Of a stretch of DNA of 64,000 nt, positions 1-64,000 are shown piece by piece. Source of the stretch: a virus. A model generated the notes under the pieces. It saw only the letters and a list, made by a program, of their open reading frames with translations. It ran no database searches and was not told the origin of the DNA. A program made the translations under genes and the position numbers. The DNA lies in the IMG/VR virus record IMGVR_UViG_3300011113_000621, positions 35,754 through 99,753 of that record; one strand, given 5' to 3'. How positions within the stretch are numbered: position 1 is the first letter of the stretch; each line of letters opens with the position of its first letter.

Positions 1-511
1 ACTCTGTAGCTAAAACACGAGCTGCTGCCTTACCTGACGCAGGAGGCGGAGCTCCATATGTATACGTAACCTCGATGTTGCAAGGAGCCCAGGAGGTTCC
101 AGCCTTTGCTTGAATGGTAGAGTGATCAACTAGGTAGTAGTTAGCAGGATCAACGATCTTGCCTGCTCTATCACGTACTGAATGAATACGAACAACGGGT
201 CTGCCACGAAGGCGAAGACGCGTTGACGGAGACATGCCGTCTGTAGTTATTTCTGCATAATCGTCAAACTCATCAAAAGGAATGTTATACACGTCTCCAC
301 CAACAAGCTCAGGTGTGTAATTTCGTGAAGATGCTCCAAGACGATACGCACGAGACGCGCAGACGTAGCGCTCTGTTACAGTAGTTATTCCATTAAACTT
401 ACGACCAGACATGGACCAAAGAAGCTGAGATGCAACCTTAACGGCATCATACGCATACTCGTCATCAGCGTAGCTATCGAGCTCATCTACTGTTACCCAA
501 AGATTTGACAC
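1..511 (-). CDS. head-tail connector (adaptor) protein, truncated at window edge
   Basis: The reading frame is open from a GTG at 511 to the window edge, so only the first ~170 residues are seen. The start SNLWVTVDELDSYADDEYAY, followed by a helical stretch, then RLRLRGRPVVRIHSV and a VTYTYG strand, is the pattern of HK97 gp6-like head-tail adaptors, which dock on the portal. A TAA lies two codons before the GTG in frame, so GTG is the first possible start; no good Shine-Dalgarno is visible. It follows the capsid and putative tail-tube genes on the same strand, as expected for a connector. Family assignment rests on pattern and gene order only. Confidence 0.6.
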   Translation of the reverse strand, partial: MSNLWVTVDELDSYADDEYAYDAVKVASQLLWSMSGRKFNGITTVTERYVCASRAYRLGASSRNYTPELVGGDVYNIPFDEFDDYAEITTDGMSPSTRLRLRGRPVVRIHSVRDRAGKIVDPANYYLVDHSTIQAKAGTSWAPCNIEVTYTYGAPPPASGKAAARVLATE

Positions 512-546
512 TCGTTATCCCGTCTACTCGTCATTATTATGAAGAC

Positions 547-590
547 GAGCGACATGCCTGTGTAGGTGGTTACACGTTGGCATGTCGCTC
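547..590 (-). terminator. long hairpin between tail-tube and connector genes
   Basis: Perfect 12-bp arms (GAGCGACATGCC at 547-558, complement at 579-590) enclose a second inner stem (GTGTA/TACAC). It sits just after the 602 stop codon. The T-rich tail is better on the plus strand than on the minus, so it may be an attenuator or mRNA 3'-end stabiliser rather than a full terminator. Confidence 0.6.
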
Positions 591-601
591 TCTTGTTCTT
601 A

Positions 602-1648
602 TTAGGAGGTTGGATCCTCTGTTGACGCGATGATAAAGTCAGTCGCGTTATCAGCGTTGTAGTTCTCGTTACCAGGGACGTTGTAAGCTGTTGTTGAGCC
701 TTCGCTTGCAAAGTCGGTTACCGCACGGCCATTTGCAGAAACATCAGCTGTTCCTGAATCTGCCGTTGAGGCAATGGTTCCACTTGTTGACGTTGTATAG
801 GTAAACGTTGTTGTTGTTGGAACAGACGCGATGGTGTATGTACCATTAAGCGCAGTTGTGGTAAGACCTGCCACGACGACCTCGTCTCCTGCCTCAAAGT
901 TATGAGCAGCTGATGTAGTAAGTGTAGCAGTCGAGCTTGTGCGAGCAACGTTATTAACAGATGCTGAGAGATCTCCATGCCATCTGTAGAAGCCTTTACG
1001 ACCTGTTGGTGCCCAGCTTGAACGTGCATATGAGTATGGACGCTCTGTAGCTACTGGGAACTCCCAGCGCTCATCAAGACCATCACTAAAGTTAGTGTTT
1101 CCAAGGCCGTAACCTTCGAATGTAGTTGCAAGCATTCCGTTTTCAATTACGCGATCTCCGCTTTGGCGAAGCTTTGCGTATGGGAATACCCAGTGGAAGT
1201 AAGGAAGTGTTGCAGCCTTCTTTCCATCAATGATTGCAAAGGACCAGCACTCAATCGCAACGCCGTTTCCAGCTGGGTCGTCGCCAGTTGCAGGAGAAGA
1301 CCAACCGATTGACTTGCGATCTGGTGAAGCATATGTTCCGAGGTTCTTGCGAAGTAGTAAACCGCCAGAAATTAGCTGAGTAAGTTCTGGATCTGGTTCA
1401 CAGATTGCAAGTTCCATTGTGATACGCTTTAGCGTATCAGGTGACTTGTAGGTAACGCAGACTGTTCCATCTGCGCCCTTCTCTGTCATTTCATCGCCTT
1501 CTTCGTACTCAGGCGTAAATGAAAGGCGTAAAAAGCCTGATGTGGTGTAGCTGTCACCGGCCGCGTTCAGGAGGTTACCAGACGCATCAAGACGAGTTAC
1601 TCGAATTGACACGCCCTGAATGCTGGCGGCGTATTCTTGAGTTGCCAT
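602..1648 (-). CDS. putative major tail (tube) protein with Ig-like insertion
   Basis: 348 residues. The beta-rich N-terminal two thirds (IRVTRLDASGN, SGFLRLSFTPEYEEGDE, LAICEPDPELTQLISGG, EGYGLGNTNF) match the style of actinophage tail-tube proteins, with a glycine/charge alternation and a central W/F-rich region. Residues ~230-300 look like an inserted Ser/Thr-rich beta module (TLTTSAAHNFEAGDEVVVAG), of a kind often added to virion proteins as a surface decoration. Ribosome site AAGGAG lies 11 bases before the ATG. It lies between the capsid genes and the connector gene. It could be another head-completion or decoration protein; the tail-tube call is moderate. Confidence 0.5.
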   Translation of the reverse strand: MATQEYAASIQGVSIRVTRLDASGNLLNAAGDSYTTSGFLRLSFTPEYEEGDEMTEKGADGTVCVTYKSPDTLKRITMELAICEPDPELTQLISGGLLLRKNLGTYASPDRKSIGWSSPATGDDPAGNGVAIECWSFAIIDGKKAATLPYFHWVFPYAKLRQSGDRVIENGMLATTFEGYGLGNTNFSDGLDERWEFPVATERPYSYARSSWAPTGRKGFYRWHGDLSASVNNVARTSSTATLTTSAAHNFEAGDEVVVAGLTTTALNGTYTIASVPTTTTFTYTTSTSGTIASTADSGTADVSANGRAVTDFASEGSTTAYNVPGNENYNADNATDFIIASTEDPTS

Positions 1649-1693
1649 GTTTTTTATTTTCTCCTTGTTTAGAAGCGGCTATCTAGAGCTATT

Positions 1694-2560
1694 CTATGCC
1701 GTTAGATCAACTCTGACTGCGAGATGAATGGACGGATCAAAGTATACCGCAGCTGGGCGGATAGCCTTGAGACGTACACTATTTGCATTGTTCGACACGT
1801 CATAGCCCTGTGCTAGATTGTCGTTTACGACATCTGGCTTGCCAAGGTATACCTTGACTGTTCCAGTGGCGTACATCCATTTGTTTGCAGCTGTTGCGCT
1901 TTCTCCTGTAGCTCCGGTTGGGCCACTTCCTGGGTAGCCTGATCCAATAATTACTGGAGTTCCTCCAACAGTCTGTAGGTGATCTCTATCACGAGTGTGA
2001 TAGAAAAGGGCACCATCAGCAGCAAGAAGAGCTGCTACGTCGCGTGTCATGTGAATAACACCCTGCTCTCCCGCAGGCGAGTCAGTTCCAATTGTATGTT
2101 CAAGAAGGGCAATTGCACGGCGCGCAGATAAAGCAGTTCCTGAATTTAGAATTGTTGCAGAGGCATCAACCAATGCCTTATTGTCATGTGACTCACCGAT
2201 TCTAATGGCTCCAGCCCATAATTCTTTTTCAAGTGCCTTCTGTGTTACTCCTTCAAGTTGGCGAGTAATGCGGGCAATGCGATCAATTCCAGAAAAACCT
2301 AGTGTTGAGCGGGTCTCATCTACCTCAATAAAAAATGGTTTAATCTCGTCAAAATAGTTGACGGTAGGAGCAGAAATCTGCTCGCTTGTGCTGTCTGTAT
2401 CATCGTAATTTGTAATAAATTGAGGTGTAGTTTCCCATTCCTGCGAGAAACCTCGTACCCATTTGTCCTCATCAACTGAGGTATCTGGCTTTACTACTGT
2501 GAGTAGGCCAAACATCGAAGGGATAATCTTCGGCGCCTCAAAAACTCCTGTGTAAGCCAT
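1694..2560 (-). CDS. second HK97-fold-like capsid protein
   Basis: 288 residues. The central helix-rich segment (ALEKELWAGAIRIGE), the P-domain-like stretch HTRDRDHLQTVGGTPVIIG and the C-terminal ending IRPAAVYFDPSIHLAVRVDL are typical of HK97-fold coat proteins, yet a larger capsid gene lies immediately upstream. The two share no obvious identity. Plausible roles are a pentamer/vertex-specific coat protein, as in phages that encode separate hexamer and pentamer proteins, or a capsid-derived decoration protein. The start has AGGAAAG in front of ATG. A strong hairpin at 2607-2632 separates it from the main capsid gene, suggesting reduced expression relative to that gene. Confidence 0.55.
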   Translation of the reverse strand: MAYTGVFEAPKIIPSMFGLLTVVKPDTSVDEDKWVRGFSQEWETTPQFITNYDDTDSTSEQISAPTVNYFDEIKPFFIEVDETRSTLGFSGIDRIARITRQLEGVTQKALEKELWAGAIRIGESHDNKALVDASATILNSGTALSARRAIALLEHTIGTDSPAGEQGVIHMTRDVAALLAADGALFYHTRDRDHLQTVGGTPVIIGSGYPGSGPTGATGESATAANKWMYATGTVKVYLGKPDVVNDNLAQGYDVSNNANSVRLKAIRPAAVYFDPSIHLAVRVDLTA

Positions 2561-2606
2561 TATTGCTTTCCTAATCTAACTCTCGTTTTAATTACCTTTT
2601 CGTATT

Positions 2607-2632
2607 GGAGGCGCCCGCAAGCGAGCGCCTCC
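2607..2632 (-). terminator. GC-rich hairpin after major capsid gene
   Basis: GGAGGCGC/GCGCCTCC arms with further CGC/GCG pairing in the loop, just past the capsid stop codon; the minus-strand 3' side is AATACGAAAAGG, so no clean U-run. Likely attenuates read-through from the strongly expressed capsid gene. Confidence 0.65.
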
Positions 2633-2650
2633 TCAACGAAGTATCGAATT

Positions 2651-4648
2651 TTAGTATTCGATTGTAGCTGCTGTTGCGCCACCGTTGGTGTCGCGTAGAG
2701 CTGCTGCTGTACCGTTGACTGCGATTGTTGATGCGACCTTGAGAGACTCAACGCCGACCTTTGCAACGCCTTCGAAGGTTTCAACGAACATCTTGTAATC
2801 GTTGGTTCCAACAAGGGTGGAGTCACGGATAATTCCGAGATCCAAGGTACCGCCATCGAGGAACAAGAATGTTCCTTCTGCGAACATGTACCAGGTCAAG
2901 GTGTCTCCGAACTCATTCATTGCACCTGCACCTTGTGCGCCTGTTGGCTCTTCAAGGTGGTAGCAGATGTTTACGTTGCGTGCTGCAAGGTATCCATCAA
3001 TTTCTCCGTATGCGTTAAGCATGTTATCGCCAGGAGCTGCAAGTACTAGGTCTGCTGCCATTGCGTCCTTGATCCATGCTGGAGCAATTACACGAAGTGG
3101 AGCATTAGGCTCTAGACGGTGACGACCGCGGTAAGCGGAAGCAGCGCGTCCAACCTGAACTAGGAAGTCACGAGCAACACCAATGATTGATGCTGATGTG
3201 ACTGCAGTTGACAAGCTTGTCAAGCGAGAAAGGATTTGACCTTCTGCTTCACGAGCATGCTGAATAAGACCAAGCTCGTTGTGACGAGCGATCAATTCAG
3301 GATACGCGCGAGTTAGAAGGTTACCAAACTGTAGCTGTAGGGTTACAGCGTCAGTTGCAACAGTGTTTTCAGTTGCAGCGGTAACAGTCAAGCTGAGCTT
3401 TGAAGCAGGTGATGGTGTTTCAGCTGAATCGTTTGCAGCAGTCCATACACCGACAGCGTTAGCGTAGTCGGAAAGGACTGGTGGAACGATGTAGCGGATA
3501 CCGCCACGATCTGCTTGGAAGCGAGGTAGGCAGTCACGTACTGGACGTGCTGTTGTTCCGATTCCGAAGATGTCGTACTTGACTTCAAATGGAGCCTGGT
3601 GGCCACCAGCAGCAACAAGTGCCTCTGGGCCGACTACATTTTGGATTTTCTTCCAGTTAGATTCTGCATCTGTTGAAAGAGTGCGCTCTTCTGGATATTG
3701 AGTTGTAATAGATGCAACGATGTGCTGTTCACCGTCTCCACCGTTTACACGGCGTAGACCATGAAGACGCTTGGACATTGCCTCTGCGACTTCAGACATG
3801 TTGTTGATTGTGCTGCCCGCTGTGTATCCAGGAATGTCAGCGCCAGCCGTAATAGCTACGGTAGCCGCTGAAGTCTGGAGTGATGGGCGGCGATCCGCTG
3901 GAGCTTCAATTACTTCAGTAACTGTAGCTTCAGTCTCGTTTGCGGCGGCGGTCACTGGTGCCTCCTGCTCCTTCTGCTCAGTTTGAGCAACTTGGGTTGT
4001 TTCTGGGGTAGCTGAAACTTCGATTTCAGCTGAGGCTGCAACAGGTTCTGTCGCAACTTCTGCAGCTGGTGCCTCTACGTTTTCAGTTGGTTCTGCTGAA
4101 AGTTCGGCTTCTGGAGTTACCTCGGCCGCTGCTTCCGCAGGAGTTTCTTCTGCAACAGCAGCTTCTGCAGCTGGTGTTACTTCAGTAGTAGCAACTTCTT
4201 GTGTTGCTACGGGTGTTTCTGCTGGGGTTGAAAGCTCAGATGCCTCTTCCACAGTAGTTGACGCTTCGGCCATTGGCTTATCCTCTTCTTTTTCTTCTTT
4301 GATGACTGGAGCAGCAGGAGCCTCTTCAGGCATTTCCTTCTCCTCTTTATCATCGTCAGAATCGGTTTCGCCTTCAGGCATTTCTTCCTTCATTTCGTCA
4401 CCCTTAACACGCATTGCGGCTTCAGCGGCGCGTGCAGCAAGCTCTTGAGCTTGTGCCTCACGACGTGAAATTTCACCACGTACTGTGTCAAGCATGTCTG
4501 CCAATGAGGTCATGGCGTCTACTGTCTGCGGAGTTGGATCCTCCTTTTCAACCGTTTCGAATTCGCTGACGATAGCACTCTGTAACTCAACAAGCTTTTC
4601 AGCGTCGAGTTCAGAAAGCTGGTCTAGCATTTCTTTTATACGGTCCAC
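2651..4648 (-). CDS. major capsid protein with fused N-terminal scaffold-like region
   Basis: 665 residues. Residues ~1-80 are a coiled coil (LDQLSELDAEKLVELQSAI). Residues ~80-265 are extremely acidic and Ala/Pro/Thr-rich, like a scaffolding delta-domain. From ~270 on is the HK97-fold coat: N-arm, an E-loop region near HQAPFEVKYDIFGIGTTARP, spine helix ALIARHNELGLIQHAREAEG-like, a P-domain, and a C-terminal A-domain around TWYMFAEGTFLFLDGGTLDLG. The fused acidic part would be removed by the protease encoded just upstream. The GTG start is set by GGAGGAGGGACA in front of it. It has its own TATAAT promoter at 4769-4774 and a ~120-base leader with a GATGAAC/GTTCATC hairpin. Confidence 0.85.
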   Translation of the reverse strand: MDRIKEMLDQLSELDAEKLVELQSAIVSEFETVEKEDPTPQTVDAMTSLADMLDTVRGEISRREAQAQELAARAAEAAMRVKGDEMKEEMPEGETDSDDDKEEKEMPEEAPAAPVIKEEKEEDKPMAEASTTVEEASELSTPAETPVATQEVATTEVTPAAEAAVAEETPAEAAAEVTPEAELSAEPTENVEAPAAEVATEPVAASAEIEVSATPETTQVAQTEQKEQEAPVTAAANETEATVTEVIEAPADRRPSLQTSAATVAITAGADIPGYTAGSTINNMSEVAEAMSKRLHGLRRVNGGDGEQHIVASITTQYPEERTLSTDAESNWKKIQNVVGPEALVAAGGHQAPFEVKYDIFGIGTTARPVRDCLPRFQADRGGIRYIVPPVLSDYANAVGVWTAANDSAETPSPASKLSLTVTAATENTVATDAVTLQLQFGNLLTRAYPELIARHNELGLIQHAREAEGQILSRLTSLSTAVTSASIIGVARDFLVQVGRAASAYRGRHRLEPNAPLRVIAPAWIKDAMAADLVLAAPGDNMLNAYGEIDGYLAARNVNICYHLEEPTGAQGAGAMNEFGDTLTWYMFAEGTFLFLDGGTLDLGIIRDSTLVGTNDYKMFVETFEGVAKVGVESLKVASTIAVNGTAAALRDTNGGATAATIEY

Positions 4649-4768
4649 TGTCCCTCCTCCGGGCCAGTCATGATGAACAAGATTTGTTAGTTCATCTCGC
4701 TAATCAGTCCAAGGCCGAGGGACTCTACGCGGTTTGCGTGGAGGCACTCTACCTGGATTGAATAATAC

Positions 4769-4774
4769 ATTATA
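4769..4774 (-). promoter_or_regulatory. -10 box of capsid gene promoter
   Basis: TATAAT on the minus strand in AAATATAATG, beside the stop codon of the protease gene and ~120 bases before the capsid start. An 11-codon open frame (ATG at ~4670) overlaps the capsid GTG and may couple translation. Confidence 0.55.
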
Positions 4775-4776
4775 TT

Positions 4777-7700
4777 TTAAGTTAGGAGTCGGAGAAGTTT
4801 ACTCAATTCTGAGGAAATCTCAGCTTGAGAGAAGTAATCTCCACCTGACATAAACGACTTGAGTCCTGTCGTCGCCTTATCAGCCTCATCCTTTCCTATC
4901 TTTTCTTCCACCCTTGGGATCATATCTTCGATAAGACCTTTTAAGGCCGGAGGAAGATCACTATAACGGATCTTCTCCGTGTCGCTTCCAAACGGCAATG
5001 GGAGGTTTGCAATGGTCTCTCCTAAGGCTCGTGCCGAGGTGCGAATATTTTCTAGTGCATCTGGGTTAAGTGCACGGGTATCAATTCTGTCAACTATGGA
5101 GATAACATCGCCTGCGGCGCGTGCTGCCTCGATATAGTTTCCAGCATCATCAAGGTTTTCTGCTTCCTCGATTTTTTCAATTGCTCGATCTAGTCCACTG
5201 TCGCCAAGGTCCTGCTTTATACGAGCTAGAACCTGACGAAACTTACCTTTTGCATCACGCGGCTGAGTCTTGCCAGGCACGTACTTACCTGCCTGAACGT
5301 CTGTTACTTCTCCGAACTCAGCCGCTGATGCTTTTCCCAAATCGTTTGACTCCTCGTTGGAGTAAGCCATTCCACCATGGCATCTTGCGCACGGGCAACC
5401 TGGTGGACACTGGCACTGTTGACCAGCGTATCCAGGGCAAATGCAACCATAGTCCTTGCACATTCCGCAGTCAAATCCAGCGGTCTCAGGAGATGCAACC
5501 ATCGCGATACGCTCACGTAGGTAGGCAACCTCTTCACCAAGCTCTTGGCTTGATAAAGATTTCCACTTATCTGGAATTAAGTCTGGACGGTCAAGTTGAC
5601 GAGCGCGCTTCATGATGTGGCGTCTAACAGCCGCACGCTTGCCTGGCTTTGATCTTCCGTAAGCTTGAATTGAGTCCTTCAAGGAGTCGATGTTTGTAAT
5701 CGGGTATGAACCATCTTTAAGAGCATAGCCCTTCTTAGCAAGTTGCTGACGCTTCTCGCGGGAGATGTAACCAAACTCGTCGTCAAACTTTTGTACTCCA
5801 AAAACTCTAGAATACAGAGCATCTGCACGAGCGGAAAGCTCTGCGGCGTGCGCCTCCTTTAATGCTGTAAAGCGCTCACGAGCGGCGTCCGCTTTAGATG
5901 AAAGTTCAGCTTGTTCTAACTGCTCCAGTTTTTGTACACGAGAGACCAAATCTGCGATTGGATCCGCCTTCATGCGTGCAAGAACTCCTGCGCCAGCCGC
6001 AACAAGTGCCATAACCGCGCCTGAGGCTACACGAGCACGGGCAATAGGGAACCCTGGAACGTTTACCTGGCAAACCGCTACAAGCTCAAGTTTACCGTTA
6101 ATTGGACGCCAGTCACCAGAAGGTGCAGACGCGCGAACTGCGCGAACCTGCTCTGGTGTAGTTCCTGGACGTAAAGCTCCAGATACCCAAATACCAAAGG
6201 AATCTTCTCCAGCGTGAACGTCCGCGAAGGCAGATGCTGTATCGTCATAGTGACGTACCGCCTCTTGTGCGGAAGCTTCAAGTGAGGCGTGTCCGCCTGC
6301 TAAAGTTAGTTGTCCAACAGGAACGTCTGTTCCGTCGTCAGTGCGAACTACACCTGTGTGAAAGTACGCGTAGTTGCTTCTTGAACGTGGTGGCTTTGTG
6401 CCAAATGACATTCCGATGTGATCTACGTGCCACGCCGCGATATGACCAAATACACGACCTTCATCGTCCACGGTCAATGGAGTTGGCTTGTCGAGCTGCG
6501 GATTGTCAAACCACGAACGCGGTGGTACGACTGGGATTGATCCTGCCACTAAGCCACAAGCGACAAGCGCTGAAGCCTCTACAGGATCCATTTCGTCGAC
6601 GTATATGCCGTCCGGGATCACTGTTTCCTCCTGATTCTCGTCTTCGACGAGGTAGATTTGGCACTCTTGGAATGCCGGTTTTGGTACAATTGTTACTGCC
6701 ATAACTCGTGCATGCGAGATCACGAGTTTATCAGTTCCAATCTTACCACTGTCTTTTTCGGCCAGTTCAGGAACTTCTTGACTTGCCTCAAACTGATCGA
6801 GGTCCGCAGAAACTCCACGGATAAAACCATTACGTATTAAACGCTCGGCTTCCTTACCATATTCGCCAGAGTCAAACACGCCGTGCGCGTTGCCAATACC
6901 GCCTTCTACGCGTTCCATATGATCAATACGTCCAACTACAACTGATCCGTTGTGTCCTTCACCAGTTTCAATTTGCCACATCAATGGCAAAGGCAGTTCA
7001 CGAATTTCTATCGCACCTTTCTTAAAGGTACGTCCATCACCAGTCTCAATCTCCTCTGGAATTACAAGAGGAATCTTAAACTTTGCACCTTCTGCTGTTG
7101 TCATCTCTTCTTCAAGATGCCCTGCTGCAGTAAGAACCCGTCTGCGAGCATCTGCTGCTCTAGCTGAAAGAGTCGCCTTATCTATGATCTCTTGCGAGCT
7201 TAGTATTTCATCTACTGCAAAGTTTCCACGACCGCGCTTCATTCCCGGGTTGCGACGATCTCCTGGCCACATGCCAGTCATCTCCTTGTGACGAAGCGAG
7301 CAGTATCCTTTAGCTCTTGGTCCCATGTACTTCTTAAGGTTGCGGTAACAGCGCGTCCAGTCACCTGGAGTATTCCAACGAATCTTTATAACTCCGCCTT
7401 TACCGATTGTCCAGTAGCGACGTAAGTTCTCTGCATTTCCTCGATTACGATCTAGTCCACCAGCCGCAGTTAGGAACATTCCATTTTTACCATTCCAAAG
7501 AACTGTAATAAACTCGAGGTCCTTTACAGATGCAGTTACTGGAGTTATTCCATCAACTTGCTCGATAACTGTTTTGAGAGATGCGCCATCAAGAGGAACT
7601 ACAGGAGGTGGAGTTGCAGACTTCATATCAGCAAGTATTTGCTCGTCACGCACCCACTTCTTATCCTTACGAGTATACGTCATCGCATCAGTTGATGTAG

Positions 7701-9531
7701 AGCTAGCTGGGACTAGCGACACTAACTCATAGACAGCGCTAGGGTCTGTGTCCGAAACGATTGCAAAAAATACAGGCTGAACGTCTGAGGTTTCAGGTGA
7801 CATCTCCTTAGACTCGCCTGGAGAAGCAGCGCTGGTTATAGGCTGGTAGTACATTTTGTTTGGATAGTAGTACTCGCCGTCTGAGCCTTTAACTTTCTTG
7901 TTTAAGAAACTTGCAAGAGCTGGGTGTTTATATGGGTCAAGCTTAAGCTTAACGCCAGTTAACTTTTCTAGCTCTTTAAGGTAAGGACTCTTTGAAACTT
8001 TTTCTATCTGATTTTTTCCAGTAATAACCTTTGGGCCAGATCCGTCCGAGCGAGACTCGAACCCTTCTGTTTTATTTGCATCAAATGCGTCCCGTTGAGA
8101 TTTTACCCAGCCTGGCCAATCACCAAGTACCTTTCCCATATCTTCAGAAGTCATTGCTGGAAGAGTTCCGGGAATCTTAGCTCCAGGACGATCAATTGGA
8201 ACGCGAGGTTCAGCAAGAATACCTGATGTATCAAGAGGAGTTATATCCATGGGCGCAGTTTTTTGTGCGCTAACTGAAGACTCTGGTTCTGTTGCAGTTG
8301 CAGGAACGTCTACTATATCTCCTGAATCAAGTTTTACTCTAACACTTTGCTTTTCAGGATCAATTGCTACTATGCTACCAGACCCACGTTCGGCATCTCC
8401 ACCGATAACTACTCGCGATCCTTGCTTTGAAAATCTGCCAGTTTTGTCGCGTACTTGCTTTGCAGCTTTTTCAGATCTTTCCTCGGGAGTATAATCTCCG
8501 TCTCCTTCGGTTTCGCCTTCAGCGGCAGCGGCTACAAGTGAATCTATAAACTCTAAGTCTAGCTCGCTAGCGGCAGCTGCAAATAACTCGGCTTCCTCTT
8601 CATCAATCTCAAAGATTGAAACTGGTCTAAATGGATCTTCTTGGAAGCAGGCGCTTAAAAAGAATGCAGACTCTGCGTCAATTTCAATGTGAACCTTTTC
8701 TACTGAAAGGTCTTGCTCATCGTCTAATGCCATGTCATAGCTAGTAAGGTCTTGGTTTACGTCGTCTAGTGTGTTCCAAGTTCCACCATCCCAAACCTTA
8801 ACGTCGTAGTTCTCATCAATCTTGTATAGGCGATCAATTCCAGAGCCGTCCATGCGCATACGAGCAATGAACTCAACTGCTTCTAAATTATGCTCAAATG
8901 CACCTAAGTCCGTAGGGTATTGAGTGTTAACTGCATAATCAAATTCGTCCTCGTGGTATGAGCTGTCTGCGTATCCATCTGCCCTTAATGACTTTTTGTT
9001 TTCTCTTTCAACGATGGCACGCGCCCAACGCCACGCGGTGTCGCCACCCCAGAGAGCCCACGCAATACGCCCATTTGACGGAAAACCGTCTTCTCCTGGC
9101 GAGTAGCCTTTTGCCTTCTTATCAACCTCATGACGAGGGAAATACTTTGCAATATGACGGACCTTTTCAATTCCAATTTGTCCTCCTCTTGAAAGAGTGC
9201 GGGCCGTATTAAGACCTACTGGAGTTCCTCCGCGCTTGTGCTCCTTACGCCACTCAAGAGCTCTCTTTGCCTCCTCTTGAGCGCCTTTAGGAATCGTGTA
9301 TAAACGACGAGCGCCACCTACTATGCTTACGTCTAGCGTGGTAAGCGCAGCACTTGCTAATTCAAGTTGTGATTCGGTAACATCTAGATCTTCGTCGCTC
9401 CATGTAACAGAGGCAGTTAGCGAAGATAAGACTCCTTGATTAACAACTAAGTTTTCCTCAGAGTTAATTACAACACCCTGGGTGTCGTTTGAAAAAAGAA
9501 CAAGAGGTCCGCTTTTTCCTACTACATTCAT
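4777..9531 (-). CDS. multidomain capsid maturation protease (S78-like) fusion
   Basis: 1584 residues. In order: residues ~70-180, a module with YTIPKGAQEEAKRALEWRKE and FPSNGRIAWALWGGD; ~360-420, a small beta-barrel-like stretch; ~760-800, a basic W/Y/R-rich region; ~820-1000, a prohead-protease-like domain with probable catalytic His860 (GEGHNGSVVVGRID) and Ser908 (RGVSADLD); ~1300-1360, the module KKGYALKDGSYPITN...HIMKRARQLDRPDLIPDKW seen in actinophage head proteins; ~1390-1430, a cluster of about ten cysteines (CGMCKDYGCICPG, CQCPPGCPCARC); C-terminal helices. The protease should process the capsid N-terminus. The ATG overlaps the upstream stop by 4 bases. Fusion of all these parts in one chain is unusual; it may be cleaved into separate virion proteins. 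Confidence 0.75.
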   Translation of the reverse strand: MNVVGKSGPLVLFSNDTQGVVINSEENLVVNQGVLSSLTASVTWSDEDLDVTESQLELASAALTTLDVSIVGGARRLYTIPKGAQEEAKRALEWRKEHKRGGTPVGLNTARTLSRGGQIGIEKVRHIAKYFPRHEVDKKAKGYSPGEDGFPSNGRIAWALWGGDTAWRWARAIVERENKKSLRADGYADSSYHEDEFDYAVNTQYPTDLGAFEHNLEAVEFIARMRMDGSGIDRLYKIDENYDVKVWDGGTWNTLDDVNQDLTSYDMALDDEQDLSVEKVHIEIDAESAFFLSACFQEDPFRPVSIFEIDEEEAELFAAAASELDLEFIDSLVAAAAEGETEGDGDYTPEERSEKAAKQVRDKTGRFSKQGSRVVIGGDAERGSGSIVAIDPEKQSVRVKLDSGDIVDVPATATEPESSVSAQKTAPMDITPLDTSGILAEPRVPIDRPGAKIPGTLPAMTSEDMGKVLGDWPGWVKSQRDAFDANKTEGFESRSDGSGPKVITGKNQIEKVSKSPYLKELEKLTGVKLKLDPYKHPALASFLNKKVKGSDGEYYYPNKMYYQPITSAASPGESKEMSPETSDVQPVFFAIVSDTDPSAVYELVSLVPASSTSTDAMTYTRKDKKWVRDEQILADMKSATPPPVVPLDGASLKTVIEQVDGITPVTASVKDLEFITVLWNGKNGMFLTAAGGLDRNRGNAENLRRYWTIGKGGVIKIRWNTPGDWTRCYRNLKKYMGPRAKGYCSLRHKEMTGMWPGDRRNPGMKRGRGNFAVDEILSSQEIIDKATLSARAADARRRVLTAAGHLEEEMTTAEGAKFKIPLVIPEEIETGDGRTFKKGAIEIRELPLPLMWQIETGEGHNGSVVVGRIDHMERVEGGIGNAHGVFDSGEYGKEAERLIRNGFIRGVSADLDQFEASQEVPELAEKDSGKIGTDKLVISHARVMAVTIVPKPAFQECQIYLVEDENQEETVIPDGIYVDEMDPVEASALVACGLVAGSIPVVPPRSWFDNPQLDKPTPLTVDDEGRVFGHIAAWHVDHIGMSFGTKPPRSRSNYAYFHTGVVRTDDGTDVPVGQLTLAGGHASLEASAQEAVRHYDDTASAFADVHAGEDSFGIWVSGALRPGTTPEQVRAVRASAPSGDWRPINGKLELVAVCQVNVPGFPIARARVASGAVMALVAAGAGVLARMKADPIADLVSRVQKLEQLEQAELSSKADAARERFTALKEAHAAELSARADALYSRVFGVQKFDDEFGYISREKRQQLAKKGYALKDGSYPITNIDSLKDSIQAYGRSKPGKRAAVRRHIMKRARQLDRPDLIPDKWKSLSSQELGEEVAYLRERIAMVASPETAGFDCGMCKDYGCICPGYAGQQCQCPPGCPCARCHGGMAYSNEESNDLGKASAAEFGEVTDVQAGKYVPGKTQPRDAKGKFRQVLARIKQDLGDSGLDRAIEKIEEAENLDDAGNYIEAARAAGDVISIVDRIDTRALNPDALENIRTSARALGETIANLPLPFGSDTEKIRYSDLPPALKGLIEDMIPRVEEKIGKDEADKATTGLKSFMSGGDYFSQAEISSELSKLLRLLT

Positions 9532-10478
9532 GCCTGCTCTTTTCCTGTCTCATCAGTGACTGGTCCGCCCGCAATCCATGCATCGCACGTGCGCGAAGCG
9601 GCACACTTAAAGTCAAGGGCCTCGCAATATCCTAATTCGCCTTGAACCACCACGTCATAGGAATCTTCAACGTTTCCGTCCCCTTGTTGTAGGCCCTGAG
9701 CAATGCAGTCCTTCATCTTAGAGGTGACGATAAATGCAGCACAGTTACCACATCTGCTTGTTTTGGCGTCCTCACTGGACACATTCCAACGAGTTGCCTT
9801 TTCCTTCCAAAACTCGTCGTTAGGTTCCTGTGGATTTAGTGGACCATACCCAACGTTGTCAATTGCATTTTGGCGGTTCTTAAGATTTAGTTGAATATCC
9901 TGAGTTGCAGGAGGGCAGGCGTCTCCCTCTGCCGCCGCAACGACTGGCTCTTCAGCTGTCTGCTTATCAAGATATCTAACAATGTGACCATAAGGGCCGT
10001 TAGGATCAATAGGCCCTAGTGCAGCAAAGACAAGCTCCAACATACCTGGAGCAGTTATCTTTTGGTCCGGATCGTCACTTGAAAGCTGGTCATACAAGTC
10101 AGGATAGTCAAAGAATACTTGGTCAATGTCATCATAGGTACCAACATCAATTTGCTGGCTGTTATCATTGTATGTAGCTTCACGAGAACGTCTTAGCTGC
10201 ACCTTCTCAGAGGAAACTGCTAACTTTATATTTGACTCTTCAAATGCCTCAGAAAATCTAAAGGTGCTTAAGTTAACTGTTGCTATTGAAAGAAGATCTT
10301 CTACCTTTAGCTTACGGTCTTTTACAATCTTTTCCATAAGCATCTTTACTCGCCTGGTTGGGTTAAAAATCTCTGCATCTTTGTCTTCAAAGACGTATAC
10401 AAACTTTTTATCATCTGCAACTATAGAAAAAACATGGTTGTTACTAACTAACTCATACGCTCTAATTACCTTTACCAT
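9528..10478 (-). CDS. head-region protein with C-terminal cysteine (HiPIP-like) domain
   Basis: 316 residues. The first ~110 residues are a basic alpha/beta region (TRRVKMLMEKIVKDRKLKVE). The last ~90 carry six cysteines: CGNCAAF, MKDCIAQG, GYCEALDFKCAASRTCDAW. Their spacing resembles the high-potential iron-sulfur protein-like domains found in some phage head genes; a related CxxC...C...YC pattern is in the 17986-19308 product. Translation starts at an ATG behind TAAGGAG. Its stop overlaps the protease start by 4 bases, so the two are co-translated. Metal or Fe-S binding is inferred from the cysteines only. Confidence 0.5.
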   Translation of the reverse strand: MVKVIRAYELVSNNHVFSIVADDKKFVYVFEDKDAEIFNPTRRVKMLMEKIVKDRKLKVEDLLSIATVNLSTFRFSEAFEESNIKLAVSSEKVQLRRSREATYNDNSQQIDVGTYDDIDQVFFDYPDLYDQLSSDDPDQKITAPGMLELVFAALGPIDPNGPYGHIVRYLDKQTAEEPVVAAAEGDACPPATQDIQLNLKNRQNAIDNVGYGPLNPQEPNDEFWKEKATRWNVSSEDAKTSRCGNCAAFIVTSKMKDCIAQGLQQGDGNVEDSYDVVVQGELGYCEALDFKCAASRTCDAWIAGGPVTDETGKEQA

Positions 10479-10489
10479 AGTGTCTCTCC

Positions 10490-13400
10490 TTAGTTCCAGT
10501 ATCCTAGTCGCAAGGCATTTTCAAGTGCCTTGTACTCTTGGCTGTTCTTAGATATTAAATTATTTAATCGCGAGGATACAGCGTCCTTAAACGCATCATA
10601 GGTTCCCCACTTTTCAATGATCTTATCCATCTCAAAACCTTTAGGTTGGTATAAAGGATTTGAAAGATTATCTGTAATATTCTTGATTTGATGCCTATAG
10701 ATCTTTAGTAAATCTCCCGTTCCGATTTTGTTTATAAGAATAGGCATGTAGTTTTGGTATGCGTCTGACCCCGCGAAACTATCAGAGTCAATTAAAAAGT
10801 CTTCAATGCGTGTTTCATCTTTTTTAATTTCACCTAAAGTATTGTCAACTGGAAACACGCGTAATTTTCCGGTAGACTTATCAAAAGCTATCATGTAATT
10901 TCCGTCGTGACGGTCTACATTGTTTGAAAGAATATCGAATATAGACATTCTTATGATGTCCTCAGGATTGTCTAATAGTTCTACAAATCTTTGTGGATCA
11001 TACTGTAGTCTAGTTATTGTCCCGCTAGCGTCTGGTATACCGTTTCTAGCGCCTGGTCCAGCGTTAACTGCTCTACTAACCAAAGGTACATTTGACCCGG
11101 CTTCACTCATAACAACAAGATTTTGCTGATTCTTTGCAGCACGAACGTCGTGAATTCCTTGCATACCAGCGGCTCTAAAGATTATTGATGCTTCTAACTC
11201 GGTGATTCCAGCAGGAGTTTCTGAGTAGTCTGCAGCGTACTCATCGTTTTTTACGTAGAATTTTTGTCCGCTTGCAATATGTGTAACCTCGAACATACCA
11301 TATTGATCATTTACTCCAAGACCATTAAGTCTCTTCACTTCAAAACCTGCTTCTGCTATTTTTGAAGTTCCTCCACTGGCTGCGGCACTAAAATCGTCAA
11401 CAGTAAATTCTGACAACACGTTTGCAGAGTTAAACGGATCTGAGTATCCATGATCTGCACGATACTCGTTTGAAAGGCCATCACGTAGACGAAATACATC
11501 ATCGAGTGAAAGACTTCTATTCTTGTTCAGCATCTGCCTAGACACGTAATCATTTAAGGCGTTTTTAGCATCTACAGAAAGAACCGCTAGTGACCTGTTA
11601 TTTCGCAGTGCATCTTTGATTTGACTGTAGTACGGAGAAATTACTCCATCGTTTCTAAACTCGTCTGACTCTATAACAGAAAGACCTTGAGATGAAACGC
11701 TAGGGATATTCTGCTTTGACAAAACGCGTTTACGCGCATTTTTTATTTGGTTGTAGTTTATAGCTTGTATCTGTTCGCGCGCCGTGGGATTAAGATGCTT
11801 TACCCCTGACCAGCCAGTGTCCATCATTACAGTTTTACCAAGCCATTTTCCTTTTTCAGGGTCCTTTTCTGGATCCCATCCAACAAGAGCAAACTCTAAA
11901 GGTGTTGGCAGAATAGAAAGATTATAGCTACCATCATTAAGTTTGGCTCTGTCCACGCGATACTTAAGTACATCTAGCTGCACATTTTCTAAGTCTGTTC
12001 GTGCCTGGCGACGCAGTTTTTGCATAATATTTACCACGTCTGTAGAGTTAGTCCAAGTGTATCCTGTAAGTGCCCAAACAAATCCACCTTGATATTCTCC
12101 ACCGCCAGCAGCACCAACGTAAACTTTTTCTATTCCATTTGCAGCATACCAGTTTTCTACCCAGCGATTGTACGCAGATCCAAATCCTTTTTGCTTTAAT
12201 TCCTTGTTGTACAGAGCCATAAATTCTGCATAACCTGACTTAGAAACTTCAGTAACGTTACCGTCTCTGTCAAGTTTACGTTTTATTTTTATAGATCTTT
12301 TAGCTCTACCTATAGGTCTTCCATTAACATCACGTATGTCAAGAGCAATACCAAAAGATACACTTGCCTTTCCATTATCCATATCTTCTTTACTTGGATT
12401 ATTGTATGAATTTTCTAAATCAACATCAATACTAACGTCTCTTACTTTAAGAGTATAAAAGTCGCCTCCAAAAGATATACCAGAGCGGTCACCATAAGCA
12501 TCACCAATAAGTCTTTTAATTTCATCTTTTATTTCGTTTACTTCTTTAGCCGAGCCGTCTTGATCAGCAAGAGAGTACTTATAGGCCAGTTGCTCTAATA
12601 CATCAAGACTAACTCTGTCTTTTCCAGCCTTTGCAATTTCTGCGTCGCGATCTTTCCATGCCGAGAAATTTGACTGCACTGAATCTTCTCTTGTTTTTCC
12701 TTCTAAAAAGTCTGGACGAGTACTTTCATCGTTGACTCCTATAGTGTCACCTGAACGCGCAATTCTTGGAGCTGGAAGAAGTGGTCTGTCAAGACGTTGT
12801 TGTACATCAGTGGATGGCAACATTTCTTCTCGGGTAACAACAGTTGAAGCTCCGCCTGAATCAGTTGATATTGCGCGAACTTTACTTGCTGATCTTACCT
12901 GAGTCGTTCCATCATCAAACTTTATGCGCAGATATTCTGGATTATTTTGTATCGCAGTGACAGTTCCAAGCTTTCCGTCCTTGATGGCTTGAACACGCGC
13001 TCCCTTACCCACCACAACTCCGTCACGAACTATTGTTGTGTTATTAGGTGAGTATCCCGCTTCTTCTGGGCCTGGATACTGATACTGTGGTGTTACAGGC
13101 GCTGGCTCAGAAGTCTCTGTTTCATCCTCTTCTGGCTCAGAAGACGTGTCATATATGCTAGCTCGTTCCTGAGGAGTAAGATCTCTCCATCCAGCCTGGC
13201 CAGCTCCTCTTGGGTCCGAAAACCATTCAGGCGAAACGGTAACTTGTGTAATTGAACCATTACGTGCAACATAAAGGTCTTCCCACGGGTCAATGTATGC
13301 GAGTGACCCATCGGAAGGCAGGTACGAAATCACCTTAACTCCGCTTGGAAATAAGTCGTCGTCAACGTCATAAAAATCCTTAATTGCATCAATGTTTTCA

Positions 13401-16400
13401 TTAAACATATTTGCTACTTGAGCAGGCTCGGGTACTTGAGCAGGCTCGGGCGCTTCTTCAAAATTATTTGACTCGCTAAGGATACGCTCAATTACAGCGT
13501 TTGTATTTACATTTAGACGTTGAAGAGCATCACGAACAGCTTCTACTCTAACTTCATAAAGTCCTTCGTTAGAAGGAGCGTCTGGGTTAAAGTTAAGTAG
13601 TGCAGATCCAGATCCATTAACTATTGCCTTTTCAAATTGTTCCAAAAGGTCTGCCTCTTCAAACTTAGTTGCTATGTATCTTGGATTATCTGAATATCCA
13701 TTCTCATCTGGTTCTTCTGTTGTCCAATTGTATGAATTAGTATCAATGTCATAGTAGTCAGGATTCTTTTCAGTATCCACTGGTATGTTGTAGAGTAGCT
13801 CGCCTTGAGGAGCGGCATCACGCTGTTCATCAGACGCGTTAGCCGCTTTTTCCTCAGTCTCTTTAGGAGTAGAAGCTTCTTTAATTTGAGAAATTTCTTC
13901 AAATATGTCATCGATTAGTGCTTCTTCGTCTGGGTCTGGCGTCCCACCCGCTGCATCATGTAACTTGTTTAGGTTGTTGCGATTTCCGTTAACTGCGTCA
14001 TAGGCATTTGCAATAACACGGTTGGGATCTCCACCTGCTAAGAATATTGCGTTATACAAAGCTTCGGCTGGAACAAATTCATCACCTTTATTAAACTCTA
14101 GCTGCCCTGCCCCGCTGCCATTTGCTCTGCCTGCCGCAGGGGAGGGGGAATCAACAACATCATCTATTTCCTCGAGATCTAATAACTCGCCATCGTCACC
14201 AATACTTGACTCGATGATTTCATTAAAGATTGCATCGTCTTTGTCACCAATTAAAGCTTGAGTAAGCGCGACGCTTAGTTGTGGAAGTGTGTACTTAACC
14301 GCTAAGCGCTCTGGATCATCTGTAAAGTCTGTCGATTCTTCATCCACGCGACCATCTGGCTCGTAGTCGATAGTGCGTAGTTGAAATGCCCCAGCAGGAA
14401 CGTCAAAATCTCTAAAAAGTGAAGGAGTTGACGGAGTGCTAGGGCTTGGTACTTTTGGGGGTGTTCCTCCGCCTCCGTCTGGCGGAGTTGGTGATTCGTC
14501 TGGGCCTTCATCTCTTCCATCCCAAAGATCAGAAAGAAGCTCTCTATACTTTTTCTCAGCGGCGTCCATAAACGCATCTTCGTCAAAGTCAATTTCAAGC
14601 TCGTCGTCGTCTTCTAAGTCACGGCGTTCCTTGTAGGCTCCTTCTAATATATCTGAAAGTTGATTTTTTAATGAATCAACGGCAGCTTGAATAAAGTCTT
14701 CCTTATTAGCTGTTGCAGAAAAATTATTATTAAATTGATCTTGTATGTCAAAGCGCGAGTCAGCTGCATCCCACATCTGCTCGACAATGCTTTCACCGAC
14801 GTCACTTGCATCATTGTCAAGAACTTCTTCAAGTTCCTTTGACATATCGAACTCAGACTCGGCTCCGTCTACAACTGTATTAGTGATGTCTTTACCAAAG
14901 TCATCAGAGTTCGAGAATGGTCCAGTGTACCTACTCGGTGGAGTTGGTGGAACTGCACCACCACCTTCGTCGTCTTCCCACTTGGCAAGTTTACTTTCTA
15001 GCTCTTTAATCAATTCATCTACTTGCTCTTTTGCTTCTTCTATATCTCTGTCTAGTGAATTGTCCTTGTCGTCGCCAGTGTCGATTTCATCTAGCTTCTC
15101 TTTTAACTCTTCTAATGGAGATAGCGCTCGTTCAACCGCTTCGATCACGCCTAATGGCGGATTGTCTAAGTCTGTCCACGTGCCTGCTGCAGGACCATTA
15201 CCATTATCAGTGTACTCACGTGCGTCAGATAGTGGGCTGTATGCGTCGTTTAGTGCGTCCTCTAACTTAGTTGCGTCTGAACCATTTAGTTCTCCACCGT
15301 TAATAAGGTCTTGTACATTGTATAAGTTTACTGTCTCGTTTGACCAGTTTTCTACGTCGGTAACACCAGTAAATGCTGTAGGCGGTTTGTTGTCTGAGTC
15401 ATCGCCGTCTGATGAAGGAGTTGGTGGTTCGTCTGGGCCTTCGCCAGTATCGTTTCCAATTTCCATTTCTTTTTGGCGAGCGTTGTCAATAAATCCACCG
15501 CGATAGTATGGAAGTCCATCTAACTCAAAAAGTCCACTAAGGAACTCATCATTATTTTCTGCATCTAACTCATTAACATTGTCAGCAGGTATCAGATCGT
15601 TTTCATCTGTCGCACCTGTGTCTATATGGTGATACGTGCCATCTGGGAATCTGACAATTAGGCTCTGGCCATCGCCATCTGCAAAGACAACTTCTGCACC
15701 CTTAGGGATGGAAGGGTCTAATGTATTTGGATCTATACCTGGCATGTCCGGTAAAGGCTTTGCAGCATATTTTCTAAGATCTCTGCCTTCTGCACCGTCA
15801 AAGACTGCAGCGTGACGTTCTTGAGCTGACTTACTACTGTCAAGAGCAATTGCCTTAGCAGAATTGTAGTCAAACGTGGTAGGCTCTCTGTCCGGTGAGG
15901 CAGCAGACTTATCTTTAGTTCCGATCTTCTCATCAAGCATATCAATAGCTTTGCCAAGAAGATCTTTAGCCTTCTCTATACGAGGGCCGCCAGGAAATCC
16001 AGGTCTTTCAACTTCATCAAAGAAACTTTTAATGGCGCTACGCGCATTCTTACGATCATCTTGATTATTTGGAATGTCATTCTTTAAGCTGTTACCAAAT
16101 CCTACGTTAGCATCTTTTAATGCTTCTCTAGCATCATAATATCTATTTGAGGCAGCCTCATTTGGAATGTCACCACTACGTCCATGCTCGAGAACTTCAT
16201 TGTATGCCTCTTGAATAACTGCTGCAATCTCATTGTTGTCACCAGCAAATCTTGGAACTTCTCCTCCACCAATACCATCAAGCTGCTCTTTGATAGCATC
16301 AACACTGTTTTGGTGACCGAATAAGGTACTCTTAAGGAAGTTTTTATTCCAGATTTTTTCTGCGTTATTCCACTTAAATCCAAGTCTCTTTATCAACTCT

Positions 16401-17986
16401 CTTTGAGGATATGTGTTTCCAGAAAGCTTTACCTGAACGCCATCAACATTTCCTGGCTCACGGCCAGGGAAAACTCCAACTGGTATTTTCTTACTTTCTG
16501 CAGTGTAGTTTACGCCGTTAGGAAGTGCTCCTGACTCACTAACGCCTTCGGGAAGAAGTTTATCGTCAGTGCTTTCTTTTCTACGCGCCTTGTCTGGGTT
16601 TTTACGAGCGTAGTCTGCCTCAATTCTGCGAACCTGCTCGCGAGTCATATTAAGGTCTTCTGCTACTTCCTCGAGAGACTCGCCGTCCATACGTCTACTA
16701 AAAATTGATTCAGCAAGACGCTCTTGTTGCGCATCGCGAGCAGCCTGTATACCTTTTGCGTTCTCTTCGTCACCGCGGTCTTGGACTCCAACACTTTCCT
16801 TAAACTTGTCATAATCAGGCGAGTCCTTCTCTGCAAGAGATTGCGCCTCTGCCCATGATTTAACATTTCCAACGTTATCGCCAGTGTTTCCGTCTTTATC
16901 AAGACGATGAAGCGCGAAGCCAGACTCGTTTGGAATTAGCTTATAGTCATCGTCAGACATAAACGATCCATCATCTTGCTTTGTCCAACCAGAAGGAGCA
17001 TCAACTCTTGTCTTAAGAAGGTCTGCAAGATTTGGAATATTAGCAGATGATAATTCCTTGGCGGTTGGTTTACGTGCGCCTGTATCTCTTTTTATTCCAG
17101 CTCGTTTTAGTGCTTTTCCAGGAATGCGAGCTTTTATAGGTGTTGCATTTGCACTTTCAATCGAGTAAATTCCATCAGGTAACGAGTTATTTCCACGAAT
17201 TTCAACAAGACCAGCGTTTGCAACTGGCTTGCCGTTCTCTGTCGAGTAACCACGTGCGGCGTTAACGCCAACGTAAGTTCCACCAGCGCTTCCAATGTCT
17301 CCATTGGGAAGTCTAAAGTTAAAATCAATTCCACGTCCCATCTCAACCCAACGTCCCCTACGGTCACGCCACTGCAATGCAACACGAGCGCGACGGGCAG
17401 CACTTGAATTTCCTCCACCAAAACCAAATGCAGCTAATAAAGTTTTGATTGGAGACTCATCAATCTTAAAAAATAAAGGAATGGCCGATGCCAATGTGAC
17501 GCGCAAACGCGCAAATGCATGGCGACGTTGGATTGATCCTGGCTCAAGCGAGTGAGCAGTTGCAATTAAAGGACGAATTGAGTTATCAATAGATGGATCT
17601 GACGAAAGCCATTGAGCATATCTTTCTCGAGCAACGTCACTTGACGCAGTCAAATTTAATGATGATCTAGGGTGGCCAATTGGTAGTAGGTCAGTGTTAG
17701 ATGAATACTCATATGCCTTAAAGGTGTCTTGATGTGCCGTGATAAACTTTGCAACCTCGCGAAGTACACCAAGCTCACGGGACTCATTTGACAACGATGA
17801 AAGACTGGCGTTTGCGCGATTCATGACTGTAAGCGCACTACGAGGAATAACTCTACGCTCAATTGGAGCGTTCTTGTTTGCCTCTACTACAAGAGATAAA
17901 ACTTTTTCACGAAGAGATAAAGGTTTGTAGCCTTTTGGGTAGATTGCCTTACGATCTACCATCTTGCTTACTAATTCTTCGTACAT
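10490..17986 (-). CDS. giant virion-associated protein with GNAT-like and C-terminal kinase-like domains
   Basis: 2498 residues, in the head operon between two cysteine-rich proteins. Recognisable pieces: N-terminal helical part with NTDLLPIGHPRSS; an HTH-like segment at ~430-480 (EEVAEDLNMTREQVRRIEAD); a NTYPQRELIKRLGFKWNNAE module at ~550; a DGQSLIVRFPDGTYHHID module at ~750; several Asp/Glu/Pro-rich linkers; a GNAT-like stretch near 1900-1980 (KGFGSAYNRWVENWY...GGFVWALTGYTW); and a terminal ~290 residues with kinase-like marks: Lys2246 in FYVKND, the DRHDGN loop at 2358-2363 and a PVDN aspartate at 2381, as in HipA/PI4K-like folds. Its ATG shares one base with the upstream stop (TAATG). 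It may be packaged and delivered with the DNA; that is inference. Confidence 0.6.
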   Translation of the reverse strand: MYEELVSKMVDRKAIYPKGYKPLSLREKVLSLVVEANKNAPIERRVIPRSALTVMNRANASLSSLSNESRELGVLREVAKFITAHQDTFKAYEYSSNTDLLPIGHPRSSLNLTASSDVARERYAQWLSSDPSIDNSIRPLIATAHSLEPGSIQRRHAFARLRVTLASAIPLFFKIDESPIKTLLAAFGFGGGNSSAARRARVALQWRDRRGRWVEMGRGIDFNFRLPNGDIGSAGGTYVGVNAARGYSTENGKPVANAGLVEIRGNNSLPDGIYSIESANATPIKARIPGKALKRAGIKRDTGARKPTAKELSSANIPNLADLLKTRVDAPSGWTKQDDGSFMSDDDYKLIPNESGFALHRLDKDGNTGDNVGNVKSWAEAQSLAEKDSPDYDKFKESVGVQDRGDEENAKGIQAARDAQQERLAESIFSRRMDGESLEEVAEDLNMTREQVRRIEADYARKNPDKARRKESTDDKLLPEGVSESGALPNGVNYTAESKKIPVGVFPGREPGNVDGVQVKLSGNTYPQRELIKRLGFKWNNAEKIWNKNFLKSTLFGHQNSVDAIKEQLDGIGGGEVPRFAGDNNEIAAVIQEAYNEVLEHGRSGDIPNEAASNRYYDAREALKDANVGFGNSLKNDIPNNQDDRKNARSAIKSFFDEVERPGFPGGPRIEKAKDLLGKAIDMLDEKIGTKDKSAASPDREPTTFDYNSAKAIALDSSKSAQERHAAVFDGAEGRDLRKYAAKPLPDMPGIDPNTLDPSIPKGAEVVFADGDGQSLIVRFPDGTYHHIDTGATDENDLIPADNVNELDAENNDEFLSGLFELDGLPYYRGGFIDNARQKEMEIGNDTGEGPDEPPTPSSDGDDSDNKPPTAFTGVTDVENWSNETVNLYNVQDLINGGELNGSDATKLEDALNDAYSPLSDAREYTDNGNGPAAGTWTDLDNPPLGVIEAVERALSPLEELKEKLDEIDTGDDKDNSLDRDIEEAKEQVDELIKELESKLAKWEDDEGGGAVPPTPPSRYTGPFSNSDDFGKDITNTVVDGAESEFDMSKELEEVLDNDASDVGESIVEQMWDAADSRFDIQDQFNNNFSATANKEDFIQAAVDSLKNQLSDILEGAYKERRDLEDDDELEIDFDEDAFMDAAEKKYRELLSDLWDGRDEGPDESPTPPDGGGGTPPKVPSPSTPSTPSLFRDFDVPAGAFQLRTIDYEPDGRVDEESTDFTDDPERLAVKYTLPQLSVALTQALIGDKDDAIFNEIIESSIGDDGELLDLEEIDDVVDSPSPAAGRANGSGAGQLEFNKGDEFVPAEALYNAIFLAGGDPNRVIANAYDAVNGNRNNLNKLHDAAGGTPDPDEEALIDDIFEEISQIKEASTPKETEEKAANASDEQRDAAPQGELLYNIPVDTEKNPDYYDIDTNSYNWTTEEPDENGYSDNPRYIATKFEEADLLEQFEKAIVNGSGSALLNFNPDAPSNEGLYEVRVEAVRDALQRLNVNTNAVIERILSESNNFEEAPEPAQVPEPAQVANMFNENIDAIKDFYDVDDDLFPSGVKVISYLPSDGSLAYIDPWEDLYVARNGSITQVTVSPEWFSDPRGAGQAGWRDLTPQERASIYDTSSEPEEDETETSEPAPVTPQYQYPGPEEAGYSPNNTTIVRDGVVVGKGARVQAIKDGKLGTVTAIQNNPEYLRIKFDDGTTQVRSASKVRAISTDSGGASTVVTREEMLPSTDVQQRLDRPLLPAPRIARSGDTIGVNDESTRPDFLEGKTREDSVQSNFSAWKDRDAEIAKAGKDRVSLDVLEQLAYKYSLADQDGSAKEVNEIKDEIKRLIGDAYGDRSGISFGGDFYTLKVRDVSIDVDLENSYNNPSKEDMDNGKASVSFGIALDIRDVNGRPIGRAKRSIKIKRKLDRDGNVTEVSKSGYAEFMALYNKELKQKGFGSAYNRWVENWYAANGIEKVYVGAAGGGEYQGGFVWALTGYTWTNSTDVVNIMQKLRRQARTDLENVQLDVLKYRVDRAKLNDGSYNLSILPTPLEFALVGWDPEKDPEKGKWLGKTVMMDTGWSGVKHLNPTAREQIQAINYNQIKNARKRVLSKQNIPSVSSQGLSVIESDEFRNDGVISPYYSQIKDALRNNRSLAVLSVDAKNALNDYVSRQMLNKNRSLSLDDVFRLRDGLSNEYRADHGYSDPFNSANVLSEFTVDDFSAAASGGTSKIAEAGFEVKRLNGLGVNDQYGMFEVTHIASGQKFYVKNDEYAADYSETPAGITELEASIIFRAAGMQGIHDVRAAKNQQNLVVMSEAGSNVPLVSRAVNAGPGARNGIPDASGTITRLQYDPQRFVELLDNPEDIIRMSIFDILSNNVDRHDGNYMIAFDKSTGKLRVFPVDNTLGEIKKDETRIEDFLIDSDSFAGSDAYQNYMPILINKIGTGDLLKIYRHQIKNITDNLSNPLYQPKGFEMDKIIEKWGTYDAFKDAVSSRLNNLISKNSQEYKALENALRLGYWN

Positions 17987-19308
17987 TATCTATTTCGCCC
18001 TTTCGGGAGTAGGTCTGCATCATTTGAAGCATAAAGTTTAGTTGCAAGTTGATATGCTCGATCAAACGGAACGTCTCCGTCACGGACACCACGTAACCAT
18101 GCACCGCGTAATGCTGGAATGATCTCGTAGCCAAGACCTGAGTACTCTGCCATCGAGTAAATTGCATGCTCTGGAGAACCATATTCATCAAGTGACTTTA
18201 ATGCAACCTGCATAAGCTCATGCTGCATCATTGAAGCCTCTGCTCTTGAGGACTTTGGATGTGCCTTTGGCAAGAGATCGTTGTCCTGCTTGTAATTTGG
18301 ATTTGCAGGAGACCCTGAGCGCAACAGCTTTAGAAACGCGTTAACGCGAGCCATTGCCCACTGATCACGAGTCTTGCCTGGTCTATGGCTAGATGAAAAT
18401 GCGCCTGACCCTCTACGATACACTGCCTTTAACATTGGTAACGTTGCCTTGCGTCCTGGCTTTGCGTTCTTGTTATGCTCTACTACCTTTTTACGAAGTG
18501 AATTTTCTGTTTTTTGTGAGAATACAATTTTCTTTCCACCTGAGGCTGATCCCTTTGGATTTTTCTTTGATCCGTAGATGCGATCCTTCTTTGGAGCTTT
18601 GCGTGATGCGGCAAACTCTTGAGCTGCAGATGAGTCCTTAGGAACACAGTTAGGAACCATTCTGCCATTTTTCTTTTTCATTCCAACTTGAACGTATCCG
18701 TCCCAACATGGACCAGCGGCTGCAGTTACGACGCCATCTGGGATAAGTGCAAAGCGGCAGTAACCTTCAGGCTCTACCTGTGCATCAATGATCTTGCACT
18801 CACTGCCACCAACATATAAAATGCAGTTGGCACACTTAACACCAATGTCCTTAATATCATTTTTCTCCGCAGGTTCATATCCTGCCCAAACGCCCGTGTC
18901 ATCAGAGTTAAACTTTCCGTATTTTTGAGTAATTTCAATAAGCGCGTCGGCAAGATCTTGTTCCTCGGCAACGACAATTCCTGCAGCTAAGAGAGCGTCC
19001 TCCTGCTCGATTTGAAATGTCTCATACATCTCATCGTGCGCGTGATCATCATAGTCTTCACTGTCAACGTTAATTGAGTTTATGCGCATTGGGCACATGC
19101 AGGTAATCGGGCAAGGGCACTGACTTGATGGGCAGTTCTCGCAAGAGCAGGAATTTTCGTAACAGTAAGGGCAGTCATTTACTTCTGCTTCTACTGGAAG
19201 ATTTGCTGGCTCTTCTTGCTTGTGTGACTTACCATTTATCTTTGAGTATAGATCCGCCATGCGTAGCAGAAGCTCAGCTGCTTCTTGCTTGGTGTTATCG
19301 TCATGCAT
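17986..19308 (-). CDS. cysteine-rich head-operon protein
   Basis: 440 residues. N-terminal part has a dense cysteine cluster (CPYCYENSCSCENCPSSQCP, then CPITCMCPM) resembling that in the 1584-residue protease. The middle has CANCILYVGGSECKII and YCRFALIPDG, a HiPIP-like four-cysteine pattern. Residues ~290-360 hold the module MLKAVYRRGSGAFSSSHRPG followed by DQWAMARVNAFLKLL, found in many actinophage head proteins. The C-terminal NDADLLPKG echoes NTDLLPIGHP in the next gene. It overlaps the portal by 8 bases and the giant gene by one base, so all three are translationally coupled. Function unknown. Confidence 0.5.
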   Translation of the reverse strand: MHDDNTKQEAAELLLRMADLYSKINGKSHKQEEPANLPVEAEVNDCPYCYENSCSCENCPSSQCPCPITCMCPMRINSINVDSEDYDDHAHDEMYETFQIEQEDALLAAGIVVAEEQDLADALIEITQKYGKFNSDDTGVWAGYEPAEKNDIKDIGVKCANCILYVGGSECKIIDAQVEPEGYCRFALIPDGVVTAAAGPCWDGYVQVGMKKKNGRMVPNCVPKDSSAAQEFAASRKAPKKDRIYGSKKNPKGSASGGKKIVFSQKTENSLRKKVVEHNKNAKPGRKATLPMLKAVYRRGSGAFSSSHRPGKTRDQWAMARVNAFLKLLRSGSPANPNYKQDNDLLPKAHPKSSRAEASMMQHELMQVALKSLDEYGSPEHAIYSMAEYSGLGYEIIPALRGAWLRGVRDGDVPFDRAYQLATKLYASNDADLLPKGRNR

Positions 19309-20983
19309 TTGGAGGTACCTCGTCTTGGGGAGTTACTTGCTCTGGTGTTGCTGGTGGTTGTTGTGCGGCCTGCTCTAAGATTTGTTCAATCTCTGGTGGA
19401 ACTGGCGCTACGGACTGTGCCTGTTGAACCTCGCGAAGCTTATTCATAAGTTCAGGTGATATTGCACCTATCATCTGCTCGGTAAGTTCTGGTGATATTG
19501 AACCCTTTTCTATCAAAAGACGAAGTGCTAGTTCCTTTGACTCTGGAGCATCAGAGCTTGAGAAACCGTGAGCGCGTCTCCAGGCATCAAATGAAACTGC
19601 CATGCGATCAAATCCAGAGTCTGCGTCTGCAGCTCTATCATTACGTGTTGCTACTTGAGATGGGTCATACCAGAGACAGACGCGCTTAACGTCTTCCTCT
19701 CTAAAACCTGCAGAGAGAAGCGCAGGACGAAGATACATAACTGTCAACGCGTCAACGATGATAAGCATCAACGGTTCAATGTGTGCCTTGTAAAGCGCCT
19801 CGTCAATTTGTAGCGCGTTCGAGTATTTAACGTTGGCTAAACCTGTAACAACATCCTTTGGCACGTCTAGACCTTGAAGGATACGCTCTAACACGCGGTC
19901 AGCGCGTTGTGCAAGCGATGGGTCAAACGATCTTTCAAACTTAAATTGCTTGATTCTGTCGCCAAGCTCTGCAGGACCACGAATGATAAGAGGAACAACT
20001 GCAGATGCAGAATCCTCGTCACGAATCGGAGTCGTCATTGCATCAATGAGTTGATCTTCAAACTCGTCGGCTGCCTCCTCGGCAGTCATGCCAGGACTTA
20101 ACTCGTTCTCATCATCATAAGGATAGTCTGGGTCTGGACTTGCTGCAACTGAAAGTCCGTCTGGCAAATAAAGTGCACCAGCGTTGAGTCGCGAGCGCGC
20201 GGTTGCTCTAAACGTGCGATTTAGAAGTAGAAGCTCTGCGCATAGATCTAAGAGACCGCGCATGCTCGAATCTGCTTCCTCGGAGTAACGTGGGTGAGCT
20301 CTCCAAATTCGTCCAACAAAACTTGTGTTGGGAAGCTTTAATGCGGCAGCTGCGTTTTTGCCGCCTGACGTGACAACGTCACGACGTGGAATTATTAGAT
20401 ACTGGTTGCGTGCATCAACTTGAAGCTCGTCTGTTGAGCGAATATCCCAGCTTTCAGGAACGCCCGTTCCTTTACGCTCAGGGAATTGCACAAGATAGCA
20501 CTCACCTGAAACCGATAGGTTTAGGGCTGCATCTCGTAATAGTCCAGCCTGTCCGCCGTATGCAGAGTCTAATCGCGCTAACGCACGCTCTGCAGCAGCA
20601 GCTAATCTCTGGTCAACAACATCGCTGTTGTTAACAGGGACAGGCGACTCCGCGGGATTATCAACCGCGGCTGCATAAAGACGAATACGTGAAACAACTG
20701 ATGCAACAAGGTTAAATGCATACTTAACTTCGCCAATTGCATCATAGTACTCCCAGGCTTCACTCTGCCAATCAGAGGATCCGCCTGTTCTACGTTGCTT
20801 AAATCTTTCAACCTCGCCCTTATCATTTATGGCGATTTGTACTGCCGCTGCAGTTATAGGTCGCGGAGCAGAGTAAGGTAGTGATTGCGCATATGAGATA
20901 TCTGAAATGACAACTGGAGTTGTTACATTACGTTGTGGTCTTTGATTGCGAGGAGGAAATTCCTCGCGACGAAAAATTGCCAC
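19301..20983 (-). CDS. portal protein
   Basis: 560 residues, the size of typical portals. The N-terminal region has WEYYDAIGEVKYAFNLVASV followed by AAALRDAALNLSVSGECYLVQ-like wing strands, and the C-terminal half has FERSFDPSLAQRADRVLERILQGL, VPKDVVTGLANVKYSNALQIDEALYK and IVDALTVMYLRPAL, the clip/stem helices of actinophage portals. The tail is Gln/Pro-rich. Portal forms the dodecameric DNA channel at one capsid vertex and docks terminase. GTG start set by AGGAG five bases upstream. It lies downstream of terminase as expected. Confidence 0.88.
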   Translation of the reverse strand: MAIFRREEFPPRNQRPQRNVTTPVVISDISYAQSLPYSAPRPITAAAVQIAINDKGEVERFKQRRTGGSSDWQSEAWEYYDAIGEVKYAFNLVASVVSRIRLYAAAVDNPAESPVPVNNSDVVDQRLAAAAERALARLDSAYGGQAGLLRDAALNLSVSGECYLVQFPERKGTGVPESWDIRSTDELQVDARNQYLIIPRRDVVTSGGKNAAAALKLPNTSFVGRIWRAHPRYSEEADSSMRGLLDLCAELLLLNRTFRATARSRLNAGALYLPDGLSVAASPDPDYPYDDENELSPGMTAEEAADEFEDQLIDAMTTPIRDEDSASAVVPLIIRGPAELGDRIKQFKFERSFDPSLAQRADRVLERILQGLDVPKDVVTGLANVKYSNALQIDEALYKAHIEPLMLIIVDALTVMYLRPALLSAGFREEDVKRVCLWYDPSQVATRNDRAADADSGFDRMAVSFDAWRRAHGFSSSDAPESKELALRLLIEKGSISPELTEQMIGAISPELMNKLREVQQAQSVAPVPPEIEQILEQAAQQPPATPEQVTPQDEVPPNA

Positions 20984-21021
20984 TTAAACTCCTGTCATTA
21001 AGATAACGGAACGCATTAACA

Positions 21022-21333
21022 TTACCTGTCAAGTCGTGCGGTTATTAAGCCTGCTATCGCAGACAGGGCAAATATACACCCAATTAGGAATACCGTACTT
21101 GGAAAAAATGCATAAAGAAACATGGTTGGAAGCGCGATCCAAAGGGACATACACCACTCACAGGTAAACAGGTATCCGATTGAACTCGTGTGAGAGGGCT
21201 TCCTGCTAAAGACCCAGTCACGCACGGGCTCAAATATTGTGTCAACTATTACCAGGCGCGTTAGGCGATAAACCATAAGCGCAAGTACAACGAAGTGAAG
21301 GGCTGATATGTTTTCTATCTCGTATAGGTTCAT
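21022..21333 (-). CDS. DUF1360-like membrane protein
   Basis: 103 residues with two or three hydrophobic helices. The pattern YRLTRLVIVDTIFEPVRDW, then a glycine-containing loop and CEWCMSLWIALP, is that of the DUF1360 family, common in actinobacteria and their phages and thought to be an inner-membrane protein of unknown role. Start overlaps the upstream stop by four bases (ATGA). Confidence 0.7.
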   Translation of the reverse strand: MNLYEIENISALHFVVLALMVYRLTRLVIVDTIFEPVRDWVFSRKPSHTSSIGYLFTCEWCMSLWIALPTMFLYAFFPSTVFLIGCIFALSAIAGLITARLDR

Positions 21334-21713
21334 GATGTTGGGTCCTTTACTGAGTCCATTGTTTTATAAGGGCTAAATGACCGTAGGCGACTGCCACAGG
21401 TACATCCTTGCACATGCTTAAATGCAACTATCTTCCCAGATAAGGTAAGTGCCTGGGAGTCAAGCTTTTTATCTCCGGACCAGTTTAGGTCCGCGAGTCG
21501 TTCTGAGAATATAAGGCGAGGTCCTCCTGAGGCATCTGCCGCAACAACAAGGACCAAGCTTGAATCATCCTGCATAACTATAGTTCTTACCCTCTCAAGA
21601 TAGCGGCCTCCGTCTGGAACCTTACTTGAGGTTGTTGCTTCCTTAAAGTCCTCCATTACGTTTGCGGGGATTGCAACTATAGTGGATGGAAAGAAGTCAT
21701 GGATAATCTTCAT
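21330..21713 (-). CDS. hypothetical protein with C-terminal GCTCG motif
   Basis: 127 residues, mixed alpha/beta, ending in KHVQGCTCGSRLRSFSPY, where two cysteines and the basic residues suggest a small metal or nucleic-acid contact. No family recognised with confidence. It overlaps both neighbours by four bases and so belongs to the terminase-portal operon. Confidence 0.6.
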   Translation of the reverse strand: MKIIHDFFPSTIVAIPANVMEDFKEATTSSKVPDGGRYLERVRTIVMQDDSSLVLVVAADASGGPRLIFSERLADLNWSGDKKLDSQALTLSGKIVAFKHVQGCTCGSRLRSFSPYKTMDSVKDPTS

Positions 21714-22198
21714 ACTGTAAGCGCCCGATCTACTCTACGTTTCATTGCTCGATAGGTAACGCCTGAGACGCGGGCGAGCTCTGAGACCGTGACTCCCTTT
21801 AGATATAGGTTCTTGGCGATGTCTGAAAGTTCATGGTTGGCATTAAATGAGGCTGAGGCTGGTGACGTGCGGGAACGATAACGTCTTGCCAGCGGTGATA
21901 ATCTTGCGATGCGTAACTGCTCGTCAATTGGGATTCCTGGGCTTTTAGGACGAACTCTTCTTAGGCGCGGTGACTTTATGGGAGGGCGAGGAACGGGCGA
22001 GATGGACGCTTGCTCCTTGACCTTACGAACTGTCCAGGCGCGAATTGTTGAGCGCGTCTTTACGGGAGTAAAGGCATTTGCAATTGATTGATATGACCAG
22101 CCTACTGCAACAAGCTCCTGAACTCTAAAGCACAAGGCGTCCTTTGTAAGTGTAACGAGCAGATCTCTCTCGCTCTTAGGCAGTAGCGGTGCGGCCAT
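21710..22198 (-). CDS. double helix-turn-helix DNA-binding protein
   Basis: 162 residues. Two HTH-like segments: residues ~28-60 (VGWSYQSIANAFTPVKTRST) and ~130-160 (KGVTVSELARVSGVTYRAMK), joined by an Arg/Pro-rich linker. Just after the large terminase gene it could help recognise the packaging site, although a better small-terminase candidate is at 45936-46868; a regulator is equally possible. The ATG has no Shine-Dalgarno, but TGTTAAGGT ends six bases before it, matching the leaderless promoter layout seen elsewhere here. Confidence 0.6.
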   Translation of the reverse strand: MAAPLLPKSERDLLVTLTKDALCFRVQELVAVGWSYQSIANAFTPVKTRSTIRAWTVRKVKEQASISPVPRPPIKSPRLRRVRPKSPGIPIDEQLRIARLSPLARRYRSRTSPASASFNANHELSDIAKNLYLKGVTVSELARVSGVTYRAMKRRVDRALTV

Positions 22199-22256
22199 GG
22201 AGTTACCTTAACACGCGCTCGTCAAAGCGTGTACAAACTGCTCGGTGTTTTGTACT

Positions 22257-23663
22257 TTATCGTACACGAAACCCGCCTTTTCCTCCGCGAAAGGAGGGAA
22301 GCTTACGATGAGCAAGAGACTTTGCAGTTATATGTCCGCCAAGGAATCCTGCAGGAGGCTTAATGAGAAGCGCTGTTAATGCGTGAACAAGTGCATCAAC
22401 ACGGTCTGGAGATCTTGATGTTTCACCAGGAATCCAACTTGTCATCTGACTTTCAAGCTCAGGAAGATAGTTTATGTGATGAACACGATTTTGCTCGTAG
22501 GCAAGGGTCACAGGCTCCGCGCGTAGTGCCTTGCCATACTTTGAGTGAACCTCTAATACCTTTACGTTTGGATCAATTGTATTTATTGCATTGCGAACTA
22601 AGGCGCCACCTTGATTTACTTCCGCTACGACAGGGCAACCCCACTTGCGTGCCATTTGCACAACCTTGTTTGCCCAAATATCAGGAGAACCATGAACTGT
22701 CGCATCCTCAAGGATCCAGGAGTTGCGCTTATATAAGTCGCGCTCGCCTGTTGATGCGCAAACAACAATTCCACACTCGTCGCGAGGATTCTCTGCAACC
22801 GATGGGTCAACGCCAATTACACGTAGTGGAGCTCCAATTGGAAGTTGCGTTTCACGACCGCGATCTATAAGTTCAATTGTCCAGAGAGCTCCTTCAATAT
22901 CTGAAAGCATCTCTCCGTAGAGTTCCTGTTGTGCAAGACGCGTTCCTTCATATACACCCATAATTGCACTTATATATGACTCAGATAGGTTTCCACGGTT
23001 GTCCATGGTTGAGCCTTTGGTAATAATCACCTTGTCTGGCTGCTTCTTACTTTCATTTATAAGTTGATATAGAAGTGGAACTCGCTTAGGTGTCGTCGTG
23101 ATTAAGATCTTTGGCTTTAGTCCAAGACGTGTACCAACGCGTAAGTTATCAAACGCGGTCATACCCGCCGCGTCGGGAGTTTGACGCCAGGCGGCAACCT
23201 CATCACCCCAGGCATGCGTAAATTGAGGACCGCGAAGCGAGTCAGGCTCATCGGCTGTAAAGAGAGTTGCGGTGTTTCCATTAGGCCAAGTAAGACGACG
23301 CTTTGAAGGTTCGTAGTGTGGGCGCTCGCTTGGTGGCGTGATATTTATGATTCCTGATTCGCCTTCTACGATAACGTCACGAACGTCTGCGGCGGTACGC
23401 GCAACGAGCGCAAAGCGAAGTTGTCCTTTATTCGTGTACCTTGCTTGTTCTCTTACCCACTCTGCGGCAAGTCTTGTCTTACCAAAACCGCGACCTGCAA
23501 GTACAAGCCAGATGTTCCAGTCATCGCCTGGCGGAGCCTGCTGCTCAGGACGGCCCCAAAACGACCAGTCCCAAGGAAGGATCTCTTGATCAAGTCCACT
23601 TAATATCGCATCACGTTCCTCCTCGGAAAGTATTGCGATTTGCTCGGCGATGCTTTTGCCCAT
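22257..23663 (-). CDS. terL: terminase large subunit
   Basis: 468 residues from the ATG at 23663. Motor domain: Walker A AGRGFGKT, Walker B region THAWGDEVAAW, coupling motif ITTTPK. Nuclease domain (RNase H fold): GVDPS with the first acidic residue, VAEVNQGG with the second, and SPDRVDALVHAL with the third. It cuts concatemers and pumps DNA into the head through the portal. A TTG five codons earlier is possible, but TACTAT ends six bases before this ATG and there is no Shine-Dalgarno, which fits leaderless initiation at the ATG. Confidence 0.93.
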   Translation of the reverse strand: MGKSIAEQIAILSEEERDAILSGLDQEILPWDWSFWGRPEQQAPPGDDWNIWLVLAGRGFGKTRLAAEWVREQARYTNKGQLRFALVARTAADVRDVIVEGESGIINITPPSERPHYEPSKRRLTWPNGNTATLFTADEPDSLRGPQFTHAWGDEVAAWRQTPDAAGMTAFDNLRVGTRLGLKPKILITTTPKRVPLLYQLINESKKQPDKVIITKGSTMDNRGNLSESYISAIMGVYEGTRLAQQELYGEMLSDIEGALWTIELIDRGRETQLPIGAPLRVIGVDPSVAENPRDECGIVVCASTGERDLYKRNSWILEDATVHGSPDIWANKVVQMARKWGCPVVAEVNQGGALVRNAINTIDPNVKVLEVHSKYGKALRAEPVTLAYEQNRVHHINYLPELESQMTSWIPGETSRSPDRVDALVHALTALLIKPPAGFLGGHITAKSLAHRKLPSFRGGKGGFRVR

Positions 23664-23975
23664 GTACAAATAGTACAATAAGATGCGCTCGTTGATTTGT
23701 GTACAAAAGCGCAGATGCAGTACCTTAAGGTTAATTGCCTTGGACGTGAGAAAGCGCCCTGCATTACGGGAGCGCTTTCCTAAAGTGTCTCCAACATTTT
23801 TTACAATTCTTCATATTTTTCTGTTTTTTGTCAAGAGCATAAGGCATTGCCTCTACAAAAAATTATTTTGTAGATTGTTGCAAAGGTATGGTTGCTTGCT
23901 TATTAGTTATTTGTCTTAGAAATACTTCAGGCTAGCACCTTTGTAAGATGCTAGCCTGTGACTAGTAGATGTATG
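23664..23975. other. 312-bp AT-rich intergenic region upstream of terminase
   Basis: No convincing gene on either strand. It holds three hairpins (23750-23779 GAAAGCGC/GCGCTTTC; 23851-23873 CTACAAAA/TTTTGTAG; 23928-23958) and TGTACA-like motifs at the terminase side (23662-23676 and ~23697-23705) that recur at ~22230-22260 past the end of the gene. A cos or pac site here is possible but cannot be shown. Confidence 0.4.
23928..23958 (-). terminator. hairpin after PG-binding gene
   Basis: Perfect 10-bp arms CAGGCTAGCA/TGCTAGCCTG with an 11-base loop, ~18 bases past the stop codon at 23976. No long U-run follows. Confidence 0.6.
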
Positions 23976-24488
23976 TTAGTTCAAGTTAATCTCTACGTTG
24001 TTGTCGCCTTCAAACAACTTAGTGAAGGTGTCAGCGTCAACGTTGCCAGTTGCATTAAGTCCCTTGTCAACCTGGAACTTAGTGATTGCTAGTTTTGTAA
24101 GATCACCTAGCCAGCCATCACGATCTGCGTATGCTTCGTTGTAGCCAAGCTCAACGAGGCGGCGTTGTACGTGATGAACGGTTAAGCTCTTACGTGCGAA
24201 CTTGTTCTTGTAGACGCAGTTGCTGAGGAACACTGAGTCCTTTTCACCTGAGGAGACAACGTGGCGTGAACTTGCCTTAGGCTTATCAACCTTTGGTTGT
24301 TCAATAACTTCTACCGCAACCGCAGGTTCAGGCTGTGGTTCTGGTGTTGGTTCAGGTTCAGGAACTACAACTACAACAGGTTCAGGTTCAGGTTCAGGTA
24401 CTACTTCTACTGGAGACTCTACCTCAACAGGAGCTGGTGCCGCAGCATCAACTTCTAGCTCAGTAGGTTGAATGTTTTCTTCGCTCAT
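23976..24488 (-). CDS. Pro/Glu/Val-rich protein with peptidoglycan-binding domain
   Basis: 170 residues. Residues ~15-70 are a low-complexity arm of repeated EPEP/VEV units. Residues ~95-165 form a PG_binding_1-like three-helix domain (VHHVQRRLVELGYNEAYAD, DGWLGDLTKLAITKFQVDKG, LNATGNVDADTFTKLF). It probably anchors a virion or lysis protein to peptidoglycan. It directly follows the SLT lysozyme gene, so the pair may act together as catalytic and binding parts. Leaderless start: TATATT, six bases, ATG. Confidence 0.75.
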   Translation of the reverse strand: MSEENIQPTELEVDAAAPAPVEVESPVEVVPEPEPEPVVVVVPEPEPTPEPQPEPAVAVEVIEQPKVDKPKASSRHVVSSGEKDSVFLSNCVYKNKFARKSLTVHHVQRRLVELGYNEAYADRDGWLGDLTKLAITKFQVDKGLNATGNVDADTFTKLFEGDNNVEINLN

Positions 24489-24514
24489 GGATTTAATATA
24501 ATCCTATCTCGTGA

Positions 24515-25078
24515 CTATGACTTGGGGAACAGTGGCAGCCATTTGGTTATTGAAGGCTCCTCCGCACTACCATCATAGGCATTTGGTCCTAGTCCCCATG
24601 AGCCCCAGTCAGTTCCACCCTTTGTCATGTGGAATGTAATCTTTGCATTAGTTACTGGGTCAAACAGGTCTGCGTTAGCCGCAAGGTTATATTTCTCACG
24701 ACGGTCTGCACCAAGGCTTCCAATCATGTTAACTTGGAATATGCCATATGAGTTGTCGCCTGTTCTCACATTGTCATTGTGAGCTATAGGTCGACCATTA
24801 CTCTCCCGCATGGCAACTGCCCATGCTAGCTTTAGGGCTTGGCCCTTGAAGCCTACTGCACGAAGTAGCTCTACGAGCTCGTCCTGCTTTAGCTTCCTTG
24901 CGCCCTCTAATCTTTCAAGAGGGTTTCCCTTTACAAGCTCATGTTTATGAGCTGGTATTGGTGTTTGTATGTATTGTACCGCCGCATTGGACGACATGGT
25001 CGTCACCGCGAAGATACCAATTGTCAGTGCTGTTATATAGGCTACGGACGTCATTGCTAGTCCACGTAATGTGAGCAA
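24515..25078 (-). CDS. SLT-type lysozyme / lytic transglycosylase with N-terminal membrane anchor
   Basis: 187 residues. An N-terminal hydrophobic segment (SVAYITALTIGIFAVTTMSS) is a signal or membrane anchor. The catalytic region has AWAVAMRESNGRPIAHN, with the expected Glu in a RESNG motif, and NSYGIFQVNMIG, the hallmark second motif of the lysozyme-like SLT fold. It cleaves the glycan strands of peptidoglycan at lysis or entry. TTG start chosen because AAGGAGG lies 10 bases upstream; the in-frame ATG at codon 9 has none. A promoter is at 25266-25274. Confidence 0.8.
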   Translation of the reverse strand: MLTLRGLAMTSVAYITALTIGIFAVTTMSSNAAVQYIQTPIPAHKHELVKGNPLERLEGARKLKQDELVELLRAVGFKGQALKLAWAVAMRESNGRPIAHNDNVRTGDNSYGIFQVNMIGSLGADRREKYNLAANADLFDPVTNAKITFHMTKGGTDWGSWGLGPNAYDGSAEEPSITKWLPLFPKS

Positions 25079-25310
25079 CGCTAGTTCGCCTCCTTCTTAG
25101 GTTAGGGATGGGATAACTCAATGCAGCCACCGCATTAAGCTTCTTGCTACCCTGCAGCTTCTCAGATTTATGTCTGTCCTCTACCACTTGCACAGGGTTG
25201 GAGATATTAAGGGGCGTTAATAAAATAAACGTACCTCCGTCTCTCCGTATTGAACTTACTGGTAAACTATACCATAATGAAAGTAAAACTTTACCTAAAA
25301 GTAGGCAGTT
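25079..25310 (-). other. long leader of the lysozyme gene
   Basis: Between the promoter at 25266-25274 and the lysozyme TTG is ~180 bases with no convincing gene. It contains a second ribosome-site-like GGAGG near 25230 with no ATG/GTG/TTG in the right place, and an open frame (GTG at 25193) that overlaps the lysozyme start. Confidence 0.4.
25266..25274 (-). promoter_or_regulatory. extended -10 promoter for lysis genes
   Basis: TGGTATAGT on the minus strand, close to the TGnTATAAT consensus, upstream of the lysozyme leader. Confidence 0.5.
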
Positions 25311-25508
25311 TTACTTATTTTTATTCTTGGCCTTTTCTTCCTCGGCCTTTAGCATTTGAGCCTCGATTTTAAGAAGAAGAGGAGTAAATGCTCTCACTAG
25401 TAATTCAACGTCTCCTTGAGATTTTGCCTCGTGACGTTTCATACGACGGACACCTTTTTGCGCCGCGGTAATGAGTGGGCTGTCATGTACTATTCCGTAG
25501 AGTGGCAC
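25311..25508 (-). CDS. small helical hypothetical protein
   Basis: 65 residues from GTG at 25508, highly charged and Lys-rich at the C-terminus (EEEKAKNKNK). An upstream ATG at 25601 gives a longer frame, but a terminator and a TGATATAAT promoter lie inside that extension, and GAGGAGG sits seven bases before the GTG, so the short form is preferred. Function unknown. Confidence 0.55.
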   Translation of the reverse strand: MPLYGIVHDSPLITAAQKGVRRMKRHEAKSQGDVELLVRAFTPLLLKIEAQMLKAEEEKAKNKNK

Positions 25509-25539
25509 TATGACCACCTCCTCTCGTTCTGATGGGTTA

Positions 25540-25548
25540 ATTATATCA
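25540..25548 (-). promoter_or_regulatory. TGATATAAT promoter
   Basis: Extended -10 TGATATAAT, directly after the terminator hairpin at 25555-25575 and 31 bases before the GTG start of the 25311-25508 gene. Confidence 0.7.
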
Positions 25549-25554
25549 TCAGAA

Positions 25555-25575
25555 GGGGGGTCTTGTAAACCCCCC
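25555..25575 (-). terminator. G6/C6 hairpin terminator
   Basis: GGGGGG/CCCCCC stem with a nine-base loop, ending the transcript of the small membrane protein gene; TTCTGATGA follows on the minus strand. Confidence 0.7.
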
Positions 25576-25614
25576 TCGAGAGGAGGCTGGTACCAACTCA
25601 TAGGTAAGCCTACC

Positions 25615-25767
25615 TTAGCCCCTTTGGGACAGGCAGGCCATTGCGACCGAGGTTAACCCTAGGGCTAGGACCAACGTGCCTTTAGAAGGGTCCAGAAGGG
25701 CAGTAAGAACCGCCAGAACAGAGCTGGCGGCTGATACCACGGCTGGCCACACGATATTGCGCAACAC
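25615..25767 (-). CDS. 50-residue two-helix membrane protein, holin-like
   Basis: GTG-started frame, MLRNIVWPAVVSAASSVLAV then LTALLDPSKG and VLALGLTSVAMACLSQRG: two hydrophobic helices separated by a DPSKG turn. The size and topology suit a small holin or other inner-membrane lysis accessory, and it is near the lysozyme. It starts 13 bases after the stop of the HTH gene (AAGG ~11 bases upstream). No family recognised. Confidence 0.6.
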   Translation of the reverse strand: MLRNIVWPAVVSAASSVLAVLTALLDPSKGTLVLALGLTSVAMACLSQRG

Positions 25768-25779
25768 GGGGTCTAGACC

Positions 25780-25959
25780 TTACTTGCTCTTTCGGGTCTT
25801 ACCCTTAAGGCGATCTGAGGTGTTACGGATTGGGGTGCCTGAGTCTGCGATGAGCTTACGAGCCTTACCGTATGTAATGCCAAGCTCCTGGGCTACCTCA
25901 ACTACGGACTTGCCAGCTGTATAAAGTGCAGCTGCCTGTTGTGATGACGCTGTTGTCAT
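25780..25959 (-). CDS. small helix-turn-helix protein
   Basis: 59 residues from ATG at 25959: SVVEVAQELGITYGKARKLI is a clear homeodomain-like/RecX-like HTH, followed by a Lys/Arg-rich tail. AAAGGA precedes the ATG. An alternative TTG at 26079 would add 40 charged residues and overlap the upstream stop (TTGA), so coupled translation of a longer form cannot be excluded. Probably a phage regulator. Confidence 0.65.
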   Translation of the reverse strand: MTTASSQQAAALYTAGKSVVEVAQELGITYGKARKLIADSGTPIRNTSDRLKGKTRKSK

Positions 25960-26075
25960 TTGTTTTCCTTTTCTCGTTCTCGTTTTTTCCTGTTTGTTTT
26001 TATTACCTTCGAGTGATAGTAATAAGACTCGCGACCGATCGATCAGATCGCGTGCCTCGTTGAGCAGACTACTGC

Positions 26076-26528
26076 TCAAGATTTATTTTTCTTTTCTGGT
26101 TTTGGAGGAACCTTCCCATGCTTATTACATAGCATCTTTCCTCCCCATGCGCTACGAGGTTTGACGTTTAGATCACAGTCAGTTCCATATCCTGCCGCAT
26201 AGCAACGAACTCTGTCCTTGACAAGAATCGCATTGTTAATGGCAGCAATTGCGCGTTTGACAACTGAGTTGTTAATGACAAATCCATTATCCTTATGACA
26301 GCTCCAACACAGGTATTCATTTCTTCGATGTGCTGGATCTCTAAGTGCGTTGGGCGCACCGCAGTTATCGCAATGTTGAATGTTCTTTCGAGTGAATACG
26401 ATGTTGCGATAATCTGATGCACAAATCAACTTGTCATCAAGTTCATAGACGAGTACGTTTGTGTCACCGCACGAGGAACAGGTGTCATAAACGTAAATCT
26501 GTTCTCGTTGAACAGTACCTCTTGTCAT
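26076..26528 (-). CDS. multi-CxxC zinc-ribbon protein
   Basis: 150 residues with four metal-ligand pairs: CSSCGD, CDNCGA, CWSCHK and a later CDLN/CNKHG pair, plus a Lys-rich end. The pattern suggests two zinc ribbons. GGAGG precedes the ATG; TATAGT at 26556-26561 may be its -10. Role unknown, perhaps nucleic-acid or protein binding. Confidence 0.7.
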   Translation of the reverse strand: MTRGTVQREQIYVYDTCSSCGDTNVLVYELDDKLICASDYRNIVFTRKNIQHCDNCGAPNALRDPAHRRNEYLCWSCHKDNGFVINNSVVKRAIAAINNAILVKDRVRCYAAGYGTDCDLNVKPRSAWGGKMLCNKHGKVPPKPEKKNKS

Positions 26529-26584
26529 TGATCCTCCGTAATCGTCCTTAGGAAAACTATAATCCTTTTATCTGAACTTGTAAA

Positions 26585-26854
26585 CTATTCCTTAGGGTGA
26601 ACTACTCCAAGCAAGGGAGTTGCCGCAGCCTTGACGAATTGCTTTTCAGCCATGTGGTCATAGGTAGATGCGATTAGTATTGAAGGAAGACAGAAGGCAA
26701 TGAGGCCAGTCATTGCTGCAAAGAAATGAGTCCAGGTTCCTCCAATTGAAAGTGCAATCATTGAGATTGCCCATATTCCGGAGAGTACCTTAAGTGAGAA
26801 GGAGATGCGACGGTATTGAAAACCGCGTCTGCGAATTTCTTTTACTGATTGCAT
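26585..26854 (-). CDS. two-helix membrane protein
   Basis: 89 residues. A basic N-terminus (RRRGFQYRR), then two hydrophobic helices (LSGIWAISMIALSIGGTW and FFAAMTGLIAFCLPSILIAS) and a polar tail. Holin-like topology, near lysis genes. Start fixed by ACGAAAGGAC. A CTGTAAGG/CCTTACAG hairpin at 26875-26895 lies just upstream. Confidence 0.65.
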   Translation of the reverse strand: MQSVKEIRRRGFQYRRISFSLKVLSGIWAISMIALSIGGTWTHFFAAMTGLIAFCLPSILIASTYDHMAEKQFVKAAATPLLGVVHPKE

Positions 26855-26889
26855 GGAGAAGTCCTTTCGTCATTCTGTAAGGTATTTCC

Positions 26890-27045
26890 TTACAGTGTTG
26901 CTATTCCTATGATTGTGCATAGTGCAATTGCAATAATTGCTGGAAGTGGAGCTGCATCTGGCAAGTTGTCACTTAGCCAATCAGTGATGTTTCCAAAGAA
27001 ATCTACTGTTGAATCCATTGCGTCTCCAAAGAAGTCCATAATCAT
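26890..27045 (-). CDS. 51-residue amphipathic/membrane peptide
   Basis: MIMDFFGDAMDSTVDFFGNI, a Trp-containing amphipathic part with two DFFG repeats, then APLPAIIAIALCTIIGIATL, one hydrophobic helix. AAAGGGA lies five bases before the ATG, and the gene follows a TGATATAAT promoter with a CCCAGG/CCTGGG hairpin in its leader. Could be a pinholin-like or phage membrane peptide; no homologue recognised. Confidence 0.65.
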   Translation of the reverse strand: MIMDFFGDAMDSTVDFFGNITDWLSDNLPDAAPLPAIIAIALCTIIGIATL

Positions 27046-27088
27046 TTTAGTCCCTTTCGTCGTTACCCAGGTTCCTGGGCATAGGATA

Positions 27089-27097
27089 ATTATATCA
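27089..27097 (-). promoter_or_regulatory. TGATATAAT promoter
   Basis: Cassette promoter for 26890-27045 and the membrane gene after it; the leader carries a CCCAGGNNCCTGGG hairpin (27066-27079) before GACGAAAGGGAC. Confidence 0.75.
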
Positions 27098-27117
27098 GGA
27101 AGGTCCCAGAAATTGGG

Positions 27118-27672
27118 TTAAAACCCAAATTTCTTTCTACATTCCGGTCCAAGCTGGAGGCTACGGCTGGTTGGGTCTGTGAGCTCCGCGCCGCATGACC
27201 CACAGCAAGAGTAGTGGACGCCAAAGAGCTTGGCGTACCCATATTGGTTGGACTTGATGACTCCAACAAGGTCAAGGACGTCCTGAACAGAAAGCTTGTG
27301 GCGTGTAAACCCACCAAGGCTTCCGGTGAGTCGGCGCATGTAAAGAGTACTCATAAACTCACGTACCTCAACGAAAAGGAGGTCGCCATGAATCTCGAAA
27401 TCGAGGTCAAGGTGACTTAGGTCCGCAACAGGAATGGCGTACTTAGACTTTTGAATGGTAGCCAATGGGACTTGGGTTGGGTTTACGCGAGGAGCCTTAG
27501 GAAGCTTAGGGAGGGCTAGCAGCCGCTTGATTAGATCTGATGCTTGAAGCTTATTTAACATCGGTAGGTTTTCGCGAAGCTCATCAGCCTCACCTGTTTC
27601 AATATCACGTTCTTTGAGAAGGCCAAGGATAAAATCAACCTGCTTCTCTGATGGTCCGATTAGTGTCGTCAT
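27118..27672 (-). CDS. DUF6011-like protein
   Basis: 184 residues. N-terminal PSEKQVDFILGLLKERD helical module; C-terminal CCGSCGAELTDPTSRSLQLG followed by PECRKKFG, the zinc-binding DUF6011-type ending. This pairing is common in actinophages and their hosts and is thought to bind nucleic acid. AAAGGAG precedes the ATG; promoter at 27700-27708. Confidence 0.7.
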   Translation of the reverse strand: MTTLIGPSEKQVDFILGLLKERDIETGEADELRENLPMLNKLQASDLIKRLLALPKLPKAPRVNPTQVPLATIQKSKYAIPVADLSHLDLDFEIHGDLLFVEVREFMSTLYMRRLTGSLGGFTRHKLSVQDVLDLVGVIKSNQYGYAKLFGVHYSCCGSCGAELTDPTSRSLQLGPECRKKFGF

Positions 27673-27699
27673 TTTGGCTCCTTTCCTGAGCTTGGTACT

Positions 27700-27708
27700 A
27701 TTATATCA
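27700..27708 (-). promoter_or_regulatory. TGATATAAT promoter
   Basis: TGATATAATAGTACC followed by a short leader and AAAGGAG of the 27118-27672 gene. Confidence 0.8.
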
Positions 27709-27729
27709 GGTAGGTCAGGAAAATAAAGG

Positions 27730-27759
27730 AAGCCAGGCGGGAATGGGACCACCTGGCTT
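27730..27759 (-). terminator. intrinsic terminator of candidate small RNA
   Basis: AAGCCAGG/CCTGGCTT stem followed on the minus strand by CCTTTATTTTCC. Confidence 0.8.
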
Positions 27760-27845
27760 CTTGGAAAGGGTGTCTACAACCTGAACGGATTGGAGGTACG
27801 TCCAGGGAGACCCTTGGCATAAGGTATGAACGGACCTTTACCAAG
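27760..27845 (-). ncRNA. candidate structured small RNA
   Basis: Between a TGATATAAT promoter (27853-27861) and the terminator at 27730-27759 there is no credible gene. The predicted RNA begins at the 5' arm of a closing helix, CTTGGTAAAGG (27835-27845) with CCTTTCCAAG (27760-27769), ten pairs with one bulge. Inside, CCAAGGGTCTCCCTGG can form another stem. A 39-codon ATG frame crosses the terminator and has no ribosome site. Function unknown. Confidence 0.6.
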
Positions 27846-27852
27846 TAGGACA

Positions 27853-27861
27853 ATTATATCA
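27853..27861 (-). promoter_or_regulatory. TGATATAAT promoter of small RNA, fused to the HDAC stop codon
   Basis: The TGA of this motif is also the stop codon of the 27859-28791 gene. Predicted start point 27845/27846, the first base of the RNA's closing helix. Confidence 0.7.
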
Positions 27862-28791
27862 TGCCCAGGAGAATAAACGAACCTCTTCATAGACCGTACC
27901 TACGACCTGACTCCAAATCTGTGGCGTGTGGTCAAACGGCTGATACCCACCGGCTCCTCCGATTAGGACTCGGCCTTGAGAATAGGTGTTGGCAATTTGG
28001 CCTACGACCTTAGCCGCATACTCATATCCAGGGTAATCGAAGTTAAGTGTTGACAACGGATCTGAAATGTGAGCATCAGCTCCAGTAGCTAACAGCACAA
28101 CATCTGGTTGGATCTTGTGTGACAGCTCTGCAACTTGATCTACCGCATCACGAAATACGTCATCACCGGAGCCTGGATCTAACGCCCAGTTATAAATACC
28201 GAACGAAGGTATATGCCCATCAAGACCTGTGCCTGGAAAAATTGCAGAGTCATGAATCGAGCATGTAATGATATCTCTTGAGCTGGCAAGTAGATTCTCA
28301 ACGCCATCGCCATGATGCGCATCCCAGTCGATGTACATAACCTTCATGCCATTACGATGAAATTCCTTTGCAGCCCAAGCCATGTCGTTGAAAACACAAA
28401 ATCCGGAGCTGTGATTACGTTGAGCATGGTGCTTAGCTCCCTGAGGATTAAAGCCAACCTTCAAGTCGCCCGCAAGCATCTTTTCCGTAAGACGAACTGT
28501 TCCGGCAAACATGTGTAATGCAACCTTACCCTTGTGGGTATCATCCGGTCTCCATTCACCGCAATGCCCAAGGTCTAAAACCTTTGAAACATATTCCTTA
28601 TCGTGAATTGACTCTACGAGAGCTCTGTCCGTATCAAGGATGTCTGGTTTTATGACTACGACGTCGTGGTCTTCCTGCAACATCTGCGTTGCATACTTTG
28701 CACGAACTGGATTAGTTGGATGCTCGAAATCTGAGCTACCAAGTTTCCAGTCAAGATACACGTCATCGTATGAGATGTGTAACTTAGTCAT
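27859..28791 (-). CDS. histone-deacetylase-superfamily deacetylase (AcuC/HDAC-like)
   Basis: 310 residues with the full active site of the arginase-deacetylase fold: His121-His122 in GAKHHAQRN followed by SGFCVFND, the metal ligands in YIDWDAHHGDGVE (Asp155/157, His159), Asp244 in DAHISDPL, and the catalytic Tyr283 in GGAGGYQP. The family removes acetyl groups from lysine side chains, polyamines or small molecules through zinc. It overlaps the phosphatase gene by 8 bases, so the two are made together; host protein acetylation is a plausible target. Substrate unknown. Confidence 0.9.
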   Translation of the reverse strand: MTKLHISYDDVYLDWKLGSSDFEHPTNPVRAKYATQMLQEDHDVVVIKPDILDTDRALVESIHDKEYVSKVLDLGHCGEWRPDDTHKGKVALHMFAGTVRLTEKMLAGDLKVGFNPQGAKHHAQRNHSSGFCVFNDMAWAAKEFHRNGMKVMYIDWDAHHGDGVENLLASSRDIITCSIHDSAIFPGTGLDGHIPSFGIYNWALDPGSGDDVFRDAVDQVAELSHKIQPDVVLLATGADAHISDPLSTLNFDYPGYEYAAKVVGQIANTYSQGRVLIGGAGGYQPFDHTPQIWSQVVGTVYEEVRLFSWA

Positions 28792-29302
28792 TTAACTTCA
28801 ACTCCCTTAGATATTTCTCAAAGCTTGGATTTATCAAGACAGCGCTTGAGCGCTTTGTCCGCATTAACTCAATAGCTTGCTCAGCTGTATAGCCTTCAAG
28901 CATGAGAACAATTCCCATAGTTAAGCCAGATCTATTGATTCCAGCTTGACACCTAACAAGAACATTCTTGCCAGACTTCCACTGTTCGTGTGCGTATTTA
29001 GCCGCACGCATTAGTGCAGCCTCATCAAAGCTGGAGTTATCATCATAAAATCCGTAGCGAACTTCCTCGACAAACCAGTCAACAGGTCGTGCCCATGCAT
29101 AGAGCGTGACGACTACATCGAACTCTTTTTGTGTTATCTCACGAGTACCGTAAGGGTTTGCCACATAGTCAATCGTGTCAAAATCATCTGTACCACCAAG
29201 CCAAAGCCCTGAAAGGATCTCGCTCCATAGGGGAAAGTTCCAGTCAATTTCATGCTGCGGCGCAGCACCAAATTCCTCTGTACTATAAGTTGCCATTGTC
29301 AT
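28784..29302 (-). CDS. dual-specificity protein phosphatase
   Basis: 172 residues from ATG at 29302, chosen for AAAGGAC just upstream. The P-loop VRCQAGINRSG (Cys118, Arg124) is the CX5R signature, with Arg where cellular enzymes have His; Asp88 in FYDDNSS is a candidate general acid, and a final helical region follows. The N-terminal SEILSGLWLGGTDD is typical of DSP folds. It should dephosphorylate Ser/Thr/Tyr of host or phage proteins. Shares an operon with the deacetylase; promoter at 29360-29368. Confidence 0.85.
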   Translation of the reverse strand: MTMATYSTEEFGAAPQHEIDWNFPLWSEILSGLWLGGTDDFDTIDYVANPYGTREITQKEFDVVVTLYAWARPVDWFVEEVRYGFYDDNSSFDEAALMRAAKYAHEQWKSGKNVLVRCQAGINRSGLTMGIVLMLEGYTAEQAIELMRTKRSSAVLINPSFEKYLRELKLND

Positions 29303-29359
29303 GTGTCCTTTCGTATGGGTGGGCACCCTAGCAACCACTTGTTAGGGTTCCCACGGGTC

Positions 29360-29368
29360 TATTATATC
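29360..29368 (-). promoter_or_regulatory. TGATATAAT promoter of phosphatase-deacetylase operon
   Basis: TGATATAATAGACCC, between the tRNA gene and the phosphatase start. Confidence 0.75.
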
Positions 29369-29391
29369 AGGTTTGTAAACAACTCTAAAAC

Positions 29392-29467
29392 ATGGAGCGG
29401 ACGACGGGGGTCGAACCCGCGACCTGAACCTTGGCAAGGTTCCGCGCTACCAACTGCGCTACGTCCG
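29392..29467 (-). tRNA. tRNA-Gly (anticodon GCC)
   Basis: 76 bases including an encoded CCA. Acceptor GCGGACG pairs with CGTCCGC; D-arm GCGCAGTTGGTAGCGC; anticodon loop TTGCCAA in a CCT/AGG-type stem; T-arm GCGGGTTCGACCCCCG-like with TTCGA. All four arms are intact. The 5' end abuts the stop of the proteasome-like gene, so it is probably processed from that transcript. Confidence 0.95.
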
Positions 29468-30031
29468 CTAGAACTTCTGGGACTTTATAATGATAGGTGC
29501 AGCTGAGTAAATATCCCACTTGATTGCAGCAGCTATCGCTTTTTTTATATTCTCTTCTGCTTGTTTCAGTGTCTTTGCTGGACCTAGAATCTCTAGAGCT
29601 CCAAGCACAACATCTCCTCCTGAACCACCGTAATAAACATTACGAACATCTCTGTCCCAAGAGTAGTCTTCAGAAATTGGATATATGACACCGCGCACTG
29701 CAATTAAAAACATCGAGTCATGCGCTGCCGCATCACCATCTTCCTTCATGTCATAACCAGCTTCAATAAAAGCTCGCCGCATCTCCGGGACAAACTTCTT
29801 AGTCATAAAGGAATCTAAGTTTTCTACGCTGTTAGGCGGTTTTGGTGGAGTCCAACCAAACTGAAGAATGTTAGATCCACGACTTGCACCAGCTCCAGCA
29901 ATTAGGTATGGTCCGTTTTCAATGACCTTATGAGTCGCCATTGTTGTGTATCGACCTGACTCTTCAGAAGCTCTAGAGTCACATCCAATAACACACCAAC
30001 CATTACCTTGTATTGCGGCAAGTGTAGTCAT
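29468..30031 (-). CDS. proteasome beta-like Ntn-hydrolase
   Basis: 187 residues from ATG at 30031, set by GGGAGAGG. After Met removal the chain begins TTLAAIQGNGWCVIGCDSRA: Thr1, Asp17 and a lysine at ~34 (ATHKVIENG) correspond to the catalytic Thr1/Asp17/Lys33 of 20S proteasome and HslV subunits, and AGAGASRGSN and GGSGGDVVLGAL fit the fold. There is no propeptide, as in HslV. It may form a peptidase ring or an unrelated hydrolase. Actinobacteria have proteasomes, so interference or host-protein degradation is possible. TATAAT at 30111-30116 is its likely -10, with a CACCTGGG/CCCAGGTG hairpin in the leader. Confidence 0.75.
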   Translation of the reverse strand: MTTLAAIQGNGWCVIGCDSRASEESGRYTTMATHKVIENGPYLIAGAGASRGSNILQFGWTPPKPPNSVENLDSFMTKKFVPEMRRAFIEAGYDMKEDGDAAAHDSMFLIAVRGVIYPISEDYSWDRDVRNVYYGGSGGDVVLGALEILGPAKTLKQAEENIKKAIAAAIKWDIYSAAPIIIKSQKF

Positions 30032-30097
30032 AAACCTCTCCCTAAAACCCTGGTCACCTGGGGACAAATGTATCCCAGGTGAGAGGGCTACGTCTAA

Positions 30098-30427
30098 TTA
30101 CGCAGGGTCAATTATACTGAGAGGAACCGTAACATTTGAAGATTGAACCTCACCATTAGGAAGATACCTTGCAAACCTTCCTACCGGAGTTTCAAGTCTA
30201 ACCACAACCTTTGTGCGATTCTTTGAGATGATTTGAGCATATTGCCCAACCATATACCGCGTTCCGGTGAGTTCATTAAACCTAACTCTATCACCAACAC
30301 TAAAGTCGGTAATCTTCTTGTTCTTACGAACTTCACTCAGTCTATCTTTGGCAGCCTGTGTGATTTTGTCAAGTGAGTCATCAAATTTGCCTGAGGCTAT
30401 TTGACTCAATACTGTCTCAATATCCAT
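30098..30427 (-). CDS. hypothetical protein with KOW/SH3-like segment
   Basis: 109 residues. Helical first half, then VGDRVRFNELTGTRYMVGQY and TKVVVRLETPVGRF, a small beta-barrel of the KOW type that often binds RNA or proteins. Cassette ribosome site CGACGAAAGGAAGG, promoter at 30455-30463. Confidence 0.6.
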   Translation of the reverse strand: MDIETVLSQIASGKFDDSLDKITQAAKDRLSEVRKNKKITDFSVGDRVRFNELTGTRYMVGQYAQIISKNRTKVVVRLETPVGRFARYLPNGEVQSSNVTVPLSIIDPA

Positions 30428-30454
30428 GGTACCTTCCTTTCGTCGTTAAGTACT

Positions 30455-30463
30455 ATTATATCA
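30455..30463 (-). promoter_or_regulatory. TGATATAAT cassette promoter
   Basis: TGATATAATAGTAC then TTAACGACGAAAGG. Its TGA is the stop codon of 30461-30643. Confidence 0.8.
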
Positions 30464-30643
30464 TACTTTTGACAGGAATGTAACATCTCCGGGGTAGAAT
30501 CTTTTCCCGTGAAGGTCATCAACCAGCTTTAAGGCAAGAGCTACCGCTGCTGTCTCACTGGAACTGATGACCTCGAGTTCACGAGTATCGTCACTTGTGT
30601 TTCTAGCATTAAGCTTTACCTTGTATCGGTAAGCTTTTGTCAT
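30461..30643 (-). CDS. small hypothetical protein
   Basis: 60 residues, beta-alpha with an N-terminal KAYRYKVKLNARNTSDDTRE strand pair. ATG overlaps the upstream TGA by one base (TGATG), so translation is coupled. Confidence 0.6.
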   Translation of the reverse strand: MTKAYRYKVKLNARNTSDDTRELEVISSSETAAVALALKLVDDLHGKRFYPGDVTFLSKV

Positions 30644-30891
30644 CAAGCATCAACCTCAGCCTTGAGGTATTGAATGCCCTCAGATTTTTGTGCTTCGTCT
30701 TGTTCCCAAGGCAAACGTGTTCTATCAATATCAAGTAAGCTGTTGGTAAACATTACCGCAGTCTTCTTTGCAGCTCCCAATGTTGTATGGGCAGCATAAC
30801 GTTCCTCGCCTGATGCGAGGTCCTTTACCTTTACGAGCCACGCGGATTGCGGAGCTTTATTTTTGAGTAGAGTTGCTACTACACTCATCAT
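30643..30891 (-). CDS. small hypothetical protein
   Basis: 82 residues with a strand-rich start (AWLVKVKDLASGEERYAAHT) and an alpha-helical end. AAAGAGGAA precedes ATGATG. First gene of a two-gene unit under the 30925-30933 promoter. Confidence 0.6.
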   Translation of the reverse strand: MMSVVATLLKNKAPQSAWLVKVKDLASGEERYAAHTTLGAAKKTAVMFTNSLLDIDRTRLPWEQDEAQKSEGIQYLKAEVDA

Positions 30892-30924
30892 TTCCTCTTT
30901 TCTTTGTCTTTGTGTTATAAACCT

Positions 30925-30933
30925 ATTATATCA
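30925..30933 (-). promoter_or_regulatory. TGATATAAT promoter
   Basis: TGATATAATAGG upstream of the 30891 start. Confidence 0.75.
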
Positions 30934-30936
30934 GGT

Positions 30937-31242
30937 TTAGTCATCATCCGAACTGGAGCGAGATCTTACCTTTTCCTGTTGGTCCCACATCTCTTCGCGA
31001 AGAGCACGTTCGTACTCATCACCGCGATACGAGTTAGAGCCAAAGGAGATATCCTCATCTTCATGAAGCTTATCTAAGCTAAGAACCGCAGTGTGCCCTG
31101 AAGCTGCAAACATGATTATGAGCTTTACGTCACCTTCATTTGCATCATCAACTAAAGCTACCGTAAAGGGAAGTCCTGCGACACCATTGCGATGATAAGC
31201 TAGATCAAGTATTTGTAATCTATCTGGGTCGATTCTTGTCAC
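30937..31242 (-). CDS. acidic hypothetical protein
   Basis: 101 residues. Compact alpha/beta first half (FTVALVDDANEGDVKLIIMF), charged C-terminus ending in RSRSSSDDD. GTG start behind GAAAGGA overlaps the stop of the preceding gene by four bases (GTGA). No family recognised. Confidence 0.55.
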   Translation of the reverse strand: MTRIDPDRLQILDLAYHRNGVAGLPFTVALVDDANEGDVKLIIMFAASGHTAVLSLDKLHEDEDISFGSNSYRGDEYERALREEMWDQQEKVRSRSSSDDD

Positions 31243-31400
31243 GAGGCTTTCCTTTCAGCAGTACTTGGTCTTTTCTTTGTAATCGTGCAACCTTCAAGCT
31301 TTTGCTTTGCTATCCAGTCCTTAGCTGTTTTCTCGTCAGAGAACTGGCCTAGCCACTTGTCTCCTTGAAAGACGTTAACGAGTTTGTATAGATTACTCAT
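31239..31400 (-). CDS. 53-residue basic protein
   Basis: MSNLYKLVNVFQGDKWLGQF then a Lys-rich helical segment (DEKTAKDWIAKQKLEG). Starts and stops overlap both neighbours by four bases (ATGA and GTGA), placing it in the operon of the HTH regulator upstream. Unknown function. Confidence 0.6.
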   Translation of the reverse strand: MSNLYKLVNVFQGDKWLGQFSDEKTAKDWIAKQKLEGCTITKKRPSTAERKAS

Positions 31401-32038
31401 ATCGCAGCTCGATTCTTTTTAATAACTGGTTTGTAAGATCTACTGTTCCCACCAGTCTTCATGTATCCGTATCTTACGAGACGGAAGCGTAATGCTCCAT
31501 GAGTGACGCCAAGCTTCTTAGCAAGATGATAAAGCGTAACCTTTTGCTGGCTGTGAACTTTCCAAATAAGAGCCGCATACTCTTCAGCCTCCTCGCGATA
31601 CCTTGGAGAATGACTACGAACAAGTTGTGCAAAAGGTTGAAGCTCAAGTAGACGAGCTAAGTCCTTGGCATCTGGCTCGTAAGGTTCATATTTATACTTG
31701 ACAACTGTCTCTGTCGGAAGATTTGGAATTGGAAATTCCTCAGGAAACATCTTGATCTGTTCGATTAAGTCCTGGCCAATACTGACGTCAATTTGTCGAA
31801 TTCGTTCTCTAGTTAAGTCTGTTGCGTCCGCAATTGACTGTAGAGTCCAGCCCGCATGTCTTAGTGCAGCAATGTAGGAATTTCTTACCAAGGCATCACT
31901 CTCTTGATCTCTGTGAGGAGAGGCGCCAAATGACTTAAGGATAAGTCTAACGTTCTCAGGTAAAACCTGATTACTTACTACCGTATGAGTTTCCTCGGTG
32001 GCAACAAGCTTGCTAAAGTCTTTTCGTGTTTGTGTCAT
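31397..32038 (-). CDS. DNA-binding regulator with two HTH segments
   Basis: 213 residues. Residues ~58-90 (GWTLQSIADATDLTRERIRQ) resemble sigma-factor region 4 HTHs. Residues ~170-200 (VTLYHLAKKLGVTHGALRFR) form a second HTH. The mRNA appears leaderless: TATAAT, six bases, ATG. A palindrome in the promoter spacer (ACTTTCTTTAGAAAGT at 32056-32071) suggests autoregulation. Confidence 0.7.
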   Translation of the reverse strand: MTQTRKDFSKLVATEETHTVVSNQVLPENVRLILKSFGASPHRDQESDALVRNSYIAALRHAGWTLQSIADATDLTRERIRQIDVSIGQDLIEQIKMFPEEFPIPNLPTETVVKYKYEPYEPDAKDLARLLELQPFAQLVRSHSPRYREEAEEYAALIWKVHSQQKVTLYHLAKKLGVTHGALRFRLVRYGYMKTGGNSRSYKPVIKKNRAAI

Positions 32039-32044
32039 GGATAT

Positions 32045-32073
32045 ATTATATCATACTTTCTTTAGAAAGTAAA
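32045..32073 (-). promoter_or_regulatory. leaderless promoter with operator-like palindrome
   Basis: -10 TGATATAAT (32045-32053), -35-like TTTACT 17 bases upstream, and a 7+2+7 inverted repeat between them. Transcription should begin at the ATG of 31397-32038. Confidence 0.7.
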
Positions 32074-32075
32074 AT

Positions 32076-32107
32076 GGAGCTGGGCCACTTCTCCTTAGCC
32101 CAGCTCC
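32076..32107 (-). terminator. intrinsic terminator
   Basis: GGAGCTGGGC/GCCCAGCTCC stem followed by ATTTTACTTTCT on the minus strand, after the 32116 stop. Confidence 0.85.
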
Positions 32108-32115
32108 AAGTGGTG

Positions 32116-32391
32116 CTACTTCTTAGGGAACTTCTTTTGTCCGCGTCTGATTGCAGACATGGTCATCGAAGCTTCCTTCGTGGTGTTTACCTGAATCTTC
32201 TCTCCTGTGGAGGTATTGAAGATCAGATAGTGTGAGCTATCCACCGCACGTAAAACCGCAAGGGTCTTACGCTTACGGAAGTAAGCTGGCTTGTAACCAT
32301 TTGGAAGTTTGACTCCGCGAGCCAAGGGAGGAAGCTGCTCTATGCGAGTTCCAGGCTTGGCACGAGCTGGAGATTTGATCTTCGCAGTCAT
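32116..32391 (-). CDS. basic hypothetical protein
   Basis: 91 residues, pI clearly high (KIKSPARAKPGTR, YFRKRKTLAVLR, RRGQKKFPKK) around a strand-rich core. Possibly nucleic-acid binding. GACGAAAGGACACC ribosome cassette; TATAAT at 32438-32443 is the likely -10, with an ATGAGC/GCTCAT hairpin in the leader. Confidence 0.6.
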   Translation of the reverse strand: MTAKIKSPARAKPGTRIEQLPPLARGVKLPNGYKPAYFRKRKTLAVLRAVDSSHYLIFNTSTGEKIQVNTTKEASMTMSAIRRGQKKFPKK

Positions 32392-32437
32392 GGTGTCCTT
32401 TCGTCTTTTATGAGCGCCTTGCTCATACTTGCTTATC

Positions 32438-32443
32438 TATTAT
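32438..32443 (-). promoter_or_regulatory. -10 box
   Basis: TATAAT in CTGTATATAATAG, a variant of the cassette promoter, for 32116-32391. Confidence 0.6.
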
Positions 32444-32472
32444 ATACAGATAAGGCAAATCTGTAAAACTAG

Positions 32473-32673
32473 TTAGGACAGGGCGAGTGGGTTACACTCG
32501 GGTAGAACGTGAGTTCTCCATTCACGGATAATCCTGTCAAAGGTATCCGTATACCCAAACTCCTTAGCTCGAAGGAGAATGGCGTAGTCCGCAAGGGACT
32601 CAGCCCAGACCTCTTCGTGGTCCTTTGAGTTTTGAGCGGAGCAGCTTACGCAGAAATCTTGTTTTGTTTCCAC
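32473..32673 (-). CDS. small cysteine-containing hypothetical protein
   Basis: 66 residues, FCVSCSAQNSKDHEE start, then helical. GTG start with AAGGA six bases upstream, overlapping the preceding gene by 28 bases in another frame. Unknown role. Confidence 0.5.
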   Translation of the reverse strand: METKQDFCVSCSAQNSKDHEEVWAESLADYAILLRAKEFGYTDTFDRIIREWRTHVLPECNPLALS

Positions 32674-32771
32674 GACTGGTCCTTGATCTTTTGTTGTAGC
32701 TCGCGATTTGGCACGAGCGCCAGAAGAACTAAACCAAGCTCTTCCTCGGTAAGTGTAATTGTGTATTCCAT
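32646..32771 (-). CDS. 41-residue hypothetical protein
   Basis: MEYTITLTEEELGLVLLALV then a basic tail. The ATG at 32771 is preferred over a longer frame because GGAGAGGAC and the promoter at 32794-32802 lie immediately upstream. Confidence 0.6.
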   Translation of the reverse strand: MEYTITLTEEELGLVLLALVPNRELQQKIKDQSWKQNKISA

Positions 32772-32793
32772 GAGAGTCCTCTCCTTTTGTACT

Positions 32794-32802
32794 ATTATAT
32801 CA
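32794..32802 (-). promoter_or_regulatory. TGATATAAT promoter fused to stop codon
   Basis: TGATATAATAGTACAAAAGGAG; the TGA ends the 32800-32970 gene. Confidence 0.8.
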
Positions 32803-32970
32803 GGAACGACCGCAAGTTTGCTCTTCTTTTTGGAGAAGAGCTTTAGCCGCGCTGAGGTGTAGATCGCAGGAAGATACCGCACTCGTGATCTGACGCTGGC
32901 TTGATACTCCAGAGCAGACCGCACAATAAGAGACGTGGGTTGCTTTTTTAGAACAGTAGTGGCAAATCAA
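32800..32970 (-). CDS. zinc-finger-like small protein
   Basis: 56 residues from TTG at 32970: CHYCSKKATHVSYCAVC, then CDLH, a likely zinc site. The TTG overlaps the upstream stop (TTGA) and has GAGGAGG seven bases before it, far better than the ATG at 33009. Confidence 0.6.
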   Translation of the reverse strand: MICHYCSKKATHVSYCAVCSGVSSQRQITSAVSSCDLHLSAAKALLQKEEQTCGRS

Positions 32971-33347
32971 CTTTGAGCCTCCTCTTGCACATCTCCGTAG
33001 GCTTTGCATGTGTCAACTAAGTCTTCAACAAATGACTTAAAAGACATAGGTCCAGCTCCGGCACGTTTAGCTACTACTTCCTCGGCAGTCTTCATGTCAG
33101 CATTTTTAATTAAATGATACAAATGAATGAGATCAGATTTAGAGACCGAATATGGACTAAAGACAAAGTCATCGGATTTCCGCTGTGTCGATTCGGGTTG
33201 TGGTTCGATGCCAGCATACACCGACTCTACGAAATCAAAATCATGAAAATCATCACGAATCTTTGTATAGGCGTAATTCGCATACTCTACATAAGCTTTA
33301 GCAAGCGCCTCCTCGATTCCTACAACTTGTTCTTGTTCGTTACTCAC
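32967..33347 (-). CDS. acidic hypothetical protein
   Basis: 126 residues, alpha-helical and acidic, ending VQEEAQS. GTG start with GAGGAGGCTCAAA, overlapping the upstream gene by eight bases. The same 16-base junction ends this gene (see findings). No family recognised. Confidence 0.6.
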   Translation of the reverse strand: MSNEQEQVVGIEEALAKAYVEYANYAYTKIRDDFHDFDFVESVYAGIEPQPESTQRKSDDFVFSPYSVSKSDLIHLYHLIKNADMKTAEEVVAKRAGAGPMSFKSFVEDLVDTCKAYGDVQEEAQS

Positions 33348-33522
33348 TTTGAGCCTCCTCTAACTTACTGAGGAATAACTCGATGTCCTTCTTGATGAAG
33401 TAGAAAGCATTACCGCATGAATAACAATACGCCTCAGTCATTGGGATCTCTCGGCAAAATGCGTCGATACCCGAGTGAATCAGGTCGGTGTTATCGCAAC
33501 CTTGCACTTGGCATTTCTTCAT
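33340..33522 (-). CDS. small zinc-ribbon protein
   Basis: 60 residues with CQVQGCDNTD, FCREI and CYSCGNAF, four or five metal-ligand cysteines, ending LEEAQSE. Cassette ribosome site CGACGAAAGGACG; promoter at 33621-33629 with a structured leader between. Confidence 0.65.
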   Translation of the reverse strand: MKKCQVQGCDNTDLIHSGIDAFCREIPMTEAYCYSCGNAFYFIKKDIELFLSKLEEAQSE

Positions 33523-33548
33523 TTTCGTCCTTTCGTCGTTTGATTTGG

Positions 33549-33612
33549 CAGCTCAGAGGACTTACCGCAGACGACCGCTGTAGTGAGCGATGTTCCGCGT
33601 GCCCCTGAACTG
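33549..33612 (-). ncRNA. structured 5' leader RNA
   Basis: The leader of the 33340-33522 gene is ~70 bases longer than the usual cassette. The extra part is closed by an 11-pair helix, CAGTTCAGGGG (33602-33612) with CCTCTGAGCTG (33549-33559), two G-U pairs. It sits between the TGATATAAT promoter and the standard AACGACGAAAGGAC. Could be a cis-regulatory element or a cleaved small RNA. Confidence 0.5.
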
Positions 33613-33620
33613 TTAGTACT

Positions 33621-33629
33621 ATTATATCA
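33621..33629 (-). promoter_or_regulatory. TGATATAAT promoter
   Basis: TGATATAATAGTAC upstream of the structured leader. Confidence 0.8.
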
Positions 33630-33644
33630 GGTTTGGAGTGAGAA

Positions 33645-33670
33645 GGTACCCTACTCACAAGTAGGGTACC
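33645..33670 (-). terminator. hairpin after 33683 gene
   Basis: Perfect GGTACCCTACT/AGTAGGGTACC stem, four-base loop; only weak T content follows. Confidence 0.65.
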
Positions 33671-33682
33671 CGCAACTTGATT

Positions 33683-34126
33683 TTAGTTTAGTGGGTATGA
33701 ATTAAGGAAGAACTCTTGAAGATCTTTATCAATCCACCAACCTCGGTAGAAGACTAAGGGAGAGTCATCTGTCATTAGAAGATCATCAAAATACATTTGA
33801 GTGCCTTCTGGTTCTTCATCTAGACTAAAAACTGCTATGTGGTCTACACCTTCAATTTCTATGTATAAACCCGCATCAATAAAGTGGTATGAGTTATCTG
33901 GGTATCTGAATGTTAAGATCTGGCCATCTGCACTTACTTCAACAACCTCTGCTTGATCTATCTTTACTGATGGATCAATTGGTGTACTCTGGAACATGGA
34001 CTGTTTTTCTATCCACATTCTTAGAGGTTGTGTTTTTGAGTTTTTGAAGATTTCATGTATCTTCTGTGAAGGTGTGAGGGTGGTGTCCTCGGAAACCTTC
34101 TTTATGTATTCATATGTTGGATACAT
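33683..34126 (-). CDS. stand-alone paralogue of a giant-protein module
   Basis: 147 residues. The stretches ADGQILTFRYPDNSYHFIDA and SPLVFYRGWWIDKDLQEF align with GDGQSLIVRFPDGTYHHIDT and GLPYYRGGFIDNARQKEM near residues 740-830 of the giant head protein, including the preceding helix and IDPS turn. So this small gene is a copy of one of its domains. AAGGAAA precedes the ATG; promoter TGTTATAAT at 34155-34163. Function unknown. Confidence 0.65.
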   Translation of the reverse strand: MYPTYEYIKKVSEDTTLTPSQKIHEIFKNSKTQPLRMWIEKQSMFQSTPIDPSVKIDQAEVVEVSADGQILTFRYPDNSYHFIDAGLYIEIEGVDHIAVFSLDEEPEGTQMYFDDLLMTDDSPLVFYRGWWIDKDLQEFFLNSYPLN

Positions 34127-34154
34127 TCATTTTCCTTTCCTTTGGTTAGTATCT

Positions 34155-34163
34155 ATTATAACA
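34155..34163 (-). promoter_or_regulatory. TGTTATAAT promoter
   Basis: Extended -10 TGTTATAATAGATAC for 33683-34126. Confidence 0.75.
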
Positions 34164-34184
34164 TAATAGAAAGGAAAAGTAAAC

Positions 34185-34397
34185 TCAGGGTGTGAACTCC
34201 AACATTGCCTTTGCCCAGCTTGCCAGCTTGGGTTCAAACTTGTTTTTGTGGTGGCCGCATAGGTATAGGTCGCCGGAGTCACCGGAGATCTTCCAAAGGG
34301 CGCGAGCAACGCGGCACGCATCACATTGGACATACTCGGAGAAGGTCGAAGGCTCTAAGGGAGCCTGAGCTTCAAGCACCGCACCTGTCTCACTCAC
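34185..34397 (-). CDS. small zinc-binding protein (DUF7455-like)
   Basis: 70 residues with QCDACRVARALWKI, GDLYLCGHHKNKF and a final helix: CxxC plus CxHH, the pattern of short actinobacterial/phage zinc proteins. GTG start 4 bases past the upstream stop; weak ribosome site. Confidence 0.65.
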   Translation of the reverse strand: MSETGAVLEAQAPLEPSTFSEYVQCDACRVARALWKISGDSGDLYLCGHHKNKFEPKLASWAKAMLEFTP

Positions 34398-34401
34398 GAG
34401 A

Positions 34402-34725
34402 TTACTTTATCACGTGAGAGAGATGATTAAGAGCTTCAGTCACGAGATTTGTTACCTCAAAACTGTCTCCTCCGATATGCCACTCATAAAGCTCATTTAA
34501 CCCAGGTCTTCCGAACTCGTATCGCTTCCAATCGTAGATGGTTGCGATTTCTCCGGAGTCAAATTGAATTATCCACTGCGTAGTGACTTTGTCACCCATT
34601 GAGAAAAACTGTGGATCTCCGAAAACCTCGGTAAGTTTTTCACGAGTCGTTTGTACATATCCCCGCAGTGATGTGCCATTGGCATTGATCTCTGAGTCTG
34701 CGAAAAAATTATCTCCGAACTTCAT
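34402..34725 (-). CDS. conserved phage hypothetical protein
   Basis: 107 residues from ATG at 34725 (GGAGGATGAA upstream). The series TSLRGYVQTTREKLTEVFGD, DKVTTQWIIQFDSGEIATIY, DWK and WHIGGDSF is a conserved small family in many unrelated phages, probably a compact alpha/beta fold. Role unknown. Confidence 0.65.
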   Translation of the reverse strand: MKFGDNFFADSEINANGTSLRGYVQTTREKLTEVFGDPQFFSMGDKVTTQWIIQFDSGEIATIYDWKRYEFGRPGLNELYEWHIGGDSFEVTNLVTEALNHLSHVIK

Positions 34726-34735
34726 TTCATCCTCC

Positions 34736-34975
34736 TTAAGCTGAGAAAGCGAGAACGTAACCTTTATCCTGCTTTTCCCAAATTCTTTTGTTAGCGGCAA
34801 AGAGTGCTGCTTGCTCGTTTGAGAAGAGCTCAGTCTTCATTTGGCGATTACGCTTTTCAGCCATTCCCCAAAATACAGTCATACGATTTCCAATGACTTC
34901 AATTTCATACATCTTCTTCTTACCAATGAGTCCGCGATTTCCATCGCTCTCTTTTATTAGGCACCAGCGTTTCAT
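34736..34975 (-). CDS. hypothetical protein
   Basis: 79 residues from ATG at 34975, which follows the promoter at 35001-35009 and GACGAAAGGA; longer frames upstream would cross that promoter. Basic, strand-helix arrangement. No family recognised. Confidence 0.6.
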   Translation of the reverse strand: MKRWCLIKESDGNRGLIGKKKMYEIEVIGNRMTVFWGMAEKRNRQMKTELFSNEQAALFAANKRIWEKQDKGYVLAFSA

Positions 34976-35000
34976 TTTTATCCTTTCGTCGTTTAGTACT

Positions 35001-35009
35001 ATTATATCA
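35001..35009 (-). promoter_or_regulatory. TGATATAAT cassette promoter
   Basis: TGATATAATAGTACTAAACG, then ACGAAAGGA and the 34975 ATG. Confidence 0.85.
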
Positions 35010-35015
35010 GGAAGA

Positions 35016-35312
35016 TTAACAGAAGCAAACTCCAGTTTTGGATGGAATTGTGTGGCAAATTGAGCAGAACAGTATTTCTGCTTTTGGTTGGTTTGATTTC
35101 TTTTGAACATTGGCTAGACCAAGTTCAATTAGTTTTGAAGATACAGAGTAGTAAGAGCGATTTAATTGGACCGCAATTTCTCTGATTGATTTATTAAGAC
35201 CTTTAAGAGTCTCAAGAGTGCGGATGTCAGAATGTAGCCATTCTTCATTCGCGCGGGTCGCTGTGACCAATGTGAAGCTTTGGGCTTCTCTCGTCCATTC
35301 CATTGCGTTCAT
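35016..35312 (-). CDS. Myb/SANT-like HTH protein with C-terminal zinc knuckle
   Basis: 98 residues. WLHSDIRTLETLKGLNKSIR and EIAVQLNRSYYSVSSKLIEL form an HTH like those of sanA/Myb-type phage DNA-binding proteins. The tail CSICHTIPSKTGVCFC holds four cysteines. Cassette ribosome site CGACGAAAGGACACC. Probably a sequence-specific regulator. Confidence 0.65.
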   Translation of the reverse strand: MNAMEWTREAQSFTLVTATRANEEWLHSDIRTLETLKGLNKSIREIAVQLNRSYYSVSSKLIELGLANVQKKSNQPKAEILFCSICHTIPSKTGVCFC

Positions 35313-35341
35313 TTAGGGTGTCCTTTCGTCGTTATGGAACT

Positions 35342-35350
35342 ATTATATCA
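35342..35350 (-). promoter_or_regulatory. TGATATAAT promoter
   Basis: TGATATAATAGTTCC, then AACGACGAAAGGAC, for 35016-35312. Confidence 0.85.
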
Positions 35351-35386
35351 GGTTTAGAGCGAACTCGTAAACTTTTATAAAGTAAA

Positions 35387-35402
35387 GGCGCCTTTCGGCG
35401 CC
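35387..35402 (-). terminator. intrinsic terminator, GAAA loop
   Basis: GGCGCC GAAA GGCGCC followed by TTTACTTT on the minus strand, after the 35416 stop. Confidence 0.9.
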
Positions 35403-35415
35403 CTATCTCTAACTT

Positions 35416-35601
35416 TTAAACGTCAAGAGACTCTGGTTCCAATTCCAAGTCCCAAGAAGCATCGGGCCAACTTAAGTCGTGTTTCGTAGAGTCTACTTTT
35501 CCTAGTTCACTTAAGTGAGCATTTAATTTTGCTTCCGCTTGGTCGTAGCTTTCTGCTTCAACCTCGCCAGCCAGCTTTATTACAAATGAATAGGTTTTCA
35601 T
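35416..35601 (-). CDS. acidic hypothetical protein
   Basis: 61 residues from ATG at 35601: KTYSFVIKLAGEVEAESYDQ, then an acidic C-terminus, as in small ferredoxin-like phage proteins. Ribosome cassette GACGAAAGGACG, promoter TGTTATAAT at 35627-35635. Confidence 0.6.
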   Translation of the reverse strand: MKTYSFVIKLAGEVEAESYDQAEAKLNAHLSELGKVDSTKHDLSWPDASWDLELEPESLDV

Positions 35602-35626
35602 TTTCGTCCTTTCGTCGTTTGGTACT

Positions 35627-35635
35627 ATTATAACA
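35627..35635 (-). promoter_or_regulatory. TGTTATAAT cassette promoter
   Basis: TGTTATAATAGTACC then AAACGACGAAAGGAC. Confidence 0.8.
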
Positions 35636-35652
35636 TATACCCGTCTAAAAGT

Positions 35653-35682
35653 AAACAAGCCAGCCCGAAGGCTGGCCTGTTT
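35653..35682 (-). terminator. intrinsic terminator, UUCG loop
   Basis: AAACAGGCCAGCC TTCG GGCTGGC followed by TTGTTTACTTTT on the minus strand. Confidence 0.9.
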
Positions 35683-35916
35683 ACGGACTAGCAGATTTTC
35701 AACTCGGAATTACGGTACCGCGCCTGATTCCAGTTTGCGCACCCGTGTCGATGTTGCTACGGAGTTTTTACCGAGGCTAGCTTTGCTATTACCGAGGCTG
35801 AGATACTTATATCTGCTTCGTTTCCTAGACCGCATAAACGTCAGCTTTTCGGGAGTAGTGTCCCCACGGGATACCCTTACGCTCCAAGGTCTAGTAAGTC
35901 CTCTATATTTAGTTGT
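35683..35916 (-). ncRNA. candidate non-coding transcript
   Basis: ~240 bases between a TGATATAAT promoter (35923-35931) and the terminator at 35653-35682, with no gene that has a start, ribosome site and length together. Shows CTAGACC/GGTCTAG pairing (35888-35894 with 35825-35831), G-rich and C-rich blocks in between, and a tandem 11-mer AGCCTCGGTAA (35769-35779 and 35789-35799). A 20-codon TTG frame behind GAGGAC and a 42-codon ATG frame without a ribosome site are weak coding alternatives. Confidence 0.5.
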
Positions 35917-35922
35917 GGTGCT

Positions 35923-35931
35923 ATTATATCA
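35923..35931 (-). promoter_or_regulatory. TGATATAAT promoter fused to stop codon
   Basis: The TGA is the stop of 35929-36126. No gene follows; drives the candidate RNA at 35683-35916. Confidence 0.7.
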
Positions 35932-36126
35932 GGAAGATGGTGTGTCTTCCCAGTCCGTCAGGTAGCGAGCTTCAAAATCAGAGGCTGGCCTTTTGAGTCC
36001 AAGCTCCGCCATCTTTAGGTAGCGGTCAACGTCTGCTCGCTTGCGGGCTCTGAACTTTGAGATTCTTTCGCCCGTCTTGACATCTATAATTTCCCACACG
36101 CCTGCTGCAACATTGCGATTACGCAT
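35929..36126 (-). CDS. small basic hypothetical protein
   Basis: 65 residues from ATG at 36126, which overlaps the upstream TAA by eight bases. AAGVWEIIDVKTGERISKFR then ADVDRYLKMAELG: a strand pair and a helix. Unknown. Confidence 0.55.
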   Translation of the reverse strand: MRNRNVAAGVWEIIDVKTGERISKFRARKRADVDRYLKMAELGLKRPASDFEARYLTDWEDTPSS

Positions 36127-36469
36127 ACACTTGCCGTCTGACTCTTTCGGCAAACTCCTGGAGCTGCACAACCCAAGCGTGTGAAAGCTCTATGGTCTCG
36201 CCTTCTTCGTCCGTGCCGCCTGTAAATACACAGTCACCCACGATTACGTCGGTTTGTCCAAAGGAGCGTTCCCACATGTGCGTGCTGATGAGATTCACCG
36301 GTAAGCCAATGAGCTTGCCTTCATCATTGCACCAAAGTGTAAGATCTGGCTTCAAGCTTACCGCTTGAATTAGTCCACCTACCGTGCCTGAAAGCTGATT
36401 GTACTCGTCGGTGGAAAGATCAAGTACCTCGGTTGTTAAGTCTGTGTTTACTCGTAGTGCTGTTTTCAT
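36119..36469 (-). CDS. DUF3846-like protein
   Basis: 116 residues. YNQLSGTVGGLIQAVSL, LTLWCNDEGKLIGLPVNL and DVIVGDCVFTGGTDEEGE match DUF3846, a small family in actinobacterial plasmids and phages of unknown role. Overlaps its neighbours by 4 and 8 bases. Confidence 0.75.
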   Translation of the reverse strand: MKTALRVNTDLTTEVLDLSTDEYNQLSGTVGGLIQAVSLKPDLTLWCNDEGKLIGLPVNLISTHMWERSFGQTDVIVGDCVFTGGTDEEGETIELSHAWVVQLQEFAERVRRQVYA

Positions 36470-36648
36470 TTAGCTAACTCCACTTCTGGAAACCACTTCA
36501 ATAAAGTTTGAAGTAGGTGGTCGTAGTCGCCTGCAGTCATTTCCGCAGTAAACGTGGCAACCTCATCGCGGCGCCCTTGCTTTTCTAACTCACGGCGTCC
36601 TGCGCCAATTATAGCGAAGGCATTGCCATCTGTAATACTAATTGCCAT
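36466..36648 (-). CDS. small phage hypothetical protein
   Basis: 60 residues from ATG at 36648 (ACGAAAGGACACCC upstream). DGNAFAIIGAGRRELEKQGR then AGDYDHLLQTLLKWF, a recurring small phage protein type. Overlaps the DUF3846 gene by four bases. Confidence 0.65.
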   Translation of the reverse strand: MAISITDGNAFAIIGAGRRELEKQGRRDEVATFTAEMTAGDYDHLLQTLLKWFPEVELAK

Positions 36649-36668
36649 TGGGTGTCCTTTCGTAGATT

Positions 36669-36803
36669 CTAACCCTTGTGCCAACAGGTGCAGCCGCAAG
36701 GAAATGACGAGCCATTATTTCTTGGGCAGTAGTCGTGTTCATCCTCTGTGCAAGAACCGCACTTAGGATGCACCACTGTCTTGCCTTCAAGTTTAATTTC
36801 CAT
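36669..36803 (-). CDS. 44-residue cysteine-rich protein
   Basis: CGSCTEDEHDYCPRNNG then CGCTCWHKG: seven cysteines or histidines in a zinc-like arrangement. The ATG lies seven bases after the -10 at 36811-36819 with no room for a ribosome site, so the mRNA should be leaderless. Confidence 0.65.
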   Translation of the reverse strand: MEIKLEGKTVVHPKCGSCTEDEHDYCPRNNGSSFPCGCTCWHKG

Positions 36804-36810
36804 AGGTACT

Positions 36811-36819
36811 ATTATATCA
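36811..36819 (-). promoter_or_regulatory. TGATATAAT leaderless promoter fused to stop codon
   Basis: TGATATAATAGTACCT then ATG; the TGA ends 36817-37068. Confidence 0.8.
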
Positions 36820-37068
36820 GGAAGAGTGTGGATATTGCAGACCTCGTGAAGCAAGTCTTTCACCAGCTTCATTTAGTGACGTGATAATTTCAAACACGTC
36901 CATTCCGGTGTCCCAGCTATCAAACATTGAAACTGCTAGGTCCCAGTGTTCATTGGTGTATTCCTCACCTGTGTTGCTTTCAACGTCTTCTTTTGTGAAC
37001 CATTGAACCATAATCTCTGAGTTTGGGTCCTCCTGTTGGAGAGCCGCAAGTACTGTTGATACTTTCAT
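36817..37068 (-). CDS. acidic hypothetical protein
   Basis: 83 residues, helix VLAALQQEDPNSEIMVQWF and an acidic middle; ends in TCC TGA. Cassette GACGAAAGGACATCC, promoter at 37097-37105. The opening resembles many short phage proteins that place Gln/Glu before a W-F strand. Confidence 0.65.
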   Translation of the reverse strand: MKVSTVLAALQQEDPNSEIMVQWFTKEDVESNTGEEYTNEHWDLAVSMFDSWDTGMDVFEIITSLNEAGERLASRGLQYPHSS

Positions 37069-37096
37069 TGGATGTCCTTTCGTCGTTGTTGGTACT

Positions 37097-37105
37097 ATTA
37101 TATCA
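37097..37105 (-). promoter_or_regulatory. TGATATAAT cassette promoter
   Basis: TGATATAATAGTACC AACAACGACGAAAGGAC. Confidence 0.85.
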
Positions 37106-37114
37106 GGAAGAACG

Positions 37115-37255
37115 TTATTCCTGAACTACTGGCTCTAGCTTATGTGCGTCTACACAACTAAAGCACACAGGATAGTTGAATCGGTAATCAAAGGTATCAT
37201 CACTAAAGTTGCCTAAACACTTCTCGCAGTAAGTTAAGTCGCGCATTTGGTTCAT
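37115..37255 (-). CDS. 46-residue zinc-ribbon protein
   Basis: CEKCLGNFSDDTFDY then CFSCVDAHK: two CxxC pairs. ATG overlaps the upstream TGA by four bases (ATGA). Confidence 0.65.
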   Translation of the reverse strand: MNQMRDLTYCEKCLGNFSDDTFDYRFNYPVCFSCVDAHKLEPVVQE

Positions 37256-37470
37256 CCTACTTGGAGTAGCTCATTACAAAGTCCGCACCAATACGAATCT
37301 CCGAGCACACTTGACTCGTCATACTCGTGAAGTATTTCTTCAGTAGGGTGTTTGCAGTCATTTACAATAGGGTTTCCAAAGTACGTGCCCATAACTTGTT
37401 CGTGGGTTGGTTCCTTGCCTTCAGGCATTGAGTACGCCAACATTTCCATTCTTTCAACATAACCGCGCAT
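37252..37470 (-). CDS. small cysteine-containing hypothetical protein
   Basis: 72 residues, NDCKHPTEE then YWCGLCNELLQ: a Cys/His and CxxC set that could bind zinc. Ribosome cassette GACGGAAAGGAAA, promoter at 37497-37505. Confidence 0.65.
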   Translation of the reverse strand: MRGYVERMEMLAYSMPEGKEPTHEQVMGTYFGNPIVNDCKHPTEEILHEYDESSVLGDSYWCGLCNELLQVG

Positions 37471-37496
37471 TAGATTTCCTTTCCGTCGTTGGTACT

Positions 37497-37505
37497 ATTA
37501 TATCA
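37497..37505 (-). promoter_or_regulatory. TGATATAAT promoter fused to stop codon
   Basis: TGATATAATAGTACCAACGACGG; the TGA ends 37503-37703. Confidence 0.85.
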
Positions 37506-37703
37506 GGAATCGAGTACGCTCGCAAGATCTTCGTAAAGATTTTCTATTACCGTGCCGTGTTCCATTATGGTCTGCTCGAACTTGTCGTCCAGGTCTGAGG
37601 CACCCGCTGGAATCTTGTCGGTGCGCATTACGTAAATGACATCTCCTGGAGACATAAGCCACCAGTCACCATTCTCGTTGGCTACATATAAATTACTCAT
37701 CAT
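37503..37703 (-). CDS. acidic hypothetical protein
   Basis: 66 residues (or 65 from the second ATG), SNLYVANENGDWWLMSPGD then an acidic helix; ends in TCC TGA. AGGACAAG precedes ATGATG. Overlaps 37693-37866. Confidence 0.65.
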   Translation of the reverse strand: MMSNLYVANENGDWWLMSPGDVIYVMRTDKIPAGASDLDDKFEQTIMEHGTVIENLYEDLASVLDS

Positions 37704-37866
37704 CTTGTCCTAGAGGATAAAGATAGTTGCCAAGGTCAATGCCGCAACCAGTTTTGATGACAACCTCGCCGGAGTCATCTACAATTACCGTCGAGCCGTT
37801 TAGTCTTTCATTTACCCATTCCCTTAGGTGTTCTAAGGTTTGCAGGTCTGCAACTTTAAGTTCCAT
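37693..37866 (-). CDS. 57-residue hypothetical protein
   Basis: MELKVADLQTLEHLREWVNE then GSTVIVDDSGEVVIKTG and a short acidic end. Ribosome cassette AAACGACGAAAGGAC; long structured leader upstream (37889-37963). Confidence 0.65.
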   Translation of the reverse strand: MELKVADLQTLEHLREWVNERLNGSTVIVDDSGEVVIKTGCGIDLGNYLYPLGQDDE

Positions 37867-37888
37867 GTTTGTCCTTTCGTCGTTTAGG

Positions 37889-37963
37889 CAACCAGTGGAA
37901 GAAAGTCTGGCGGTTGCTAGATGCTGTGCTACCTAGCTTCCGCGGTTTCATGTCCACCGGTTG
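37889..37963 (-). ncRNA. structured 5' leader RNA
   Basis: 75 bases closed by CAACCGGTGG (37954-37963) with CCACTGGTTG (37889-37898), ten pairs with one G-U. It lies between the TGATATAAT promoter (37973-37981) and the standard AACGACGAAAGGAC of 37693-37866, the same place as the 33549-33612 element. Confidence 0.5.
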
Positions 37964-37972
37964 TTAGTATCT

Positions 37973-37981
37973 ATTATATCA
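37973..37981 (-). promoter_or_regulatory. TGATATAAT promoter fused to stop codon
   Basis: TGATATAATAGATAC; the TGA ends the subtilase gene. Confidence 0.8.
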
Positions 37982-38884
37982 GGAATTGGAGACCGAATAC
38001 AGCTTATCCACAACCTCTTTGAGTGAGATATACGCTTTGCCAAGGTTTTGGGTCAGGCTAGCCAAGGTCCCGCCTTGTGAGAGGGACTGAGCGGTCTTGG
38101 TCGCCACGGCAACCGCCGCGTTGCTAGTGCCAAGTGTTAAGAGCTTGCGACCCGTCAAGTCCTGGGTCGTCCAGCGCCCGTGAGCATAAAGGTCAAGGTC
38201 TTGCCCGCCGTTGCTTGAAGGCATCACCGGAGTGACCCAACCGGTCACGCCGCGCATGCTATAACGAACGTCCGTCGCACCAACGGAAATAACTTCAGGG
38301 GTACAGGCTGGGTAATCAACCTTAAGTTTGTTTCCACCATTACCAGCGGAAGCTACAACTCCGATGCCTGCGCCCGTCAACTTCCGAACTGTTGCCTGGA
38401 AGCTAGCTTCGATGGGGCATCCCACTTCCGTGTAGGAACGACCTACGGATAGTGAAACGGCTCCGACGTTTAGTCGGGCTGCATTCGAATCTACCCAGTC
38501 CATTGCCTGTTGAACCGAACGCATGGTGTAGCTATTGGCAAAGCCTTTGGCGGACATGCCGACAATACGAATAAACACAACACGAACGTTTGGGTCAACC
38601 TGCACAGCTACGGAATACATCTGTGACCCGTGATGCATTGCCTTGTCCTTTACGTCCTGGTATCGCACATGAGCTGCGCCTGGCCCGTTCATAAACTTTT
38701 GTCCATTAGGGCACGTGCCGTATTCGATGATGCACACTTCCTCAACGAGAGTTGACTTGACCCAGTCAAGCTCGGTGTTAACTCCGGAGTCGATAATCAC
38801 CAACGTCTTTTGTGTGTTGGCACTTGCTGGTACCGCAAGCAGAGAGGCTGCAAGGGCAAGTATAAGTAGTAGTTTAGTTTTCAT
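37979..38884 (-). CDS. secreted subtilisin-like serine protease (S8)
   Basis: 301 residues. Signal peptide 1-22 (KTKLLLILALAASLLAVPA, cleavage after ASA). Catalytic set: Asp32 in VIIDSGVN, His85 in HHGSQMYS, oxyanion Asn182 in SAGNGG, Ser254 in GTSNAAVAVA. No prodomain is visible between the signal peptide and the first motif, and two or three Cys could form disulfides. Export suggests cleavage of cell-surface proteins. ATG overlaps the small basic gene by 11 bases. Secreted proteases are rare in phages. Confidence 0.9.
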   Translation of the reverse strand: MKTKLLLILALAASLLAVPASANTQKTLVIIDSGVNTELDWVKSTLVEEVCIIEYGTCPNGQKFMNGPGAAHVRYQDVKDKAMHHGSQMYSVAVQVDPNVRVVFIRIVGMSAKGFANSYTMRSVQQAMDWVDSNAARLNVGAVSLSVGRSYTEVGCPIEASFQATVRKLTGAGIGVVASAGNGGNKLKVDYPACTPEVISVGATDVRYSMRGVTGWVTPVMPSSNGGQDLDLYAHGRWTTQDLTGRKLLTLGTSNAAVAVATKTAQSLSQGGTLASLTQNLGKAYISLKEVVDKLYSVSNS

Positions 38885-39011
38885 TGTCGTTACGTCCTTT
38901 GTGTTTGTTCTTGCGGGTATACTTTCTTTTGTTCCTTACGGGTAGGGAAGCGGAGGAACGACGAAGTTCGAGTAGCCTTCTAAGCTGCTCTGCAGTTTTG
39001 CTTAGCTTCAT
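38874..39011 (-). CDS. 45-residue strongly basic peptide
   Basis: MKLSKTAEQLRRLLELRRSS, then RNKRKYTRKNKHKGR. AAAGGAGG sits five bases before the ATG; the stop overlaps the subtilase start. A cationic helix of this type could bind nucleic acid or a partner. Confidence 0.65.
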   Translation of the reverse strand: MKLSKTAEQLRRLLELRRSSASLPVRNKRKYTRKNKHKGRNDNEN

Positions 39012-39051
39012 CGTTCCTCCTTTGTTGCTCTTTGACGGAAGGGCAACATCT

Positions 39052-40848
39052 TTAAGCAGCGTTCTTGCTGCCAATCTTTGTAAGTGCGTTTGCCGCAGCA
39101 GTACCAATTCTGATTGCCGCGTCTGCAGGATCCATGACGTCGGAGAGTAGAACTGTGTTCGTGCCTCGTGTAAGTTCCATTGCATCATGTAGATACGGAC
39201 TCCTACAGAATGGTAACCACAGAACTGCAACGCCTTTGTCATCGCATTCCTTAAGCCAATATTTAGCGCGTTCAGTCTCAACGGAAGTGTAGCGTGCGTC
39301 ACTTACTACTACGAGCAAGCGTGCACCATTTCCATAGAGCAAGTTTAAAGAACCATCAAGTGCCTTAAACGCCTTATCGAACTTCTCAGTTGAATCAGGC
39401 GCAGTGTACACATTGATCTGATCAAGATGTTGCCCTGGCTTTAGAGTAGGAAACACGTCCTGCCCAAAGTAAACCATTGCCGCACGAGCTTGAACTCGAC
39501 GTGCTGCCTCTGACATTGCCCAGGCAGTGACTGCCATAGGGTTCATGGCACTGCCCATTGAACCTGAGATATCAACCATGACACCAATACTTAGTGTTGG
39601 GTCATCAGTGTGCTTGCGCACAGTGCGACGCCATGGATTGGCTACCTGCATTGAACCTTGAGCTTTATACGCAGCATTTTGTACAATGGCACGAGTGCGT
39701 AAACGTCCAGGTGGAAGTATGGACTGAATCTCGTGTTCATCACGCTCACGATACTTTGCTTTCTCAAGCATCTGTGCAATCTTGACTGCGGCAGCTCTTT
39801 CGTTCGCCTCAGGTTTACGAATCTTCTCAAGACGAGAGTTGCTGCCATTAGTGTTGCCTGCCTCAGAAGTATTCTTGAATATCTCTTCTGCGATCTTTTT
39901 GTGCTCACGATCTTGGCGGGCAGCCTTTGAGCGAACTTCTACCTCTTGCTTCCACTCCTCAGATTGCTGTTGGTCCTGAGCATCATCTGCCACAGCGATG
40001 GCAATCATGTCAATCGCATCTTCGATTTCCTTGATGATGTCGCTAATCACGGCTTGGATGATCTGCATATCTGTTGGCTTATCAAGTTCTTCGCCACGCT
40101 CGTTTGCAAGGTCACGTAGAATCTTATCCCACTCACGAGCAAGATTGTATAGAGGCAGAGGGTTAAGCGCATTTTCAATACCTTGGAAACGACGCCATAC
40201 ACTTTGCAACTTTTCAAATGTATCCGCACCTAGAAAGTCAATGACAACTGTGTTGATGCCAACGACATCATCTGCGTCAAGTGAACCTGCGTCAACGCGG
40301 GCACTCAATAGGGCAGCAATTGTTGCGATTGATCTGATGTTATCTGCCTTCTCGATATTCTCATTTATGTCGTGAAGTACAAGGTCAAGTGCACAGGAGC
40401 GAAGAAAGATCCTGTTCATTGGAAAGTTAGTGACGCCAAGGCGCTCAATGCGAGTTTCCTCAAGAGACATGAAGGCATTAAACTCACTAGGAGTCAATTC
40501 CTTACTTGCCATTGACAAGTCCATCTTTGAGTAGCGAGCGTGTAGTGCCTCATGAAAGATGGCACCTGCTGCCTTTGGCCAGTTAAATAGTGAATCGCGA
40601 TCTAAAAGATCACCAATGCTTGAAGGGGAAACTCCCTTACCGAATGATAAGTCTACATTGACCTCAACCTCAGATAGGGCTGGGTTAAAGCATGCAGGGG
40701 TTGGACCTCCTGCGCCTGGTCCTACGTAGGCAACGATGTCTGAGCGTCCTGCCCAGGTGTTTACCAAGGAGCCAATCTGAGCTCCGACCGGCAGCCATTC
40801 GGCTGGGGTCTGTTCCGCGCGGGTCGCGGATACCTTTATATGTCCCAT
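39052..40848 (-). CDS. VWA-domain protein with HExxH (CobT/ViaA-like)
   Basis: 598 residues. N-terminal metallopeptidase-like region with FHEALHARYS (HExxH) near residue 105; a long helical, charged middle; C-terminal VWA domain with the MIDAS motif MVDISGSMGS near 430 and a later YGNGARLLVVVSDARYT strand. Such proteins work with MoxR-family ATPases as metal-dependent chaperones. The cognate ATPase is at 41546-42541. GGAAGGAC precedes the ATG; promoter at 40875-40883. Confidence 0.8.
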   Translation of the reverse strand: MGHIKVSATRAEQTPAEWLPVGAQIGSLVNTWAGRSDIVAYVGPGAGGPTPACFNPALSEVEVNVDLSFGKGVSPSSIGDLLDRDSLFNWPKAAGAIFHEALHARYSKMDLSMASKELTPSEFNAFMSLEETRIERLGVTNFPMNRIFLRSCALDLVLHDINENIEKADNIRSIATIAALLSARVDAGSLDADDVVGINTVVIDFLGADTFEKLQSVWRRFQGIENALNPLPLYNLAREWDKILRDLANERGEELDKPTDMQIIQAVISDIIKEIEDAIDMIAIAVADDAQDQQQSEEWKQEVEVRSKAARQDREHKKIAEEIFKNTSEAGNTNGSNSRLEKIRKPEANERAAAVKIAQMLEKAKYRERDEHEIQSILPPGRLRTRAIVQNAAYKAQGSMQVANPWRRTVRKHTDDPTLSIGVMVDISGSMGSAMNPMAVTAWAMSEAARRVQARAAMVYFGQDVFPTLKPGQHLDQINVYTAPDSTEKFDKAFKALDGSLNLLYGNGARLLVVVSDARYTSVETERAKYWLKECDDKGVAVLWLPFCRSPYLHDAMELTRGTNTVLLSDVMDPADAAIRIGTAAANALTKIGSKNAA

Positions 40849-40874
40849 AGTTTGTCCTTCCGTCAGTAGGTACT

Positions 40875-40883
40875 ATTATATCA
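40875..40883 (-). promoter_or_regulatory. TGATATAAT promoter fused to stop codon
   Basis: TGATATAATAGTACCTACTGACGGAAGGAC; the TGA ends the GIY-YIG gene. Confidence 0.85.
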
Positions 40884-41423
40884 GGTTTTCTGGGACTTTA
40901 GAACCCTTCTTTTTGCCGCGAGAGACATTTTCTTTCTAGTCTCTTCTGAGAAAGTTCTTCCCTTTTGCGACTCAGATATTCTTTTCTTAGTCTCTAAAGA
41001 GTGCTTTCTTCCAACCCACACCTGCCGTAGGTTTTCTAAGTGCTCTGCAGTAAACTGTTTACCAGTGTGAGAAGCACTTAGCTTACTTCTATACTTTGCA
41101 GATCTAACTACGCCTACTGAGCCTTCGCCTCCATCTGTCATATTTGTTAGATCATACCCCTCTAACTTAAATTTTTTAATGTAGTAAACTTCTCTTGTGC
41201 CAGACTCTTCCCAAGACAGATTATTTTCTAAAACTGTAATAACTATGTTTGACCCGATGGAACGTACTTGCCGTATCCAGTTATACACATGGTAAGGCTT
41301 ATCTTTTTTAGCATTCCAAAGATGATCCTTTAAGCGTTTAATCGACTCTTCATGCTTCGATCTTCCTACATACCTGATAACCTCAGGTGAATCACTAGAA
41401 GATAGAGTATAGACGATAGCCAC
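40881..41423 (-). CDS. GIY-YIG homing endonuclease with NUMOD3 repeats
   Basis: 180 residues. N-terminal GIY-YIG domain (VYTLSSSDSPEVIRYVGRSK, later EYYIKK-like and YDLTNMTDGGEG); C-terminal three short DNA-binding NUMOD3 units (SASHTGKQFTAEHLENL, GRKHSLETKKRISESQKG, RTFSEETRKKMS). It is a freestanding selfish endonuclease. GTG start six bases after TATAAT (41430-41435): leaderless, with its own terminator-bounded unit between the ATPase and VWA genes. Confidence 0.88.
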   Translation of the reverse strand: MAIVYTLSSSDSPEVIRYVGRSKHEESIKRLKDHLWNAKKDKPYHVYNWIRQVRSIGSNIVITVLENNLSWEESGTREVYYIKKFKLEGYDLTNMTDGGEGSVGVVRSAKYRSKLSASHTGKQFTAEHLENLRQVWVGRKHSLETKKRISESQKGRTFSEETRKKMSLAAKRRVLKSQKT

Positions 41424-41453
41424 AAATAAATTATATTACAGAATAATTATGGT

Positions 41454-41487
41454 GAGAAGAGCAGGACACCCATGACCTGCTCTTCTC
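41454..41487 (-). terminator. hairpin terminator after ATPase gene
   Basis: GAGAAGAGCAGG/CCTGCTCTTCTC 12-bp stem; followed by ACCATAATTATTC on the minus strand. Between it and the ATPase stop are two more small stems (CCGAGC/GCTCGG, CCCAG/CTGGG). Confidence 0.75.
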
Positions 41488-41545
41488 CACGCGCCCAGGG
41501 GATTAGTCTGGGTCTATCCGAGCAACGACGAGCTCGGAAGGTTTA

Positions 41546-42541
41546 TTAGATTTTGGCCGGACGGCATTCCTCGCCGTAGACTCTGGTAAAGACGTCTGCG
41601 ACTACTGGCCTGTCTAACTCAGGTGCAGCGGCAATTATGTTCGCGATTGCGAACTTAGTGCCGAAGGTTTTAGAGATATCGCGGAACGCGAGTAGCTCAC
41701 GCATTTGTGGTGCCCAACCGCATTCACCAGATTGTTGGCGACGTGATAGGTTTTGAGCAACTACAACTATCTGTTGTGGCGCTCCAAGCTTTTTAGCAAG
41801 CATGAAGTCAGTTGACATCTCAACTTGAAGTACGAAGCGAGATAGTAAAGCTTCTGAAAGTCTTACTCCAGGAGCGTTTGGATTTGTAGCAGCGATGACA
41901 TAGAAGCCTTCCTTGGCTTTGATGGTACCGCGCTCTGGATTGGCAGTGATAGTTAACTCATTAGTTCCATCCATGAGTGAATAGACACCTGAGAGAACCT
42001 TTGGATCGATGAGACCAATCTCATCAATGAACAGTGGGCGACCTTCCTCGGCAGCTTTTACAAGTGGACCATCTTCCCAGGTGAAACCACCTGAAGGAGT
42101 TTGGACGTATCCACCAATGAAGTCTGCAAGTTCAGCGTCACCTGTACCAAGTACAGAGATCACATTTGGAAATGCTGCCTGCACAAGCGCAGTCTTACCA
42201 CAACCAGGAGCACCATAGAGCAAGATGAATTGCATCTCTTGATGCGCCTTACGTAGAACTTGCACGTCATCGTGCTCGCCCCACTTGCGGGCATGGTACT
42301 TCTCGCCATTAGGGCGCATGTATGTCTCGTCACCGACGAGTGCATCTGCTGACACTACAGGGACCACCTTCTTGACTGTTGCACGAACGGCAACCTTACC
42401 CTGAGGTGTAACCATTGATTTAAGTTCAGAGGACACATCTTCATTGAGATGCTGACCTGCTGCCTTTAAGAATAGATCGCTAAGTTTAGGTGACGCACCT
42501 GGCGCCATTGAATCTAACTTATCTAATACTACTGTTGACAT
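41546..42541 (-). CDS. MoxR/CobS-type AAA+ ATPase
   Basis: 331 residues. Walker A YGAPGCGKTALVQ near residue 115, Walker B RPLFIDEIGLID, sensor-1 IAATNPNAP and arginine-finger region LLSRFVLQVEM. MoxR-family rings drive remodelling of VWA partner proteins; the partner is encoded next on the strand past the endonuclease. GACGAAAGGA precedes the ATG. Confidence 0.88.
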   Translation of the reverse strand: MSTVVLDKLDSMAPGASPKLSDLFLKAAGQHLNEDVSSELKSMVTPQGKVAVRATVKKVVPVVSADALVGDETYMRPNGEKYHARKWGEHDDVQVLRKAHQEMQFILLYGAPGCGKTALVQAAFPNVISVLGTGDAELADFIGGYVQTPSGGFTWEDGPLVKAAEEGRPLFIDEIGLIDPKVLSGVYSLMDGTNELTITANPERGTIKAKEGFYVIAATNPNAPGVRLSEALLSRFVLQVEMSTDFMLAKKLGAPQQIVVVAQNLSRRQQSGECGWAPQMRELLAFRDISKTFGTKFAIANIIAAAPELDRPVVADVFTRVYGEECRPAKI

Positions 42542-42568
42542 GTGGGTGTTTTCCTTTCGTCGTTGTTG

Positions 42569-43024
42569 TTAAGCGAATAACTTATCGCCGAAGCCTAAGG
42601 CTTTGCGAACACGGGTGATGCGACCTAGAACCTTGTAAGGGGTTCTTGAGTTGCGGATGTCTTCGAGATCTGCCAGTGATACCTCAACCACGAGTGGCTG
42701 CTTGAATAACTTATAACTGTGACTCTCAAGACGTGAGACTATAGTCTCAAGAAATGCTAGGCGAGACTCTGTAACTGATTTAGTATCCTCAAGAGAATAC
42801 TTTTTGAAGTTTCCGAACTCATCCTTTGCAAGAACTGGAAGCGCATATGTCTTCCACCCCCTGCGTGGGTGAAGGCTGGAAATTTGGCGGCGATACATCG
42901 TAGCGGGTACGTTGCGACCATCGCTGGTAAGCCCATCTGGAGTTAGAAGCATTTGGTATGTTTGAACACCAAGGCGAAACTCCATGTATAAGGCACTACC
43001 TATAACCTTGTCTTTATCCAACAT
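42569..43024 (-). CDS. hypothetical protein
   Basis: 151 residues, basic and strand-rich at the start (SALYMEFRLGVQTYQMLLTP), helical at the end. Upstream of and co-directional with the MoxR-like ATPase, so it may belong to the same system. Cassette GACGAAAGGAT, promoter 43054-43062. Confidence 0.6.
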   Translation of the reverse strand: MLDKDKVIGSALYMEFRLGVQTYQMLLTPDGLTSDGRNVPATMYRRQISSLHPRRGWKTYALPVLAKDEFGNFKKYSLEDTKSVTESRLAFLETIVSRLESHSYKLFKQPLVVEVSLADLEDIRNSRTPYKVLGRITRVRKALGFGDKLFA

Positions 43025-43053
43025 GGGTGTATCCTTTCGTCGTTTGAAGTACT

Positions 43054-43062
43054 ATTATATCA
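43054..43062 (-). promoter_or_regulatory. TGATATAAT promoter fused to stop codon
   Basis: TGATATAATAGTAC TTCAAACGACGAAAGG; the TGA ends 43060-43248. Confidence 0.85.
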
Positions 43063-43248
43063 GGAACGTAGGTCCTGAATGAAACTTGTTAGAGCGTCAG
43101 TGACCGCGTCACCGAGGTAGGCATTGAGTTCATCAAGTTGCTCTTGAGTAAGCTCTTCGATTTCTTCCTCATCGTTCATATAGTTGACCATGTCAATAAG
43201 GTCACCGAACGTGAGCTTGAACTCGTAGACTATTGAGTCGTTGTTCAT
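43060..43248 (-). CDS. acidic small protein
   Basis: 62 residues, many Glu/Asp (DEEEIEELTQEQLDEL), amphipathic helices. GACGAAAGGATGCCC before ATG, promoter 43278-43286. Ends in TCC TGA. Confidence 0.65.
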   Translation of the reverse strand: MNNDSIVYEFKLTFGDLIDMVNYMNDEEEIEELTQEQLDELNAYLGDAVTDALTSFIQDLRS

Positions 43249-43277
43249 TGGGCATCCTTTCGTCGTTTGGAAATACT

Positions 43278-43286
43278 ATTATATCA
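43278..43286 (-). promoter_or_regulatory. TGATATAAT promoter
   Basis: TGATATAATAGTATTTCC AAACGACGAAAGG. Confidence 0.85.
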
Positions 43287-43302
43287 GGTATAAGCTTTAG
43301 AG

Positions 43303-43381
43303 ATACGCAGGGGACCGGAATTGTTTCCGACCCTCTAGAGTCTTAAGTCGTTCAGGTGACCACCGGGTCGACCCTGCGTAT
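43303..43381 (-). ncRNA. candidate structured small RNA with 10-bp closing helix
   Basis: ATACGCAGGG (43372-43381) pairs perfectly with CCCTGCGTAT (43303-43312). Inside are GGTGGTCACC and CGGAAACAATTCCG stems. The -10 at 43388-43396 predicts transcription to start at or beside 43381, the first base of the helix. No ribosome site or open frame. No clear terminator before the next promoter at 43286. Confidence 0.65.
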
Positions 43382-43387
43382 AGTACT

Positions 43388-43396
43388 ATTATATCA
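43388..43396 (-). promoter_or_regulatory. TGATATAAT promoter of the 43303-43381 RNA
   Basis: TGATATAATAGTAC, six bases before the closing helix. Confidence 0.75.
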
Positions 43397-43447
43397 GGTT
43401 AGAAGCGTACTCGCGAGTAATATAGGGTTTTGCTATTCCTATATACC

Positions 43448-43456
43448 TGATATAAT
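43448..43456 (+). promoter_or_regulatory. TGATATAAT promoter, plus strand
   Basis: Same motif as the minus-strand cassettes but reversed, with a ~55-base leader (ACCACGGGAAACC...) ending in AGGGACC before the 43516 ATG. Divergent from the small-RNA promoter ~50 bp away. Confidence 0.85.
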
Positions 43457-43515
43457 AGATACCACGGGAAACCAGCCGGCCAACCGAAGACACAGAGACG
43501 AAGGGTAGGGACCAA

Positions 43516-43848
43516 ATGTCCAGCACCGCAGTTCGTACTACAGTGACCGAGGTCACTGTTACAAAGACAGTGCGCCACCTCAATAAGAGCGTGGATGCAA
43601 TTGTCAAGGCATTCGCCAAAACCAAAGAGGACTTGAAAGTTCTCGAAGCACAGAAGAAAGCTCTTGAAGAGCAGATTCGCAATCTGATGGACGGCGCTTC
43701 AGTCGGATACATCAATGGAGTAAAGCGTGTTGAGATTCTTGACCGCAAGCTCACCAAGGTCGACCGCAAGAAGCTTCAGGAAGCTTATCCAGAAGCATAC
43801 GAGGCGACTCTTACAACAACTGAATATACAATTGTTGACGCTGAATAA
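43516..43848 (+). CDS. coiled-coil hypothetical protein
   Basis: 110 residues, the only plus-strand gene in this part. Thr/Val-rich start (TAVRTTVTEVTVTKTVRHL), a heptad helix (EDLKVLEAQKKALEEQIRNL), then DRKKLQEAYPEAYEATLTTT, an ending seen in several actinophage proteins. Function unknown. Confidence 0.75.
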   Translation: MSSTAVRTTVTEVTVTKTVRHLNKSVDAIVKAFAKTKEDLKVLEAQKKALEEQIRNLMDGASVGYINGVKRVEILDRKLTKVDRKKLQEAYPEAYEATLTTTEYTIVDAE

Positions 43849-43865
43849 TCTCAGCTAAAACTAAG

Positions 43866-43891
43866 AAACCCCTAGCGAAAGCTAGGGGTTT
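43866..43891 (+). terminator. intrinsic terminator, GAAA loop
   Basis: AAACCCCTAGC GAAA GCTAGGGGTTT followed by TCTTTTT on the plus strand. Confidence 0.92.
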
Positions 43892-43903
43892 TCTTTTTAC
43901 TTC

Positions 43904-44128
43904 TTACTCTCCGGGGTTTATAACACCTGACGCACAGTCGAGACAAACAAGCCAAACGTCTTCTTCGTCTTCAATGCAGATAACGCAGGGAAAGAACTTT
44001 CGCATTTCAAATCCAACAACCACATCGCAATTAGCACACTGCGCATCAACAAGAAACTCCGCTAGTCCTTCAGAGCCAGTGGCGCGCACTGCATCTGGAG
44101 TCTCCGCTACGTATAGCTCAATTGCCAT
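43904..44128 (-). CDS. small zinc-ribbon protein
   Basis: 74 residues with CANCDVVVG, CVIC and CLDC: three CxxC pairs. The ATG at 44128 lacks a clear ribosome site; GGAG lies 28 bases upstream, so an internal start is possible. Confidence 0.6.
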   Translation of the reverse strand: MAIELYVAETPDAVRATGSEGLAEFLVDAQCANCDVVVGFEMRKFFPCVICIEDEEDVWLVCLDCASGVINPGE

Positions 44129-44147
44129 ACGTCAAACCGTAATTGGT

Positions 44148-44840
44148 TTATACGTCTCCAACTAGGTTACGGATCTTCCTTTGCAGGAGCTCAAGCTCTG
44201 CCTTGGTTGCTGCAAGCTCTTCCTGTAGGGAAGATGTTCGCTCTGTCACGAGCTTTTCAATTAGGTAATCAATCACGGGGCTTTTTGATAGTTCCTCGTT
44301 AGATTGAGTAATCTCTTGCTTAACGATCTTCCTATTTTTAGAGTTTCTAACTCCAGGCTTACGTCCGCTTGTGTCCGTGAGTATGATTCCTGGGACTGCT
44401 TCAGTAATGGTTCTCTCCGGAACCTCACCTGCAGGAGCCCACCACAACATTGCCTGTAAGGCTCTAACCTTTAAGCCATTGGCTCTAACAGTGCGTTCCT
44501 TTTGTGTTTCAGCTCGAGTGGAAACTCTACCTTGCTTGTTAAGCTCCATTAGATAAAGTCGAACTTGATTTACGTCGAGTGTTTTGCCAAGCTTAGTTTC
44601 AATAAGCTTAGTTATTTCTATAGTGGTAAGTGGTTGAGCACTTTCCTCAAGAATTATAGCTATCAAATCAACAAGTAAAACCTTATCGCTCTTAACTTGC
44701 TCGATATGGTTCCTGAGCTTTTCAGGAAGCGATCTGCGAATCGGAGTTGTCTCCTGTTCATTGGTAGCCTGCAATATTGGTTGACTCGATGAGAGTTCAA
44801 CCGGAGTAGTGAATCTTGCTATGTGTTTTATTTTCGGCAT
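44148..44840 (-). CDS. winged-helix regulator with C-terminal coiled coil
   Basis: 230 residues from ATG at 44840. Winged-helix-like region around LVDLIAIILEESAQPLTTIE and TLDVNQVRLYLMELNKQGRV; basic middle (GRKPGVRNSKNRK); C-terminal leucine coiled coil (LQEELAATKAELELLQRKIR). TGTTATAAT ends seven bases before the ATG, so the mRNA is probably leaderless and the longer GTG/ATG frame at 44870 is not used. Likely a dimeric DNA-binding protein. Confidence 0.7.
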   Translation of the reverse strand: MPKIKHIARFTTPVELSSSQPILQATNEQETTPIRRSLPEKLRNHIEQVKSDKVLLVDLIAIILEESAQPLTTIEITKLIETKLGKTLDVNQVRLYLMELNKQGRVSTRAETQKERTVRANGLKVRALQAMLWWAPAGEVPERTITEAVPGIILTDTSGRKPGVRNSKNRKIVKQEITQSNEELSKSPVIDYLIEKLVTERTSSLQEELAATKAELELLQRKIRNLVGDV

Positions 44841-44847
44841 GAGATCA

Positions 44848-44856
44848 ATTATAACA
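44848..44856 (-). promoter_or_regulatory. TGTTATAAT leaderless promoter
   Basis: TGTTATAAT followed by TGATCTC and the 44840 ATG. Confidence 0.75.
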
Positions 44857-44967
44857 GGAAAGGTGCTCAAAATTCGGCAAGGCCAAAAAAATAGTTTTAG
44901 GGGTTTTAGGGGTTTAGAGGCTTTGGAGGCTTTAGCCCGGAGACTTCTTAGTTCTTACACGGAAGTA

Positions 44968-44990
44968 AATTTTTGCAACTTGCAAAAATT
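44968..44990. repeat. 23-bp perfect palindrome
   Basis: AATTTTTGCAA-C-TTGCAAAAATT, 11-bp arms around one base, in the 202-bp gap (44841-45042) between the regulator and endolysin genes. The same gap has a plus-strand run of TTTTAGGGG repeats (~44896-44935). Operator or replication element is possible; nothing else is seen in the gap. Confidence 0.7.
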
Positions 44991-45042
44991 CTACAGCCTA
45001 TTTGGACAAAAGTAAAATTACGGAACAAAACGGACACTGCAG

Positions 45043-45834
45043 CTAAGCATCGAGCTTGAACTTCCGTGTTCGTTCGCCAAGAAGTTGCAAGCTGGCCCGA
45101 TCGGGAATTCCTGATGCGTCAGCTCCAACCCGTCCGGTGATTCGTTGCCAGCGTGCATAGGCGCTCTTAGTTTGTCCGTCGAACATGTCGGGAGTTTCCC
45201 CTATGAGACCCGTCACCTGTTTTAGGGCAAGCTGTACCAGACCGATGTCCTTGTTACGTCGTCCAGGCGTTACCCGTCTCACATCTACTATAGGGGCAGG
45301 CTGACCCGTCTCTTGTTTTATTGTTGGGGCAGGCTGCACTCTCGCAAACGCGAGAATCTCATGCCCGTCACGTATCCGTCTAAATACACCCCGCAGGCTG
45401 GGGTCTGATTTGGCAAGCCCGCTTGACACATCACCCTCAATGGTTCCGACCAGGCCTGCGGTCTCCCACTCCCTAACGTCAGCTACCAGGCCAACGTGCA
45501 TAGTCTGAAAAGGCGAGCCCGTCGCAAACACAAAGAACACGATGTCACCAGGCTGGGGTTTTTCTACGACCCGTCTGGCTTTTATAAACTCCGCAAGCCC
45601 GCTGGCTGGGTATGTCACACTTGGAATGATCAAGCCTGCGTCATGAAACACGCAGTCAATAAACGCGCCCGCCCATGTTACTCCGGAGTAACCAACACGC
45701 TCGGAGAACTCCGCCCGTCCTCCTTGAGGGACGTAGCCTAACCAGGCTGCTGCCGTCTCAAGTTGAGGAGCGTCAGGCTGCGTAGTGCGTAAGAAGAATT
45801 TTTTCCAGTTCATTAACAAGTGTCTCTGCCTCAT
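45043..45834 (-). CDS. endolysin: CHAP/NlpC-like amidase plus peptidoglycan-binding domain
   Basis: 263 residues. Catalytic part: GYSGVTWAGAFIDCVFHDAG with the nucleophile Cys, KPQPGDIVFFVF, and HVGLVADV with the His, the order of CHAP/NlpC-P60 cysteine hydrolases. C-terminal PG_binding_1 (DIGLVQLALKQVTGLIGETP, DGQTKSAYARWQRITG). No signal peptide, so it needs a holin; one is at 46962. Start could be this ATG or the next (45813, MNWKKFF); neither has a strong ribosome site. Confidence 0.82.
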   Translation of the reverse strand: MRQRHLLMNWKKFFLRTTQPDAPQLETAAAWLGYVPQGGRAEFSERVGYSGVTWAGAFIDCVFHDAGLIIPSVTYPASGLAEFIKARRVVEKPQPGDIVFFVFATGSPFQTMHVGLVADVREWETAGLVGTIEGDVSSGLAKSDPSLRGVFRRIRDGHEILAFARVQPAPTIKQETGQPAPIVDVRRVTPGRRNKDIGLVQLALKQVTGLIGETPDMFDGQTKSAYARWQRITGRVGADASGIPDRASLQLLGERTRKFKLDA

Positions 45835-45955
45835 TTGCTCTAGCCGTTAGGCGAATGTGCTCTTCACGAGTTGCAGCAAGCTCAACGTCATTGATAAGTT
45901 TAGCCGCATGTTCACGCATTAGAAATAGGGTCTCCTCAAGCTGGGTTATCGTCAT
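45773..45955 (-). CDS. small coiled-coil protein
   Basis: 60 residues, one long heptad helix (LEETLFLMREHAAKLINDVE, NEAETLVNELEKIL). Overlaps both the small-terminase-like gene (20 bases) and the endolysin. Could be a lysis regulator; unknown. Confidence 0.6.
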   Translation of the reverse strand: MTITQLEETLFLMREHAAKLINDVELAATREEHIRLTARANEAETLVNELEKILLTHYAA

Positions 45956-46868
45956 CGCCTGTGATCTCCTGTGCGTCCTCTATATTTGAGTTGTCACTTG
46001 CCGTCTCTGGGTCTAACGCTCGATCAACGATCTCTCCTGCAACGATAAGAGCGCCCGCCTTTAATCGCTCGAGTCTCTCGGCGATAATCTCAGACGCTGG
46101 CCTGTCGTTAGTTAAAACCGTCGCGTCTAACTCTATACCGCCGCGGACTCCCGCGCGATCTAGAATCTCCGTAGATGCTTTTAATCTTACTGGCTCACTG
46201 GTGGCGTATTGCATTAACTCCTCGAGAGCATCAACCGCATATGGAGCGGATTGCACCAGCTTCTTACGAGCACGCTCAATCTCGTCACTCGGTCTCTTGG
46301 CGACATGACGTAGGTGAACACGACACATGCCGGAGTCCTTGGGGCGTCCGCTTGTCCAGAGCATGCAGCGTATCCCGTCATCTTTAATATACGTGCAGCG
46401 AGTTGGAAGCGCGGTCGGTCTTCTCTTCTCGGTGGCAATTGGGTTATCCTGCTCGGCCATCCACATCTTGGTGGCACCAAGGACCCAGGTAGGAACAAGG
46501 TTATCCGAGGCAGGCTCTGCAATTAGGTCCATGCCTGAAAGGTAATCTGAGTTGATGTTGCCTGGATCAACCATGATCGGTTTCTTCTCCGCTAGGGAGA
46601 GAAGGCGACGCTGCTTAACCATGTCCTTTGATCTCGCCATGATGAGACCAGTGGGTACGCCGTTGGATGCATAGACCGTATCCCAGCCAAGTTGGTTGGA
46701 TCTTAGGATGGATCTGTTTTCAAAGGTATCCTCACAAACACCGCGCTCTGACTCGATGATTCCAAGTGAGCCGAGATCCGGGCGAAGGTTTACACCTTCC
46801 TCAAGAATTAAAAAGTCAGGAGCGTCTTCGCTATCGCTACTCTGTGATGCAAGTTCTCTGCTGCTCAT
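45936..46868 (-). CDS. small terminase-like protein
   Basis: 310 residues. Residues ~150-190 hold a Cys/His set (RCTYIKDDGIRCMLW, MCRVHLRHV). Residues ~205-260 (RKKLVQSAPYAVDALEELMQ, VRLKASTEILDRAGVRGGIE) match the HTH-bearing segment of actinophage small terminases, which bind the packaging site and deliver it to TerL. It is ~22 kb from the large subunit, which is unusual. Leaderless start: TACAAT, six bases, ATG. Confidence 0.65.
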   Translation of the reverse strand: MSSRELASQSSDSEDAPDFLILEEGVNLRPDLGSLGIIESERGVCEDTFENRSILRSNQLGWDTVYASNGVPTGLIMARSKDMVKQRRLLSLAEKKPIMVDPGNINSDYLSGMDLIAEPASDNLVPTWVLGATKMWMAEQDNPIATEKRRPTALPTRCTYIKDDGIRCMLWTSGRPKDSGMCRVHLRHVAKRPSDEIERARKKLVQSAPYAVDALEELMQYATSEPVRLKASTEILDRAGVRGGIELDATVLTNDRPASEIIAERLERLKAGALIVAGEIVDRALDPETASDNSNIEDAQEITGDDDNPA

Positions 46869-46900
46869 AGTTCAATTGTACATATGAGTTAAAAAAGAGA

Positions 46901-46941
46901 CAGTCTCCAACTCAGGGGGAGAGGACTAGAGCTGGAGACTG
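46901..46941 (-). terminator. intrinsic terminator after holin gene
   Basis: CAGTCTCCAGCTC/GAGTTGGAGACTG stem, then TCTCTTTTTT on the minus strand. Confidence 0.9.
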
Positions 46942-46961
46942 CCTGTTCTAGATTTTGAGGC

Positions 46962-47147
46962 TTACGCCTTCTTACCGAATGCGGTGTCGCTTGGATTTAG
47001 GTAGCGAAGAATTACTGGAAGGACAGCCGCGAGGCCAGCCTTAGCAATGTCCGCTGGATCAGTGACGCCAGCCATGTAGACTGCAATTCCTGCGGCAAGA
47101 AATGAACGTGCCCAGGATGCTGCCATAGCTTTTAGTTCTTTTGACAT
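46962..47147 (-). CDS. holin
   Basis: 61 residues: a basic start, ARSFLAAGIAVYMAGVTDPA helix, then DIAKAGLAAVLPVILRYLNP, the standard short actinophage holin pattern with two membrane helices. AAAAGGAG precedes the ATG, and TGAGTCA/TGACTCA hairpin (47160-47179) covers the leader. It forms the membrane lesions that release the CHAP endolysin encoded downstream. Confidence 0.8.
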   Translation of the reverse strand: MSKELKAMAASWARSFLAAGIAVYMAGVTDPADIAKAGLAAVLPVILRYLNPSDTAFGKKA

Positions 47148-47274
47148 GTAGTCTCCTTTTGAGTCAGGGGATTGACTCAGGGAAATTCTACATGGGTGTT
47201 GGAAAGTTTATTTGGGAAGTCGAATCAGAAACCCGCGCTTTTAAGGTATGTAGAAACAGTATAATGAAACTGCT

Positions 47275-47547
47275 TCAAACACCCGCCGGGAGTATGGGAT
47301 CATCTCCGTTTATCACGTCAATGGCTCTGCGCAACCCCAAGGTATAAAGCGAGTCATCGTTAGGTACTTCCGTCTCCCAGTCAACCATCATCTTTGATAA
47401 CTCAGAGCTAAGATACTCCTGCCACTTGTCAAAGGCAGCAAATATCTCAAGCTCAAGTTCACCTGGGTGGACTGGTGGATCACTGAGCTGCTTAGAGATC
47501 TTGGCGTAAAGCTCAAGAGCAATTACGTCTTTCTTCTTTGGTGTCAT
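47275..47547 (-). CDS. helical hypothetical protein
   Basis: 90 residues, VIALELYAKISKQL then a PPVHPGELELEIFAAFDKWQ segment, acidic. AAGGAG before the ATG; overlaps the upstream stop by four bases. No family recognised. Confidence 0.6.
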   Translation of the reverse strand: MTPKKKDVIALELYAKISKQLSDPPVHPGELELEIFAAFDKWQEYLSSELSKMMVDWETEVPNDDSLYTLGLRRAIDVINGDDPILPAGV

Positions 47548-47756
47548 TTTTTCTCCTTGTTTTTAGTAACCGTCACGTCCTTGGGTTTCCATGACTTATT
47601 ACATGAACACCCACATATCCACAACTTATCAAACCACGCGATTTCGTGAGCGCAGTTTTCGTGAATCCCCTCCTGGCAAAAACCACAAGGCTTCTCTCGG
47701 TGGATAATCTCTCTGGTGCCAAACCACTCGTTGTGATTATTAGGTTCTCTACTCAA
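47544..47756 (-). CDS. cysteine-rich small protein
   Basis: 70 residues: CGFCQEGIHENCAHE then WICGCSCNKSW, six or seven zinc-type ligands, and a basic tail. TTG start eight bases inside the upstream gene; weak ribosome site. Confidence 0.6.
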   Translation of the reverse strand: MSREPNNHNEWFGTREIIHREKPCGFCQEGIHENCAHEIAWFDKLWICGCSCNKSWKPKDVTVTKNKEKK

Positions 47757-48462
47757 CGCGCAACACCGTCCCCTTATGATGAAGAACCTTTACCTGAGGA
47801 TCCAGCATTATCTTGAATCCGGCCTCCTTAGCATTTTCACACCAGGCATAGTCCTCACCCATGTTTACCTCAAAACCAATTTCCTCCTGCCAAAGCATGT
47901 GGCGAATCTTGAACCAGGGGCGAGGCATCTTTTCAAAGACTCCCTGCTTCATTGCAACAAACCCAAAGCCAACGCCGCCGACCTCGATTGGATCCCAGTC
48001 AATGAGTAGATCTTTCTTGTTGGTCTTTTGTGGTCGACCAAACTTGTCTGGAAAGTTCACCGCGACCGTCCCATTAGGGTGCGTCTGGTAGACTCCAGAG
48101 ATGATGTCATGCTCTGACTCGTAGATCTGTAAGAACTGTTCAGGCGTCCACTCAATATCTGAGTCAATCCAAAAGATCTTCCTGTAGGTGTATTTTCCGC
48201 CGCCAATGTCTCTCGTCTTCCAGTTATGTCCAAAGGAATCAGTTGCAACCATCTCACGAGTGCTAGGGATAAACGAACCTGATTTATGAAGCAGGTGATA
48301 TGAAATCCCCTTCTCATTGAGAACCTTGGTCGTCTCAACCAGACTTGTCACATACTCGGGGACAAAGGAAAATGCAGGTGTCGCAATCAGAACGTCATAG
48401 TGAACTACGTCCGCCTTGACTATGGGAAGCTCATTTATCTGACTCACACTGATACTCTGCAC
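47749..48462 (-). CDS. GT-A type glycosyltransferase
   Basis: 237 residues. VLIATPAFSFVPEYVTSLVE opens a Rossmann-like fold; FWIDSDIEWTPEQF holds the DxD metal motif (Asp100, Asp102); GEDYAWCENAKEAGFKIMLD and HHKG give the acceptor-side residues. It should transfer a sugar from a nucleotide-sugar to DNA, protein or a surface structure. Phage glycosyltransferases may modify virion proteins or shield DNA. Overlaps the upstream gene by 19 bases. Confidence 0.8.
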   Translation of the reverse strand: MQSISVSQINELPIVKADVVHYDVLIATPAFSFVPEYVTSLVETTKVLNEKGISYHLLHKSGSFIPSTREMVATDSFGHNWKTRDIGGGKYTYRKIFWIDSDIEWTPEQFLQIYESEHDIISGVYQTHPNGTVAVNFPDKFGRPQKTNKKDLLIDWDPIEVGGVGFGFVAMKQGVFEKMPRPWFKIRHMLWQEEIGFEVNMGEDYAWCENAKEAGFKIMLDPQVKVLHHKGTVLRVE

Positions 48463-48908
48463 TCATCACAAAGCAACGCGTCAAACCCAGTTGCATAATC
48501 CGCACTAAAGCCATTTTGAGTCACAGGCACGGGAGTAACCCGTTTATCCGAGGAACCGCAACGTGCACACTCTAATGAAACAATCCACTCAACCTTACGA
48601 CCAGCCTCAAGGCAGGCAGAGATCCCACGGGTTAATGCATGCATCGGTCCTGCGCCCTCAGTCTTACGTAGGAACATTCTTGTGTCCTCTGCCTCAAGGA
48701 CAGGTGTGATCTTCTTGCAAGGGCACATCATGGCACTGGGCTTACACACAAGTATTCCATTGTAGGTTGTGTGCTTGCTTACCGCATGACCACAGACGCA
48801 AACCCGTCTATCCCTCTTGGTCTTACTCTTGCGTGTAAGTTTTTGATCTACCTCTCGAGCTTCCTCGACAGATATTCCCATTGCCTCAAGGGCGTTTTTC
48901 TTAGACAC
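48444..48908 (-). CDS. zinc-rich hypothetical protein
   Basis: 154 residues from GTG at 48908. CVCGHAVSKHT, MCPCKK, CARCGSSDK and CDEC provide several CxC/CxxC pairs. The GTG overlaps the upstream gene's stop by eight bases. Function unknown. Confidence 0.6.
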   Translation of the reverse strand: MSKKNALEAMGISVEEAREVDQKLTRKSKTKRDRRVCVCGHAVSKHTTYNGILVCKPSAMMCPCKKITPVLEAEDTRMFLRKTEGAGPMHALTRGISACLEAGRKVEWIVSLECARCGSSDKRVTPVPVTQNGFSADYATGFDALLCDECRVSV

Positions 48909-49080
48909 TAAACCACATCCAGCCAAATGAAACCCAGCAAAATGAAAGCATAGCCGCGATGGCATAAAGCATTCTACTCATCATTTTGTTCTCGTCTTTG
49001 ACTGGCCAAGCATAGAAAAATAGAATTCCAGCCGCGATAGTTCCTAGTACCAAAGCAATCAAAACTCCAGTATCTCTCAT
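48901..49080 (-). CDS. 59-residue two-helix membrane protein
   Basis: MRDTGVLIALVLGTIAAGIL then FFYAWPVKDENK and MLYAIAAMLSFCWVSFGWMW: two hydrophobic helices with a short charged turn. GAGAGG precedes the ATG; TATAAT at 49122-49127 is the likely -10. Holin-like topology. Confidence 0.65.
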   Translation of the reverse strand: MRDTGVLIALVLGTIAAGILFFYAWPVKDENKMMSRMLYAIAAMLSFCWVSFGWMWFSV

Positions 49081-49121
49081 GTAAAATTCCTCTCTGTGTC
49101 CTCGGGTTAAATCTTCCTGTA

Positions 49122-49127
49122 ATTATA
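49122..49127 (-). promoter_or_regulatory. -10 box of the leftward operon
   Basis: TATAAT in AGTTATATAATTAC, ~42 bases before the 49080 ATG. Confidence 0.6.
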
Positions 49128-49184
49128 TAACTATTTCTACTGAAAAGTACAACCATACTCAACCATAGTTCAACTATAATTCAT

Positions 49185-49271
49185 AATTCTTTAATACTCA
49201 ACTATATTTATCGTCGCCCCTAGGAGAAACTCTATACGCGTATACTAAATATAGTAGAGTATTAAAGAATT
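49185..49271. repeat. 26-bp inverted repeat (cruciform-capable)
   Basis: Arms 49185-49210 and 49246-49271 differ at one position; both contain the TATAGTTGA-type iteron. Loop 35 bases with ATACGCGTAT. Confidence 0.85.
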
Positions 49272-49300
49272 AAGATATACAGAATATTATAAATATGGGG

Positions 49301-49409
49301 CTTACTAGGTCATTTTGAACTTTTTGAACTACTTTTTTGACCTAGTATGTCTCCAATAGCCTACTAGGTCTCTTTGACGTTTTCGAACTACTTTTCTCAC
49401 CTAGTATGT
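49301..49409. repeat. two ~50-bp direct repeats with inverted ends
   Basis: Unit 1 TACTAGGTCATTTTGAAC...TGACCTAGTATGTC; unit 2 TACTAGGTCTCTTTGACG...TCACCTAGTATGTC; each a protein-binding-site-like palindrome. Confidence 0.8.
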
Positions 49410-49607
49410 CAAGAAGGTGCCGTCTCCTTCGTCACCTAATAATAAACCCCGAGATCTTCATTTATATAATAGCAATATAGTTGAGTATAGTTGACTATTA
49501 TAAGTGGTTGAGCATTATAAATATACAAACAATTATATCTTTTTTCGCCCTAAAATCACCGCTCTCAAAGCCTCATCACGCTCCTATTTACAGGTTAAGA
49601 TTTCATC

Positions 49608-49856
49608 ATGTTATCGCACGGAGTACCAAACTACTCGCCGCATGCTCAGGCGATGTTACGCCTTACAGCTTGCTCTACTACTCTGCGCTCTCTAATTCTC
49701 AACCTCGAGGATCCTCAGGACGAGGACCTTCGCGTTGATCTTCTCATATCCTGTGACGAGGTAATAAATCAGGCAAATCAGCTCTACCTTCAAATCTCAG
49801 AGATGACTTGGAAAGAGCTTGACCGTCGTAATCACCCCTCGTCTGACATCGCTTAA
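49608..49856 (+). CDS. helical hypothetical protein
   Basis: 82 residues, helical and acidic (HAQAMLRLTACSTTLRSLIL, DEDLRVDLLISCDEVINQAN). First gene of the rightward block. TAAGAT ends six bases before the ATG and no ribosome site is present, so it is probably leaderless. Confidence 0.6.
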   Translation: MLSHGVPNYSPHAQAMLRLTACSTTLRSLILNLEDPQDEDLRVDLLISCDEVINQANQLYLQISEMTWKELDRRNHPSSDIA

Positions 49857-49894
49857 CTTTAATCGTGTTCCCTTGCATATGATAGAATTGTCAT

Positions 49895-50812
49895 ATGGCA
49901 AGGCTACTTGGCACAGCTGCATCTCACGGTAGCGGTAATCGCCAAACTATAGATGTAACCTACCTCGTCTTAGCAGGTGGCGGTGGCGGTGGAGGCTCGT
50001 ATCCTAGCTACGGTAGCATGGGTGGCGGCGGAGCTGGCGGTTACAGAACGTCTTTTGGAAGTGGAAACATCTCTGGCGGAAACTCCGCAGTTGAATCTCC
50101 AGCGCCTATCAATAAGGGTGCCAACTATACAGTAACAGTTGGTGCAGCAGGTCCAGGCGCAGGAGCAGGTGGCGGTGGTGGAACTCCTGGAAATAACTCC
50201 GTGTTTGGTTCTATCACATCTCTTGGTGGAGCAACAGTTGGTGGTAATGGTGGTTCAGGTGGCGGTGGACTTTGGGCTGGTGGAGTAGACAATGGAAGTA
50301 ACTGGCCAACAGGATTTGGAAATGGAACTACAGGTCAAGGTTCTAACGGCGGCAATGGACGAAACGGTTACGGTTGCGCTGGTGCAGGCGGAGGTGGCGG
50401 TGGTGCAGGCTCAGTAGGTGGTGACGCATCTTGCGGAAGTGGCGGAGCTGGTGGTTCAGGTTTAGCAAATTCAATTACAGGTACCTCAGTAACTCGTGCA
50501 GCGGGCGGAGGCGGTGGAGCATGCTCCGGAGGAGCTGGTGGCTCTAGCGGTCTTGGCGGTGCTGGTGGCTCTGGTGGAAATGGTGGCAATGCATCAACAG
50601 TGAACACTGGCTCAGGTGGCGGTGGCGGTGGAAACTGTGGCAGCGGAACTCAGTCAGGTGGAAATGGAAGTTCAGGTGTCGTTATTCTTCGTTGGCCAAC
50701 TGCCTCTGCAACAATTACAATTGGCGCTGGCCTGACAGGTTCTACTAGCACGTCTGGATCTGATACAATAGCGACTATTACTTCTGGCACGGGAACGGTG
50801 AGCTTCGCATAA
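49895..50812 (+). CDS. glycine-rich tail tip/fibre protein
   Basis: 305 residues. DVTYLVLAGGGGGGGSYPSY, then long Gly/Ser/Asn-rich runs with regularly spaced YTVTVGAAG and hydrophobic turns, and a short SSGVVILRWP and beta-rich end. Poly-glycine sandwich domains like this form adhesin tips in T-even-like and many marine phages. TAGAAT, six bases, ATG: leaderless. Its gene is paired with the small protein that follows (stop/ATG overlap TAATG). Confidence 0.72.
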   Translation: MARLLGTAASHGSGNRQTIDVTYLVLAGGGGGGGSYPSYGSMGGGGAGGYRTSFGSGNISGGNSAVESPAPINKGANYTVTVGAAGPGAGAGGGGGTPGNNSVFGSITSLGGATVGGNGGSGGGGLWAGGVDNGSNWPTGFGNGTTGQGSNGGNGRNGYGCAGAGGGGGGAGSVGGDASCGSGGAGGSGLANSITGTSVTRAAGGGGGACSGGAGGSSGLGGAGGSGGNGGNASTVNTGSGGGGGGNCGSGTQSGGNGSSGVVILRWPTASATITIGAGLTGSTSTSGSDTIATITSGTGTVSFA

Positions 50813-51168
50813 TGGCACATTACGCATTTTTAGATAACAACAATATTGTTACTGAAGTAATTACTGGCATTGATGAAGACCAGCTAATTGAAGGGAAGTC
50901 TCCTGAAGTTTGGTACGGAGAATTTAGAAATCAACGCTGTGTAAGAACTTCTTACAACAACAATATTCGTAAAAACTTTGCTGGCGTAGGATACACATAT
51001 GATGAAGAAAAAGACGCATTCATTCCACCAAAACCATTTAATTCTTGGACGCTAAACGAAGACACATATTGGTGGGAACCTCCCGTCCCGTATCCATTAG
51101 ACGCCGAGATGGCGCATATCTGGGACGAAAACACCCTTAGCTGGGTTAAGCAATCTCTTTCTCTTTAA
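50812..51168 (+). CDS. small conserved phage protein (MAHYA family), copy 1
   Basis: 118 residues: HYAFLDNNNIVTEVITGIDE, then CVRTSYNNNIRKNFAGVGYT and FIPPKPFNSWTLNEDTYWWE. The motif set is widespread in marine cyanophages and pelagiphages next to tail fibre genes; possibly a tail-tip or fibre-assembly protein. 57024-57356 is a second copy. Confidence 0.7.
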   Translation: MAHYAFLDNNNIVTEVITGIDEDQLIEGKSPEVWYGEFRNQRCVRTSYNNNIRKNFAGVGYTYDEEKDAFIPPKPFNSWTLNEDTYWWEPPVPYPLDAEMAHIWDENTLSWVKQSLSL

Positions 51169-51237
51169 TCACCTGTATCATTTTCAGGAAAATAAGATAA
51201 AATAACCGTTTGGGGAGACTTCTCATTGGAGTCTTAG

Positions 51238-54200
51238 TTGTCACCGAAGCACCGCGCTCAAAAACTTGCGCTCGCTACTTTTCTTGCGACTGGCTATATA
51301 GCCTTTACGCCTTCTTCGTCTTACGCCGAGGAGACTCAAGCTTCGCCTTCACCCGCGCCAAGTCAGACTCAGCAGCCAGAACCTTCGCCTTCTCCCACTT
51401 CAGAAGCATCTCAAGCTCCAACACCTGCTTCTTCAACGGCTCCTTCGTCCACACCCACCCAAGAACAATCCCAGAGCACAAGCAATACGCAGCAAACAAC
51501 ATCTCAAGAATCGACATCTTCTACTCCTCCAAGTCCTGGTCCCACTGCATCTCAGACTTCTCAAGAACCTTCGACAAGTTCAGCACCAACAGGTACGTCG
51601 CCAGAGCCATCGTCAGGATCGACACAAACGCAGCAGCAAGAATCTTCTTCACCAAATAATCCTACACCTGCGGTGACAAGTTCGACTGAGCCTACTACGC
51701 CACCGCCTCCTCCCACAAACCAGGATCTCGTTAACCAAGCACAGGCAACCGTAACCGCACAAAGTACAATACTTACCGAGGTTTCCAACACATCCGCGTC
51801 TCTTTCAACTGAGCCCAACCCCTCGACTACCGCGGCAATAACTACTGCTCAAGCAGCTATCACCGACGCTCAAACGGCTGTGACTGCCGCTCAAACCGCG
51901 GTGACAAACGAGCAAACCGCACAAACGACCCTAACCCAAACACAGCAAACCTTAACCACCGCAACTCAAGCAGTTGCCACTACGACCCAAACTTTAACAA
52001 CGGCCCAGGCAGAAAGCACTCAAGCCCAAACGGCAGTGACAACTCAGACAGCAGTTGTTGCAACGGCCCAGGCAGACGTTACTGAAAAGACAGAAGTTCT
52101 TACCCAGGCAACTCAGGCAGTGACAACACAAACTGCGGTTGTAACTCAGGTAACTGAAACTGCTGCGTCTGCTCAACAGGCAGCTGCCACTGCAACCACC
52201 ACTGATGTAACTACACACACATTTCAAACTTCTCCTAATGATAACTTGGCTAATCCTCCTGCAGGTGCGATAACTGTAGCGACTGTATTAGCAAAGGATA
52301 GCAATGGAAACGTAACGTCTGAGCAGGCAGTTGTTGCTGGAGACAGCTTTAACACAACGGTAATTTCATCTGCTGGCTCTAGCCAGGCAGGAGCAAATAA
52401 TCCAAACGTGTCTGGAAATGCAGTTGAAATTAGAGCTAACCCAAACGAGACAATGATACGTGTTGCCAACTGGTCTGATGCATCAGTCGTCAAGGTTGAG
52501 TTTAACGTATGGGCTAAAAACGGTCAACAGGTTGGCACCGTGCGTCACGTTGATGGGACTACCTTTGAGTTTATAATGAAGGATCTTGCAGGTCTTCCAA
52601 ACTACGGTGAGAAGATAACACTCAACGCTAACGTTGGAAACAAGATTCATGAGATCTTTTTCCCAGCAACAAATGACTGGTACACAGTTGATAACTTAAC
52701 AATCACGACAAATATGACAAACTCTACGCTAGTTGCCGCTGCCCAACAGGCACAGGCAACTGTTGTCACAGAGACTCAGACTTTGACAACACTGCAAACA
52801 CAACAGGCGACTGCCCAAACAAACCTTACTACTGCTCAAACAACGTTGACCACTGAGACCAATACTTTAACAACGTTGCAGGCAACCGCCACTGAAAAGG
52901 AGGCGGTAGTCGTTACCGCTCAAACTGCGGTTGTAGCTGCGCAAACTGAGGCAGCTCAGGCAACGGTTGCAGTTGCCACCGCGCAGACAAATTTAACCGC
53001 TGCCCAGGACGCGACTGCAAATGCAATCACGACCATGCAGGAAAAGGTTGAGTTAGCTCAACAGGCCGTGACAGTTGCAGATGTTCAAACAGACCTTGAC
53101 GTTGCGCAAAAACAAATCAACACTCAAACACAACAGGCACAAGCAAATAACACCGCAACCGAGGCAGCTCCAGTTATTGCAAACGCACAGGCGGCGGTTG
53201 ATACAGCTCGCGTTATTGCGGACGCCGCGTTAACTGCAGTTCAAACAGCGATCTCTCAAAACGCATCAGCTCCAACTGAGGCAGCAGCTCAAGCTCAAGT
53301 AACTCAAGCACAGGAAAACGTTACAACAACTCAAACGGCAGTAGTGACAGCTCAAACTGCGGTGACAAGCGCTCAAGCGGTTGTAGCCTCAGAGCAAACA
53401 GATGTTACGACTGCACAGGCAGCGGTTGCAACTGCGCAGGCAGCGGTTGACGCGGCAACAACATCTGGTGTTCAGGCAAAGGTCTATAACAACTTAGGAT
53501 ATAACAACGCTCCTCCGCTTCCTGGCGATAACCGTCTTATCTCAACAACTACGGTTAACAACATTCAATTTAGCTGGGGAGGCGGACCCGTTCTTAATAC
53601 ATTGTCCGAGGACGTTGCAGTCAAGTTTACAGGTCAACTAACTGCACCGGTGTCCGGAACAATTTACTTCTACGCTCCCGCGGATGACGGAACCATCCTG
53701 CAACTTGATGGCAACACCGTGATAAATGACTGGTATGACAAGGGAGGTGGCGGCTCAGTTCAAACCTACAACGTTGTTGCAGGTGATCCTATGGATCTCA
53801 CATTTTGGTTCTATGAAAACGGTGGCGGAGCTCACGTTAACCTTATGTGGAATATTGGTAACGGCTGGCAGACAATTCCTGCAAGTGCCTTTACTCAATC
53901 CAACGCTACGTTAGAGCAAATAACCGCGCTCTCAACTGCAAATAATAACTTAACCCTTGAGACTCAACAACTCTCTCAAGCACAAGGTACACTCACCAGT
54001 GCACAGTCAACTTTAACAACTACGCAGTCTAGTTTAACAATTGCACAAACAAATCTTGCATCTGCACAAACAACTCTTACCTCTGCCCAAACGGCTGATA
54101 CGGCGGTTGATACATCTGCAACTGCGGTAATCGCGGCGGTCAATGCAATTAACGTTGCGGAGACATATACCAATTCTCTTAGTTCAGATATTCATGCAAC

Positions 54201-55656
54201 ATTAACTCCGACCATTACACAAACCGAAACATCCAATGGATCAATTACCGTTACGGTAACTCCTCCTTTAGGCTATGAGGCAAACACCTGGTTTTATCAA
54301 GTTGTATCATCAAACTCATCTGCCTCTAACCCTTATGTAAATGGAACCTGGAATACAGATGGAGCTCCTGCGTCATTCACAATCTCAGGTTTATCAAATG
54401 GAGTAACCTACACAGTTCGTGTTGCTCACTGGAATGGTGCAGTTAGCTCATATGCAGAAACCACTGCAACTCCAATCTCTCCAGCAACTACACCCGTCTA
54501 CGTTCCAGAGGAACCTGATTTAGGTCCAGCTTTTGACTTAGAGCCTGAAGACGATGTAGAGCCAGAAACAGAAGAGGAAACAGAAGAGCCTGAAGAAGAA
54601 GAAGAAGAGCCTGAAGAGGAAATAGAAGAAGAGGAAACAGAAGAGCCTGAAGACTCAGAAGAAGAAGAAGAAGAAGAAGAAGAAGAAGAAGAAGACTCTA
54701 CTTCTGAGCAGGACGAATCTGAGCCAGACGTTGAAGACCCTGAAATAGAAACTCCACAAGACGAAGAAGACCTTGACCCAGAAACACCAGAAGACCCCCA
54801 GACAGACCCAGAAACAGAGCAACCAGAAGAACCGGCAGACCCAGAGCCAGAAGAGGAATCACCAGAAGAAGAGCAAGAAGACGACGAAGAGCCAATAACA
54901 CCTGAACCTCCTAAGGAAGAGACAAAACCTAACGAGCCAGATACTACACCAAAAGAGGAAAAAGTAAACAACCTACAGGACGCTCTTTCAGATGGTAAGG
55001 TCTCAAAGGAGGAGGCAGCCTCAATAATTGAGTCTGTAACTCAAAACTCAGGTGAAACCTTATCTGCAAGTGAAAAGGCCGTCGTTGCAACAGTCTTAGT
55101 TGCAGCTTATGTTTCTGCCAGCGGTGACGGTGCGGTTCCCGCATCAGTTATGGCCGAGGCAGGAATTGCAGCAAAGGATCTTCCACCTGATACACCCGTT
55201 GAGTTAGAAAACGGTGTTGTTATCGTTGCCGAGGTTCAAGCAGCATTTGAGGTCCTCGCAGATCCAGGAGAATTACTTGCGGCTGCGTTTTCAGATCCAG
55301 GACAGGTATTAACTGCGCTTACGAATTTAGGTGCAGACATGTCTGAGGAAGAGCGTGAGGAATCACAAAAGGTTGTTGTTGCATCTGTAGTTGCGGCTGG
55401 TGTTGCAGTTCAAGCAGCTGCGGCAGCGGCAACCACAGCGGCAGCTGCAGCGGCAACTACTTCATCATCCTCTTCATCGTCATCATCAAGTCGCGGTGGC
55501 GGTGACGCGGGAGCACCTGGCGGTCGCGAAGGTGGAACTGTAAAGCGTCGTCGCACGGCATCAAAGTCAAAGACAAAACCTAAGGCAAAAACCAAGAAGG
55601 CAGTTAAAAAGTCCGGTAGAATACGCCGTATCAGCATAAGGAGAAAGCCAGTATGA
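51238..55656 (+). CDS. very large secreted surface protein with PA14 and fibronectin-like domains
   Basis: 1472 residues. Signal peptide 1-29 (ALATFLATGYIAFTPSSSYA). Residues ~35-160 Ser/Pro/Thr/Gln-rich. ~165-320 and ~500-745 TA/Q-rich helical repeats (TTAQTAVTAAQTAVT). ~325-495 a beta domain. ~745-890 a PA14-like domain (EDVAVKFTGQLTAPVSGTIY, APADDGTILQLDGNTVINDW). ~985-1080 FN3-like. ~1088-1240 extremely acidic Glu/Pro repeats. ~1300-1440 a helical end with a hydrophobic Ala run, Ser10 and a Lys/Arg-rich tail. TTG start with GGAG six bases upstream. Export, glycan-binding PA14 and low-complexity stalks suit a virion receptor-binding fibre or a superinfection-blocking cell-surface protein. 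Confidence 0.7.
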   Translation: MSPKHRAQKLALATFLATGYIAFTPSSSYAEETQASPSPAPSQTQQPEPSPSPTSEASQAPTPASSTAPSSTPTQEQSQSTSNTQQTTSQESTSSTPPSPGPTASQTSQEPSTSSAPTGTSPEPSSGSTQTQQQESSSPNNPTPAVTSSTEPTTPPPPPTNQDLVNQAQATVTAQSTILTEVSNTSASLSTEPNPSTTAAITTAQAAITDAQTAVTAAQTAVTNEQTAQTTLTQTQQTLTTATQAVATTTQTLTTAQAESTQAQTAVTTQTAVVATAQADVTEKTEVLTQATQAVTTQTAVVTQVTETAASAQQAAATATTTDVTTHTFQTSPNDNLANPPAGAITVATVLAKDSNGNVTSEQAVVAGDSFNTTVISSAGSSQAGANNPNVSGNAVEIRANPNETMIRVANWSDASVVKVEFNVWAKNGQQVGTVRHVDGTTFEFIMKDLAGLPNYGEKITLNANVGNKIHEIFFPATNDWYTVDNLTITTNMTNSTLVAAAQQAQATVVTETQTLTTLQTQQATAQTNLTTAQTTLTTETNTLTTLQATATEKEAVVVTAQTAVVAAQTEAAQATVAVATAQTNLTAAQDATANAITTMQEKVELAQQAVTVADVQTDLDVAQKQINTQTQQAQANNTATEAAPVIANAQAAVDTARVIADAALTAVQTAISQNASAPTEAAAQAQVTQAQENVTTTQTAVVTAQTAVTSAQAVVASEQTDVTTAQAAVATAQAAVDAATTSGVQAKVYNNLGYNNAPPLPGDNRLISTTTVNNIQFSWGGGPVLNTLSEDVAVKFTGQLTAPVSGTIYFYAPADDGTILQLDGNTVINDWYDKGGGGSVQTYNVVAGDPMDLTFWFYENGGGAHVNLMWNIGNGWQTIPASAFTQSNATLEQITALSTANNNLTLETQQLSQAQGTLTSAQSTLTTTQSSLTIAQTNLASAQTTLTSAQTADTAVDTSATAVIAAVNAINVAETYTNSLSSDIHATLTPTITQTETSNGSITVTVTPPLGYEANTWFYQVVSSNSSASNPYVNGTWNTDGAPASFTISGLSNGVTYTVRVAHWNGAVSSYAETTATPISPATTPVYVPEEPDLGPAFDLEPEDDVEPETEEETEEPEEEEEEPEEEIEEEETEEPEDSEEEEEEEEEEEEDSTSEQDESEPDVEDPEIETPQDEEDLDPETPEDPQTDPETEQPEEPADPEPEEESPEEEQEDDEEPITPEPPKEETKPNEPDTTPKEEKVNNLQDALSDGKVSKEEAASIIESVTQNSGETLSASEKAVVATVLVAAYVSASGDGAVPASVMAEAGIAAKDLPPDTPVELENGVVIVAEVQAAFEVLADPGELLAAAFSDPGQVLTALTNLGADMSEEEREESQKVVVASVVAAGVAVQAAAAAATTAAAAAATTSSSSSSSSSSRGGGDAGAPGGREGGTVKRRRTASKSKTKPKAKTKKAVKKSGRIRRISIRRKPV

Positions 55657-55847
55657 ACCTATTAAAAGATATCTTTAGAGATATTACCGATCAAGCCTGG
55701 ACACTTTTGGGCATGTTCGTAGCCTGGCTTGTCCTTGACGGATCCGCCCGCACCATGACGGGTTATGCCATTATTGCAACAACTTTCTTTTGGATCTTAA
55801 CTTATCCTTTACGTAACCCTAAGGACTCAGAAGACGCCGAAGAATAA
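55653..55847 (+). CDS. 64-residue membrane protein
   Basis: TDQAWTLLGMFVAWLVLDGS and TGYAIIATTFFWILTYPL, two hydrophobic helices, charged end. ATG overlaps the large surface-protein stop by four bases, so translation is coupled; it may hold or export the large protein. Confidence 0.7.
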   Translation: MNLLKDIFRDITDQAWTLLGMFVAWLVLDGSARTMTGYAIIATTFFWILTYPLRNPKDSEDAEE

Positions 55848-55863
55848 GTGTTAAAATAGCCTC

Positions 55864-57024
55864 ATGCGTCTTATAGGTAACTCAAGCTCAGGTGGTAAAG
55901 GTATTGCTCCAGTAGCTCCTACAATTGGAACGGCCACCGTAACAAACTCAACAACAGTATCTTTGACTTTTACGGCTCCCTTCTCTAAACTTCCAATTAC
56001 CTCTTATACAGTAACAAGCAGTCCAAGCATTGCTCTTTCGACTTCTGGCACGTCATCTCCAGTAACTGTAACTGGAACATTTGCTGCTAATCAGGCGTAC
56101 ACATTTACAATAGCAGCAGTTAACGCGAATGGAACTTCAGCTGCGTCTTCAGCAAGTAATTCCGTAAGCCCACTGGTTTCAAACCCACCTTCTAGCATAG
56201 AAGTTTTAGTCGTAGGCGGTGGCGGAGGTGGCGGTAGCGGTGATGCAACCTACGGCCCACCCGCTGGCGGTGGCGGAGGTGCAGGTGGATTTAGATTTAA
56301 TTCATCATTTGCTGTTACGTCTGGGACTAATTACACAGTAGGTATTGGTGGTGGAGGCAGCCGCGGTACTTTTGGAAGTGATGGAAGTAATGGCGGTGGA
56401 AGTAGCTTTGGTTCTTACTCTTGCAGCGGCGGTGGCGGTGGAGGCCTTGCAAACGGAAGAGCAAATGGAAAAAGCGGAGGATCAGGTGGCGGTGGTGGAA
56501 ATAACGGTGGGTCCGGTAATGCTGGAGGATTTACTCCAGTCGAAGGATATAGTGGTGGAACTCAGTCAGTAGTTCAAGGATCAGACGCTGGCGGCGGTGG
56601 CGGCGCTGGCGGAAGTGGATCTGCTGGACAATATAACGCTGGAAATGGTCTAGGTGGCAATGGCGGAGGTGGGGCTTCTAGCTCTATTTCTGGCTCATCA
56701 GTAACCTACGCAGGTGGCGGTGGCGGTGGCGGCGCATTTGGTGGCGGTGGCGGTGGAGGTGGCGGCGGAGGCAACGGAAGTACATGGCAGCCATACTCCC
56801 CTTCAGGCGGAGGTGCTGGAGGCTACGGCGGTGGCGGCGGCGGTGGCTCTAATCAAAGTCAAAGCTGGGGAGCTAATGGTGGATCTGGAGTAGTTATTAT
56901 TGCCTATTCAAATATCTATGACGCCCCGACAATAGCAGCTGGGCTATCTTATGACCAGCCAAGTCGCAGTGGCTACAGGGTGTATAGATTCAACAGCGGC
57001 AGCGGAAATGTGAGTTGGTCATAA
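55864..57024 (+). CDS. glycine-rich tail tip protein with N-terminal FN3-like domain
   Basis: 386 residues. Residues ~15-110 resemble fibronectin type III (PVAPTIGTATVTNSTTVSLT, SYTVTSSPSIALSTSG, YTFTIAAVNANGTSAAS). Then SIEVLVVGGGGGGGSGDATY and poly-glycine sandwich repeats to the end. TAAAAT, six bases, ATG: leaderless. Same architecture as 49895-50812 plus FN3; the two are likely duplicates that diverged. Confidence 0.72.
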   Translation: MRLIGNSSSGGKGIAPVAPTIGTATVTNSTTVSLTFTAPFSKLPITSYTVTSSPSIALSTSGTSSPVTVTGTFAANQAYTFTIAAVNANGTSAASSASNSVSPLVSNPPSSIEVLVVGGGGGGGSGDATYGPPAGGGGGAGGFRFNSSFAVTSGTNYTVGIGGGGSRGTFGSDGSNGGGSSFGSYSCSGGGGGGLANGRANGKSGGSGGGGGNNGGSGNAGGFTPVEGYSGGTQSVVQGSDAGGGGGAGGSGSAGQYNAGNGLGGNGGGGASSSISGSSVTYAGGGGGGGAFGGGGGGGGGGGNGSTWQPYSPSGGGAGGYGGGGGGGSNQSQSWGANGGSGVVIIAYSNIYDAPTIAAGLSYDQPSRSGYRVYRFNSGSGNVSWS

Positions 57025-57356
57025 TGGCGCACTATGCATTACTAAATGAAAATAACGTTGTAGTAAATGTTATTAAAGGCAGAGATGAAAACGAAACTAT
57101 TGAAGGAATCTCCAACTGGGAACAGTATTATGGTGAGTTTTACAACGCGACATGTAAAAGAACATCCTACAACTCTGCTGCGGGAAAAAGAATAAACCCT
57201 GAAACAAATGAAACGGTAGACCAACCAGGATATAGAAAAAACTATGCTGGGATTGGATTTACATATGATTTTGAAAGAGATGCTTTTATTCCTCCAAAAC
57301 CAGAAGGCGACTGGGTCTTAAATGAAGATACCTGTCTCTGGGAACCTGCTGTTTAA
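57024..57356 (+). CDS. small conserved phage protein (MAHYA family), copy 2
   Basis: 110 residues, HYALLNENNVVVNVIKGRDE, CKRTSYNSAAGKR, RKNYAGIGFTYDFERDAFIP and PKPEGDWVLNEDTCLWEP; clearly related to 50812-51168 and in the same TAATG-coupled position behind a glycine-rich gene. Confidence 0.72.
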   Translation: MAHYALLNENNVVVNVIKGRDENETIEGISNWEQYYGEFYNATCKRTSYNSAAGKRINPETNETVDQPGYRKNYAGIGFTYDFERDAFIPPKPEGDWVLNEDTCLWEPAV

Positions 57357-57393
57357 CTATCACTTCAATTTCACATTATTTATAATTCACGTA

Positions 57394-57399
57394 TATAAT
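57394..57399 (+). promoter_or_regulatory. -10 box
   Basis: TATAAT, plus strand, 38 bases before the 57438 ATG, with AAGGGAG between. Confidence 0.65.
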
Positions 57400-57437
57400 A
57401 CTTCCCTGCGCTAAGATGCGTTTAAGGGAGAATATAC

Positions 57438-57764
57438 ATGAAGAAGCTTGTCACCTATGTTACCAATGTAGATGAGGATATTGCCGAGAAGGCATATCGC
57501 TCATCAATTGACATCATCGCCAAGTCAATGCCTAATGTTCTTGTTAACCTTAAATCAATAGATTTAGAGCCTTATGACGATTACCGCGGTATCGTTGCAA
57601 GCTTTGAGTTTAGCTACGTAGATGTTTCAGAGGACAAGCAGCGTCGTGCCTCAATGTCAATACAGGATTCAATAGCCGCGCTTATCAAAATGCACTTGTG
57701 GTATGTCACCACACTCAACGTAATCTCAGAACCAGGAGTATTAAATGCCAAAGGCAAAAAGTAA
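57438..57764 (+). CDS. hypothetical protein
   Basis: 108 residues. TNVDEDIAEKAYRSSIDIIA and FEFSYVDVSEDKQRRASMSI, alpha/beta. Overlaps the following regulator gene by 20 bases. Unknown role. Confidence 0.6.
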   Translation: MKKLVTYVTNVDEDIAEKAYRSSIDIIAKSMPNVLVNLKSIDLEPYDDYRGIVASFEFSYVDVSEDKQRRASMSIQDSIAALIKMHLWYVTTLNVISEPGVLNAKGKK

Positions 57765-58236
57765 GACCACCGATGATCTAACTCTAAGGTATGCAAAAAA
57801 GATCGAGCCCTTCCTTAGTCTTGCAAAGAAGGCATATGGATTACGTAACCAGGATACACCTGCTCATAGGGCATCAACCAAGTACACCTTACTTGTTAAG
57901 GAATACTATGAAAAGGGCGGATCTCTCGTGGCACTTGCCGAGGAGTTAGGTGTTGCCTACTCCGGCCTGCGGCGAAGAATTTTCACCTTATCCACCTCGT
58001 CCGATACGCGTAAACCCCGCTCTAAGGCGAGTGAGGAAGCCACTCAAAAGGCGCTCACTGTCATTCTCAAGGCACGCGATACGTCAACCGAAAGGTATCA
58101 CGCTGAGCTTTATAAGGCCTATCACGCAGGCGTTTCCCTGGCAAAGATTAGCAAGGGGTTAAAGCTTTCATCGTCCGCTCCGTTATATTATGCAGTTCAA
58201 CGTCACGAAATTCGCATCAACTCGAAGGGTAGGTAA
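57745..58236 (+). CDS. HTH DNA-binding protein
   Basis: 163 residues. Residues ~55-75 (GGSLVALAEELGVAYSGLRR) and ~130-150 (AGVSLAKISKGLKLSSSAPL) are two HTHs with a basic linker, the same two-HTH plan as 21710-22198 and 31397-32038. AGGAG precedes the ATG. Confidence 0.7.
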   Translation: MPKAKSKTTDDLTLRYAKKIEPFLSLAKKAYGLRNQDTPAHRASTKYTLLVKEYYEKGGSLVALAEELGVAYSGLRRRIFTLSTSSDTRKPRSKASEEATQKALTVILKARDTSTERYHAELYKAYHAGVSLAKISKGLKLSSSAPLYYAVQRHEIRINSKGR

Positions 58237-58244
58237 GATAGAGC

Positions 58245-58391
58245 ATGTATAAGGAAGTCCACTTTGGAAAGCGCAGGTATCTCTACTACGGGTATGACTT
58301 TAAGCGAGTTGCCCTTGGTTTTGAGTTAGCCTTTAGGGCTAGGCAGGTAGGTTTAGATCTTGTCTTCTTTTGGGTGAACTTTGAGTGGTAA
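58245..58391 (+). CDS. 48-residue hypothetical protein
   Basis: MYKEVHFGKRRYLYYGYDFK then RVALGFELAF and LDLVFFWVNFEW: strand-rich, aromatic. Eight bases after the regulator stop. Its stop overlaps the next start by seven bases. Confidence 0.55.
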   Translation: MYKEVHFGKRRYLYYGYDFKRVALGFELAFRARQVGLDLVFFWVNFEW

Positions 58392-58573
58392 GACAAAGCT
58401 TAATTGAATACACGTTAATTTGTCCATCGTGTAACTATAAGGTGCAAGGTCTTGCGCTTTCAAAGGTAAGCTTAAATAAGGATAATGATTGCTACGTGTG
58501 TAGCTTTCCTTGGGAAAAGGTTATCGTTAAAAGAAAGGTTAGTGATGGCAAAAAGGAAGATGCAGTTAGATAA
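58385..58573 (+). CDS. zinc-ribbon protein
   Basis: 62 residues: LICPSCNYKVQG then CYVCSFPWEK. GTG start overlaps the upstream stop. Stop overlaps 58545-58766. Confidence 0.6.
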   Translation: MVRQSLIEYTLICPSCNYKVQGLALSKVSLNKDNDCYVCSFPWEKVIVKRKVSDGKKEDAVR

Positions 58574-58766
58574 AGATATTGAAATCGCAATAACGATAGT
58601 TGAGCTTCCTCGCTGGCGAGATAGAATTGCTCGCATATTACTGGCGCTCGTTGGATTGCGTCACGTCTTATTTATATCCGCAAAGGATCCAATTCAATAC
58701 GTTAAATACGAACCCAAGCCCAAGCCTAAACCTAAACCCAAGAGGAAGCCTAAGAAAGCAGTTTAG
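58545..58766 (+). CDS. small basic protein with Lys-Pro tail
   Basis: 73 residues from ATG at 58545 (AAAGG six bases upstream). A helix, a hydrophobic segment (RIARILLALVGLRHVLFI), then a KPKPKPKP tail: perhaps membrane-attached with a cell-wall- or nucleic-acid-binding end. Confidence 0.6.
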   Translation: MAKRKMQLDKDIEIAITIVELPRWRDRIARILLALVGLRHVLFISAKDPIQYVKYEPKPKPKPKPKRKPKKAV

Positions 58767-58775
58767 AATAGCTTA

Positions 58776-58982
58776 GTGCCCTTAACCTACGGTCCTGCAA
58801 CTCCAATAGAGCCAGATCGTATATGTGATCTTTGCCCTCACGTTGCGCGTGTTAAGGTTGATTTAGCAGATAAGACAGTTTACTTTTGTGACATTCATGC
58901 GTTTGTTCACTCAGACTTAATTTGGGAAAACGCGCTCGCGATTTATGACGCGGCAGATATTCTCCCTCCGCAACCAGAATAA
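58776..58982 (+). CDS. small zinc-binding protein
   Basis: 68 residues: ICDLCPHVARVKVDLADK then VYFCDIHAFVH, CxxC plus CxxH, like 34185-34397. GTG start. Last gene of the rightward block. Confidence 0.65.
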   Translation: MPLTYGPATPIEPDRICDLCPHVARVKVDLADKTVYFCDIHAFVHSDLIWENALAIYDAADILPPQPE

Positions 58983-58988
58983 ATAAAA

Positions 58989-59012
58989 ACGGGCCCGCTT
59001 TCGCGAGCCCGT
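58989..59012. terminator. bidirectional terminator
   Basis: ACGGGC...GCCCGT with inner CGC/GCG. Plus-strand tail TCTTCTATT; minus-strand tail GTTTTTATTTATT. Between convergent genes 58982 and 59029. Confidence 0.85.
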
Positions 59013-59028
59013 CTTCTATTAAGTTGTA

Positions 59029-60168
59029 CTACTTGATAGGTGCAAACTTGTGCTTTGCAGCCTTTACGTTGTAGCGTGCCTTTAACGTAGCAAGAGCCTT
59101 ATCCGCTGCAGTCTTTGCGGCGGTCATATCAGCAATTGCCTTATCAAAGGAAGCCTTAGCATCTGCCATTGCCTTTGCAGCAACGTCAGCTGCTGCCTTA
59201 GCCTTTGCAGACTCTGCGGCGATTGCATCAGCCACTGCCTTTGCCTTATCGGCATCTGCGGTTGCCTTTGCAATCAATGCATCAGCCTTAGCCTTTGCAT
59301 CTGCATCTGCCATTGCCTTCTTGGTCGCGTCATGCGCGGCCTTTTCAGCAGTCAATTGAGCAGCTAGATCATTTAACGGTGTTACTGCAGCAACGGTTGA
59401 AACCGGAGCGGCAAGACCCGATACAGCATTAGCAACAGTTGCGGTCATAACAACGGTGATTGAAGATCCTGCAGCTTGTGCAAGAACTGCCAACTCAGCG
59501 TTGCCAAGTCCTACGGTTGCAGTCTCAACTGCGGTTGTAAGTGTTGCGGTGTTTGCACCAGTCGCGGCGACAGTTGCGCCTGCAACTGTTGCATTAACTG
59601 TAAGGCCAGAGACCTTGTTACCGAACACGTCAACTGCACTTACGACATACTTTGCAATAGTTCCTACTGCAACTGAAGAAGGTGAAACTAGTGAAATTGC
59701 GTTTGCAGCTCCAGCAGTTCCCTTCATGTAGATTGTGTTTGTCACACCGAGGTTTGAAACAGTAACGGTACCCGCTGCGGTCGTTGTAGTGAACGCATAC
59801 ACGGTCGCGGTTGTTCCTGTTCCTGTAGCTACGGCGAGTGCTTGAACTCCGTCAGCTGCACGAACGCGTGCACCTGCTGGATTATCAAGAGCAGCAACGA
59901 GCTTGATAGCACCCGTTGCGGTGAAAGTAACGACTGTACCTGTATCAACTGTTGCAACAAGACGGACTACGTCTGCCTCGTCAACTGTGTTATCTGCAGG
60001 TACTGTTACGGCAGCAGGGGCAGCGGCTGTGGTTGCATTTGAACCAGCGGTTGCAGCTCCTACCTTTACTGATAGGGTCATGTCCGCTGCCTTAGCAGGT
60101 GCAGTTGTAACTACACCTAATGCAAGGGCAAGAGAACATGCCATGGCGATCTTACGTACTAACTTCAT
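59029..60168 (-). CDS. secreted Ala/Thr-rich protein with Ig-like domains and a helical C-terminus
   Basis: 379 residues. Signal peptide 1-27 (IAMACSLALALGVVTTAPAK, then A). Residues ~55-260 are Ala/Thr/Val beta repeats resembling bacterial Ig-like/adhesion modules. ~265-365 is an Ala/Lys/Asp heptad coiled coil (KAAHDATKKAMADADAKAKA). Ends KHKFAPIK. No cell-wall anchor seen. GGAG precedes the ATG. It looks like an actinobacterial surface protein and may be host-derived. Function unknown. Confidence 0.7.
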   Translation of the reverse strand: MKLVRKIAMACSLALALGVVTTAPAKAADMTLSVKVGAATAGSNATTAAAPAAVTVPADNTVDEADVVRLVATVDTGTVVTFTATGAIKLVAALDNPAGARVRAADGVQALAVATGTGTTATVYAFTTTTAAGTVTVSNLGVTNTIYMKGTAGAANAISLVSPSSVAVGTIAKYVVSAVDVFGNKVSGLTVNATVAGATVAATGANTATLTTAVETATVGLGNAELAVLAQAAGSSITVVMTATVANAVSGLAAPVSTVAAVTPLNDLAAQLTAEKAAHDATKKAMADADAKAKADALIAKATADADKAKAVADAIAAESAKAKAAADVAAKAMADAKASFDKAIADMTAAKTAADKALATLKARYNVKAAKHKFAPIK

Positions 60169-60194
60169 TTGTCTCCTAAGTTGACAATAGATAG

Positions 60195-60326
60195 CTACTG
60201 TTTAGTAGCTAGGTGTTTGTCCTCACAAAGGCGTGCTAGTGACGTGACGACAAACGTCTTGCCACATATTGCACATTGCCATCGTGACAGTTTTTCGTTT
60301 GAAAAACCGTAATCTAGCGTTGACAT
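60195..60326 (-). CDS. 43-residue zinc-finger-like protein
   Basis: RWQCAICGKTFVVTSLARLC then KH: a Cx2C...Cx4H C2H2-like finger. AGGAG lies 14+ bases before the ATG, so the ribosome site is poor. Confidence 0.55.
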   Translation of the reverse strand: MSTLDYGFSNEKLSRWQCAICGKTFVVTSLARLCEDKHLATKQ

Positions 60327-60359
60327 GAGTCTACGCTCGCTCCTGGTTAACTCCAATCA

Positions 60360-60530
60360 TTAAGAAATCCACGTGCTGACTTTTTGATAACGGAAGTTAC
60401 TAGTTAATTCATGATCCGCTCGTTCGAGATACCCACTCATATTCGCGCTCACAAAGGCAGACCCGGATGTCTCCAAGTAAGCATTTAAGTACAAGATTTT
60501 GGTATCTGCGATTCTTGCGGTTACTTTCAT
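60360..60530 (-). CDS. 56-residue hypothetical protein
   Basis: MKVTARIADTKILYLNAYLE then SANMSGYLERADHELTSNFR. TAGGAGAGAC precedes the ATG. No family recognised. Confidence 0.6.
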   Translation of the reverse strand: MKVTARIADTKILYLNAYLETSGSAFVSANMSGYLERADHELTSNFRYQKVSTWIS

Positions 60531-60577
60531 GTCTCTCCTAGAATAGGTTTATAGCCTCCCCCAGTAGCAGGACAATT

Positions 60578-60865
60578 CTATCTTATATCTTTACGTTTTA
60601 CCGAGTTTCTCATTCGCCGAATTCTTGACCTCTCGCGCTCGGTAGTTCCTCCCCAGATTCCTAGCTCCTTGTTTTCAATGGCCCACTCACGACAAGCTCC
60701 AATAAGCATGCAGGACTCACATACCTTTTTGGCAATATCAACCTCCCAACGGGCGGATCCTCTTTCTAGAAAAAATGCCTCTGGATCTGTAGTTGCACAA
60801 TTTGGAGTTCCATTGTTAAAGAACGTCGGGTATCTAGTTGATATTTTTATGTCTAATGATGCCAT
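60578..60865 (-). CDS. WhiB-family transcriptional regulator, copy 1
   Basis: 95 residues. The four Fe-S cysteines (Cys23, 49, 52, 58 in CESCMLIGAC spacing) and the turn GIWGGTTERER are diagnostic. WhiB proteins bind a 4Fe-4S cluster and the host primary sigma factor to redirect transcription. Typical of actinobacteria and their phages. No clear ribosome site. Confidence 0.93.
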   Translation of the reverse strand: MASLDIKISTRYPTFFNNGTPNCATTDPEAFFLERGSARWEVDIAKKVCESCMLIGACREWAIENKELGIWGGTTERERSRIRRMRNSVKRKDIR

Positions 60866-60915
60866 GGATAGACCATATACAAAACGTTAATTCTTGTAAA
60901 CTGTAAATCTTTAGT

Positions 60916-61206
60916 TTAATGTAGTCTTATTCTTAGCATAGCGCGTCTTTGATCCTCGGTGGTCGCACCCCACACGCCATAAATCTCTGGGACCTTTAAT
61001 GCATGTTCAAGACATTTATTAACTACAGGACATCTTCTGCAAATACTTATTGCCTTTTGTTCCTTTTTTCTTTTGGTTGTAGATCTTTCTCCATGCTCTA
61101 AAAAGAAAATGCTAGGATCAACCTTTGTGCACTCACCTTGATACTGCCACTCCCAATCTTCTATAATTGGAGATATTGCAGGCGGCTTACGACTCGAGTA
61201 ACTCAC
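60916..61206 (-). CDS. WhiB-family transcriptional regulator, copy 2
   Basis: 96 residues; Cys26, 56, 59, 65 and GVWGATTEDQR. Divergent from copy 1 in the N-terminus and the basic loop (TTKRKKEQK). GTG start; TATACT at 61216-61221 is a likely -10 with only nine bases before the GTG, so nearly leaderless. Confidence 0.93.
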   Translation of the reverse strand: MSYSSRKPPAISPIIEDWEWQYQGECTKVDPSIFFLEHGERSTTKRKKEQKAISICRRCPVVNKCLEHALKVPEIYGVWGATTEDQRRAMLRIRLH

Positions 61207-61242
61207 GAGAATGATAGTATACTTTTTACAACAAAAAGTAAA

Positions 61243-61416
61243 CTACCTTAAGGTAGAGTAAAAGCCAGTTCCCTTAAATTGTATAGCTGGTGTATTGTAG
61301 ATCCTCTTTAGGTTAGTATTACACTTAGGGCAAACAGGATTACCTTCTGGCTCAGTCATTGGCCTTTGTATCGAGATGTTGTGCTTGTTCTCGCACACGT
61401 ATTCATACACTGCCAT
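61243..61416 (-). CDS. FmdB-like zinc-ribbon protein
   Basis: 57 residues: YEYVCENKHNIS, VCPKCNTNLKRIYNTPAIQ and FKGTGFYST, the FmdB-type zinc-ribbon motif order. ATG overlaps the ribonucleotide reductase stop by one base (TAATG). Confidence 0.8.
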   Translation of the reverse strand: MAVYEYVCENKHNISIQRPMTEPEGNPVCPKCNTNLKRIYNTPAIQFKGTGFYSTLR

Positions 61417-63452
61417 TACTGATTATCCTTAATTAGTTTAATCTCACATGAGTCCGTTGTGCAATACGCCTCGCCGATTGCGTCCGCTGCCATTCCTGCG
61501 TAGACTCCTGAGAAGTCAATTGGAAACAACTTCATGGTTGCATCATCATATTCATCTGAGGTGATTTGAGTATATGGCATTTGCGGATACGTGAAGTTAC
61601 CCTGCGGCAAAAACGAAACTGTCTTCAATTGACCATCATACATATGTAGGACGGTTCCAATATGCTCTGCCTCCTTTTCGGAGTCAAATGATACGGTTAC
61701 GGATACAGAGTTATCAGACCAATAACGTTGCGCGGTTGCAGCAAGCGACATCTTCTCAAAGATTGATACGTCCTTCTCTGAGCGCTTTGCCCCTGACTTA
61801 ATTGGAAAGAAGACAACCGAGGTTGTATCTGGAGATTCACTCGCAGGCTCAACTCGATAATTTGCCATCTTAAATAATGGAAGCATTGGGTCAGAGTTTG
61901 CAAATCTAATTGCTCTATCAAAGTACTCGCCACCAACTGTCCAGTGTACTCCTGGCGACTCACCTGCAAGAATTGAAACTGTTCCTGATGGCTTAACGGT
62001 CGTCATCTTAATTGACTCACGAATACCTAGCCACTCTGAGTAGACGTTGTCGTGTCCCTTTACAACCTTATATCCTTCGTCCATCCACTCACGTAAAACA
62101 GGTAATCCCTTAGTGTCTGCAAAGTTTGCAACACCTGAGATTGAAGTTCCAATGCGGCGATTACGTTGCATAATCGCGTTTGTCTCCTCCCAGTGCGTCG
62201 GAAGAAGTGTTACGCTTTTTGCATATAGATAAGCAAACTTAAGCGTTCTTTTAAAGTCGTCTAAGTCATCATGACGATTTAGATATGTCTCAACGAGAGT
62301 ACAGCACTCATAGCTTTCTAAACTTTGCTCAGCACACGGATTATACCCAGCCACTCTCCAGTCCTTATTATTTGCTGGATCAGCTAAGCGACCATACTTA
62401 CGAGATACATCTAGCCAAATTACTCCAGGTTCTCCATTACGCGCAATACCTTGAACTATTGCGGATAGGTCTTTTCCAACCTCGGTTTCAACAGAGTTAT
62501 TTGACATCCAACCCCAGCCAGGAGCAGCTGGATCATATGAGTTACGCTCTGGATACCTTTCAGAGTTTTTAAGATTTAGGAAGTTATCGTCTTCTATGCG
62601 CCCGATAAGAAGCTCAGCAGAGCGCCGAACGTTGCCGCTAACAACACAAACACCAATGAGATTACCAATATCAGCGATGTCAACACGCGTAAGTTTTTCA
62701 CCAGCACGATCCTTAAATAGTTTGTGTATGTAGTTGTGTAATTTTTCTAACGGCTCTGACCCCGCCGCTGTACCACCGAATGTTTTGATGGGCGCACCCG
62801 CTGGGCGGATTTCTTTGTAGTCAAATACTGGAGCTTTCGTATCTGCTCGTAGGTAGGAATTGATGAGGGCGGCAACTGATTCGACCCACCCTTCTCTGGT
62901 GTCTGGGATGACATAAGTATCTCCTTGCGTAGGTGCGTATATTGTAAACTCTTTGTCTGCACCCTTATCGTCGAATCCTACACCAACGCCAAGCATTGAT
63001 GCCTCCATTAAAAACGCAAATGGACGAGATGGATTTTGCTTTGTCATCTCCATTGTTGAGACAAATGCGCAGTTTTGTAACGCGGCTGAGTTTTTATGTT
63101 GATTTACTAAAGGCGTTCCCATTACCCATAACCCACGTCCAGGTGGAGTCCACTTTAAGTTAAATAGTCTATCAAATGCTTCCTTAGCGGACGCCTGAGC
63201 CTTTGCGTCATTCCAAGGTAAACGTTGACTCTTGCAGTGATCCTTTTGAATTGAGTACATGCCATTGATGACTCGCTCGCAAACGTCACTCCAAGTTTCC
63301 TTGGTTCCGTCTTCCTTTAAGCGTGAGTATGTGCGTAAGAAGGTAATTTCACCTACAGAGTTACCTGCAGCGTCCGTATATCCAAACGGAGCTTTCTTAC
63401 CTTTGTATCCTGCTACAAAGTCCTCATTTAACTTAAAAGACAGAAAACTCAC
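61416..63452 (-). CDS. class II (B12-dependent) ribonucleotide reductase
   Basis: 678 residues, monomeric RTPR type. QNCAFVS holds the first redox cysteine; NPCAEQSLESYECCTLVE holds the thiyl-radical Cys and the partner; KPSGTVSILAGESPG is the phosphate/substrate loop; EAYCTTDSCE is the C-terminal redox pair that reloads the active site. It makes dNTPs from rNTPs (or NDPs) using adenosylcobalamin, without oxygen demand. GTG start behind AGGGAG; TATAAT at 63503-63508. Phages use it to supply DNA precursors. Confidence 0.93.
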   Translation of the reverse strand: MSFLSFKLNEDFVAGYKGKKAPFGYTDAAGNSVGEITFLRTYSRLKEDGTKETWSDVCERVINGMYSIQKDHCKSQRLPWNDAKAQASAKEAFDRLFNLKWTPPGRGLWVMGTPLVNQHKNSAALQNCAFVSTMEMTKQNPSRPFAFLMEASMLGVGVGFDDKGADKEFTIYAPTQGDTYVIPDTREGWVESVAALINSYLRADTKAPVFDYKEIRPAGAPIKTFGGTAAGSEPLEKLHNYIHKLFKDRAGEKLTRVDIADIGNLIGVCVVSGNVRRSAELLIGRIEDDNFLNLKNSERYPERNSYDPAAPGWGWMSNNSVETEVGKDLSAIVQGIARNGEPGVIWLDVSRKYGRLADPANNKDWRVAGYNPCAEQSLESYECCTLVETYLNRHDDLDDFKRTLKFAYLYAKSVTLLPTHWEETNAIMQRNRRIGTSISGVANFADTKGLPVLREWMDEGYKVVKGHDNVYSEWLGIRESIKMTTVKPSGTVSILAGESPGVHWTVGGEYFDRAIRFANSDPMLPLFKMANYRVEPASESPDTTSVVFFPIKSGAKRSEKDVSIFEKMSLAATAQRYWSDNSVSVTVSFDSEKEAEHIGTVLHMYDGQLKTVSFLPQGNFTYPQMPYTQITSDEYDDATMKLFPIDFSGVYAGMAADAIGEAYCTTDSCEIKLIKDNQ

Positions 63453-63502
63453 GTAAGGCTCCCTACTTATATAATTAGTTTCTAATTAGAAATGCTGGTC
63501 AA

Positions 63503-63508
63503 ATTATA
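63503..63508 (-). promoter_or_regulatory. -10 box of ribonucleotide reductase operon
   Basis: TATAAT in CAGTATAATTTG, ~50 bases before the GTG start. Confidence 0.65.
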
Positions 63509-63540
63509 CTGATTTGTTGATTTATATAGCAATGAATCAC

Positions 63541-63768
63541 TTACTCGAACAGTAACTTAAATAACTCTTTACAGGTAGGGCAAATTGGAAACTTCTCCGG
63601 ATCGCGGTGAGGAACCCATACTTTGCCACACAAGGCCTTTACGGGCGTTCCTTCAATAAGTGCTTTAGTCATTTCGACCTTGTCTACATAATGAGCAAAT
63701 CGGTCGTGGTCTCCCGATCCTTGACTTGTATTGACCTCAGAATCTACCTCAACAATTACATCGCTCAT
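63541..63768 (-). CDS. DUF3039 protein
   Basis: 75 residues from ATG at 63768: GDHDRFAHYVDKVEMTKALI, then GTPVKALCGKVWVPHRDPEK and CPTCKEL, an essentially complete DUF3039, a small zinc-binding family of actinobacteria. TATAAT ends seven bases before the ATG (leaderless). Role unknown. Confidence 0.85.
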   Translation of the reverse strand: MSDVIVEVDSEVNTSQGSGDHDRFAHYVDKVEMTKALIEGTPVKALCGKVWVPHRDPEKFPICPTCKELFKLLFE

Positions 63769-63822
63769 GACGCTAATTATAATAACTTCCCTATATATTG
63801 TCACCCTACTTAAGGAGAGGCC

Positions 63823-64000
63823 ATGGCACTACACAACCACATTCTTATCAACGGACGCGTTAATTACCCACCCCAGGACATTGATCAAGCTATCCAATGG
63901 TTGCGTGATCTCGTTGATGCCATTGATATGAAAATTGTCCAAGGTCCCTTTGCCTCATACGTTGACAAGGAGGGTAATCGCGGTCTCACCGCTGCGGTGA
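63823..64000 (+). CDS. S-adenosylmethionine decarboxylase-like protein, truncated at window edge
   Basis: 59 residues seen: ALHNHILINGRVNYPPQDID, then MKIVQGPFASYVDKEGNRGL TAAV. The spacing and the EGNRGLTA segment fit phage-type SpeD/AdoMetDC proteins, but the pyruvoyl-forming serine and C-terminal half are outside the window. AAGGAGAGGCC precedes the ATG. If correct it would feed polyamine synthesis or SAM degradation. Confidence 0.5.
   Translation, partial: MALHNHILINGRVNYPPQDIDQAIQWLRDLVDAIDMKIVQGPFASYVDKEGNRGLTAAV

Follow-up and report, generated by a model that had tools for sequence, protein, structure and literature searches.

The window analysed here comes from a freshwater actinobacterial phage and makes up the final 64 kb of a viral record 99,753 bp long. 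By protein, its closest named relative is Actinomycetia phage DSL-LC01, a lake phage assembled from a metagenome. Leftward genes end at about 49080 and a rightward gene begins at 49608, and in the non-coding gap between them lies a composite element of about 350 bases (49150-49494). On its left is a gene for a double zinc-ribbon protein, here called zn (48444-48908, minus strand; the start codon is uncertain, with an alternative extent of 48444-48965), and further out is a TerS-like gene of 310 aa (45936-46868, minus strand). Just upstream of the TerS-like gene, at 46880-46945 on the minus strand and near the terminal repeat start predicted below, is a strong GC-rich hairpin with a T-run. On the far side of the element is an 82-aa gene (49608-49856, plus strand), which is conserved in only 18 close relatives. 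A preliminary description of this DNA had placed the repeats in a switch region between leftward and rightward genes. The switch is present in the window, but it is not essential, since the far-side gene faces the element in many relatives.

From the zn side outward, the element starts with the iterons CAACCATA, TCAACCATA and TCAACTATA, spaced 9-11 bp apart (49150-49178, plus strand). They are followed by an inverted repeat supported by covariation, also given on the plus strand. Its left arm (49184-49210) holds another copy of iteron TCAACTATA at 49198, its loop (49211-49245) has a conserved (G)CCCC side, a TACGCGTA side and an alternating purine-pyrimidine tract, TATACGCGTATAC, at the 3' end, and its right arm occupies 49246-49272. 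Next come an AT-rich spacer, in which 21 of 25 bases are A or T (49273-49297), and two dyad units on the plus strand (49303-49347 and 49362-49406), each made of TACTAGGT, 29 pyrimidine-rich nucleotides and ACCTAGTA. Two inverted iterons, TATAGTTGA, lie 10 bp apart on the far side (49476-49494, minus strand). Across relatives the order from the zn side outward is iterons, hairpin, AT-rich spacer and one to three dyad units.

The repeats in the gap are real and, combined, are well beyond chance. TCAACYATA occurs six times in the 64 kb where 1.0 is expected, a number reached by none of 100 shuffles, and five of the six fall in the gap (49159, 49170 and 49198 on the plus strand, 49476 and 49486 on the minus strand). 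The sites do lie in opposite orientations, and the 10-11 bp phasing described for them holds true of neighbouring pairs: the left spacings are 11 and 28 bp and the right spacing is 10 bp. Among 59 relatives, tandem 6-mers on the zn side peak at a lag of 10 (61 versus 2.1 in shuffles), with further signal at 11, 12 and 20, and repeats on the spacer side occur at lags of 8-9 bp, far above shuffles. The iteron sequence varies between lineages and the repeat lags persist.

The dyad pattern TACTAGGT-N29-ACCTAGTA has two copies in the gap, with none expected from shuffles, and the region can also be written as two 52-nt repeats that are 85% identical and spaced by 59 bp, the distance between the starts of the two units. 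The paired palindromic units of about 50 bp described earlier were found again as these 45-bp units. Adjacent units also have mutually complementary inner arms, so a set of four alternating half-sites is the more fitting description. All 28 consensus-fitting units in relatives are 44 or 45 bp long, and their interior is 73% pyrimidine on the top strand. Within the arms, the outer TACTA/TAGTA hardly varies, and the bases further in change together. The fixed spacing and free interior suggest protein contacts at a fixed geometry. Scanning viral contigs with the unit pattern gave 17 matches, six of them with a hairpin (five already in the set and one new, L145); the other 11 lack a hairpin and look like chance.

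The inverted repeat has 27-nt arms that form 26 pairs with one A.A mismatch around a 35-nt loop, which bears out the earlier report of a hairpin with 26-bp arms (25/26 matching). Folded as single-stranded DNA it reaches z = -6.1, and no shuffle folds equally well; folded as RNA it reaches a z of about -5.5 to -5.8 on either strand. In A1, changes on both sides were seen at 23 of the 26 stem pairs (covariation 0.475 versus 0.155 shuffled), and 84% of cells pair, compared with 35-42% once one arm is slid against the other. In the set of 67 non-redundant hairpins, 72% of pairs are Watson-Crick, compared with 28-31% after sliding. Stem sequences are wholly different between lineages with complementarity retained, and the size and loop core are shared: total length is 86-91 nt in 66 of the 67, and the loop, whose left part is rich in C, shows an RCRCG(T/A) core in 60 of them. 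The alternating purine-pyrimidine run in the loop averages 14.8 versus 5.6 in shuffles, and the longest is 27 nt. Only selection for complementarity, or some process that corrects the arms, can maintain such pairing. Judged from these comparisons, it is structure, rather than sequence, that is under selection in the hairpin. A protelomerase-type site was also considered, and was dropped, since the palindrome is interrupted by a conserved loop of 35 nt that is not itself palindromic.

In three relatives (L049, L056 and L060) the loop alone is inverted and the flanking iterons and units stay in place, so loop orientation is free. These inversions suggest recombination or template switching between the arms. 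In four others (L236, L238, L239 and L184) the best match is likewise on the opposite strand.

We think it very probable, from the pattern of substitutions, that the element acts at the level of DNA and not RNA. An RNA made from one strand would make G.U pairs exceed A.C mismatches; over the 67 hairpins G.T (90) and A.C (85) are about equal, so selection looks to be on DNA. Inversion of the loop between fixed flanks is also easier to reconcile with a DNA site than with a single RNA fold running through the region.

The distribution of the element was followed with a structure-based hairpin model, R1, which was used to search relatives; 80 relatives had been gathered by a scan with the neighbouring glycosyltransferase-like protein, and many of them have a long hairpin in the equivalent gap. 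R1 matched a single locus in each of 22 of the 24 long records, matched DSL-LC01 at 18125-18212, and also matched L145, the record obtained solely through the dyad-unit pattern. Freshwater actinophages carry the composite element in a single copy per genome, and the 67 non-redundant hairpins include that of DSL-LC01. R1 had no match in Pumpernickel, GMA2, S-TIM5, GodonK, RedRock, Racecar, Zooman, Big4, Cece or A3Wally, and blastn of the region's DNA against named phages had none either. Rfam searches at gathering and relaxed thresholds returned only chance miRNA-type hairpins and no bacterial or phage family, and literature searches found no description of the element. The element, previously undescribed, is conserved among the same neighbouring genes in dozens of related phages. 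We class it provisionally as an origin-type cis element, pending function, and assign it to no known family.

The element is always upstream (on the 5' side) of zn, which lies on the iteron side and is transcribed away from it. Every hairpin locus in the first set (54/54, weak and redundant matches counted) adjoins a zn homologue, and 21 loci that have the glycosyltransferase gene and lack zn have no hairpin in the stretch. The full zn alignment was too diverse for a collection scan, and a subset of it was used on viral contigs. With the zn protein alone as query, another 45 loci came up, 36 of them with a hairpin at E < 0.01 and three more at E < 1; the subset search of bacterial genomes found nothing. 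In one relative, G018, the element and zn occur together at a distance from the glycosyltransferase gene. The zn structure was predicted with high confidence (pLDDT 90), and no relative that would tell its function was found in Pfam, in the PDB by sequence or fold, or in BFVD, nor was any known initiator matched. The nearest conserved partners of the element are zn and the TerS-like gene, not the three regulators named earlier as candidate binders (the 44148, 31397 and 57745 products). In Microbacterium phage Cece, the gap upstream of the zn homologue (L158:3695-3765) contains nested 13-15-bp inverted repeats of CACTATCCA units, which are possibly a diverged counterpart that R1 misses.

With the anatomy, conservation, structural covariation, rigid spacing, single copy and linkage to zn and the TerS-like gene all observed, we tentatively read the element as a DNA-level nucleoprotein assembly site, most likely the phage's origin of replication. 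The iterons, spacer, hairpin and single copy seem best explained by an origin: the direct repeats are tandem and phased, and an AT-rich segment that could serve for unwinding lies next to the hairpin, as at iteron-type origins an AT-rich segment accompanies the iterons. A protein of the phage, perhaps the product of the adjacent zn gene, would load cooperatively on the helically phased iterons flanking the inverted repeat. The resulting strain would concentrate in the AT-rich spacer and in the loop with its alternating purines and pyrimidines, so that the duplex opens or the hairpin extrudes. The exposed hairpin, together with the pyrimidine-rich strand of the rigid dyad units, might take up helicase and primase machinery, and replication would initiate. 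The preliminary description had also proposed an origin here. What stands of that proposal is the conserved, single-copy phased array with its iterons, hairpin and AT-rich spacer; what does not is an origin signal in GC skew, the test it had suggested. Third-position skew follows coding direction and does not switch at the element in six relatives of about 130 kb, the one exception among 12 tests being an AT-skew (AT3) case in G018. Being driven by coding direction, GC or AT skew at third codon positions is uninformative as an origin test. Several findings count against an origin: no recognised initiator gene lies beside the element, the helicase, exonuclease and annealing genes are far off on the contig, the distance to the TerS-like gene is kept better than expected for a plain origin, and isolated Microbacterium phages with zn and TerS homologues have no match to the hairpin model.

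An unlikely but serious alternative is a genome-terminus and packaging site, or a concatemer-processing site, just outside the start of a long terminal repeat, where nicking or extrusion of the hairpin would lead to duplication of the repeat or to the start of packaging. The TerS-like gene lies 1.8-3.9 kb from the element in 59 of 59 loci (median 2.5 kb), on the same side and in the same strand order, and is 58-71% identical across the family. Its distance from the element has a CV of 0.18, compared with 0.99 for the element-zn distance, and the two do not covary (slope -0.10). This means compensating gene shuffles, but there are few independent layouts and the compensation may reflect ancestry. 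In Microbacterium and Arthrobacter phages the homologue of the TerS-like gene is gene 1, which in the Microbacterium phages stands at the physical genome end; one homologue bears the annotation terminase small subunit. In Big4 and Pumpernickel, the terminal repeats (17,669 and 19,963 bp) start about 61 bp upstream of this gene. Since gene 1 lies inside these 17.7- to 20-kb repeats, the family may have long terminal repeats, and by homology that of the window phage would start near 46930. That predicted terminus is about 2.4 kb off the element, however, and about 2.3 kb off the hairpin, and Big4 and Pumpernickel have the terminus without a match to the element. Contig ends among relatives do not cluster at the element either, and the TerS identity itself rests on a weak PHROG match, the one annotation and position, the predicted fold being poor.

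Transcription control is another serious but unlikely alternative. Here the iterons, hairpin and dyads would be operator or activator sites that act on the zn-TerS operon's promoter and, in certain phages, on that of a divergent operon as well, with the hairpin perhaps a supercoil-driven cruciform switch. The element always heads the zn operon, the first gene is usually 60-250 bp away, and sigma-70-like sites are mildly enriched toward zn (47% versus 27% score 9 or more). This enrichment is weak, though, and none is seen on the other side. Ordinary operators also do not account for a 26-bp stem that stays complementary as its sequence is replaced, and they leave the loop inversion unexplained.

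The two least likely readings are a structured RNA and neutral correction of the arms. A structured non-coding RNA or mRNA leader would fit the strong covarying stem and the stable RNA folds, but is very improbable given the missing wobble asymmetry on both strands, the chance nature of the Rfam matches, the freely flipping loop and the lack of a terminator; an intrinsic terminator, a GC-rich stem and then a T-run, was looked for and is not present at the element. Hardly any weight falls on the idea of an inverted repeat kept perfect by template-switch correction in replication, beside ordinary operators: quasi-palindrome correction can hold arms complementary without selection and predicts loop inversions, but arm length, loop length, loop core and position are constant across deep divergence.

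Returning to the origin reading, the closest known systems are iteron-type theta origins (phage lambda ori, P1 oriR and RepA plasmids), which share tandem iterons, an AT-rich segment, a non-coding location and one locus per genome. They differ in that the element's iterons are much shorter (8-12 bp lag), its central hairpin covaries and has a purine-pyrimidine loop, its dyad units are rigid at 44-45 bp, and no initiator is recognised. Three further likenesses are analogies only. In herpesvirus oriL and oriS the arms of an inverted repeat contain initiator boxes, much as an iteron lies in the arm here, but there is no sequence relation, the host domain is another, and the element's loop is alternating purine-pyrimidine, not AT-rich. 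In T7 concatemers, hairpin ends have been proposed to act in terminal-repeat duplication and packaging, and there too an inverted repeat sits on the right-end side of the junction, beyond the terminal repeat; the T7 distance is about 0.2 kb, whereas the element is about 2.4 kb from a repeat whose terminus in the window phage is only predicted. The hairpin promoters of N4 and the single-strand promoters (Frpo) of the F plasmid are DNA hairpins recognised as structure; the element differs in size, loop and flanking iterons, and no polymerase candidate was identified. Among actinophages, cluster A mycobacteriophages have RNA-based and RepA prophage origins, replication loci that likewise lie in non-coding regions (PMC7157519), but R1 does not match RedRock and no parABS was found in the window phage. 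The RepA_N origin of PLE also has semi-palindromic iterons in a non-coding region (PMC7145576), but no RepA_N gene was found beside the element.

It is conceivable, if rather doubtful, that these phages carry a new class of replication or maturation element. Such an element would have a hairpin conserved in shape, not sequence, built around a Z-prone core in which purines and pyrimidines alternate. Ruler-like dyads of 45 bp would accompany the hairpin, a zinc-ribbon protein would be the partner, and the element's position near the terminase gene may tie the start of replication to the genome end. Phages of freshwater Actinobacteria are very common, and literature searches turned up neither a replication origin nor a packaging signal described for the group. 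The element offers one defined 350-bp target per genome, the strictly linked orphan zn protein is a candidate binding partner, and R1 is a searchable model. For a dsDNA phage it is unusual to find a hairpin that covariation maintains and that shows no RNA signature, and the element makes it possible to test whether hairpins, as cruciforms or in single strands, have a role at the origins or termini of phages.

Other genes in the window were noted in passing. A histone-deacetylase-fold protein is encoded at 27859-28791 on the minus strand (PF00850, E 6e-54). CobT-like and CobS-like AAA ATPase genes, conserved in actinophages, occupy 39052-42541 on the same strand, with a homing-endonuclease-like gene between them (40881-41423). 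On the plus strand, a gene pair (phrog_2295 and phrog_7759) that looks like a tail-fibre or accessory module is duplicated at 49895-51168 and 55864-57356, and a further phrog_2295 copy is found in a relative (L088:141-1040).
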